Assembly (NCBI GenBank): GCA_025923195.1
Contig: JAICGJ010000041.1
Location: forward strand, 1 to 36,089
Reading direction: 5' to 3'
DNA: 36,089 bases
Source: Chryseolinea sp.
GTDB lineage: Bacteria; Bacteroidota; Bacteroidia; Cytophagales; Cyclobacteriaceae
Made by a program: the position numbers and the translations under genes. Below the pieces are notes generated by a model. The model worked only from the letters and a program-made list of their open reading frames with translations, was not told the origin of the DNA and did not search any database. Below, piece after piece: positions 1 through 36,089 of the stretch. Each line of letters opens with the position of its first letter. Positions within the stretch are counted from its first letter, which is position 1.

Positions 1-536
1 GAACGCCAATACCAGGACTGGTGAACAAACGTAACGTGAGCTGGATCGATCAATCCGATTACAGCGAGATCTATATCGGCAGGCATGATAACTTTTTCAA
101 CGAACAGAAACTTTTGATCCTGCGGCACGAGCAGGTTTGGAATGTATTGATCTGCACCCTGAATCTGCGCCTTATTTTGTGGAATGTAAATCCAGATCGT
201 ACCGTTTATTTCTTTACATGGATATTTAAAAACTTTAATTTTTTTGGTGTCGAATTTATCGTCCGCTAAGGCTGGAATACCCACACAGGCGCCTGTGTGA
301 TCGAATTTCCAACCATGGTAACAACACTGGATTATTGTACCATCATACCAACCCATTGACAAGGGAACCCCACGATGTGGGCAATTATCCCTCATGGCGA
401 AAGGCTGGTTATTTTCATCGCGCCCAAAAACAATCTTCTCCCCCAGCATTTCTTTTGCCACCAACTTTCCACGCTTGAGAAAGGAGCCATGCATGGCAAA
501 ATACCAAAGGTTCTTTAGGAAAAGAGATTCGATCAT
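1..536 (-). CDS. Rieske [2Fe-2S] ring-hydroxylating oxygenase alpha subunit-like protein (partial, C-terminus beyond window)
   Basis: Reading the minus strand from an ATG at 536 gives 178 codons that stay open to the window edge, so only the N-terminal part is present. The Rieske cluster signature is visible: C52-x-H54 (in RDNCPHRGVP) and C71-x2-H74 (in QCCYHGWKFD), which bind the [2Fe-2S] cluster. Near the edge the sequence IDPAHVTFVH supplies an H-x4-H pair after an Asp, as in the mononuclear iron site of this family. Such proteins are cytoplasmic oxygenases that take electrons from a reductase and hydroxylate aromatic or other hydrophobic substrates; the substrate cannot be told here. The start is chosen because an in-frame stop lies upstream with no other ATG between. 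It diverges from the Gfo/Idh/MocA gene, leaving about 185 bp for both promoters, in which no clear consensus was seen. Confidence 0.88.
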   Translation of the reverse strand, partial: MIESLFLKNLWYFAMHGSFLKRGKLVAKEMLGEKIVFGRDENNQPFAMRDNCPHRGVPLSMGWYDGTIIQCCYHGWKFDHTGACVGIPALADDKFDTKKIKVFKYPCKEINGTIWIYIPQNKAQIQGADQYIPNLLVPQDQKFLFVEKVIMPADIDLAVIGLIDPAHVTFVHQSWYWR

Positions 537-721
537 CTTGGAGCAGGGGTTCGGAAAAAGGTAAGTAAAGAACTAATGGGTAAGTTTCCAAAACGCCATT
601 TAAATATTGCAGGATCAAAAAATTTTGTAGCCGTTATCTAAACCGCAATCGTTTCCGATTAATTTTATTGTTTTATTTTTCAATCTTTAGGCCTTAATTG
701 AAAATTCAAAAAACTTAACGA

Positions 722-1876
722 ATGAAAAGAAAACTACGCATGGGGATGGTAGGCGGTGGCCTTACCTCTTTCATAGGACCGGTCCACCGGAAGGCGGCCG
801 GTATCGATGGTGAGATTGAGTTGGTATGCGGCGCCTTTAGTATTATACCCGGAGAATCCAAAGAGACCGGCGAGGCACTGTATCTCAATCCCGACCGGGT
901 TTATGAAACTTACCAGGAGATGTTTGAGAAGGAAAAAAGCTTGCCTCCTGACCAGCGCATTGATTTTGTTTCAGTCGTTACGCCCAATCATGTTCACTTC
1001 GGTCCATCACAAATGGCCCTTGAATCAGGCTTCCATGTATTGGTGGAAAAGCCGATCGCGTTTTCCCTGGCCGAAGCCAAGACTCTGGAAAAAACGGTGA
1101 ACAAGACGGGATTGCTTTTGGGTCTTACACATACATATACGGGATATCCATTGGTTAAAGAGGCCCGGAAGATGGTTGCTGACGGAGCCTTCGGAAAGAT
1201 CCGGAAGATCTATGTAGAATACCCTCAGGGTTGGCTGTCAACATTATTGGAAAAGACAGGGAACATGCAAGCTTCCTGGAGAACCGATCCTAAGCAGTCA
1301 GGCATGGGAGGCGCAATTGGCGACATCGGAACACACGCCGCCAATCTCGCTGAGTACATCACAGGCTTACGTATAACAGAGATCTGTGCCATGTTGAATA
1401 CGGTTGTGAAAGGAAGGCATTTGGATGACGACAGCTCCATGCTGCTGCGATTTGACAATGGCGCGTCCGGAGTGCTTATGGCAACACAAGTAGCAGCAGG
1501 CGAGGAAAATAATTTAAACATTAGGGTCTATGGCGAGAAAGGCGGACTGGAATGGAAGCAGGAAGAACCAAATACCATGATCCTGAAATGGCTTGACAAG
1601 CCGAAGGAAATAATTCGAGCAGGTCAAAAGTATTTATCGGATGAAGCCAAATCCTTTACCAGAACTCCTGCCGGACACCCCGAGGGATATTTGGAAGCAT
1701 TCGCGAATATCTACCGATCTTTCTCCAGGGCCCTACGCGACTATAAACCTGGCAAAAAATTGAATATTGCCAAATACGATTTTCCTGACGTCGCGGATGG
1801 AGTGCGGGGAATGAACTTCGTTCAAACGGTCGTTAAGTCCGCCAATTCTAACAGGAAGTGGACGACGCTCAAATAG
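722..1876 (+). CDS. Gfo/Idh/MocA family NAD(P)-dependent oxidoreductase
   Basis: A 384-residue cytoplasmic protein of usual length for the family. The N-terminal Rossmann fold starts with the glycine-rich loop GMVGGG (residues 8-13). The family EKP motif is at 109-111, with K110 the expected catalytic lysine, and D201-x-G-x-H205 (GDIGTH) forms the other half of the active site. No signal peptide is present. These enzymes oxidise or reduce sugar hydroxyls with NAD(P). Members related to ThuB make 3-keto sugars from disaccharides, and a ThuA domain two kilobases downstream fits that role here, but the substrate is inference. It is the first gene of a plus-strand cluster; the next gene starts 47 bp after its stop. 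Confidence 0.93.
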   Translation: MKRKLRMGMVGGGLTSFIGPVHRKAAGIDGEIELVCGAFSIIPGESKETGEALYLNPDRVYETYQEMFEKEKSLPPDQRIDFVSVVTPNHVHFGPSQMALESGFHVLVEKPIAFSLAEAKTLEKTVNKTGLLLGLTHTYTGYPLVKEARKMVADGAFGKIRKIYVEYPQGWLSTLLEKTGNMQASWRTDPKQSGMGGAIGDIGTHAANLAEYITGLRITEICAMLNTVVKGRHLDDDSSMLLRFDNGASGVLMATQVAAGEENNLNIRVYGEKGGLEWKQEEPNTMILKWLDKPKEIIRAGQKYLSDEAKSFTRTPAGHPEGYLEAFANIYRSFSRALRDYKPGKKLNIAKYDFPDVADGVRGMNFVQTVVKSANSNRKWTTLK

Positions 1877-1923
1877 TTATCCTTAATAAAGTTTTAAATC
1901 TTAAAAAGCATTTCGAAGACTTA

Positions 1924-2976
1924 ATGAAAACAATTAAAGGTCCGGCCATTTTCTTAGCACAGTTCATGGGCGATCAGCCTCCATTTGACAACCTTAAGAC
2001 CATCTGCAAATGGGCTGCCTCACTGGGTTACGTGGGGGTGCAACTTCCATCCTGGGACAAGCGATGCATCGACTTGAAGCAGGCGGCGGAAAGCAAAGAT
2101 TATTGTGACGAAATAAAGGGCACGGTTGAATCGTGCGGTTTACAGATCACAGAACTGGCGTCGCACTTACAAGGTCAACTGGTGGCGGTTCATCCCGCAT
2201 ATACGGAGATGTTCGATGCATTCGCTCCAAAAGCCGTGCGCAACAATATGAAGGAACGTACAGCCTGGGCGGTTGAACAGTTGAAATATGCCGCACGCGC
2301 CAGCAAGAATCTCGGTCTGACTGCCCATGTCACGTTTTCCGGTGCCTTGATGTGGCATACAGTGTATCCGTGGCCACAGCGGCCTCCCGGGCTGGTAGAG
2401 GATGGATTTAAAGAGCTTGCGAAACGCTGGCTGCCAATCCTCAACGCCTTTGACAAAGGTGGTGTAGATCTGTGTTATGAGATACATCCCTGCGAAGACC
2501 TGCACGATGGCATTACATTCGAACGCTTCTGGGAAGCAACAGGTAAACATACGCGCTGCAACATATTGTACGACCCAAGTCATTTTGTCTTGCAACAATT
2601 AGATTACCTGCAATACATCGATTTTTATCATCCATTCATAAAAATGTTTCATGTGAAGGACGCGGAGTTCAACCCGACGGGCAGAAGTGGCGTCTATGGC
2701 GGTTACCAAAATTGGGTCGACCGACCTGGACGATTCAGGTCGTTAGGTGATGGTCAGGTTGACTTCAGAACGATCTTTTCGAAACTAGCTCAATATGGCT
2801 TTGATGGGTGGGCTGTATTGGAGTGGGAGTGTGCCATTAAACATCCTGAGCAAGGAGCTGTTGAAGGTTCAGAGTTTATCAGAGACCACATCATTCGGGT
2901 GACTGAAAAAGCGTTTGATGATTTTGCAGCAACGGGAAAAGATACCCGGTTCAACAGGAAAGTGTTGGGACTTTAA
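1924..2976 (+). CDS. TIM-barrel sugar phosphate isomerase/epimerase family protein
   Basis: A 350-residue AP-endonuclease-2-like TIM barrel. Likely metal-binding and catalytic residues sit where the family has them: E186 (YEIHP), D217 and H220 (DPSHF), H243 and D246 (HVKDAE) and E300/E302 (LEWE). The frame is open back to a GTG at 1858, which would overlap the upstream gene, but the ATG at 1924 gives the compact N-terminus (MKTIKGPAIFLAQF) expected for this family, so it is preferred. There is no signal peptide, so it is probably cytoplasmic. Proteins of this family isomerise, epimerise, hydrate or eliminate sugars and keto-sugars. Its position directly after the Gfo/Idh/MocA oxidoreductase suggests it acts on the oxidised sugar; the exact reaction is unknown. 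Confidence 0.92.
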   Translation: MKTIKGPAIFLAQFMGDQPPFDNLKTICKWAASLGYVGVQLPSWDKRCIDLKQAAESKDYCDEIKGTVESCGLQITELASHLQGQLVAVHPAYTEMFDAFAPKAVRNNMKERTAWAVEQLKYAARASKNLGLTAHVTFSGALMWHTVYPWPQRPPGLVEDGFKELAKRWLPILNAFDKGGVDLCYEIHPCEDLHDGITFERFWEATGKHTRCNILYDPSHFVLQQLDYLQYIDFYHPFIKMFHVKDAEFNPTGRSGVYGGYQNWVDRPGRFRSLGDGQVDFRTIFSKLAQYGFDGWAVLEWECAIKHPEQGAVEGSEFIRDHIIRVTEKAFDDFAATGKDTRFNRKVLGL

Positions 2977-3092
2977 AACCATAAAAAGAATGCAAGTTTT
3001 TTTCGCTTCAGTTTAGTTGATTGCACTTGACAAATTTGTAGCGCCTGAAATAAAGAGTTTAATTTGATCGCTATCTTAAAAACAAACAGACT

Positions 3093-3527
3093 ATGAAAAG
3101 AATATTTTATTCACTCTTCCTGTTGGGTGCCGTGAGTATCGGACTGGTATCTTGTGGCGGAGGCAAAAAGGAAGAAGCTAAGGAAGAGAATACAGACGAA
3201 GCCTATGAGGATTTCGAAACTGATGCGCCTGAGGAGGCATCGTCGGAAGATCTAGTAGCTCAGGGCCAGGTCTTGGTAGATGCTAGTGATTGTAAGACAT
3301 GCCATCACGCAACCAATAAACTTGTCGGCCCTTCTCACACCGAAGTTGCCAAAAAATATGAATTCACCAAAGCGAACGTAACCCTGCTTGCAGGCAAGAT
3401 TAAGAATGGTGGTAGTGGCGTTTGGGGTGAGATCCCCATGTCGCCTCACGCCGATCTTTCTATGGGAGATGCCGAAAAGATGGCCATGTATGTTCTTTCA
3501 TTGGACGGAGAGAAGCCGAAAGACTAA
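3093..3527 (+). CDS. Lipoprotein c-type cytochrome (class I)
   Basis: A 144-residue protein starting with a lipoprotein signal peptide (lipobox LVSC, Cys21), followed by an acidic, Glu-rich linker (about residues 25-54) and a small cytochrome c domain. The heme motif CKTCH is at 67-71, and the likely axial Met is M116 in the segment GVWGEIPMSPH. It should be a membrane-anchored, periplasm-facing single-heme electron carrier. The heme domain closely resembles the one near the C-terminus of the large ThuA/PQQ fusion encoded 800 bp downstream (shared GPSxxxVAxKY, GGSGVWG and MxxYxLSL segments), so the two probably arose by duplication. It is a plausible electron acceptor for the sugar dehydrogenase domain. 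The 115 bp upstream may hold its own promoter, but only an imperfect match (CAAATTTG) was seen. Confidence 0.93.
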   Translation: MKRIFYSLFLLGAVSIGLVSCGGGKKEEAKEENTDEAYEDFETDAPEEASSEDLVAQGQVLVDASDCKTCHHATNKLVGPSHTEVAKKYEFTKANVTLLAGKIKNGGSGVWGEIPMSPHADLSMGDAEKMAMYVLSLDGEKPKD

Positions 3528-3546
3528 TAAACCTAACGCAGAGGCT

Positions 3547-4263
3547 ATGAGATATTTTTACCGCGCGAATTTCGCCGCGATACTACTACTTATTTGGAGT
3601 CCTATGCCAGTCTGGGGGCAAAATACTTTAACTGATCTGGAAAAGAAGGATGGATGGACCCTTTTGTTCGACGGCAAAACAACATCCGGCTGGCGAAACT
3701 ACAAAAGCAACAAAGTGACCGATCGCTGGAAGGTTTCAAATGGAGAACTATATCTGGACAAATCAGTAACTTCTGGTGGCGGGGACATTATGACAGATAA
3801 GGAATACAAGGACTATGAACTTGCCCTTGAGTGGAAGATTGCGGCCTGTGGCAATAGCGGGATAATATTCAACGTCGTTGAAGATGACAAATATGAGAAT
3901 ACATATAATACAGGCCCTGAAATGCAGGTGCTCGATAATAGTTGCCATCCTGATGCAAAAATAATTAAGCACCGGGCAGGCGATCTTTATGATCTTATAT
4001 CCTGCTCAAAGGAAACGGTTAAACCTGCTGGTGAATGGAATCAGGTGCGTATTGTTTCTAAAAATGCGAAGATGGAATTTTGGCTTAATGGAACGAAGGT
4101 CGTTCAATTTACAATGCATACACCCGAGTGGGATGCTATGGTTGCAAAAAGCAAATTCAATACAATGCCTGGGTTTGGCAAGGCACTAAAGGGTCATATT
4201 GCACTTCAAGACCATGGGGACGCCGTGTGGTTCCGGAACATCAAGATCCGGGAATTGAAATGA
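3547..4263 (+). CDS. Secreted DUF1080 / 3-keto-disaccharide hydrolase family protein
   Basis: A 238-residue protein with a cleavable-type signal peptide (hydrophobic residues 9-20, likely cleavage before Gln25), followed by one concanavalin-like jelly-roll domain of the DUF1080 family. Recognisable family segments are GWTLLFDGKTTSGWR (about 36-50), the NSGIIFNV strand, the GPEMQVLDN segment and the C-terminal GHIALQDHG followed by WFRNIKIRE. The frame extends upstream to 3388 inside the cytochrome gene, but the ATG at 3547 gives the signal peptide and a 19-bp gap, so it is the start. Family members act in the periplasm on 3-keto-glycosides, which fits the neighbouring oxidoreductase and ThuA domain. 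The actual substrate here is inference. Confidence 0.9.
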   Translation: MRYFYRANFAAILLLIWSPMPVWGQNTLTDLEKKDGWTLLFDGKTTSGWRNYKSNKVTDRWKVSNGELYLDKSVTSGGGDIMTDKEYKDYELALEWKIAACGNSGIIFNVVEDDKYENTYNTGPEMQVLDNSCHPDAKIIKHRAGDLYDLISCSKETVKPAGEWNQVRIVSKNAKMEFWLNGTKVVQFTMHTPEWDAMVAKSKFNTMPGFGKALKGHIALQDHGDAVWFRNIKIRELK

Positions 4264-4295
4264 AAGGCACCGTCCTTGAACTTAATCTTTAATTC

Positions 4296-7200
4296 ATGAA
4301 ATCTTACATTTCGTTTTTTGTAGTGCTCTGCTTGATGGTGTCTTGCGGTGAGAAACACAAAACAAAAATTCTCGTATTCTCAAAAACTAAAGGCTACCGG
4401 CATGAGTCAATAGGCGTCGGCAAAATCACCCTATCCGAAATCGGCCGCAGCAATGATTTTGAAGTAGACACGACGGAGAATGCCGCTTATTTTAATGAAG
4501 ACTCTCTCAAGAGATATAGGGCCGTTATTTTTCTGAATACCACCCAAGATGTGTTGGATCCTGTACAACAAGCTGACTTCAAGCGATTCATTGAAGCTGG
4601 TGGTGGTTTTATGGGTATCCACGCTGCCGCAGATACAGAATATGAATGGCCTTGGTATGGCGACTTGCTCGGCGCTTATTTCAAAAGCCATCCCAAAACC
4701 CAACAGGCAAAATTTGTAAAGGCTCAAGATTCCGAAATGGTAAAAAATCTGCCGAAGGAATGGATACGCACTGATGAGTTGTACAATTATAAAAGAATAT
4801 CAAAAGATATTAACGTCTTGTATACCCTAGACGAGTCTTCATACGAAGGAGGCGAAAATGGAGATTATCATCCCATTGCCTGGTATCATGAATTTGAGGG
4901 TGGGCGTTCATTCTATACAGGTATGGGTCACACTCCGGAGAGTTATGCTGACTCTCTTTTTCGCGACCACTTGTTGGAAGGGATCAAATACGTAACGGGA
5001 GGGCCAGCGAAATTAGATTATTCAAAAGCGAAGACAATTCGTGCACCGGAAGAAAACCGATTTACTAAAACTGTATTGGATTTCAATCTTGATGAACCGA
5101 CCGAAATGACAATACTGCCAGACGGCAGAATTATTTTTATTGAACGAAAAGGTGCCGTCAAGTTGTACTCACCTGCCGATGGCAAGGTTAATGTGATCAA
5201 CAACTTCAAAGTAGGGACTAAATTTGAAGATGGCATGATTGGGATCACAGCTGATCCCGACTTTTCAAAAAACAATTGGGTCTACATTTTCTACTCACAT
5301 CCCGAGAGATCTGCAAATATTCTTTCACGCTTTGTCTTCAAAGATGGTAAGATTGATGAGTCGTCTGAGAAGGAAATGCTGGAGGTTGTTACCCAACGTG
5401 AGACGTGTTGCCATACTGGGGGGTCCCTTGCATTCGGTCCCGGAGGAAATTTATTTGTATCAACGGGCGACAACACCAGTCCTTTTGAGTCTGATGGATT
5501 TAGCCCCTCAGACGAAACACCAGGCCGTGCTCCATTTGATGCGCAGAAGTCTTCCGCCAACACAAATGATCTGCGAGGAAAAATCTTGCGTATTCATCCT
5601 GAATCAGATGGGAGCTACACTATTCCTGAGGGGAATCTCTTTCCTAAGGGCGAACCAGATACAAGGCCGGAAATATATGTAATGGGGTGCCGTAACCCTT
5701 ACCGGATTTCGGTTGATCAAAAAACCGGTTTCCTCTACTGGGGCGACGTTGGTCCAGATGCCGGCCAAAACGACTCGCTGCGGGGACCGCGTGGGTACGA
5801 CGAACTGAACCAGGCGCAGAAAGCTGGCTTCTTCGGATGGCCATATTTTGTTGGTAACAATTACCCCTACGCCAAATATGACTTTGCATCCAAAAATGTC
5901 TCAACCAAATGGGATCCGAAGGCACCCGTGAACGAGTCTGTGAATAATACAGGGAAACGGGAGCTGCCGCCTGTAAGCCCTCCATTTATTTGGTACCCTT
6001 ATGAAAGGTCTGACGAGTTTCCTATGGTGAAGATTGGAGGAAGAAATGCCATGGCCGGACCGATATACTACTCTGAAAATTTTAAAGGAATTGACACGGC
6101 ATTTCCTACTTACTTTGACGGAAAGCTGATGTTCTTCGACTGGATGCGTAACTGGATTTATCTGGCCAGCATGAACGACAGAGGTGCAATTACTGACATA
6201 GAACCATTTATGCCAAATACATCATTTAATAATATTAGTGATATGGCATATGGGCCTGATGGTAAACTGTATATGCTGGAATATGGAACGAAATGGTTTA
6301 GTCGGAATCTGGACGCGAGGTTGGTTCGCATCGATTATAATAAAGGCAATCGCCCACCTGTCGCGAAGGTGCAGGCCGATAAAGTCGCTGGTGCAATCCC
6401 ATTGTCGATTAAGTTTTCCGCTGCTGGTTCCAACGATCCTGATGGAGATAAGATGACCTACGAGCTTAAGGCCGCTGGCAAAACACATTCCTCATCAGAC
6501 GGCAATTTTTCGGTTACTTTTGACAAGCCCGAGGCCGTCGATGCCATCCTTACGGTTAAAGATGATGAGGGCGCGAGCAGCACGGCGACCGTCCGCGTAG
6601 TCGCAGGTAATCAGTCACCTGTGGTGAAGTCCGAAATCACGGAAGGTAATAAGACGTTCTTTTTCGGTGGTACCCCAACGAAATACAGAATAACAGTGCA
6701 GGATCCTGAGGATGGCTCAACCGAGGACGGAAGTATCAAGGATGAGGATGTAACGGTAACCTTTGATTATATGAAGGGCTTTGACATGACTCATATTGCA
6801 CAAGGCCACCAATCGGCGCCGGTAGAAATGCCTGGCAAGGTACTTATGGAAAAAAGCGATTGCAAGTCTTGTCATTTGATTGATCAAAAGTCAGCCGGGC
6901 CGAGCTATAAAGATGTAGCTGCTAAATACAATTCTCAAAAAGATGCTTCGGTATATCTAGCGACCAAAATCATAAAGGGCGGATCAGGTGTATGGGGCAC
7001 AACCGAGATGGCTGCACACCCGCAGATCACCGATGCTGATGCGACTAAAATGGTAGCGTATATTTTGTCGCTCGCCGATGCCAAAGCGCCAAGCAAATTA
7101 CCTACATCAGGAACCGTCACTCCCGGCCGGGAAACGGATGGCGTTTATGTGCTGACCGCCACCTACGGCGACAAGCCGGTCAACAACCTGCCCTCATTAA

Positions 7201-7610
7201 GCGCAACCGACGCGTTGATTTTACGAAGCGCATTTTTGCGGGCGAATGAGGTCGATGCTTTGAGAATTGCACGGAAAGCAAATTGGCAAGGTAATCACTC
7301 GCTTCAGAATCTGCTGGATGGTGCGCACGCCATGTATAGGAACCTCGACCTAACGGGTGTGAAGAGGGCTAAGGTAATGGCCTACCTTGACGCGAAGGAC
7401 CACAAGGGTGGGACGGTCGAGATACACCTGGACAAACCAGACGGTCCGCTCTTAGGAAGTGTAAATATCTCCGGCTCCGGCGTATCACAAGCGACAACAA
7501 GCCTGCGACCAACAACCGGCTATCACGATTTATACATTGTATTTAGAAATTCTGCGAACAAGGATAAATCAATGTTTAACTTTATTGGAATTCAGCTCGA
7601 GAACAGATAA
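4296..7610 (+). CDS. Multidomain lipoprotein: ThuA - PQQ-type sugar dehydrogenase - PKD/Ig - cytochrome c - C-terminal carbohydrate-binding module
   Basis: A 1104-residue surface or periplasmic lipoprotein (lipobox MVSC, Cys17). Domains in order: a ThuA-like glutamine-amidotransferase fold, about 25-230 (GGFMGIHAAADTEYEW around 105-115); a six-bladed glucose/sorbosone dehydrogenase propeller, about 255-680, with CCHTGG at 371-376 and GDVGPDAG further on; a PKD domain, about 684-765 (NRPPVAKVQAD, NDPDGD); a second Ig-like stretch, about 768-835; a cytochrome c domain with CKSCH at 856-860 and likely axial M905; and a C-terminal CBM6-like module, about 960-1104. The propeller would oxidise a sugar with PQQ and could hand electrons to the fused heme. 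ThuA is named for trehalose utilisation. The 3' neighbour begins 27 bp later. Module boundaries are approximate, and PQQ dependence is assumed from the fold. Confidence 0.9.
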   Translation: MKSYISFFVVLCLMVSCGEKHKTKILVFSKTKGYRHESIGVGKITLSEIGRSNDFEVDTTENAAYFNEDSLKRYRAVIFLNTTQDVLDPVQQADFKRFIEAGGGFMGIHAAADTEYEWPWYGDLLGAYFKSHPKTQQAKFVKAQDSEMVKNLPKEWIRTDELYNYKRISKDINVLYTLDESSYEGGENGDYHPIAWYHEFEGGRSFYTGMGHTPESYADSLFRDHLLEGIKYVTGGPAKLDYSKAKTIRAPEENRFTKTVLDFNLDEPTEMTILPDGRIIFIERKGAVKLYSPADGKVNVINNFKVGTKFEDGMIGITADPDFSKNNWVYIFYSHPERSANILSRFVFKDGKIDESSEKEMLEVVTQRETCCHTGGSLAFGPGGNLFVSTGDNTSPFESDGFSPSDETPGRAPFDAQKSSANTNDLRGKILRIHPESDGSYTIPEGNLFPKGEPDTRPEIYVMGCRNPYRISVDQKTGFLYWGDVGPDAGQNDSLRGPRGYDELNQAQKAGFFGWPYFVGNNYPYAKYDFASKNVSTKWDPKAPVNESVNNTGKRELPPVSPPFIWYPYERSDEFPMVKIGGRNAMAGPIYYSENFKGIDTAFPTYFDGKLMFFDWMRNWIYLASMNDRGAITDIEPFMPNTSFNNISDMAYGPDGKLYMLEYGTKWFSRNLDARLVRIDYNKGNRPPVAKVQADKVAGAIPLSIKFSAAGSNDPDGDKMTYELKAAGKTHSSSDGNFSVTFDKPEAVDAILTVKDDEGASSTATVRVVAGNQSPVVKSEITEGNKTFFFGGTPTKYRITVQDPEDGSTEDGSIKDEDVTVTFDYMKGFDMTHIAQGHQSAPVEMPGKVLMEKSDCKSCHLIDQKSAGPSYKDVAAKYNSQKDASVYLATKIIKGGSGVWGTTEMAAHPQITDADATKMVAYILSLADAKAPSKLPTSGTVTPGRETDGVYVLTATYGDKPVNNLPSLSATDALILRSAFLRANEVDALRIARKANWQGNHSLQNLLDGAHAMYRNLDLTGVKRAKVMAYLDAKDHKGGTVEIHLDKPDGPLLGSVNISGSGVSQATTSLRPTTGYHDLYIVFRNSANKDKSMFNFIGIQLENR

Positions 7611-7637
7611 AGCCTACCTAACCTAACCACTACAACC

Positions 7638-8486
7638 ATGAAAAGAAGAGAATTCGTACAAACTGCATCATTCGCTGCTGTCGGGATGCTCTCATTGCCA
7701 TCCTTTTTGGCGGCTGGAAAGCGGATGAAGAAGATAGGATTGCAGCTCTACACTTTGCGCGAGACGATAGGAAAGGATCCGAAAGGCGTTCTTCAGCAAG
7801 TAGCCAGCTTTGGCTACAAGGAACTGGAAACGTATAGCTATGCCGATGGGAAAATCTTTGGAATGGACTTTACGGAATTTTGCAAGTTTTCAGAAGGTCT
7901 AGGCATGGCCGTTGTAAGCGGGCATTACGGCCTAGACAAAATCAAGGGAGATACCTGGCAAAAAGCAGTTGAAGATGCAAAAAAGAATGGACAAAAATAC
8001 ATGGTAGTTCCATACATCGCCGAACCTCAACGCAAAACAATCGACTCCTATAAGAGCATTTGTGCTGACTTAAACGCGGCTGGAGAGGTCTGTAATAAAT
8101 ATGACATTCGTTTCCAATATCACAATCACGCTTTTGAATTTGAAACAGTGGATGGACAAATCCCTTATGATGTAATGTTAAAGGAACTCGATCCGAAAAA
8201 AGTAGGCATGGAACTTGACATTTATTGGATAATAAATGCAGGCCAGGATCCGGTAAAATATTTTACGCAACATCCCGGCCGATTCGAACAATGGCATGTA
8301 ATGGATATGGATAAAAACGATCCTAGCAAGAATGCAAACGTAGGGTCCGGCTCCATTGATTACAAATCGCTTTTTACGAAGGCTAAACTTTCAGGAATGA
8401 AACATTGGTATGTCGAGTATGATACTTTCCCAGGAACTCCGATCGATAGTGCGGCCGAGAGCGCCAAGTATCTTAAGAGTTTATAG
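7638..8486 (+). CDS. Exported TIM-barrel sugar phosphate isomerase/epimerase family protein
   Basis: A 282-residue protein with a twin-arginine-like leader (MKRREFVQTASF, then a hydrophobic stretch to about residue 26), suggesting it is exported in folded form. The mature part is a xylose-isomerase-like TIM barrel. Candidate metal ligands are H162 and H164 (QYHNHAFEFE), E192 and D194 (MELDIYW), H220 (WHVMDMD) and E260 (WYVEYD). It is shorter than the other TIM-barrel protein of this cluster, and the two look like distant paralogues, one cytoplasmic and one exported. It is the last gene before a strong terminator, so it most likely closes the sugar-oxidation transcription unit. The reaction is unknown; isomerisation, or hydration and elimination, of a 3-keto sugar would fit its neighbours. 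Confidence 0.9.
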   Translation: MKRREFVQTASFAAVGMLSLPSFLAAGKRMKKIGLQLYTLRETIGKDPKGVLQQVASFGYKELETYSYADGKIFGMDFTEFCKFSEGLGMAVVSGHYGLDKIKGDTWQKAVEDAKKNGQKYMVVPYIAEPQRKTIDSYKSICADLNAAGEVCNKYDIRFQYHNHAFEFETVDGQIPYDVMLKELDPKKVGMELDIYWIINAGQDPVKYFTQHPGRFEQWHVMDMDKNDPSKNANVGSGSIDYKSLFTKAKLSGMKHWYVEYDTFPGTPIDSAAESAKYLKSL

Positions 8487-8509
8487 GTTTTTTCTACAGG
8501 TTTACTTTG

Positions 8510-8542
8510 AGATGTCGGATGAGAATCCGACATCTTTTTTTT
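8510..8542 (+). terminator. Intrinsic terminator of the sugar-oxidation cluster
   Basis: A perfect 11-bp stem (8510-8520 pairs with 8525-8535; AGATGTCGGAT with ATCCGACATCT) closes on a GAGA tetraloop and is followed by a run of eight T (8535-8542). It starts 23 bp after the stop codon of the exported isomerase gene, as expected for a rho-independent terminator. Confidence 0.93.
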
Positions 8543-8631
8543 ACGGATTACATTCCAAAAATGCGATCCGTGATCACCCTCACTGATGTGACCTAATTTT
8601 TTGCATATTGCAACTGGCTGAACTATTCATT

Positions 8632-9006
8632 ATGCGAATTTTAAATTTTGTACTGGCCGTAATGTTTCTACTTTTTGCATTTGTCCAGATCAATGACCCG
8701 GATCCAGTGCTATGGATTCTTATTTACGGCGGAATGGCCGTGCTTTGCGTCATGGCGATCTTTGAGGTTTATCCAAAGAAAGTTATCATTGGAATTCTGG
8801 TGCTTTTCATTGGTTACAGCTTGGTTTACATTCCTGGTACTTTGGAGTGGCTCAGGAATGATAATAAGGAAATGTTGTTTGATGACCTGGCTAAGATGCA
8901 GTTTCCGTACATAGAGGAAACGCGCGAATTCATGGGACTGCTCATCTGTATTATTGTACTATTCTTCCATCTTTATCGCGCGAGACGCTCCAGAATTTCG
9001 ACCTGA
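8632..9006 (+). CDS. TMEM220-like small membrane protein
   Basis: A 124-residue, very hydrophobic protein with about four predicted membrane spans (roughly residues 3-20, 26-44, 49-68 and 100-118). The first span is followed by the QINDPDP motif typical of the transmembrane 220 family, and the second by a short cytoplasmic turn. A conserved-looking loop (LEWLRNDNKEM, FPYIEETREFMG) precedes the last span. The frame can be extended to a TTG at 8608, but the ATG at 8632 puts the first span right at the N-terminus, as in the family. Function is unknown. It stands alone between a terminator and the alpha-glucan operon. Confidence 0.85.
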   Translation: MRILNFVLAVMFLLFAFVQINDPDPVLWILIYGGMAVLCVMAIFEVYPKKVIIGILVLFIGYSLVYIPGTLEWLRNDNKEMLFDDLAKMQFPYIEETREFMGLLICIIVLFFHLYRARRSRIST

Positions 9007-9175
9007 AAATTTACGCTAATAATAACCGGTGGATTATGACCTCGGCGAGCGGGCGTGCTACAACGATTGCCCCATTCTTCCGGAACCTTCACGTGCGATT
9101 TTACTGAATATTCGAGGTAGGTGGATGCAAACAAAATATAGACAGGGGAAATCTAATGCCCCCGGATTTTTTATA

Positions 9176-9208
9176 TTACATGGGAATTATTGTCTGAGTG
9201 CCATGTAA
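9176..9208. promoter_or_regulatory. Perfect 8-bp inverted repeat upstream of the alpha-glucan operon
   Basis: TTACATGG (9176-9183) and CCATGTAA (9201-9208) form a perfect inverted repeat with a 17-base spacer, 58 bp before the start codon of the first amylase gene. The geometry could suit a dimeric regulator, but no family can be assigned and no clear -7 element was found nearby. The rest of 9007-9265 shows no gene. Confidence 0.35.
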
Positions 9209-9265
9209 GAGCTTAACTATGATTGTCGCCTGTCAAATTTCTCCTAACATAAAATTCTTTTTTCG

Positions 9266-11059
9266 ATGAAATGGGCAGTACTTATTTTTATGATTGCCCT
9301 CGCTTGTACTCCTGCGAAGGAAAAAATACCCCCCGCGGTTATGACACAAACTGTTTCCGGAAAAATTGTGATCTATCAATTGTTACCCAGGCTGTTCGGC
9401 AATAAGATCTCCGTAAATAAACCATACGGGACTATTCAGGAAAATGGTGTGGGTAAGTTCAACGACATCAGCACTGAGGCTTTGAGGAGGATTAAGGAAC
9501 TAGGGATTTCTCATATATGGTATACAGGCGTGATCGAGCATGCCGTCCTGACAGACTATACATCCTATGGGATTCCGCTCGACGATGCTGACGTTGTAAA
9601 GGGGAGGGCGGGTTCTCCCTACGCGATAAAAGATTACTATGATGTTGATCCCGACCTGGCGCAAAGTATCACCCGACGCATGAGGGAGTTTGAGCAACTC
9701 ATTGATCGAACCCATGCGGAAGGGCTGAAAGTAATTATTGATTTTGTACCAAACCACGTCGCGCGCAGGTATAAATCGGATGCAAAACCCGCGGGCGCGC
9801 AGGATCTTGGCGAGACAGATGATAAGACGGTGGCATTCAGCCCAAAAAATAATTTTTATTATTTGCTGGGCCAATCCTTTCAGGTGCCGCCTGGGTACGA
9901 ACCGTTGGGAAGGGAAAATACCTTTCCAACTAAGGACGGAAAATTTGACGAAAATCCGGCTAAGGCGACCGGCAATGATCAGTTTGATTCTCGCCCAAAA
10001 ATTACGGACTGGTTTGAGACAATAAAACTCAATTACGGGGTGGACATTCAGAACGGGCGTCAGAAATTTTTCGATCCCATCCCTGACACCTGGATTAAAA
10101 TGAAAGACATTCTAACTTTTTGGGCTGCAAAAAATATTGATGGATTTCGGTGCGACATGGCTGAAATGGTCCCGGTCGAATTTTGGAATTGGGTTATCCC
10201 CCAAATTAAAGCAATCAATCAGAACGTTGTTTTCATCGCAGAAATTTATAATCCTGCTGAATATAGAAATTTCATAACGAAAGGTGGATTCGACTACCTG
10301 TACGACAAAGTTCAATTATATGACACGTTGCGGCTCTTGTTAAATGGGCAGCGAAGTTCTGCTGATATACATGAAATTCATGAAAGCCTTTCCGGGATTA
10401 ACGACAAGATGTTGCATTTCCTGGAGAATCATGATGAGCAGCGTATCGCTTCCAGGTTTTTCGCAGGTGATATGTGGAAAGCATTGCCAGCAATGGTTGT
10501 TAGTGCAACCATTGACCGCGGGCCCGTCCTGATATATTGCGGGCAAGAAGTCGGGGAGCCAGGGGCAGGTGCAGAGGGGTTTCAGGTTGATGATGGTCGG
10601 ACTACTATTTTTGACTATTGGGGCATGCCAGAGCACCAGAAGTGGATGAATGGAGGCACGTTTAACGGAGATTCGTTGAGTGCAGAACAGAAGCAGCTTC
10701 GTCAATTCTACAGCGATCTTTTGAATCTCGCTTCCCGAAATCCTGCGATCACACAGGGCGGCTATATGGACCTTACATCCTCTAACATGTCGGCCGGTAA
10801 TATTAACGATCGCATTCATGTCTTCCTTCGCTTTGCAGGTGACGAAAGATTACTGATCATAAATAGCTTCAACACTAAAGATCAGCTTATTAAAGTTCAG
10901 ATTCCAATCGATGCAATTTCAGCCATGGGACTTGAAGCGGACGGCGCATATATCGCCCGTGATTTATTATGGAGAGAGGTAGAAGTTGGACTGAGTCAGG
11001 GTTTTCAGTTTGAGTTGAATTGCAAACCTTTCAGTTCTTATATTTTAAAAATCAAATAA
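9266..11059 (+). CDS. Lipoprotein GH13 alpha-amylase family glycosidase
   Basis: A 597-residue protein with a very short lipoprotein signal (Cys14 in IALAC), so it should sit on the periplasmic or outer face of a membrane. The GH13 catalytic barrel is complete: region I DFVPNH (159-164), nucleophile D297 in GFRCDMAEM, acid/base E326 in FIAEIYN, and the transition-state stabiliser D390 in ENHDEQ. A C-terminal beta-sandwich domain covers about 515-597. It should hydrolyse alpha-1,4-linked glucan or maltodextrin outside the cytoplasm; chain-length preference cannot be read from sequence. It starts the operon, and the next gene begins 9 bp after its stop. Confidence 0.9.
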   Translation: MKWAVLIFMIALACTPAKEKIPPAVMTQTVSGKIVIYQLLPRLFGNKISVNKPYGTIQENGVGKFNDISTEALRRIKELGISHIWYTGVIEHAVLTDYTSYGIPLDDADVVKGRAGSPYAIKDYYDVDPDLAQSITRRMREFEQLIDRTHAEGLKVIIDFVPNHVARRYKSDAKPAGAQDLGETDDKTVAFSPKNNFYYLLGQSFQVPPGYEPLGRENTFPTKDGKFDENPAKATGNDQFDSRPKITDWFETIKLNYGVDIQNGRQKFFDPIPDTWIKMKDILTFWAAKNIDGFRCDMAEMVPVEFWNWVIPQIKAINQNVVFIAEIYNPAEYRNFITKGGFDYLYDKVQLYDTLRLLLNGQRSSADIHEIHESLSGINDKMLHFLENHDEQRIASRFFAGDMWKALPAMVVSATIDRGPVLIYCGQEVGEPGAGAEGFQVDDGRTTIFDYWGMPEHQKWMNGGTFNGDSLSAEQKQLRQFYSDLLNLASRNPAITQGGYMDLTSSNMSAGNINDRIHVFLRFAGDERLLIINSFNTKDQLIKVQIPIDAISAMGLEADGAYIARDLLWREVEVGLSQGFQFELNCKPFSSYILKIK

Positions 11060-11068
11060 CGATTTCCT

Positions 11069-12655
11069 GTGAACCGGCCGACTCTCATTTTCCTGCTATT
11101 GACCTGCGCGCTGATGACAGCGTGCAATAATGAAAATCCGTCCAATGTAGTAGAATGGCCTCACGGCGTTAAGTACGAAATATTTGTAATGTCTTTCGCG
11201 GATGGAGACGGAAACGGCAAAGGTGATTTCAAAGGGCTGACTTCAAAATTGGACTATCTTAAAGACCTTGGCGTCAATGGTGTCTGGCTCATGCCGATTA
11301 TGCCATCCGACACGTATCACAAGTATCATGTCATTGACTACAAGAACATAGACCCTGACTATGGCACGCTAGCTGATTTTAAGACCTTTGTAGACGAGGC
11401 ACACAAGCGAAACATCAAGATTATAACTGATTATGTAATCAATCATACCGGCAACTTGCATCCATGGTTCCTTGAGGCCCAAAAAAGTAAGGATAACACA
11501 TACCGGGATTACTATGTGTGGGCAAAAAAGGATTCGATCAGGAATCAGATCTTTAAAAAGACCGTTTCACTTGACTCTGATAATATTCGCAAGTGGCACG
11601 CTATCAATGGCGACACCGTCAATGAACAATACTACGGATACTTCAACGGCCTTTGTCCTGACTTAAATCTTGATAATCCTCAGGTGCGGGAAGAGATACT
11701 TGATATTGCCAGATTCTGGCTCAACGATGTAAAGGTTGATGGATTCAGAATGGATGCAGCGCGACATATATTTCCTGATGAACGTGCTGCAGACAATCAT
11801 GAATTTTGGGTTTGGTTCAGAACGGAACTGGAGAAGATAAACCCGGATGTTTATCTGGTGGGCGAAGTTTGGTCAGACGCAAAGACCGTGGCACCATATC
11901 TGAAAGGCTTGCCATCGTTGTTCAACTTTGACCTGGGTTATGCAATCACCAGTGTCGCATCCTCAGGGATGGATACGATTGGGCTAGTCAAAAAATATAA
12001 GGAAATCAGTGACTATTACAGATCAATCACAACAGAATATCTGGACGCTACTTTTATCAAGAACCATGATCAAACCAGGCTGTTAACGGAATTAAAGGGA
12101 GATCAAAATAAAGCTCGTATCGCCGCTTCCCTTTTATTGACTTTGCCTGGAACTCCTTATTTGTATTATGGTGAAGAAATCGGCATGTTGGGCGACAAGT
12201 TGAAAACATATGAAGATTTTTTTGGACCTGATGCATATGTACGAGAGCCATTTAACTGGGATGTTGATCAGCAAGATCCCATGGAAACATCTTGGGAAAA
12301 ACCGGAGTTTAGCACAGATGAAACAGTGGTTCCTCAACGAATTCAGGAAAACGATCCCTCATCACTGCTGAATTTCTATAAGAAACTGATACAATACCGA
12401 AACTCCAGTTTACCATTGACCCGTGGCGAGATTGAGTATTCTCCTATTAATGTCTCGGAGATCGTTAGTTTTAAGCGCACATTTGAGGATGAGGAGGAAC
12501 TGGTTGTTCATAATGTCTCGGATGTAGAAGTTACGATAAAACTGGAAGGCGACCTGGGTAGCTTCGATGATGTTAAGTACTACTCGAACGACGACTACAC
12601 CTGGAAGGATAGTGAATTAAAACTTCCGGCATTTAGCACTGTAATTTTGGAATAA
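11069..12655 (+). CDS. Second lipoprotein GH13 alpha-amylase
   Basis: A 528-residue protein. A GTG start at 11069 gives a proper lipoprotein leader (hydrophobic stretch, then LMTAC with Cys19); the first in-frame ATG falls inside that leader, so GTG is preferred. GH13 motifs are complete: DYVINH (121-126), nucleophile D229 in GFRMDAARH, acid/base E266 in LVGEVW, and D334 in IKNHDQ. The N-terminal YEIFVMSFADGDGNGKGDF is typical of exo-acting amylases and oligo-glucosidases, with a calcium-loop-like DGDGNGKGD. It probably works with the upstream amylase to reduce glucans to maltose or glucose outside the cytoplasm. Its stop overlaps the glgE start by one base (TAATG), which implies translational coupling. 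Confidence 0.9.
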   Translation: MNRPTLIFLLLTCALMTACNNENPSNVVEWPHGVKYEIFVMSFADGDGNGKGDFKGLTSKLDYLKDLGVNGVWLMPIMPSDTYHKYHVIDYKNIDPDYGTLADFKTFVDEAHKRNIKIITDYVINHTGNLHPWFLEAQKSKDNTYRDYYVWAKKDSIRNQIFKKTVSLDSDNIRKWHAINGDTVNEQYYGYFNGLCPDLNLDNPQVREEILDIARFWLNDVKVDGFRMDAARHIFPDERAADNHEFWVWFRTELEKINPDVYLVGEVWSDAKTVAPYLKGLPSLFNFDLGYAITSVASSGMDTIGLVKKYKEISDYYRSITTEYLDATFIKNHDQTRLLTELKGDQNKARIAASLLLTLPGTPYLYYGEEIGMLGDKLKTYEDFFGPDAYVREPFNWDVDQQDPMETSWEKPEFSTDETVVPQRIQENDPSSLLNFYKKLIQYRNSSLPLTRGEIEYSPINVSEIVSFKRTFEDEEELVVHNVSDVEVTIKLEGDLGSFDDVKYYSNDDYTWKDSELKLPAFSTVILE

Positions 12656-14595
12656 TGGATTTAAAAGGACAATCAAGAGTCGTAATAGAAAATGTACAAC
12701 CACAAATAGACGAAGGGTTGTATCCAGCGAAACGCACCGTTGGTGAAAGAGTGGATGTTACTGCAGACATATTCGTAGATGGGCATGACCATATCCGCGC
12801 AAGGTTGTTGTTTAAGAAGGAAGGCGAAGCAAAATGGAAAGAATGTGAAATGCTGCACATCAGGAACGATGAGTGGCGTGCGTCCTTCTACGCGGAGGAA
12901 AAAGGTATTTACAGATTTACCCTTCAAGCGTGGGTAGACCATTTTGAAACTTGGTATGACGGCTTTAGGAAAAAGGCAGACGCGGGCGTTGATGTACACC
13001 TCGAACTGCAGGAAGGTGTTGCTATGCTGAAAACGTTGGCACACAGCCATGAAACTTTAAAGAGCGTGTCAAAGAAGCTGGAACAAGAGTATTCTCTGGC
13101 CATTGCTTTTGTTCTCAGCCCTGAGTTTGCAGCAGTTGTTCACGGACACCCGCTCGTACAACATGCGCACACATATCACAAGCAATTGAAAGTCGTAGTT
13201 GAACACGAGAAAGCTAACTTCAGCGCCTGGTATGAATTATTTCCGAGATCAGCATCGCTGGATCGGAAGCATGGAACTTTCAAAGACGTTATCAGACTTT
13301 TACCCCGCATCTCGGCGATGGGTTTTGATGTATTGTACCTCCCACCGATTCACCCCATTGGCAAGGTCAATCGCAAAGGAAAAAATAACAATGTAAAAGC
13401 TGATTCGGGGGAACCTGGGTCACCTTGGGCTATCGGTAGTGACGAAGGAGGGCATAAGTCAATTCTCCCAGAGCTTGGTTCGCTGGAGTCATATAAACTT
13501 CTCATATCCGAAGCGAGGAAACACGGCATTGATGTGGCATTGGACATTGCATTTCAATGCGCACCAGACCACCCTTATGTGAACGATCATCCCGAATGGT
13601 TCAAACAACGACCGGATGGATCAATTCAATATGCAGAAAATCCTCCAAAAAAATATCAGGACATTTATCCGTTTAATTTTGAGAATGAAAATTGGTTTGG
13701 GTTGTGGAATGAACTGAAATCCGTAATAACCTACTGGATCGATCAGGGGGTAAAGATCTTTCGCGTTGATAACCCGCATACCAAACCCGTTGCGTTTTGG
13801 GAGTGGGCTATACATGAAGTGAATAAGGAGTATTCTGATATCATCTTTTTGTCAGAGGCGTTTACACGCCCCAAAGTGATGGCCTCCCTGGCAAAGATCG
13901 GATTTACCCAGTCGTATACCTATTTCACGTGGCGCGTTTCGAAACAGGAGCTCACAGAATACATGAACGAGCTAGTATTCGGTCCATCGCGTAATTATTT
14001 TCGTCCCAATTTCTGGCCTAATACCCCTGACATTCTGCCGTACCATTTACAACATCAGGGTGAAAATATTTTTATCATCCGGTTGGCGCTGGCTGCTACT
14101 CTTTCATCTAACTATGGTATCTACGGACCGGCTTACGAATGGCATGATAATATTCCAATGCCGGGTAAAGAAGAATATTTTAACTCCGAAAAATATGAGA
14201 TAAAACATCACGATTGGAAAAAGACGAACCGCATGACTGATATTATATCGATACTCAATGCGGCCAGGAAGAATAACAAGGCGTTGCAGTCAACATGGAA
14301 TCTCCAGTTTTGTACGATCGAAAACGAAAATCTTCTGGGCTATCTGAAGGCAACAGATGATCTTTCCAATATCATACTACTAGTTGTGAACCTGGATGCA
14401 CATGGTCGTCAATCGGGATATGTTCAATTGCCCTTAAGTACATTAAAGATTAACGGTAGGGTTAACGTTAAGGCCCATGACATTGTTACCGATGAGCAGT
14501 ACACCTGGACGCAGGAATGGAATTATATAGAATTGGATCCGTACAAGATGCCATTTCATCTGTTTAAACTAGAAGTTCACGAATCATTTATGTAA
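12655..14595 (+). CDS. glgE: Alpha-1,4-glucan:maltose-1-phosphate maltosyltransferase (GlgE, GH13_3)
   Basis: A 646-residue cytoplasmic enzyme that transfers maltosyl units from alpha-maltose-1-phosphate to the non-reducing ends of alpha-1,4-glucan, releasing phosphate. The N-terminal domain opens with the typical VVIENVQPQIDEGLYPAKR. The barrel has YLPPIHPIG (about 225-233), nucleophile D372 in FRVDNPHTKP, acid/base E401 in FLSEAFTRP and the family segment FWPNTPDILPYHL. Length and motif order match known GlgE. It is coupled to both neighbours by one-base TAATG overlaps. The following gene carries maltokinase, the enzyme that makes its donor, so the core of the GlgE pathway is intact. Confidence 0.96.
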   Translation: MDLKGQSRVVIENVQPQIDEGLYPAKRTVGERVDVTADIFVDGHDHIRARLLFKKEGEAKWKECEMLHIRNDEWRASFYAEEKGIYRFTLQAWVDHFETWYDGFRKKADAGVDVHLELQEGVAMLKTLAHSHETLKSVSKKLEQEYSLAIAFVLSPEFAAVVHGHPLVQHAHTYHKQLKVVVEHEKANFSAWYELFPRSASLDRKHGTFKDVIRLLPRISAMGFDVLYLPPIHPIGKVNRKGKNNNVKADSGEPGSPWAIGSDEGGHKSILPELGSLESYKLLISEARKHGIDVALDIAFQCAPDHPYVNDHPEWFKQRPDGSIQYAENPPKKYQDIYPFNFENENWFGLWNELKSVITYWIDQGVKIFRVDNPHTKPVAFWEWAIHEVNKEYSDIIFLSEAFTRPKVMASLAKIGFTQSYTYFTWRVSKQELTEYMNELVFGPSRNYFRPNFWPNTPDILPYHLQHQGENIFIIRLALAATLSSNYGIYGPAYEWHDNIPMPGKEEYFNSEKYEIKHHDWKKTNRMTDIISILNAARKNNKALQSTWNLQFCTIENENLLGYLKATDDLSNIILLVVNLDAHGRQSGYVQLPLSTLKINGRVNVKAHDIVTDEQYTWTQEWNYIELDPYKMPFHLFKLEVHESFM

Positions 14596-17500
14596 TGAGC
14601 TTACTGCCGAGAATGAATGACTCCCTGTGGTTTAAAGATGCTATAATATACGAGGTGTCCGTACGCGCCTTCTTTGACAGCAACGCAGACGGCATTGGCG
14701 ACTTTCAGGGATTAATTCAAAAGCTTGACTATTTGGAAGATCTTGGAGTCAATACGATCTGGTTACTGCCGTTTTATACCTCGCCCTTAAAAGATGACGG
14801 ATTCGATGTCATAGATCATTGTGACGTGCATCCGGATTTTGGTACACTAACTGATTTTAAGCAGTTTCTTAAAGAGGCACACCGCAGGGGATTGCGGATC
14901 ATCACAGAACTTATCCTAAACCACACTTCCGATCAACATCCCTGGTTTAAGCGTTCGCGAAAAGCAAAGGCGGGTACGCGATACAGGGATTTCTACGTTT
15001 GGAGTGATACGCCCGAAAAATACAAAGAGGCAAGGGTCATTTTTACCTCAGAAGAGTCTACCAACTGGACCTGGGATCCAGATGCAAAAGCATATTATTG
15101 GCATCGTTTCTTCAGGCACCAACCGGAACTGAACTTTGACAACGCTGAGGTACAACTTGAAATGATCAAGATAGTTGATTTTTGGATGAAGCTGGGAGTT
15201 GATGGTTTCAGGTTGTCGTCGGTGCCTTTCCTGTACGAGGAAGAAGGTACGAGTTGCGAAAATTTGCCGCAGACTCATGCTTACCTCAAGAGACTTCGAA
15301 GCCATATTGACAAGAATTACAAGAACAGGATTCTGATTGCAGAGGCAAACCTGTGGCCAGAGGATGCTGCAGATTACTTTGGTGGGGGAGAGGAATGCCA
15401 CATGAATTTTCATTATCCGCTCATGCCGCGTATGTTCCTGGCGTTGCGCACCGAAGATAGTTATCCGATCATAGATATAATGGAACAGACCCCGGAAACG
15501 CCTCCCAATAGTCAATGGGCGCTTTTCTTGCGGAATCATGATGAGCTTGGATTGGAAATGGTTACTGAAGAGGAAAAAGATTATCTCTTCAAAGCGTATG
15601 CTCACGATAGCAACACTAAATTCAACATGGGCATCAGACGTCGCCTGGCACCTTTGATGAATAACGACCGGAGAAAAGCGGAACTCCTACACGCCATTTT
15701 GCTATCATTGCCCGGATCGCCCGTGTTGTATTATGGGGATGAAATCGGAATGGGTGACAACGTCTACCTTGGCGATCGATATGGAGTGCGTACACCCATG
15801 CAGTGGGACATGAATTTGAACGCTGGATTTTCTAAGGCAAACCCACAAAGATTATACCTTCCCATTGTTACCGATCCTGCCTACAGACATGAATCGGTGA
15901 ACGTAGCTGCCCAGGAGGAGAATCCATCCTCGTTTTTATGGTGGATGAAACAAGTGATCTCGATGCGCAAAAGGCTTAACATATTTGGTCGCGGCGACAT
16001 GAAGTTTTTGGAGAGCTCCAACGCAAAGGTATTGTCCTTCGTCCGCACACATGAAAAGCAAAACATAGTCGTAGTTGCTAATCTCTCTCAGTTCTCGCAA
16101 TCAACGACTATCAATCTGGCAGAATATAAGGGCTGTGATATTACTGAGGTCTTTAGCCAAAACAGATTCATGAGTGTAGGTGACGGTGATTACCCTATTA
16201 CAATCGGACCTTACGGATATTTCTGGTTTCAGGTGGATGTTGCTGAGAAAAAGGAAAAGGAACCGAGCGGAGAACTCTACTTGCTTAGGACCGATGTATC
16301 CTGGGAAAAATTGTTCGATAATTACAACGAGCTGCGCATCCTGGAAAGAAAAGTATTGCTGCCTTTTATGAAAAAGTGCCGGTGGTTTGGAGGAAAGGCA
16401 AAGGTGGTCAGCAAGGTAAACATGCAAAAAACGATCCCTGTGAAAGTAGATGGCGACACACACTTCTTGGCCGTCATCCAGGTTGATTATGTTCAGCGCT
16501 TGCCAGAACTCTATTTCCTTCCTCTGGCATTCCTTCCTTCAGACAGCATTATGGAACGTGTTGAGTACACCGTTCAGAGTGTAGTTTGTCGCGCTGAGAT
16601 ACAGGGCAAAGCCGGATTTATCATGGATAGCAGCTATGACAAGCTATTCCGTGACTTCCTTTTCATGAGCATGGGAAAGGAGACGAAAGTCAGAGTTGAT
16701 GACGGAGGTTCGTTGTTATTCAAGGCAGGCGTCTTTGCAAAGATCGATGTCAATAAGGAAATAGATTCCAAGATCCTGCGGGCAGACCAAAGCAATACGG
16801 CTATAATTTATAATGACCAGTACTTTTTCAAATTCTATAGAAAGCTTGAAAGCGAGATTAACCCGGAGCTTGAGATTGTGCAATTCTTGTCAGAGCATAC
16901 GAACTTCCGAAATTCTCCACGCTACGCTGGGAGTGTTGAATATCAAGATCAGGATGGTGGACATATTGTATTTGGCCTATTGCAACAGAAAGTGGAAAAC
17001 CAGGGGGAGGCGTGGAGTATGTCTGTAGATTCCGTCGGAAGATTTTACGAACGGATCATGGCAAAGGCAAAAACGATAGCCTTGCCAAAGCTCATCAATA
17101 AAGCGGCAATAAAATTCGAGGAGGCTCCTGATGTTATCCAGGAGTTCATTGGTCGTGGCTTCTATGAGCGGATGGTTCGTCTCGGCTTGCGCACTGCAGA
17201 GATGCACCTGGCGCTGGGCTCTAATACTTCAAACCCAGCATTTGCTCCCGAAAGTTTTACAGCCAATTATCAGCGCTCTCTATACTCTTCACTGCGAAAG
17301 CTGGTCAAAGACCGATTTAACTTGTTGGAGACAACCCTTCCTAAACTAACGCCCGAGGTGCAGCAGTTTGCAAAAAAAGTGCTTGCCATGGAGGGTGCGA
17401 TCATGGAGTGTTTTAGCGAAGTGTACCAACTGAAGATCAGGAGTCATAAAATCAGGATCCATGGAGATTATCACCTGGGACAAGTACTTTTCACGGGAAA

Positions 17501-17927
17501 GGATTTTGTCATTATCGATTTTGAAGGTGAACCCGGGCTGTCATTCAGCGAGAGAAGGCTGAAGAAAAGTGCTTTGAAGGACGTAGCAGGAATGATGCGG
17601 TCAATTCATTATGCAGCGTTTGGGAAGATCTTGTTGAATGAGAATTATCGCGAACGGGACTTGGAGTTTTTGGAAAGCTGGGCGGAACAATGGCAACATT
17701 ATGTCAGCCGGTTTTATCTGGGAGCTTATATGGAGAGAATGAATATGGGTAGCACGCTTTCAAAGGAGGATGACGTGCTTATACGAACGTTTCTGCTTGA
17801 AAAGGCAATTTACGAATTGGGATATGAATTAAATGGACGCCCGGACTGGACAATCATACCTTTGAGAGGAATTCACTATATTATGAAGAGGTATCAGGAA
17901 GAGAAAGAAGATAATAAGAAAAAATAG
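14595..17927 (+). CDS. treS: Trehalose synthase (TreS)-maltokinase (Pep2) fusion with a substituted TreS nucleophile
   Basis: A 1110-residue fusion. Residues 1 to about 550 are a TreS-type GH13 domain: ELILNHTSDQHPWF, acid/base E250 in IAEANLWPED, D316 in FLRNHDELGLEM, and the family loop GDEIGMGDNVYLGDR. At the nucleophile site, where TreS normally has GFRLDAVPYL, this protein has GFRLSSVPFL. S208 (TCG at 15216) replaces the catalytic Asp, so trehalose-maltose isomerisation is probably lost. Residues from about 560 to the end are a maltokinase: CRWFGGKAK (595-603), HGDYHLGQ (from H956) and IDFEGEP (D975), all intact. The kinase should make maltose-1-phosphate for GlgE with ATP. It overlaps glgE by one base. 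The TreS part may now be structural, or a carbohydrate-binding scaffold. Confidence 0.94.
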   Translation: MSLLPRMNDSLWFKDAIIYEVSVRAFFDSNADGIGDFQGLIQKLDYLEDLGVNTIWLLPFYTSPLKDDGFDVIDHCDVHPDFGTLTDFKQFLKEAHRRGLRIITELILNHTSDQHPWFKRSRKAKAGTRYRDFYVWSDTPEKYKEARVIFTSEESTNWTWDPDAKAYYWHRFFRHQPELNFDNAEVQLEMIKIVDFWMKLGVDGFRLSSVPFLYEEEGTSCENLPQTHAYLKRLRSHIDKNYKNRILIAEANLWPEDAADYFGGGEECHMNFHYPLMPRMFLALRTEDSYPIIDIMEQTPETPPNSQWALFLRNHDELGLEMVTEEEKDYLFKAYAHDSNTKFNMGIRRRLAPLMNNDRRKAELLHAILLSLPGSPVLYYGDEIGMGDNVYLGDRYGVRTPMQWDMNLNAGFSKANPQRLYLPIVTDPAYRHESVNVAAQEENPSSFLWWMKQVISMRKRLNIFGRGDMKFLESSNAKVLSFVRTHEKQNIVVVANLSQFSQSTTINLAEYKGCDITEVFSQNRFMSVGDGDYPITIGPYGYFWFQVDVAEKKEKEPSGELYLLRTDVSWEKLFDNYNELRILERKVLLPFMKKCRWFGGKAKVVSKVNMQKTIPVKVDGDTHFLAVIQVDYVQRLPELYFLPLAFLPSDSIMERVEYTVQSVVCRAEIQGKAGFIMDSSYDKLFRDFLFMSMGKETKVRVDDGGSLLFKAGVFAKIDVNKEIDSKILRADQSNTAIIYNDQYFFKFYRKLESEINPELEIVQFLSEHTNFRNSPRYAGSVEYQDQDGGHIVFGLLQQKVENQGEAWSMSVDSVGRFYERIMAKAKTIALPKLINKAAIKFEEAPDVIQEFIGRGFYERMVRLGLRTAEMHLALGSNTSNPAFAPESFTANYQRSLYSSLRKLVKDRFNLLETTLPKLTPEVQQFAKKVLAMEGAIMECFSEVYQLKIRSHKIRIHGDYHLGQVLFTGKDFVIIDFEGEPGLSFSERRLKKSALKDVAGMMRSIHYAAFGKILLNENYRERDLEFLESWAEQWQHYVSRFYLGAYMERMNMGSTLSKEDDVLIRTFLLEKAIYELGYELNGRPDWTIIPLRGIHYIMKRYQEEKEDNKKK

Positions 17928-17930
17928 TTA

Positions 17931-17973
17931 CGACACAGAATATGCGGCATCAAATTTAGCCGATTCTATGTCG
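17931..17973. repeat. Imperfect inverted repeat between the treS fusion and glgB
   Basis: CGACACAGAAT (17931-17941) and ATTCTATGTCG (17963-17973) pair at 10 of 11 positions across a 21-base spacer. There is no T run after it, so it is not a classical terminator. It could be an RNA hairpin that separates expression of glgB from the upstream genes, or chance. Confidence 0.35.
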
Positions 17974-17990
17974 CCCCAAACCTTACATGT

Positions 17991-19967
17991 ATGGCAAAGA
18001 AAGCATCTTCAAAATCAACGGTATCAACTTCTGAAGGCTTCAGTTTGCTAACAGACTTTGATATTTACTTATTCAAATCCGGAAAGCATTACAAGCTATA
18101 TGAGAAGCTGGGTGCCCATGTCATCGACACAGATGAACATAAAGGAACCTATTTTGCCGTGTGGGCGCCAAATGCCCGGAGTGTTTCGGTACTGGGGAAT
18201 TTTAATCATTGGCAAGATAAGCAACATTCATTAGGCGCACGCTGGGATGAATCAGGAATATGGGAGGCTTTCTTCCCAGGTATCAATCACGGTGAGGCCT
18301 ATAAATTCGCTATTCATTCTATTACGGGAGATTACGTCGTGAAATCCGATCCGTTTGCCAGCTACTGCGAAACAGCGCCCAAGACCGCTTCGATCGTCTG
18401 GGAGTCAAAGTACGAATGGAAAGACAGTGCGTGGCTTTCGGAACGCCAGAAGGAAGCTGGAAAACCCAAGCCATATTCTGTATACGAGGTGCATTATGGC
18501 TCATGGCGACGAAAAGCTGAGGATGGTAACCGCTCACTAAACTATCCGGAGATGGCAAATGAGCTGGTCCAATACGTCCGCGATTTGGGGTTCACACATG
18601 TAGAATTTCTGCCTTTGATGGAGCATCCGTTCTTCGGCTCGTGGGGTTATCAAGTTACTGGATACTACGCGCCCACTAGCCGGTTCGGTAGCCCGGAGGA
18701 CTTTAAATATCTCATCGATTGCTTTCATCGGGAAGGTATCGGTGTGATTATGGATTGGGTGCCATCGCATTTTCCTGGCGACGATCATGGCCTCTTCAAA
18801 TTTGATGGTACATACTTGTACGAACACGAGGATCCTCGTAAGGGATTTCATCCCGACTGGAAGAGTTACATTTTTAATTATGGTCGCAATGAGGTAAGAT
18901 CATTTCTTATAAGCAACGCGTTGTTCTGGCTTGATCAATTTCACATCGATGGCCTGCGGGTAGATGCGGTAGCTTCGATGCTGTACCTAGATTATTCGCG
19001 GAAAGCCGGAGAATGGATACCCAACCAATTTGGCAGCAATGAAAATATCGAAGCTATCACTTTCTTGAAAGAAATGAATGAGGTTGTCTACAGTCACTTT
19101 CCCGATGCCATTACTATTGCCGAGGAGTCAACTTCCTGGACAGGTGTTTCGCGACCAACCTTCCTGGGAGGCCTTGGTTTTGGTCAAAAATGGATGATGG
19201 GATGGATGCATGACACGTTGAAGTATTTTAAGCTTGATCCAATACATAGAAAGTATCATCAAAATGAAATCACTTTCAGCATCATGTATGCTTTCATGGA
19301 AAATTTTATGCTTCCATTATCCCATGATGAAGTGGTTCACGGCAAGGGATCTTTATTAGGGAGGATGCCTGGCGATGAGTGGAAAAAATTTGCGAACCTG
19401 AGATTGCTCCTGGGCTATATGTTTATGCACCCCGGAACAAAACTTTTATTTATGGGCGGGGAATTTGGACAGTCGGCGGAGTGGAATCACGACCGAAGTC
19501 TAGACTGGCACTTGCTACAATACGAAGTCCACTCGGGGGTACAAAAACTAGTGCGTGACTTAAATGCGTTTTACAAATCTCAGCCCGCGCTATATAAATA
19601 TCAATTTGAGCATAAGGGATTTGAGTGGATTGATTATTCCGACAGTGATGGAAGTGTAATTTCATTTCAGCGTCAGGGCGACGTAAAGGAAGATCTTCTA
19701 ATAGTTGTGTGTCATTTCACGCCCGAGGTTCGCCACCATTATAGAGTGGGTGTACCCTATCGCGGAACCTGGGTAGAAATATTTAGTTCTGACGATGAAA
19801 AATATTCCGGCAGCGGGCTGCTCAACATGACATCAATCATGACTTCACCCGTAAAATATCACGGCAGAGATTATTCTATTTCATTAACTTTACCTCCCTT
19901 AGGTATTACAGTATGGAAATTAGAAAGGGAAGTAAATGAGTTTGCGTTGGATGATCTAAGTACGTGA
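17991..19967 (+). CDS. glgB: 1,4-alpha-glucan branching enzyme
   Basis: A 658-residue cytoplasmic enzyme that introduces alpha-1,6 branches into glucan. An N-terminal CBM48 module (TYFAVWAPNARSVSVLGNFN, about 53-72) precedes the GH13 barrel. Branching-enzyme hallmarks are present: the EVHYGSW segment (about 167-173), nucleophile D325 in GLRVDAVASMLYLDYSR, acid/base E378 in IAEESTSW, and LSHDEVVHGKGSL. A Lys- and Ser-rich start (MAKKASSKST) is probably disordered. It lies 63 bp after the treS fusion and is most likely in the same operon, branching the chains extended by GlgE. Confidence 0.96.
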   Translation: MAKKASSKSTVSTSEGFSLLTDFDIYLFKSGKHYKLYEKLGAHVIDTDEHKGTYFAVWAPNARSVSVLGNFNHWQDKQHSLGARWDESGIWEAFFPGINHGEAYKFAIHSITGDYVVKSDPFASYCETAPKTASIVWESKYEWKDSAWLSERQKEAGKPKPYSVYEVHYGSWRRKAEDGNRSLNYPEMANELVQYVRDLGFTHVEFLPLMEHPFFGSWGYQVTGYYAPTSRFGSPEDFKYLIDCFHREGIGVIMDWVPSHFPGDDHGLFKFDGTYLYEHEDPRKGFHPDWKSYIFNYGRNEVRSFLISNALFWLDQFHIDGLRVDAVASMLYLDYSRKAGEWIPNQFGSNENIEAITFLKEMNEVVYSHFPDAITIAEESTSWTGVSRPTFLGGLGFGQKWMMGWMHDTLKYFKLDPIHRKYHQNEITFSIMYAFMENFMLPLSHDEVVHGKGSLLGRMPGDEWKKFANLRLLLGYMFMHPGTKLLFMGGEFGQSAEWNHDRSLDWHLLQYEVHSGVQKLVRDLNAFYKSQPALYKYQFEHKGFEWIDYSDSDGSVISFQRQGDVKEDLLIVVCHFTPEVRHHYRVGVPYRGTWVEIFSSDDEKYSGSGLLNMTSIMTSPVKYHGRDYSISLTLPPLGITVWKLEREVNEFALDDLST

Positions 19968-20090
19968 AACTTTATCAGGAATCTCTAATGTTATCCTTAC
20001 GGTTACTGGTAAAAGACAGTCGCAACCATTCTGAATCTAAGGTTTATTTTGTTGTGGTAATGGATAACAATTAAATAACGGCTAACGGAT

Positions 20091-22502
20091 TTGGAAAAAT
20101 ATATTTGTATTCATGGGCATTTTTACCAGCCTCCTCGTGAAAATGCCTGGCTTGAAGTAATAGAAGTCCAGGACTCAGCGCATCCTTATCATGACTGGAA
20201 TGAGCGAATTTCCGCTGAGTGCTATGCACCTAACACCGCATCCCGTATCTTAAATGAGCGCGGTGTAATCAAAAATATTATCAGCAACTATTCAAAGATC
20301 AGTTTCAATTTCGGCCCCACACTGCTTTCCTGGATGGAAGTCCACGAACCTGAAACCTATCAGGCCATCCTGAAGGCAGATCTTGAAAGTATTGCGCACT
20401 TTGGCGGGCACGGTTCGGCTATTGCTCAGGTTTACAACCACATGATTATGCCACTGGCGAACTCGAGGGACAAAGAGACACAAATTGTCTGGGGCATACG
20501 TGATTTCGAGTTTCGATTTAAACGGAAGCCTGAAGGTATGTGGCTGTCAGAAACGGCTGTAGATGAGGAGTCGCTTGAGCTACTGGCAAAACATGGGATA
20601 AAATTTACCATTCTCGCGCCGAGGCAGGCAAAGGCTATCAGGAAAAAGGGAGAATTAGTATGGAAGCCGGTTACAAGTAGTGACCTCGATACCAGACGGC
20701 CCTACAAATACACACTTCGATCGGGTCAGAGTATCGTGTTGTTCTTTTATGATGGTGAAATTTCCCAAGGCGTTGCTTTTAATGGGTTGTTAAATGACGG
20801 AAAAAAATTTGCTCACCGCTTACTTGAGGGATTTGACAGTCAATCTATCGAGCCACAGCTCGTGCATATCGCGACAGATGGTGAGACCTATGGGCACCAT
20901 CATAAGCACGGCGATATGGCGCTTGCTTACGCCTTGGATTACATCGAACGGTATAAACATTCACACGTGACGAATTATGCCCAGTTTCTGTCAATGTTTC
21001 CGCCAGTATACGAAGTTGAAATTCACCCAGACAGCTCCTGGAGCTGTGTTCACGGTATAGAGCGCTGGCGAAGCAATTGCGGATGTAATTCCGGTAAACC
21101 GAACTGGCACCAAATGTGGCGGAAGCCGCTCCGAGAAACGCTTGATTGGCTTCGGGAAGAGTTGATAGCTATTTATGAGAAGGAAACAGCTAACTTTCTA
21201 AGAGATCCATGGCTGGCAAGGGAGGACTATATTGATGTGATCCTGGATAGGGGAGACGAAACTTTTAACGCGTTCCTGAAAAAGCACGTCTTCGCGGATG
21301 TTGAACAAAATCGCATCTTGCGAATGATGGAAGTGCAGCGCAACGCGATGCTGATGTACACAAGCTGTGGCTGGTTTTTCGATGATTTGTCGGGAATTGA
21401 GACTACGCAGATTATGCAGTATGCTTGCCGCGCTATGCAGTTGGTAAGCCAGGTCAGCGACGTTAAGCTCGAGGAGGAATTCTTGAAAAGAATGGAGTTG
21501 GCGCCCAGCAATATTACCACGCTTGCCAACGGAAAGGAAGTCTATAAGAAATACGTTACCCCATCCAAAACAAATCTTCAACGTGTGGGAATGCATTATG
21601 CAGTTTCTTCCATATTTGAAGAAGATCCTGAGTCCTTTCCTGTATTTAATTATACAACACACAACGAGGTGTTTATACGAAAAGAGGCTGGCGAACAGAA
21701 ACTTGTTATTGGAATTACAAAAGTGAAATCCAACGTCACGCGCTCGGAAAAAAAATTTGCTTTTGCGGTAATTTACATGGGCCAGCATAATATCATTGGA
21801 AATATTTCCATTGATATGCAACCAGATAAGTTCATCATGATGCAATCGTCAATTGTCAAGGCATTTGAAGAAGCCAGGCTCGGAGACATCATCGGACTTA
21901 TGCAAACTTATTTTGGCCCGGAAAAATATACCATTTGGCAACTGTTCCAGGATGAAAAGCGCAAGGTATTTGATCTTATCACCTACCAGAGTATGCGCGA
22001 CCTGGAAAACTCCCTTCGCAGGATCTATAATCGCGACTATCCTTTGGTTATGGCTCTGGCCAACAACGACGCGCCAATCCCTAACGCGTATCGTACTACC
22101 TTTGAATATATTTTGAATGCGGATCTTACGAGATGTTTTCTGACCGAAAGAATTAATATAAGGCAGGTGGAACGTATTACGAATGAGTTGGTAAAGTGGA
22201 AACTAAAGATTGAAGATTCGGATCAGCTTGAACGCCTCGTGGGAGAAAGCATTATCAAAGAACTTAAACGGTTTAGCCTGGAGGGTGAGAATTATTCGCG
22301 TATCGAGCGCTTGAACAGGTTGTTCCCTCTTCTATTTAAACTGAATCTATCACCGAATCTCTACAAGAGCCAGAATCTGTATTTCGAAATGTCAAAGGCG
22401 AACCCTAAACATGACGGCCATTCGCCAGAGTGGATCAGGGAATTTGTGCTTCTGGGTGAAAATTTGAGAGTAAAAATCGAATATCCCTTGGTTAAGTATT
22501 GA
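20091..22502 (+). CDS. Glycoside hydrolase family 57 protein with DUF3536 domain
   Basis: An 803-residue cytoplasmic protein. It opens with the GH57 segment CIHGHFYQPPREN, and the two catalytic positions are recognisable: E154 in GMWLSETAVDEE (nucleophile) and D263 in IATDGETYGHHH (acid/base). The C-terminal part, from about residue 500, matches the DUF3536 region. The start must be the TTG at 20091: an in-frame stop lies at 20076 with no ATG between, and the conserved HGHFYQPP motif follows within nine residues. GH57 enzymes are alpha-glucan active (amylases, transferases, branching enzymes), but the activity of the DUF3536 type is unknown to me. It follows glgB by 123 bp, suggesting a glycogen-modifying role. 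Confidence 0.9.
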   Translation: MEKYICIHGHFYQPPRENAWLEVIEVQDSAHPYHDWNERISAECYAPNTASRILNERGVIKNIISNYSKISFNFGPTLLSWMEVHEPETYQAILKADLESIAHFGGHGSAIAQVYNHMIMPLANSRDKETQIVWGIRDFEFRFKRKPEGMWLSETAVDEESLELLAKHGIKFTILAPRQAKAIRKKGELVWKPVTSSDLDTRRPYKYTLRSGQSIVLFFYDGEISQGVAFNGLLNDGKKFAHRLLEGFDSQSIEPQLVHIATDGETYGHHHKHGDMALAYALDYIERYKHSHVTNYAQFLSMFPPVYEVEIHPDSSWSCVHGIERWRSNCGCNSGKPNWHQMWRKPLRETLDWLREELIAIYEKETANFLRDPWLAREDYIDVILDRGDETFNAFLKKHVFADVEQNRILRMMEVQRNAMLMYTSCGWFFDDLSGIETTQIMQYACRAMQLVSQVSDVKLEEEFLKRMELAPSNITTLANGKEVYKKYVTPSKTNLQRVGMHYAVSSIFEEDPESFPVFNYTTHNEVFIRKEAGEQKLVIGITKVKSNVTRSEKKFAFAVIYMGQHNIIGNISIDMQPDKFIMMQSSIVKAFEEARLGDIIGLMQTYFGPEKYTIWQLFQDEKRKVFDLITYQSMRDLENSLRRIYNRDYPLVMALANNDAPIPNAYRTTFEYILNADLTRCFLTERINIRQVERITNELVKWKLKIEDSDQLERLVGESIIKELKRFSLEGENYSRIERLNRLFPLLFKLNLSPNLYKSQNLYFEMSKANPKHDGHSPEWIREFVLLGENLRVKIEYPLVKY

Positions 22503-22521
22503 GGTATGGGTAATTTCTGAT

Positions 22522-23094
22522 GTGGAACCGCCCCCTAATTTTCACAAAAATCAGCAACGGATCGGATTGATTGCCTTGCTGTTCGTTATTGTGCATGTTG
22601 TGTTTAGTGCCTATGTTTCACTTGCACCCCAACGCATGATCCCGCGGAACACGATTATGGATGTATACAGGCACCTCGTTGCCCTGGGTCCTTTCTTTAC
22701 CGAATCGCGTATAACTTATTCTCATTTCATGGCTGTGAAGTACAAACAGAGTGATACGTGGTCGCCGATACAGGAGTTCAGTAAGATCTATTTTTCTAAT
22801 TATAACCGCTTCCCATGGCGTCTTGACAACCTTGCCTACGTAAGCTACGAAAAACAACTAGTCTACGAAGTAGCAGCCATTGGGGATGGAAAGTCATTTG
22901 ACGCCATTAAAAATAATGATGCATTTCGCGAGTTGAATTCGTATCTGATGCACGTATTGCTGCCGCAAACCATTGACTCAGTGGAGCTGACATGTGGTTT
23001 CGACTATTATGATCCCTCTTCAAGATCATATAAACCTGACACACTTTTTGTGTTTACCTATGATCCAAAGGGTGTTGCTAATGCTAAGGAATAG
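22522..23094 (+). CDS. Single-span membrane protein of unknown function, HTTM partner
   Basis: A 190-residue protein with a GTG start at 22522; no usable in-frame ATG exists before residue 39. One hydrophobic segment (about 14-32) is followed by a soluble, probably extracytoplasmic domain rich in aromatic residues (for example WRLDNLAYVSYEKQLVYEV). I do not recognise a family. Its stop overlaps the HTTM-family gene by 14 bp, so the two are translationally linked and probably work together in the membrane. It begins 19 bp after the GH57 gene and may be co-transcribed with it. Confidence 0.75.
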   Translation: MEPPPNFHKNQQRIGLIALLFVIVHVVFSAYVSLAPQRMIPRNTIMDVYRHLVALGPFFTESRITYSHFMAVKYKQSDTWSPIQEFSKIYFSNYNRFPWRLDNLAYVSYEKQLVYEVAAIGDGKSFDAIKNNDAFRELNSYLMHVLLPQTIDSVELTCGFDYYDPSSRSYKPDTLFVFTYDPKGVANAKE

Positions 23095-23947
23095 AATCAC
23101 CGAACTCAGCCTTTATTGGGTAAAAGATTTTAACAACCCAATGTCGGCGAGAATATTCTTCAACGCTCTTCTACTTCTAACATTTGTAAAGATTGGACTG
23201 TTGTGGCGCTTCTCTCACCAGGTATTGGAGCATCACAAAATGACGCTGCCACGATCCTGGTTGGGGAAGGTCATGCTTGCGCCTTCATTCCTTGCCGATT
23301 GGAACGCGGATATCTTTTTTAGTATAGCTTTGACGTTTTTGATTATTGCCTTTTTTCTTCAACCGCATTATCTAACCACGCTACTTTACTTTTGGCTCAC
23401 GCTAAATTTATACGTGGTATACTTGCCATTTGCCAGCGGGTCAGATATGGTCATGTTCATGCTCGCCTTATGGCTTATCCCAGTGGCTACCCGCCCGCGA
23501 ATTTCTTCAGAGAACGGACGCATTTGCCAAAAGGCGCTTTTCAATGTGGGACTATTTTTATGCCAGCTGCAGGTTGTGTTCATATATTTTATATCGGGTG
23601 CCGACAAGCTCCAAAATGCAGCCTGGAGGTCGGGCATTGCGTTCGACTATATTACACACCTTAATACCATGTTTAACCCGGTGCTCACGGGAAGCTTTAG
23701 CAATCCGCTGGTCCACCTGTTGTTTTCGTGGGCTATCATTCTTTTTGAGTTGGGCTTTGCCGTTCTGGTTTGGTTTGACAGGACAAGGCTGACGACGCTT
23801 GCGGCAGGAATTTTATTCCACCTTTTGATATGGACTGTGATGAGCCTGCCCGACTTTGCGGGCATTATGATGGTCTCGTATCTGGTATTCTTAAAAGACA
23901 GTGAACTTCGTCGCTTTCGAAAACTGGTCAGACGATTGCTTCCTTGA
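23081..23947 (+). CDS. HTTM (VKGC-like) family integral membrane protein
   Basis: A 288-residue polytopic membrane protein with about six or seven hydrophobic spans. The segment YFISGADKLQNAAWRSGIAF (about 170-190) matches the family pattern of a small-residue turn, then K-L, then W-R-x-G-x-A. The later stretch with FDRTRLTTLAAGILFH is also typical of the horizontally transferred transmembrane (HTTM) domain related to vitamin K-dependent gamma-carboxylase. No attached soluble lipase or carboxylase domain is present. The frame is open further upstream, but the ATG at 23081 gives the expected N-terminus and a 14-bp overlap with its partner. Its 3' end overlaps the convergent glucokinase gene by 20 bp. 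Function is unknown. Confidence 0.78.
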   Translation: MLRNRITELSLYWVKDFNNPMSARIFFNALLLLTFVKIGLLWRFSHQVLEHHKMTLPRSWLGKVMLAPSFLADWNADIFFSIALTFLIIAFFLQPHYLTTLLYFWLTLNLYVVYLPFASGSDMVMFMLALWLIPVATRPRISSENGRICQKALFNVGLFLCQLQVVFIYFISGADKLQNAAWRSGIAFDYITHLNTMFNPVLTGSFSNPLVHLLFSWAIILFELGFAVLVWFDRTRLTTLAAGILFHLLIWTVMSLPDFAGIMMVSYLVFLKDSELRRFRKLVRRLLP

Positions 23948-24911
23948 GTTGGGTGTTGTCAAGGTAATTCCATACTAGGCTGCTCGCGCCTAAAATTGGC
24001 GCTGCCTGGTTCTGTAAACCGGATGGAAGTACCTTAATCTTCCCGCGGAACAAAGGCATCAAATTAGCCTCCATATGTCTGATTGTGGGTTTAAAGATCA
24101 GGTCGCCGGCCAGAGACAGCCCTCCAAAAAGGAAAATTGCCTCAGGGTCTGTGTGTACAACCGTTTCGGCTAATTTCATTCCTAGTATTCGGCCGGTGTA
24201 TTCAAAGGCTGCCAGCGCTACAATATCGCCTCGAACGGCAGACTCGGTGATCATCTTGGTTGTAAGATTATCAAAACTGATTCCTCGAAGTTCACTGGGC
24301 TCCAAGTGATCCGCCAATAATTTGTATACGGTGCGTTTGATCCCAGTTGCTGATACGTAGGTCTCCAGGCAACCTCGCTTTCCGCAGTTGCAGAAACGGC
24401 CTGCCGGATTCACAGAAGTGTGGCCGACCTCGCCTGCGATTCCATGCTTTCCGTTCAAAAGCTGACCATTCGTGACAAAACCACTTCCGAGGCCAGTACC
24501 CAACGTAATCACAACAAAGTCTCTCATGCCTTTGGCGGCTCCGTAAACCATCTCGCCCACAGCCGCTGCGTTGGCGTCATTGGTAATAATAGCCGGAAGG
24601 TCGAATTCCTGCTTGATCATATCAGCCAACGGGATAATTCCTTTCCACTTAAGGTTCGTGGCGCGTTCAATGGTACCTTTATAATAGTTACCATTAGCGG
24701 CTCCAACTCCCACGCCCATCAGCTTATGATCGCCGGATACAGATTTTATAGCTTCCTTTAAAGCTTTCGATAGCCCGGCAAAATAATCCTTGAACTCTTC
24801 GTACTGGGCAGTGGAGATGCTACCTTGAACAACAACATTACCTTGCCGGTCCACAATACCATATTTTGTGTTGGTTCCTCCAATGTCAATCCCTATTGTT
24901 AGCTCTCTCAT
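23928..24911 (-). CDS. glk: ROK-family glucokinase
   Basis: A 327-residue cytoplasmic kinase. The ATP-binding loop DIGGTNTKYG is at 9-18, catalytic D112 sits in ITNDANAAAVGE, and the ROK glucose/zinc motif is complete: E161, H164 (GEVGHT), C174, C176 and C181 in CNCGKRGCLE. It should phosphorylate glucose to glucose-6-phosphate with ATP; other hexoses are possible, as in all ROK kinases. The frame is open to 24953, but the ATG at 24911 starts directly at the family's first strand and does not intrude into pfkA. It begins 19 bp after pfkA and is the last gene of the glycolytic operon. Confidence 0.92.
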   Translation of the reverse strand: MRELTIGIDIGGTNTKYGIVDRQGNVVVQGSISTAQYEEFKDYFAGLSKALKEAIKSVSGDHKLMGVGVGAANGNYYKGTIERATNLKWKGIIPLADMIKQEFDLPAIITNDANAAAVGEMVYGAAKGMRDFVVITLGTGLGSGFVTNGQLLNGKHGIAGEVGHTSVNPAGRFCNCGKRGCLETYVSATGIKRTVYKLLADHLEPSELRGISFDNLTTKMITESAVRGDIVALAAFEYTGRILGMKLAETVVHTDPEAIFLFGGLSLAGDLIFKPTIRHMEANLMPLFRGKIKVLPSGLQNQAAPILGASSLVWNYLDNTQLKEAIV

Positions 24912-24930
24912 ATTGCTCTTAATTGGTGTG

Positions 24931-25914
24931 TTATATGGACAGGATCTTTGCAATTCTCAATGCTTCGCTGTCAATAGCATGATGTTTACTCATGATGTCG
25001 TCAAAGCGGTTGTACACCATTTTCTTATCGTTAACGCCAACCATCACGTCTGAGTGACCTTCAAGTAAGCCTTCCACGGCGGCTACACCCATCCGCGATG
25101 CGAGTACCCTATCGAAGTATGTCGGTGAACCACCCCGTTGTAAATGCCCTAGCACTGTAACTTTGATGTCAAAATAATTAGAGCGGGCAGCAACTTGTTT
25201 CGCCAAAGAATGAGCATCTCCGATTTTTGAACCTTCTGCAACAACTATTAAGTTTGAGCTCTTGCTTGTCTTGCCACCTTCGCCCAGAACGCTGTAAAGT
25301 TGGTCGAACGTTATATTCTCTTCCGGTATGATGATCGCTGCCGCACCTCCGGCGATTCCGCTGTTAATGGCAATGTATCCCGAGTTTCTGCCCATCACTT
25401 CAATAAAAAACAAACGGTTATGCGACAGGGCAGTGTCCCTAATGCGGTCTATCGCCTCCACTGCAATATTCGTCGCTGTATCGTACCCAATCGTATAATC
25501 TGTCCCTGCCAGGTCATTATCTATAGTACCCGGAATGCATATGGAGGGCAACTGAAACTGTTCGTATAGCTTGTGAAGACCCGTAAAAGTTCCATCTCCA
25601 CCGATGGCAATCAGCGCGTTAATTCCTTCCTTTTGAAGATTGTTGTATGCTTTTTCACGTCCTTCTGTTGTCTTGAATTCCTCACTCCGAGCCGTCTTTA
25701 AGATGGTGCCACCGCGTTGCAGAATATTCCCTACAGAGCGTGCACCAAGCTTTACGATATCGCCATCAATCATACCCTCATATCCCCGCATAATGCCAAA
25801 GCACTCCTTCTTGTAATAGGCACACGCTCTTACCACGGCACGGATAGCCGCATTCATTCCCGGAGCATCTCCACCGGATGTGAAGACCCCAATTCGCGAA
25901 ATTTTATTGACCAT
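24931..25914 (-). CDS. pfkA: ATP-dependent 6-phosphofructokinase
   Basis: A 327-residue cytoplasmic enzyme that phosphorylates fructose-6-phosphate to fructose-1,6-bisphosphate. Motifs: TSGGDAPGMNAAIR (12-25), GGDGTF (105-110) for ATP and Mg2+, TIDNDLAGTDYTIG with catalytic D132, and MGRNSGYIA (174-182). Gly at the GGDG position indicates ATP rather than pyrophosphate as phosphoryl donor. The effector-site segments of bacterial PfkA, such as VLGHLQRGG, are present, so allosteric control is likely. It lies between pgi (59 bp upstream) and the glucokinase (19 bp downstream). Confidence 0.96.
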   Translation of the reverse strand: MVNKISRIGVFTSGGDAPGMNAAIRAVVRACAYYKKECFGIMRGYEGMIDGDIVKLGARSVGNILQRGGTILKTARSEEFKTTEGREKAYNNLQKEGINALIAIGGDGTFTGLHKLYEQFQLPSICIPGTIDNDLAGTDYTIGYDTATNIAVEAIDRIRDTALSHNRLFFIEVMGRNSGYIAINSGIAGGAAAIIIPEENITFDQLYSVLGEGGKTSKSSNLIVVAEGSKIGDAHSLAKQVAARSNYFDIKVTVLGHLQRGGSPTYFDRVLASRMGVAAVEGLLEGHSDVMVGVNDKKMVYNRFDDIMSKHHAIDSEALRIAKILSI

Positions 25915-25973
25915 TAATATCTAAAATCCCATAAAAATAACGTACCGAGCGTACTTTGCAACACACTATTTAA

Positions 25974-27626
25974 TCAATTGAATTTCAAACGTTTGAAATA
26001 ATTGATTAACCCATTTGTTGAAGAATCATGTGAACTAATTTCTTCAGCCGATTTTAGCTCGGGCAGGATTTTTTTTGCCAGGACTTTACCCAACTCTACA
26101 CCCCACTGATCGAAGCTAAAAATATTCCAAATCACACCTTGAACAAAAATTTTATGTTCGTAAAGAGCAACCAGACTACCCAACGTCCGCGGTGTAAGAA
26201 GCTTGAAGATTATGCTATTACTAGGTCTGTTGCCATCGAAGATACGGAATGGTGCATGCCACTTGACCATTTCTGGAGTCATACCCGACGCCCGTAATTC
26301 TTCCTGAACTTCTTCGTAAGTTTTGCCCTTCATAAGGGCTTCAGTCTGAGCAAAAAAATTCGAGAGCAACTTGTCGTGATGATCACCAGAAGGATTTTGA
26401 CTAATGGCTGGAGCAATGAAGTCGCAGGGTATTAGTTTAGTTCCCTGATGGATTAGTTGATAGAATGCATGCTGGCCATTCGTCCCGGGCTCACCCCAAA
26501 TGATAGGACCCGTCTGATAGGTTACGGGTTTCCCGGTACGATCAATGGATTTGCCATTGCTTTCCATGTTCCCTTGTTGAAAGTAGGCGGCGAACCTGTG
26601 AAGATATTGATCGTAGGGAAGAATTGCCTCCGAAGCAGTGCCAAAAAAATTGTTGTACCAAATTCCTATGAGAGCAAGAATAACTGGAATATTTTTTTCA
26701 AAGGGCTCGTTTTTGAAATGATTGTCCATCGCATTCGCACCCTCTAATAGTTTCTCAAAGTTTTCAAACCCAATTGTGCATGCGATAGACAAACCAATGG
26801 ATGACCACAATGAATACCGTCCGCCAACCCAGTCCCAAAAGACAAACATATTTTGTGGATCTATTCCGAATCTGGCTACCTGCTCCTGATTTGTTGAAAC
26901 GGCAACAAAATGTTTGGCTACCTCGCCCTTGTTGTCGGTATTTTCAAGAAACCATGAGCGCGCAGACTCTGCATTTGTCATTGTCTCCTGAGTCGTAAAA
27001 GTCTTTGAAGCGATAATGAATAGGGTGGTCTCTGGATCGACGTTCTTAAGTGTTTCAACGATATGGGTACCATCTACATTGGATACGAAATGAGGTCTGA
27101 TATTTTGCCAATAGGGTTGCAAGGCTTCGGTTACCATGTATGGGCCAAGATCAGAACCGCCGATCCCAATGTTCACAATATCAGTGATTCGTTTCCCCGT
27201 GTATCCCTTCCACCGGCCTTGAAGCAAATTTTCAGAGAAGGTTTTCATTTGAGTGAGTACACGGTTCACCTCGGGCATGATATCCTCACCGTTGGAAAGT
27301 ATTGGTGTATTTGAACGATTGCGCAAGGCAATATGTAAGACAGCTCTGTCTTCGGTTTGATTGATCTTGTCGCCGTTAAACATGGCCCTGATAGCCTCCT
27401 TCAATTCTACTTCGTTGGCCAATGCTATAAGATCCTGCATGGTCTCTTCTATTATCAGATTTTTGGAGTAGTCTACCAGGATGTCGTCAAACATGATGTG
27501 CATCTTTGCGAATCGCTGAGGATCTTCCAAAAAAAGCTCGCGCATTGAGGTTGCCTGTAGTGACAAGAATTGTATTTCAAGTCGGCGCCAGGCGGAAGTT
27601 TCAGTAGGATTATGGATCGGTAACAT
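25974..27626 (-). CDS. pgi: Glucose-6-phosphate isomerase
   Basis: A 550-residue cytoplasmic enzyme interconverting glucose-6-phosphate and fructose-6-phosphate. It is of the long form used by many bacteria. Signature segments are [12 protein letters not shown] (154-165), SKTFTTQET (207-215), [11 protein letters not shown] (268-278) and [15 protein letters not shown], with catalytic E379 and H386. [12 protein letters not shown] near the C-terminus carries the catalytic lysine. It is the first gene of the pgi-pfkA-glucokinase operon. It diverges from the large adhesin-like gene over 161 bp in which no clear -7 element was found. Confidence 0.97.
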
Positions 27627-27724
27627 AGATATTATAAAGGATCTTGGCGTGAAGATAGGTTTTGGGTTTATCCTGCGGAAAGAATAAAGAAGGTTTGTTG
27701 CCCTATTGATTTATATTAAGCGAT

Positions 27725-27745
27725 AAGCTTACTTTAAGCTTTTTT
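27725..27745. other. Hairpin with T tract in the pgi/adhesin divergent region
   Basis: AAGCTTA (27725-27731) and TAAGCTT (27735-27741) form a perfect 7-bp stem around a 3-base loop, followed by TTTT on the plus strand. It lies between divergent genes, so it does not terminate either. It could act in a 5' leader, as a regulator site, or be chance. Confidence 0.35.
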
Positions 27746-27787
27746 ACGGTATATAGGGGATAAAAATCAACGCAAACACCGTTTAGC

Positions 27788-30700
27788 ATGGTAAAGGTGT
27801 ACCAGACCCTCATTTTTTGTGTAGTTTTTTTTATAATTTACCAAACCAGCCAGGCACAAAAGCTCTACTTCTCTGACAATGGGGATGTGAAGCGAATGAA
27901 CCTTGACGGAACGGCCGTGCAAAACATCGTGGCCGGAACACCTTATGGCTTCAACTACATTGCTGTTGACGGGTATTCCAACTTACTTTTTTATAACAAT
28001 GGACAGGAGACCTACAGCTCCAGACTGGATGGCACTTCCCAAGCGCAGATCACCAATGATGGTGCATTCGCCGGTTACGCTAACATCGCTGTTGTTCCGG
28101 ATTATGAGGTTCTGATTTATGTCGGTATATCCGATGATATGGATGACCTTTGGCGGGGAAGTTATTACGATGATCCCAGTACACCTCCCACCTTTCTGAC
28201 CACCGGCATCTCGATGGCCGGCGATGAAGAGTATCTGGATGTTGCCTACAATCCCAGTGAAGAAAAGATATATTTTACAGGATACAACGGCGCTATTTAT
28301 TCTGCATACCAAGACGGTAGTGGAGCAACGATGATTGTAGGCTCAAATGCATATGGTCCGGTTGGTGTTGATTATGCCAATGGAAAGGTTTACTGGGTAC
28401 AGTATAATGCGGGTACGTATTCGATTTGGAGTGCGAACCTAAATGGATCGGGCGCCGTAAGTCTGTTATCCAATGGAAGTACGTCCATTGAGAGCTTGGA
28501 CGTGTACCCGGAACAGAATGCCGTATTTTTTGCGCAGACCAATGGGATTTATAGAATGGCATTGAATGGCGTTGGAGGCAAAAACCTCATCTATACTGGG
28601 ACCTACATCTCGAATGTCGCAATAGATTTTGACATCGTACCACCGGCTTTCTTTGCGCTTAGCCCCACCGATGGTGCCACCAATGTTACTACTACTTCCA
28701 ACCTCGTTCTTACGTTCAACGAAAATGTAAAAAAATCCACGACTGTGGGAACTGTAGATGAGCTATCATTCAGGATTTATGAAACGACAGGCAATGTGCT
28801 GGTTGAAACCATCGATAGGTCCTCCTCAACTGTTTCTGTCAGTGGCAATACAGTCACTATAAATCCCACGACGACGCTAAATTATAACACCGACTATTAT
28901 GTTCTCGCTGGAAACAAAACTATCAGCGACTTTACAGATAATAATTGGATCGGAATCGTACTCCCCACAGCATGGAACTTTAAGACAGAGCTTGATCCAA
29001 ACATTTATTATTCCAGACAAAATGGAAATTGGAACAGCACTTCTACCTGGTCTCATGCAGGCCACACGGGTCCTCCCGCGACATCAACACCTGGAACTGG
29101 CACCGATGTTATTATCGGCAACGCTCATACCGTAACGTTAACAGGAAATACGGGGGTAGTAGGTAACACTGCTGTTGGCACCTGGATTATGAGTGGTGCA
29201 ACACTCGATGCAGCCTCATACGATTTAAATGTTTGGGGAACGCTTAGAATTGATGGAACGCTTTCAAACCCAGGGATCCTGTCGGGAATGTTTGACTTGT
29301 ATGCTTCAGGTAGTATTCCAGTATTTGAGGAAATTCACTATGGCGTGACTGGTCTGCCTGGTTCGGTCTCCGATATTTTCACACATGTCGTCGCACTTAA
29401 TGGAATCCAGTCCATAGATGGTGGAACAATCAACACCAATGGCTTTCAGATCTGCGTCCCGCCAACACCTCCACCGACGCTTCCAATATTTTCGAATGTA
29501 TCAACCACCAGTTTGACCTTATCATGGACCGCAGGCGGCGGCCAGGCTTTTGTCGTCGCGAGGGAAGGATCCACCTCATTCAAGCCTCAATTTGGACAGG
29601 CATATAGTGCCAATACGACCTTTGGCTCCGGTGACGAAATTGGAACAGGAAATTTTCTTGTTTACAGCGGATCGGGTAATACTGTGACCATAACCGGGCT
29701 TACTGCCGGAACATCATATGAATTTGACCTGTACAGTTACAGCACGAGTATAGGTGGCTGCTACAGCATTCAAAATTACCAATTTGCCGCTGCGACGTCA
29801 TGTATCCTGCTGCCTGCGCCAACGGGCGCGGTGAATGCTCAATATTGTACTGGCGATACGAAACCATCCCTCAACGTTAACAGTCCAGGAGCTGGCAAGC
29901 GCATACGTTGGTATGATGCTCCTACTGGCGGGAATGTTGCCCCAGGCAATGATACAGGCGGTGACGGCCTTGGCGGTGTCTTTATACCGTCTGCACCGTC
30001 GGGGACCTTTTACGCGGAGACGTACGATGAGACATTATTGTGTGCGAGCCCGACGAGAACAGCGGTTACATTAACGTTGCACCCGCCATTGGTTGCAGGT
30101 TCGCCCTCAGCTGCAGTCAATGTGTGCAGTGGGGGTGATCCTGGGGTAATCGACGGTGGAACAGCCTCCGGCGGGACAGGTACTTTTACGTATCAGTGGG
30201 AATCTGCCACGGCTGCCGCTGGTCCTTACACAGCCTTGATAGGGGAGACGGCAACCACTTTTGATCCGCCGCCGGGCATAATCCAAACAACATACTACAG
30301 AAGGATTACCCGATCAGCAAGTTGCCTGCAAACCGGTTCGACTGTGACAGTAAACGTAACAACAGCGCCATCTATCGCTACCCAGCCTGCCACCCAGCAG
30401 GTCTGCGAAGGCATGCCGGCATCGTTCTCAGTGACCGCAACCGGATCATCCCTGGAGTATCAATGGCAATCCGACCCTGGAACGGGGTTTGGGAATATTA
30501 ACAACGGTGGTGTATACTCAGGTGTAGCGACAAACATCCTGCAAATTGCAAATTCAACGGGATTGAACAACGTCAGATATCAGTGTGTGATAACGTCCGG
30601 GGGTGTTTGTCCGGTCATTTCTTCCGCAGTTCCTTTACTTGTTAGCCCGAGACCGGTCGTTGTTAATCAAACACAAGCTGCCTGCGAAAATGCCCCGGGC

Positions 30701-31699
30701 TCCGGCATGGCGACCATTGACTTAACATCGCTAAATTCAGCGATTTCCGGGGGAGCCACCGGTATAACAGTAGCATGGTTTACAAATGCTGCGCTTACTA
30801 ATCCTGTAGCTACACCGTCGAGTACGCCGGCCGCTAATAACGCGATATTCTATGCAAGGGTGACAAACAGTACAGGATGTAGCAACTCAGCCACAGCTAC
30901 TATTACCGTAAGCAACAGACCTATCGGCGCTGGAACGGTGGCTGGGGCAACGTCTTTATGTGTCAATGGAGAGTCAACGTATGCCATATCCGGGATAACA
31001 AATGCGCAGAGGTATCAGTGGCAAGTTACAGCCGGACTTGAGATAGTGTCGCAAACCGGAGCAAATGTTATTATCCGAGCCATCTCGGGTTCAACAGGCA
31101 CAATTACGGCGATCGGCGAGAATAATTGTGGTACCGGGGGTTCTGCAAACCTCACTATACAAATATTACCCGTTCCGGATTTCGCAGTCGTAACTCCTGA
31201 TGAGGTTATCACTGGAGAACCTGCTGAGTTTTCTTATCAGACTTCGTCAGGCAACTTTTCATCGGTTCGTTGGGATTTTGGAGATAACGCCACCTCGTCT
31301 GATGACTCACCAGTCCATCAATATACAGCAGAAGGTGATTATACCGTAAGCCTGACTGCTGCGAACGACTTAGGCTGTGAAAACACCGAGAGTACAACAA
31401 TAAACGTCTTGCCAGTACGCGAACTAGCGGACACAGACATCAAGAATGTTATTACAGCCAATGGCGATGAGCAAAATGGTTTCTTGTATATTGAGAACAT
31501 CGAAAAATACCCGTCAAACCAAGTCGTGCTGCTTGACCGTTGGGGTGTGGAAGTTTTTAAGAAAGACAATTATGTGAATGACTGGGATGCGAGGAGGCAT
31601 GGAGAATTTTTGCCTGCTGGTCAATATGTCTGTGTCGTAAAATTAAATGAAACAGGTAAGGTGCTCACCAGAACCGTTTCCATCATAAAACGAAAATAG
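27788..31699 (+). CDS. Large secreted adhesin-like protein with gliding-motility (CHU_C) C-terminal sorting domain
   Basis: A 1303-residue protein with a signal peptide (1 to about 24, ending TSQAQ). Regions in order: YWTD/LDL-receptor-like propeller repeats, about 25-283 (KLYFSDNGDVKRMNLDGT and similar); a Big_5-type Ig domain, about 284-395 (SPTDGATNVTTTSNLVLTF); a beta-rich stretch, about 405-500; a fibronectin type III domain, about 560-655; several Ig-like repeats with paired Cys, about 680-1125; a PKD domain, about 1128-1212 (WDFGDNATSSD, HQYTAEGDYTVSL); and a C-terminal CHU_C domain, about 1212-1303 (VLLDRWGVEVFK, DWDARRHGEFLPAGQYVCVV). The last domain marks type IX secretion substrates of the type B sorting class. 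It is probably a cell-surface adhesin or gliding protein. The PorP/SprF-like gene starts one base after its stop. Confidence 0.9.
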   Translation: MVKVYQTLIFCVVFFIIYQTSQAQKLYFSDNGDVKRMNLDGTAVQNIVAGTPYGFNYIAVDGYSNLLFYNNGQETYSSRLDGTSQAQITNDGAFAGYANIAVVPDYEVLIYVGISDDMDDLWRGSYYDDPSTPPTFLTTGISMAGDEEYLDVAYNPSEEKIYFTGYNGAIYSAYQDGSGATMIVGSNAYGPVGVDYANGKVYWVQYNAGTYSIWSANLNGSGAVSLLSNGSTSIESLDVYPEQNAVFFAQTNGIYRMALNGVGGKNLIYTGTYISNVAIDFDIVPPAFFALSPTDGATNVTTTSNLVLTFNENVKKSTTVGTVDELSFRIYETTGNVLVETIDRSSSTVSVSGNTVTINPTTTLNYNTDYYVLAGNKTISDFTDNNWIGIVLPTAWNFKTELDPNIYYSRQNGNWNSTSTWSHAGHTGPPATSTPGTGTDVIIGNAHTVTLTGNTGVVGNTAVGTWIMSGATLDAASYDLNVWGTLRIDGTLSNPGILSGMFDLYASGSIPVFEEIHYGVTGLPGSVSDIFTHVVALNGIQSIDGGTINTNGFQICVPPTPPPTLPIFSNVSTTSLTLSWTAGGGQAFVVAREGSTSFKPQFGQAYSANTTFGSGDEIGTGNFLVYSGSGNTVTITGLTAGTSYEFDLYSYSTSIGGCYSIQNYQFAAATSCILLPAPTGAVNAQYCTGDTKPSLNVNSPGAGKRIRWYDAPTGGNVAPGNDTGGDGLGGVFIPSAPSGTFYAETYDETLLCASPTRTAVTLTLHPPLVAGSPSAAVNVCSGGDPGVIDGGTASGGTGTFTYQWESATAAAGPYTALIGETATTFDPPPGIIQTTYYRRITRSASCLQTGSTVTVNVTTAPSIATQPATQQVCEGMPASFSVTATGSSLEYQWQSDPGTGFGNINNGGVYSGVATNILQIANSTGLNNVRYQCVITSGGVCPVISSAVPLLVSPRPVVVNQTQAACENAPGSGMATIDLTSLNSAISGGATGITVAWFTNAALTNPVATPSSTPAANNAIFYARVTNSTGCSNSATATITVSNRPIGAGTVAGATSLCVNGESTYAISGITNAQRYQWQVTAGLEIVSQTGANVIIRAISGSTGTITAIGENNCGTGGSANLTIQILPVPDFAVVTPDEVITGEPAEFSYQTSSGNFSSVRWDFGDNATSSDDSPVHQYTAEGDYTVSLTAANDLGCENTESTTINVLPVRELADTDIKNVITANGDEQNGFLYIENIEKYPSNQVVLLDRWGVEVFKKDNYVNDWDARRHGEFLPAGQYVCVVKLNETGKVLTRTVSIIKRK

Positions 31700-31700
31700 A

Positions 31701-32822
31701 GTGAAAAGATTTTTACCTCTCGCTGTTTTGATTTTTGTAATGAATCAGGTTGTTGTCGGCCAGGACGTTCCTGTTTACAGCCAAAAACTCACCAACTCAT
31801 TTTTGTATAACCCTTCCGTTGCAGGAAATACGTTGGGTTCGGCGACGTTGTCGTACCGGCAACAGTGGGCAGGGGTCGAAGGATCACCTCGAACTATATT
31901 TTTTAGCATCCACACGCCTTTTGCAAGGCACCGGTTCGGCACAGGTTTCAACGTCTATCAGGAAAAATCGGGTGTTAATGAAAACCTTTTTGCCTCAGGC
32001 GCTTTTGCGTATCACCTGCGGTTTACAGATGACAACATGTTTTCCATGGGGGTCTCGGTGGAATATGTCAATACGAAAATAGATTATAGTGCCGTTGACG
32101 TTATCGATGGTGATGATGATCTCCTGACCGGAAATCAGCCGAATGAGAATGCCGTCGACTTTTCATTTGGCGTTAATTACTCCTCCAAGTATTTCAAATT
32201 TGGTGCGTCCGCCAATCGATTGGGTACTCTGGTGGGACTCAATGACTCTACATCGCAGTTTTCTCAGTTTTTTTCAGGTTTTGCAATGCTGACATTGCCC
32301 GTTGCCGGCGAGCGCGATATTCTTGAGCCTATTGTATATCTAAGAAAATTTGCCAATGGAACTCACCAGATCGATGGCGGATTGTATTACACTTTTAACG
32401 ACGTCTTTACGCTCGGGGGCTCGTACCGAACAGGTGGCGCGATTGGATTAACCGGCGCGGTCCGGATTAACAAAAATTTGCTGATCGGATACAGCAGGGA
32501 AGTGCTTTCCGGCGACTTCGGCAAGAGCATTGGTGCATCTAACGAATTTACCGTAAGACTTGATTTTCGCGATCACAATTACTATACAAAGAAGAAAAAT
32601 GCGAGGGAGATCAGCACAAAGGCATTAGCATTACGGCGCAAAACATTGTCAAGTTACTCGAAGGGTTCGAGCTTTAGCAAGAGTCAGAAATACAAGAAGA
32701 ATCTCAAGCGAAATTACATTAAGTCACCTAACTATCGGATGGAGGCTAGTAAGAAACTCCAGACAAAAAAAATTACCAAGAAACGCAGCCATGCGCGTTA
32801 CAAGCCCCGCAAGAGGCGGTAA
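31701..32822 (+). CDS. PorP/SprF-family outer-membrane protein with a highly basic C-terminal tail
   Basis: A 373-residue protein read from a GTG at 31701, one base after the upstream stop, with a signal peptide (MKRFLPLAVLIFVMNQVVVGQ). The family's N-terminal pattern is clear: QKLTNSFLYNPSVAGN, then SYRQQWAGVEGSPRTIFFS. The body, about 22-290, should form an outer-membrane beta-barrel; glycine-rich strands end at FTVRLDFRDHN. Such proteins partner with, and help secrete or attach, the CHU_C protein encoded next to them. Residues from about 294 onward form an extra tail of about 80 residues with about 30 Lys/Arg and only two Glu, which is not usual for the family. The tail may face the periplasm and bind peptidoglycan or another anionic polymer. 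Confidence 0.9.
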   Translation: MKRFLPLAVLIFVMNQVVVGQDVPVYSQKLTNSFLYNPSVAGNTLGSATLSYRQQWAGVEGSPRTIFFSIHTPFARHRFGTGFNVYQEKSGVNENLFASGAFAYHLRFTDDNMFSMGVSVEYVNTKIDYSAVDVIDGDDDLLTGNQPNENAVDFSFGVNYSSKYFKFGASANRLGTLVGLNDSTSQFSQFFSGFAMLTLPVAGERDILEPIVYLRKFANGTHQIDGGLYYTFNDVFTLGGSYRTGGAIGLTGAVRINKNLLIGYSREVLSGDFGKSIGASNEFTVRLDFRDHNYYTKKKNAREISTKALALRRKTLSSYSKGSSFSKSQKYKKNLKRNYIKSPNYRMEASKKLQTKKITKKRSHARYKPRKRR

Positions 32823-32842
32823 CGACAGTGAAGCCGTTGTTA
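32820..32842. terminator. Possible bidirectional terminator between convergent genes
   Basis: TAACGAC (32820-32826) can pair with GTTGTTA (32836-32842), with one G-U pair and a 9-base loop, between the stop codons of the SprF-like gene and tex. The stem is weak and the T run short, so this is tentative. Confidence 0.3.
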
Positions 32843-35140
32843 TTTCTTAAATTTATTAACCAGCATGGCGAGCTTTTCTTCCATCGTCAATTCTTTTTGC
32901 TGGGGTTTTGGAGATGCTTTAGATGTCGACTTTTTTGACTTCTCCTTGATGTTCTTGCGTTCAGCGGCCGCCTGGTGCACAGGCGTCTCTGCAAAGGGAT
33001 TTGTTTTCATTGACAACCCAATGCGCTTTCTGGCAACATCAACTTCGACAACAGTGACCTTCACCTTTTGTTGTACCGTAACTACTTCCTTCGGGTCTTT
33101 CACAAATTTATCGGCCAGATGACTGATATGAACCAATCCATCCTGGTGTACTCCAACATCAACAAATGCTCCGAAGGCAGTCACATTGGTAACGATGCCG
33201 TCAAGAGGCATTCCTACCTTCAGGTCCGCAATGCTGTTCACACCTTCGGTGAAACTAAAATATTCAAATTCCTTTCGCGGATCGCGACCTGGTTTTTCAA
33301 GCTCAATCAATATATCACTCAAAGTAGGCAGTCCTACTTTTTCCGTTACGTACTTCTTGAGATCCAAATGTTTTCTCAATTCGGTACTAGTCATCAGATC
33401 TCTCACCGAGCAGCCCAGGTCAACAGCCATCTGTTGAACGATGGGATAACTCTCAGGATGGACGGCGCTTGCATCCAGCGGGTTATCTGCAGCATGTATT
33501 CTAAGAAATCCTGCTGCCTGGACAAAAACTTTTTCTCCCAAGCGGGAGACCTTCATGAGCGACTCGCGATCTTTAAAGGGCCCATTATGATTTCTGTACT
33601 CAACGATATTTCTGGCCAGCGCGGGGCTGAGTCCCGACACATAGGAGAGAAGCTCTTTGCTAGCCGTATTCACTTCCACTCCAACGGAATTGACACAGCG
33701 CATAACAACATCGTCGAGGCCTTGCTTGAGTTTTGCCTGGTCAACATCATGCTGATACTGCCCCACACCAATGGACTTCGCGTCAATCTTAACAAGCTCG
33801 GCCAGCGGATCCATTAACCTGCGTCCGATCGAAACCGCTCCGCGTACCGTTACATCCTGATCTGGAAATTCTTCTCTTGCAACTTCGGAAGCAGAATAGA
33901 CAGATGCACCGCTTTCATTCACCATGACGATAACGATCCTGTGGGGCAGTCCAATCGATTTTACAAACGCTTCCGTTTCACGCCCAGCCGTACCGTTACC
34001 AATCGAGATTGCATCGATCTGATATTTTTCACATAGTGACTTTATTGTCGCAGCCGATCTGGTTTTATCCCGCTGTGGCTCATGGGGATAGATTACGTCG
34101 TGGTGGAGCAGCTTTCCCTGACGATCAAGACATGCCACTTTGCACCCTGTTCTAAAACCTGGATCAAGGGCAAGCACATTCTTTTGGCCCAATGGAGGTG
34201 CTAGTAACAGCTCCCTTAAATTATCGGCAAACACGTGGATAGCGTCTTCGTCTGCCTTCATCTTCGACTCCATGCGTACTTCGGTCTCGAGCGACGGCTT
34301 TAATAATCTCTTATAGGCATCTTTTACGACCAGTCGCAATTGATCAGCACAGGGACCATTCGTAGTAATGTACTGACGTTCCATTGAGCTGATCACCATT
34401 TCTTCCGGCGGATAGATATCCAGTGAAAGAATACCTTCCTTTTCGCCGCGTCGCATGGCAAGAAGACGGTGTGACGGGGTTTTTGAAATTGGCTCTGTCC
34501 ATTCAAAGTAGTCTTTGTACTTCTGTCCCTCAGCCTCCTTGCCTTTCAATAACCTTGATTCAATTATGCCTTCACTCCAAAAGAGCTCACGGATATGTTT
34601 CCGCGTATCCTGATTCTCACTTACCCATTCTGCAATTATATCGCGCGCGCCATCCAGCGCATCGTCGACAGTCGCAACATTTTTCTCTGCGTCGATAAAT
34701 GTTGCTGCGAATTCGATGAGATTGACCCTTTCCTGATTAAAAATCTTTGACGCCAGGGGCTCAAGACCCTTTTCCCGAGCTGCGCTGGCACGTGTTTTTC
34801 TTTTTGGTTTAAATGGAAGGTAAATGTCTTCCAGTTCAGCAAGGGATCCTGCCATGACTATAGTTTGCATTAATCCCGGTGTGAGTTTGTCCTGTTTCTC
34901 GATGGAGGCGATAATGGATTCCCTGCGCTTATCAAGTTCACTTAATTGTTCTATACGGTCGCGTATTTTGGCGATCATGACCTCATCCATACTGCCCGTG
35001 AGTTCTTTGCGGTAGCGGGAGATGAAGGGGATCGTAGCATCCTCAGAAAGAAGGGTGGCGACCGCACCAACATTTTTAGCGTTCAATGAAAATTCTCTGG
35101 CGATCTGATCAACCCACCTCGCTATATTATCTTTATCCAT
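32840..35140 (-). CDS. tex: Tex-family RNA-binding transcription accessory protein
   Basis: A 766-residue cytoplasmic nucleic-acid-binding protein. The N-terminal helical Tex domain carries FISRYRKELTGSMDE (about 39-53) and EDIYLPFKPKRKTRA. It is followed by a YqgF/RNase H-like domain (VLALDPGFRTGCKVACLD, about 323-340), helix-hairpin-helix motifs (SGLSPALARNIVEYRN) and a C-terminal S1 domain (about 645-712; VTNVTAFGAFVDVGVHQDGL and VHISHL). A Lys- and Ser-rich tail ends the protein. Tex is broadly conserved and affects transcription and RNA handling. The protein is full length and unremarkable. It converges with the SprF-like gene and diverges from mgsA. Confidence 0.96.
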   Translation of the reverse strand: MDKDNIARWVDQIAREFSLNAKNVGAVATLLSEDATIPFISRYRKELTGSMDEVMIAKIRDRIEQLSELDKRRESIIASIEKQDKLTPGLMQTIVMAGSLAELEDIYLPFKPKRKTRASAAREKGLEPLASKIFNQERVNLIEFAATFIDAEKNVATVDDALDGARDIIAEWVSENQDTRKHIRELFWSEGIIESRLLKGKEAEGQKYKDYFEWTEPISKTPSHRLLAMRRGEKEGILSLDIYPPEEMVISSMERQYITTNGPCADQLRLVVKDAYKRLLKPSLETEVRMESKMKADEDAIHVFADNLRELLLAPPLGQKNVLALDPGFRTGCKVACLDRQGKLLHHDVIYPHEPQRDKTRSAATIKSLCEKYQIDAISIGNGTAGRETEAFVKSIGLPHRIVIVMVNESGASVYSASEVAREEFPDQDVTVRGAVSIGRRLMDPLAELVKIDAKSIGVGQYQHDVDQAKLKQGLDDVVMRCVNSVGVEVNTASKELLSYVSGLSPALARNIVEYRNHNGPFKDRESLMKVSRLGEKVFVQAAGFLRIHAADNPLDASAVHPESYPIVQQMAVDLGCSVRDLMTSTELRKHLDLKKYVTEKVGLPTLSDILIELEKPGRDPRKEFEYFSFTEGVNSIADLKVGMPLDGIVTNVTAFGAFVDVGVHQDGLVHISHLADKFVKDPKEVVTVQQKVKVTVVEVDVARKRIGLSMKTNPFAETPVHQAAAERKNIKEKSKKSTSKASPKPQQKELTMEEKLAMLVNKFKK

Positions 35141-35155
35141 AAACTAACAGGCTGG

Positions 35156-35185
35156 CAAAATTAGGATAAGGAATACAACCTGCAA
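35156..35185 (-). promoter_or_regulatory. Putative Bacteroidota-type promoter of tex
   Basis: Read on the minus strand, TTG (35185-35183), a 19-base spacer and TAATTTTG (35163-35156) match the Bacteroidota primary-sigma consensus TTTG/TTG - TAnnTTTG. The predicted start of transcription is only about 10 bases before the tex ATG, so the leader would be very short. Confidence 0.45.
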
Positions 35186-35217
35186 TACAGTATTTTTAGA
35201 AAGCGTATAAAAAAAAT

Positions 35218-35652
35218 ATGACGACGAAACGTATCGCCCTGATAGCTCACGATAATAAAAAGAAGGAACTCATGGAATGGGTAAAATTCAACCGTGGCAT
35301 CATGCTCAATAGTGAGGTATTCGCGACAGGCACTACCGGGAAAATGATAGAAAATGAAGTTGGAATTACCGTCCGGTGTTTACAAAGTGGTCCGCTGGGT
35401 GGCGATCAGCAGATCGGCGCCCTGATCGCCGAGGGAAATATTGATATTCTGATCTTCTTTTGGGACCCGCTAGAGCCACTGCCTCACGACCCCGACATAA
35501 AAGCATTATTGCGGCTGGCTGTAGTATGGAATATTCCAGTTGCGTGCAACAGGGCGACCGCCGATTTTCTATTTACCTCGTCTTTGTTTTTTAGTGATTA
35601 TAAACGGAAAATGCCGGATTTCTTGGAATACAACAATAGAAAGATTGAATAG
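35218..35652 (+). CDS. mgsA: Methylglyoxal synthase
   Basis: A 144-residue cytoplasmic enzyme converting dihydroxyacetone phosphate to methylglyoxal and phosphate. The family is unmistakable: AHDNKKKELMEW (10-21), phosphate-binding ATGTTGKMIE (36-45), GPLGGDQQIGALIAEG with catalytic D63, FFWDPLEPLPHDPD (80-93), and VVWNIPVACNRATADF. Length is normal. The enzyme usually relieves sugar-phosphate build-up when phosphate is limiting, which suits a locus with pgi and pfkA, although those genes are 8 kb away on the other strand. It diverges from tex with a 77-bp gap. Confidence 0.96.
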   Translation: MTTKRIALIAHDNKKKELMEWVKFNRGIMLNSEVFATGTTGKMIENEVGITVRCLQSGPLGGDQQIGALIAEGNIDILIFFWDPLEPLPHDPDIKALLRLAVVWNIPVACNRATADFLFTSSLFFSDYKRKMPDFLEYNNRKIE

Positions 35653-35665
35653 GAATGGTGTGAAA

Positions 35666-35697
35666 TTTGTGAAAATTGAACACAAACAGTAAGTTTG
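35666..35697 (+). promoter_or_regulatory. Strong Bacteroidota-consensus promoter ahead of the tRNA-like repeat array
   Basis: TTTG (35666-35669), a 20-base spacer and TAAGTTTG (35690-35697) match the Bacteroidota promoter consensus TTTG - TAnnTTTG exactly. It lies 14 bp after the mgsA stop and points at the repeat array, whose first unit begins about 60 bases after the expected transcription start near 35704. No protein gene follows, so the array itself is the likely transcript. Confidence 0.6.
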
Positions 35698-35764
35698 CGC
35701 TCCTTTTGACAAAGGTCATTCACTGAAGCTTAATTCGGGAAATGCAGACGTGAAGAACGTAAAT

Positions 35765-35806
35765 GGCGCGGGTAGCTCAGGCGGTTAGAGCGCAGGATTC
35801 ATATCC
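35765..35806 (+). pseudogene. tRNA-Met(CAT) 5' half, array unit 1
   Basis: Acceptor 5' strand GGCGCGG plus one extra G, then TA, D-arm stem GCTC/GAGC, anticodon stem CAGGA and a loop with CAT at 35800-35802. The anticodon stem's 3' strand should read TCCTG, but after TCC the sequence runs into the palindrome at 35804-35819. No 3' half follows, so this is not a functional tRNA gene as it stands. Confidence 0.75.
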
Positions 35807-35819
35807 GCCAGCTGGCGGA
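35804..35819. repeat. 16-bp perfect palindrome, array unit 1
   Basis: TCCGCCAGCTGGCGGA is its own reverse complement. Its first three bases also serve as the start of the expected anticodon-stem 3' strand, so tRNA and palindrome are joined at TCC. Not seen elsewhere in the window outside the array. Confidence 0.9.
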
Positions 35820-35872
35820 CGAGGTTCAACAGAAAGGAAGAGTTGGAGGAGTTGAAAGTGGCAATAAAACGT

Positions 35873-35913
35873 GGCGCGGTAGCTCAGGCGGTTAGAGCGC
35901 AGGATTCATATCC
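35873..35913 (+). pseudogene. tRNA-Met(CAT) 5' half, array unit 2
   Basis: GGCGCGG, TA, D-stem GCTC/GAGC, anticodon stem CAGGA, with CAT at 35907-35909. Spacing to this point is canonical (7-base acceptor strand, two-base linker), unlike unit 1. It is broken in the same way at TCC. Confidence 0.78.
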
Positions 35914-35926
35914 GCCAGCTGGCGGA
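35911..35926. repeat. 16-bp perfect palindrome, array unit 2
   Basis: Same sequence as in unit 1, at the same place relative to the anticodon (two bases after CAT). Confidence 0.9.
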
Positions 35927-35978
35927 CGGGTTCAACAGCAAGGAAGAGTTGGAGGAGTTGAAAGTGGCAATAAAACAT

Positions 35979-36019
35979 GGCGCGGTAGCTCAGGCGGTTA
36001 GAGCGCAGGATTCATATCC
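35979..36019 (+). pseudogene. tRNA-Met(CAT) 5' half, array unit 3
   Basis: Identical to unit 2 through the anticodon (CAT at 36013-36015) and fused to the palindrome at the same point. Confidence 0.78.
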
Positions 36020-36032
36020 GCCAGCTGGCGGA
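36017..36032. repeat. 16-bp perfect palindrome, array unit 3
   Basis: Same sequence and position in the unit as in units 1 and 2. Confidence 0.9.
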
Positions 36033-36089
36033 CGGGTTCAACAGCAAGGAAGAGTTGGAGGAGTTGAAAGTGGCAATAAAACATGGCGC

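Follow-up and report, generated by a model that had tools for sequence, protein, structure and literature searches.

Small, stand-alone GIY-YIG proteins that are linked to many copies of a repeat are represented by Ssn, the site-specific single-strand nucleases of Neisseria and other bacteria, which reportedly cut that repeat; we know of no tRNA copies in the Ssn systems. Some integrative elements take tRNA genes as their attachment sites and reconstitute the tRNA. REPs are short palindromes, of which the GTAG kind flanks a RAYT gene, and the CGTC kind, found in Bacteroidetes too, is without a dedicated transposase and is recognised by a CGTC tag, an 8–9 bp stem nearly always starting with A/T pairs, and a CCA-like tail (PMC3733652). 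SegB of phage T6 is described as a free-standing GIY-YIG homing endonuclease located by tRNA genes, where it drives tandem amplification (PMC13096335).

We analysed contig JAICGJ010000041.1 (C41) of Chryseolinea sp. (assembly GCA_025923195.1), the whole stretch of 36089 nucleotides being referred to as the window. The array of broken tRNA-Met copies at its right end is a case of a recurrent and widespread arrangement in Bacteroidota, in which a GIY-YIG gene is located at a tRNA gene amid partial, often palindrome-bearing, copies. As far as could be found, this arrangement is undescribed: literature searches pairing GIY-YIG with tRNA genes, with palindromes, or with Bacteroidetes, and searches for five of the palindromes as letters, returned no account of it, most papers of subscription journals being outside the search. 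The sequence-only reading knew of no described system of this kind either.

The array and the neighbouring intact tRNA-Met gene

The right contig end contains a tandem repeat (35763–36089; period, 106; 3.1 copies; matches, 97%, in TRF), in which the array proper occupies the last 327 bp of the window and consists of units of 108, 106, and 106 bp followed by 5 nt of a fourth. Each unit runs from a tRNA-Met 5′ half through the palindrome TCCGCCAGCTGGCGGA to a T-arm scrap and a linker, so that the tandem 5′ halves with a 16-bp palindrome after the anticodon, first noticed from the sequence alone, are confirmed. Unit 1 (35765–35872, plus strand; 108 bp) carries one extra G in the acceptor strand of its tRNA-Met 5′ part, unit 2 (35873–35978, plus strand; 106 bp) begins with 38 nt of the intact tRNA-Met, unit 3 (35979–36084, plus strand; 106 bp) has the same sequence as unit 2, and unit 4 (36085–36089, plus strand) is cut after 5 nt by the contig end, the array going on to contig C59. 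The palindrome is perfect over its 16 bp in all three units (35804–35819, 35911–35926, and 36017–36032; no strand assigned). Because the contig breaks inside the array, the number of units is given as at least four. Two further perfect 16-bp palindromes in the window, at 283–298 (ACACAGGCGCCTGTGT) and 25983–25998 (TTTCAAACGTTTGAAA), are unlike that of the array. The tRNA scan proposed in the sequence-only reading gave no call in the window with either ARAGORN or Rfam (gathering threshold), and the array units do not form the cloverleaf with both acceptor strands that is expected of a tRNA gene.

The left neighbour of the array is mgsA, encoding methylglyoxal synthase (35218–35652, plus strand; NCBIfam NF003559, E 4.9e-64; synteny). 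Ahead of the array, a regular-expression search located a promoter-like site, TTG-N20-TAAGTTTG (35667–35697, plus strand), which resembles the Bacteroidota −33/−7 consensus. On the reverse strand of C59, part of the last unit (29430–29378) is followed by an intact tRNA-Met (29375–29302), with which units 2 and 3 are identical over exactly 38 nt, the split being just past the anticodon. In G015, a genome of the same genus, the neighbours on either side are the same, with a single tRNA-Met between them and no array; the order is the C41 left flank (mgsA), the tRNA-Met, and DNA resembling C59. Since G015 joins these three parts, C41 and C59 are most likely neighbours in the genome, and G015 is an empty site. 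A sequence similar to the promoter-like site precedes the single tRNA-Met of G015, and GTAAAT, directly ahead of unit 1, is found there as well, as expected if the extra units had entered at the anticodon with the 5′ half being rebuilt. With the intact tRNA-Met on C59 and both flanks shared with G015, the array is thus placed between the promoter-like site and the functional tRNA-Met gene; the sequence-only reading had described the array correctly and could not see the intact gene next door, which is on another contig.

The left flank on the mgsA side is common to all three same-genus genomes compared (G015, G093, and G136), and the right flank is matched in G015 only, the stretches of G093 and G136 compared having no match to C59 beyond the tRNA. 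In the single-contig genome G136, both upstream 5′-half and downstream 3′-half copies of tRNA-Met are present, and a motif scan of 3.5 kb detected no GIY-YIG ORF at the locus.

Palindromes and GIY-YIG genes at tRNA genes

The genome-wide count suggested in the sequence-only reading found the array palindrome at eight places in the 6.57-Mb genome and at none for the reversed control. Three of them are in the array, two are on contig C137 in pseudo-tRNA-fMet copies, and three are outside tRNA copies, one being inside the RNase P RNA. The two copies on C137 flank a GIY-YIG ORF, which is located beside an intact tRNA-fMet. Altogether six small and two longer ORFs of this genome match GIY-YIG, none of them on C41 or C59. 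By eye, those on C83, C194, C138, and C273 adjoin a tRNA gene or a broken copy of one, and neither was seen beside that on C152.

Related genomes were surveyed with the 106-bp unit, which matched 110 of 148 Cyclobacteriaceae genomes, many through the tRNA part alone. Thirteen of 20 loci were read as sequence, and in most of these, broken copies flank tRNA-Met and carry TCCGCC-N2..4-GGCGGA, or a near variant, in place of ACCCTGAGGT; a regular expression returned 42 such segments from the loci, including at least one chance match in coding DNA and one site listed twice. The upstream copies are 5′ halves and the downstream copies 3′ halves; after the latter, several genomes have a terminator-like hairpin and a GIY-YIG ORF, in some cases in tandem (L100, L170, and L249). 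Palindrome-bearing copies near tRNA-Met thus recur among the relatives, including the single-contig genomes G136 and G085. The upstream mini-units have linkers that differ between genomes, and contain no ORF even at loci having one. On the contig of Lunatimonas salinarum that carries locus L089 (G018:C122:332078-333259), nine tRNA-Met-like matches were found; the assembly lacks any exact anticodon arm belonging to an intact elongator tRNA-Met, and an N gap within the array points to a fault in the assembly.

Among 98 family genomes, 24 contain the pattern TATCCGCCN{1,6}GGCGGAC, at 78 places altogether (reversed control, 2). Fifty-nine of these are in a Met pseudo-tRNA by a strict rule and four more by eye, and the remaining 15 are dispersed away from tRNA copies, two of them inside the RNase P RNA of G066. 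The RNase P RNA genes with TCCGCC..GGCGGA palindromes are at L015:1047-1456 (contig C6 of this genome, G000) and L199:1518-1928 (G066). In G085 (loci L203–L205), four TATCCGCCACGGCGGAC sites share one fixed loop, with no tRNA call in the stretches examined, and possibly represent a REP-like family of that genome.

The association of the nuclease with tRNA genes was counted in two sets of loci. Set A was obtained by scanning named genomes with alignment A1, which confirmed at least 507 relatives; 79 loci were examined, all from Bacteroidota except L131 (Balneolota). Set B was obtained with the tRNA-Arg-linked protein of C83, which matched 82 of 247 genomes of the class; 30 loci among the matches were examined, the seed locus itself included. 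When the count was limited to loci whose flanks each exceed 600 bp (58/79 in set A and 24/30 in set B), a tRNA call was present within 600 bp of the GIY-YIG ORF in 47/58 and 22/24 loci, respectively, against a chance expectation of ~1% by arithmetic from 36 tRNA matches in 6.57 Mb, and in all 69 tRNA-adjacent loci the tRNA is on the same strand as the ORF. Eleven of the 58 loci and two of the 24 gave no call within 600 bp, three of the eleven having a tRNA-Met at 613–794 bp; every tRNA call at the 58 loci is within 1000 bp of the ORF, though most flanks extend to 2000. Among the 47 loci of set A, 45 calls are tRNA-Met, and the nearest call is a pseudo-tRNA in two (L107 and L144). The tRNAs of set A are all of the Met type, elongator or initiator, a bias that is partly by choice, because the seed alignment consisted mostly of Met-linked genes. 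The nearest tRNAs of set B are of eight amino-acid types (Arg, Leu, Met, Phe, Ser, Glu, Asn, and Ala). Of the 88 loci at which a tRNA call on the ORF strand lies no more than 900 bp away, 83 hold a partial copy of that tRNA nearby, versus 0/88 with the reversed-sequence control.

Full units including the ORF form tandem arrays at L249, L100, and L252. At L249 (G253:C9:906046-910389), ten GIY-YIG matches among those listed are arranged in tandem with a 457 bp spacing by an initiator-type tRNA-Met, with pseudo-tRNA pieces between them. At L180, from a Bacteroidia MAG, inspection by eye placed the palindrome, in inverted sense, in the D-loop of initiator tRNA copies, and the intact tRNA downstream of the nuclease.

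The split copies were examined for the stem at the break in 28 copies from 23 of the 88 loci, taking at most three per locus and counting identical ones once. A perfect stem of at least 6 bp is present in 23/28 copies, and 22/28 gave p≤0.05 against shuffles. The breaks are at tRNA positions 17–27, 33–53, and 50–66, the palindrome being in the D or T region in tRNAs other than the Met of the array. An ATCCG..CGGA palindrome is within 500 bp of the ORF in 67/79 loci of set A and 2/30 of set B, and in set A this near zone, 72.6 kb in all, holds 116 sites, versus 3 in the 131.9 kb lying beyond 1000 bp. The looser TCCGC..GCGGA is near 71/79 loci of set A and 5/30 of set B, and CCTGnCTG..CAGnCAGG near 2/79 and 8/30, at least 17/30 loci of set B matching neither expression. 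Stem pairs were counted over 70 set A loci, each represented by its most frequent palindrome, pairs 1–4 being fixed by the search and hence uninformative. At pair 5 there is a single mismatch and a single T-G; pair 6 reads C-G in 61, T-A in 8, and A-T in 1 (61/68 C-G and 7/68 T-A after dropping two chance-like loci). Some single copies break the palindrome pairs. Identical palindromes account for 95/138 pairs within a locus versus 146/2415 between loci, an agreement within loci that tandem duplication alone could explain.

The three linked proteins examined all match PF01541 (41.7–65.7 bits; curated cut-off, 22.6), and Tyr5, Tyr16, Gly18, Arg26, and Glu63 are invariant in all ten alignment rows. 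The conserved Tyr pair, Arg, and Glu have assigned roles in the GIY-YIG superfamily. NCBIfam gave one sub-cut-off match, for one of the three proteins, and the profile against solved structures matched two UPF0213 proteins and five sequences of SLX1, a structure-specific nuclease. No match was found in plasmid and phage collections for the one clade A protein tried, or among defence systems for the two proteins tried. The C137 nuclease, absent from the tree, was counted to clade A by alignment and context. With a pN/pS of 0.07–0.22 in all 15 set A pairs tried, the nuclease is under purifying selection, and we take the protein to be functional.

Among 21 close pairs, 14 have DNA in common at more than 700 bp from the ORF, an indication of vertical inheritance. 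The other seven share none, including L129/L135 with 92% identity over the element; this loss of flanks does not prove transfer, and the element gives the impression of being resident, not fast-moving. On the nuclease tree, 24 changes of tRNA label were counted, versus a mean of 44.9 and a minimum of 38 after shuffling, the tree being built on 80 columns with weak support. The pattern is sporadic, present in 24 of 98 family genomes and absent at this locus in G015.

Origin and possible function of the array

We consider it probable that the array is the tandemly amplified, nuclease-less part of an element that lives at tRNA genes and combines a GIY-YIG gene, palindromes, and tRNA copies. Its anatomy and location, the empty site, the association with tRNA genes, the conserved palindrome, and the selection acting on the nuclease are shown by the data; cleavage and mobility are what we infer. 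The full element comprises a GIY-YIG gene of about 80–95 amino acids on the strand of the tRNA and partial copies of that tRNA beside the intact gene, often with a palindrome in the D, anticodon/variable, or T region. At the present locus, the promoter-like site is followed by at least four units and then by the intact gene, as if insertion had occurred at the anticodon and the 5′ half had been rebuilt each time. The nuclease may recognise and cut the hairpin or a tRNA site, the position of the cut being equally conjectural, and that of C137, encoded at tRNA-fMet, perhaps acts on the array in trans; the palindrome-bearing TATCCGCCnnnnGGCGGAC is a candidate substrate of a clade A nuclease such as that of C137 or Marivirga L170. 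Recombination repair between the tRNA repeats would then duplicate and amplify the units, with the palindrome in the copies marking or masking the cut site and the cell retaining one working tRNA. That the array is an 'ORF-deleted' element is not proven, since C41 and C59 have no GIY-YIG match and mini-units are without an ORF even at ORF-bearing loci. We considered whether the linker might be what is left of the tail end of a GIY-YIG gene after its deletion, and dropped the idea, as the linkers of mini-units elsewhere differ and no ORF remnant was seen by eye.

The main rival is a resident host function, in which a beneficial, Ssn-like nuclease specific to sequence in single strands or hairpins would serve, for example, in processing transforming or replicating DNA, with the palindromes in the tRNA copies as its target array and the tRNA genes as a safe and constant home. 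The strong purifying selection on the nuclease, the flanks common to 14/21 close pairs, the resemblance to structure-specific SLX1, and the palindromes dispersed elsewhere would all suit such a role. It is nevertheless unlikely in view of the sporadic presence (24/98 family genomes, and none at this locus in G015), the many different tRNA hosts, and the tandem ORF arrays.

A structured tRNA-mimic RNA acting as a decoy, RNase substrate, or regulator, as proposed in the sequence-only reading, which would here be transcribed with tRNA-Met as a leader, was not supported and is very unlikely. Although the units stand between the promoter-like site and the tRNA, and the fold of the unit is slightly better than that of shuffled sequences (z, −2.53), that of the Lunatimonas unit is not (z, −0.58), and the fold test is weak because the intact tRNA-Met itself scores only −1.48; moreover, the linkers vary between genomes, the palindrome is in the D or T regions of other tRNAs, and the window has no tRNA call.

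We give still less credence to a passive REP-like palindrome that dropped into a tRNA copy and was amplified by ordinary unequal recombination, the nuclease being unrelated. Direct repeats do recombine, and palindromes are also present in RNase P RNA and at other sites, but their type tracks the nuclease clade (TCCGC..GCGGA, 71/79 in A versus 5/30 in B; CCTGnCTG..CAGnCAGG, 2/79 versus 8/30). The alternative offered in the sequence-only reading, an amplified tRNA copy holding a REP-like palindrome, is partly supported: its outline fits, and palindrome-bearing tRNA-Met copies recur elsewhere; it lacks the nuclease gene and the adjacent intact tRNA. An assembly artefact is extremely unlikely: the contig does terminate in the array, and Lunatimonas G018 has an N gap and is without the exact anticodon arm of elongator tRNA-Met, but like copies are inside the single-contig G136 and G085 and the complete Marivirga L170 genome.

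Returning to the element at tRNA genes, we tentatively propose, with slightly less than even confidence, an unrecognised class of bacterial elements, namely tRNA-resident GIY-YIG nucleases that would use palindrome-marked copies of host tRNAs as cut or donor sites across several Bacteroidota orders, their lineages switching tRNA species and palindrome types. If the proposal is true, such elements would stand to tRNA genes as REP/RAYT pairs stand to intergenic DNA, and tRNA loci would have a built-in means of amplification. In any case, an odd repeat is linked to a three-part partnership (nuclease gene, palindrome, and tRNA gene) seen across several Bacteroidota orders. This link raises two questions: do GIY-YIG proteins supply the enzyme that some palindromic repeats are missing, and do nuclease elements that amplify segments of tRNA reside at essential tRNA genes? 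The arrangement may also account for odd tRNA calls and for contig breaks at tRNA-Met in these genomes.

Comparison with described systems

The protein resembles Ssn in being a small stand-alone GIY-YIG protein linked to many repeat copies. With the elements that integrate at tRNA genes, the arrangement has in common that a piece of the tRNA is duplicated and one intact gene is left, whereas the units here (~100–460 bp) are too short for an integrase gene and have a palindrome at the breakpoint.

Like the GTAG REP/RAYT pairs, short palindromes flank the gene of a DNA-cutting enzyme; however, RAYT is a tyrosine transposase, and the partner here is GIY-YIG (PMC3733652). The palindromes differ further from the REPs of that account in having no GTAG or CGTC tag and in being mostly within tRNA copies (PMC3733652). 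They do not belong to the GTAG kind, with flanks that are usually TCATA..C and a linked gene for a GIY-YIG protein, nor to the CGTC kind, with no CGTC ahead of the stem TCCGCC in the listed contexts.

The likeness to SegB lies in a GIY-YIG nuclease encoded beside tRNA genes of many isotypes and in the tandem amplification of tRNA segments, the SegB repeats carrying a truncated nuclease gene (PMC13096335). Its main text contains no word starting with 'palindrom' (PMC13096335). The two systems differ in that the SegB case concerns a phage genome in which a full-length tRNA gene is amplified, whereas the copies described here are broken tRNAs, often marked with a palindrome, in bacterial chromosomes (PMC13096335).
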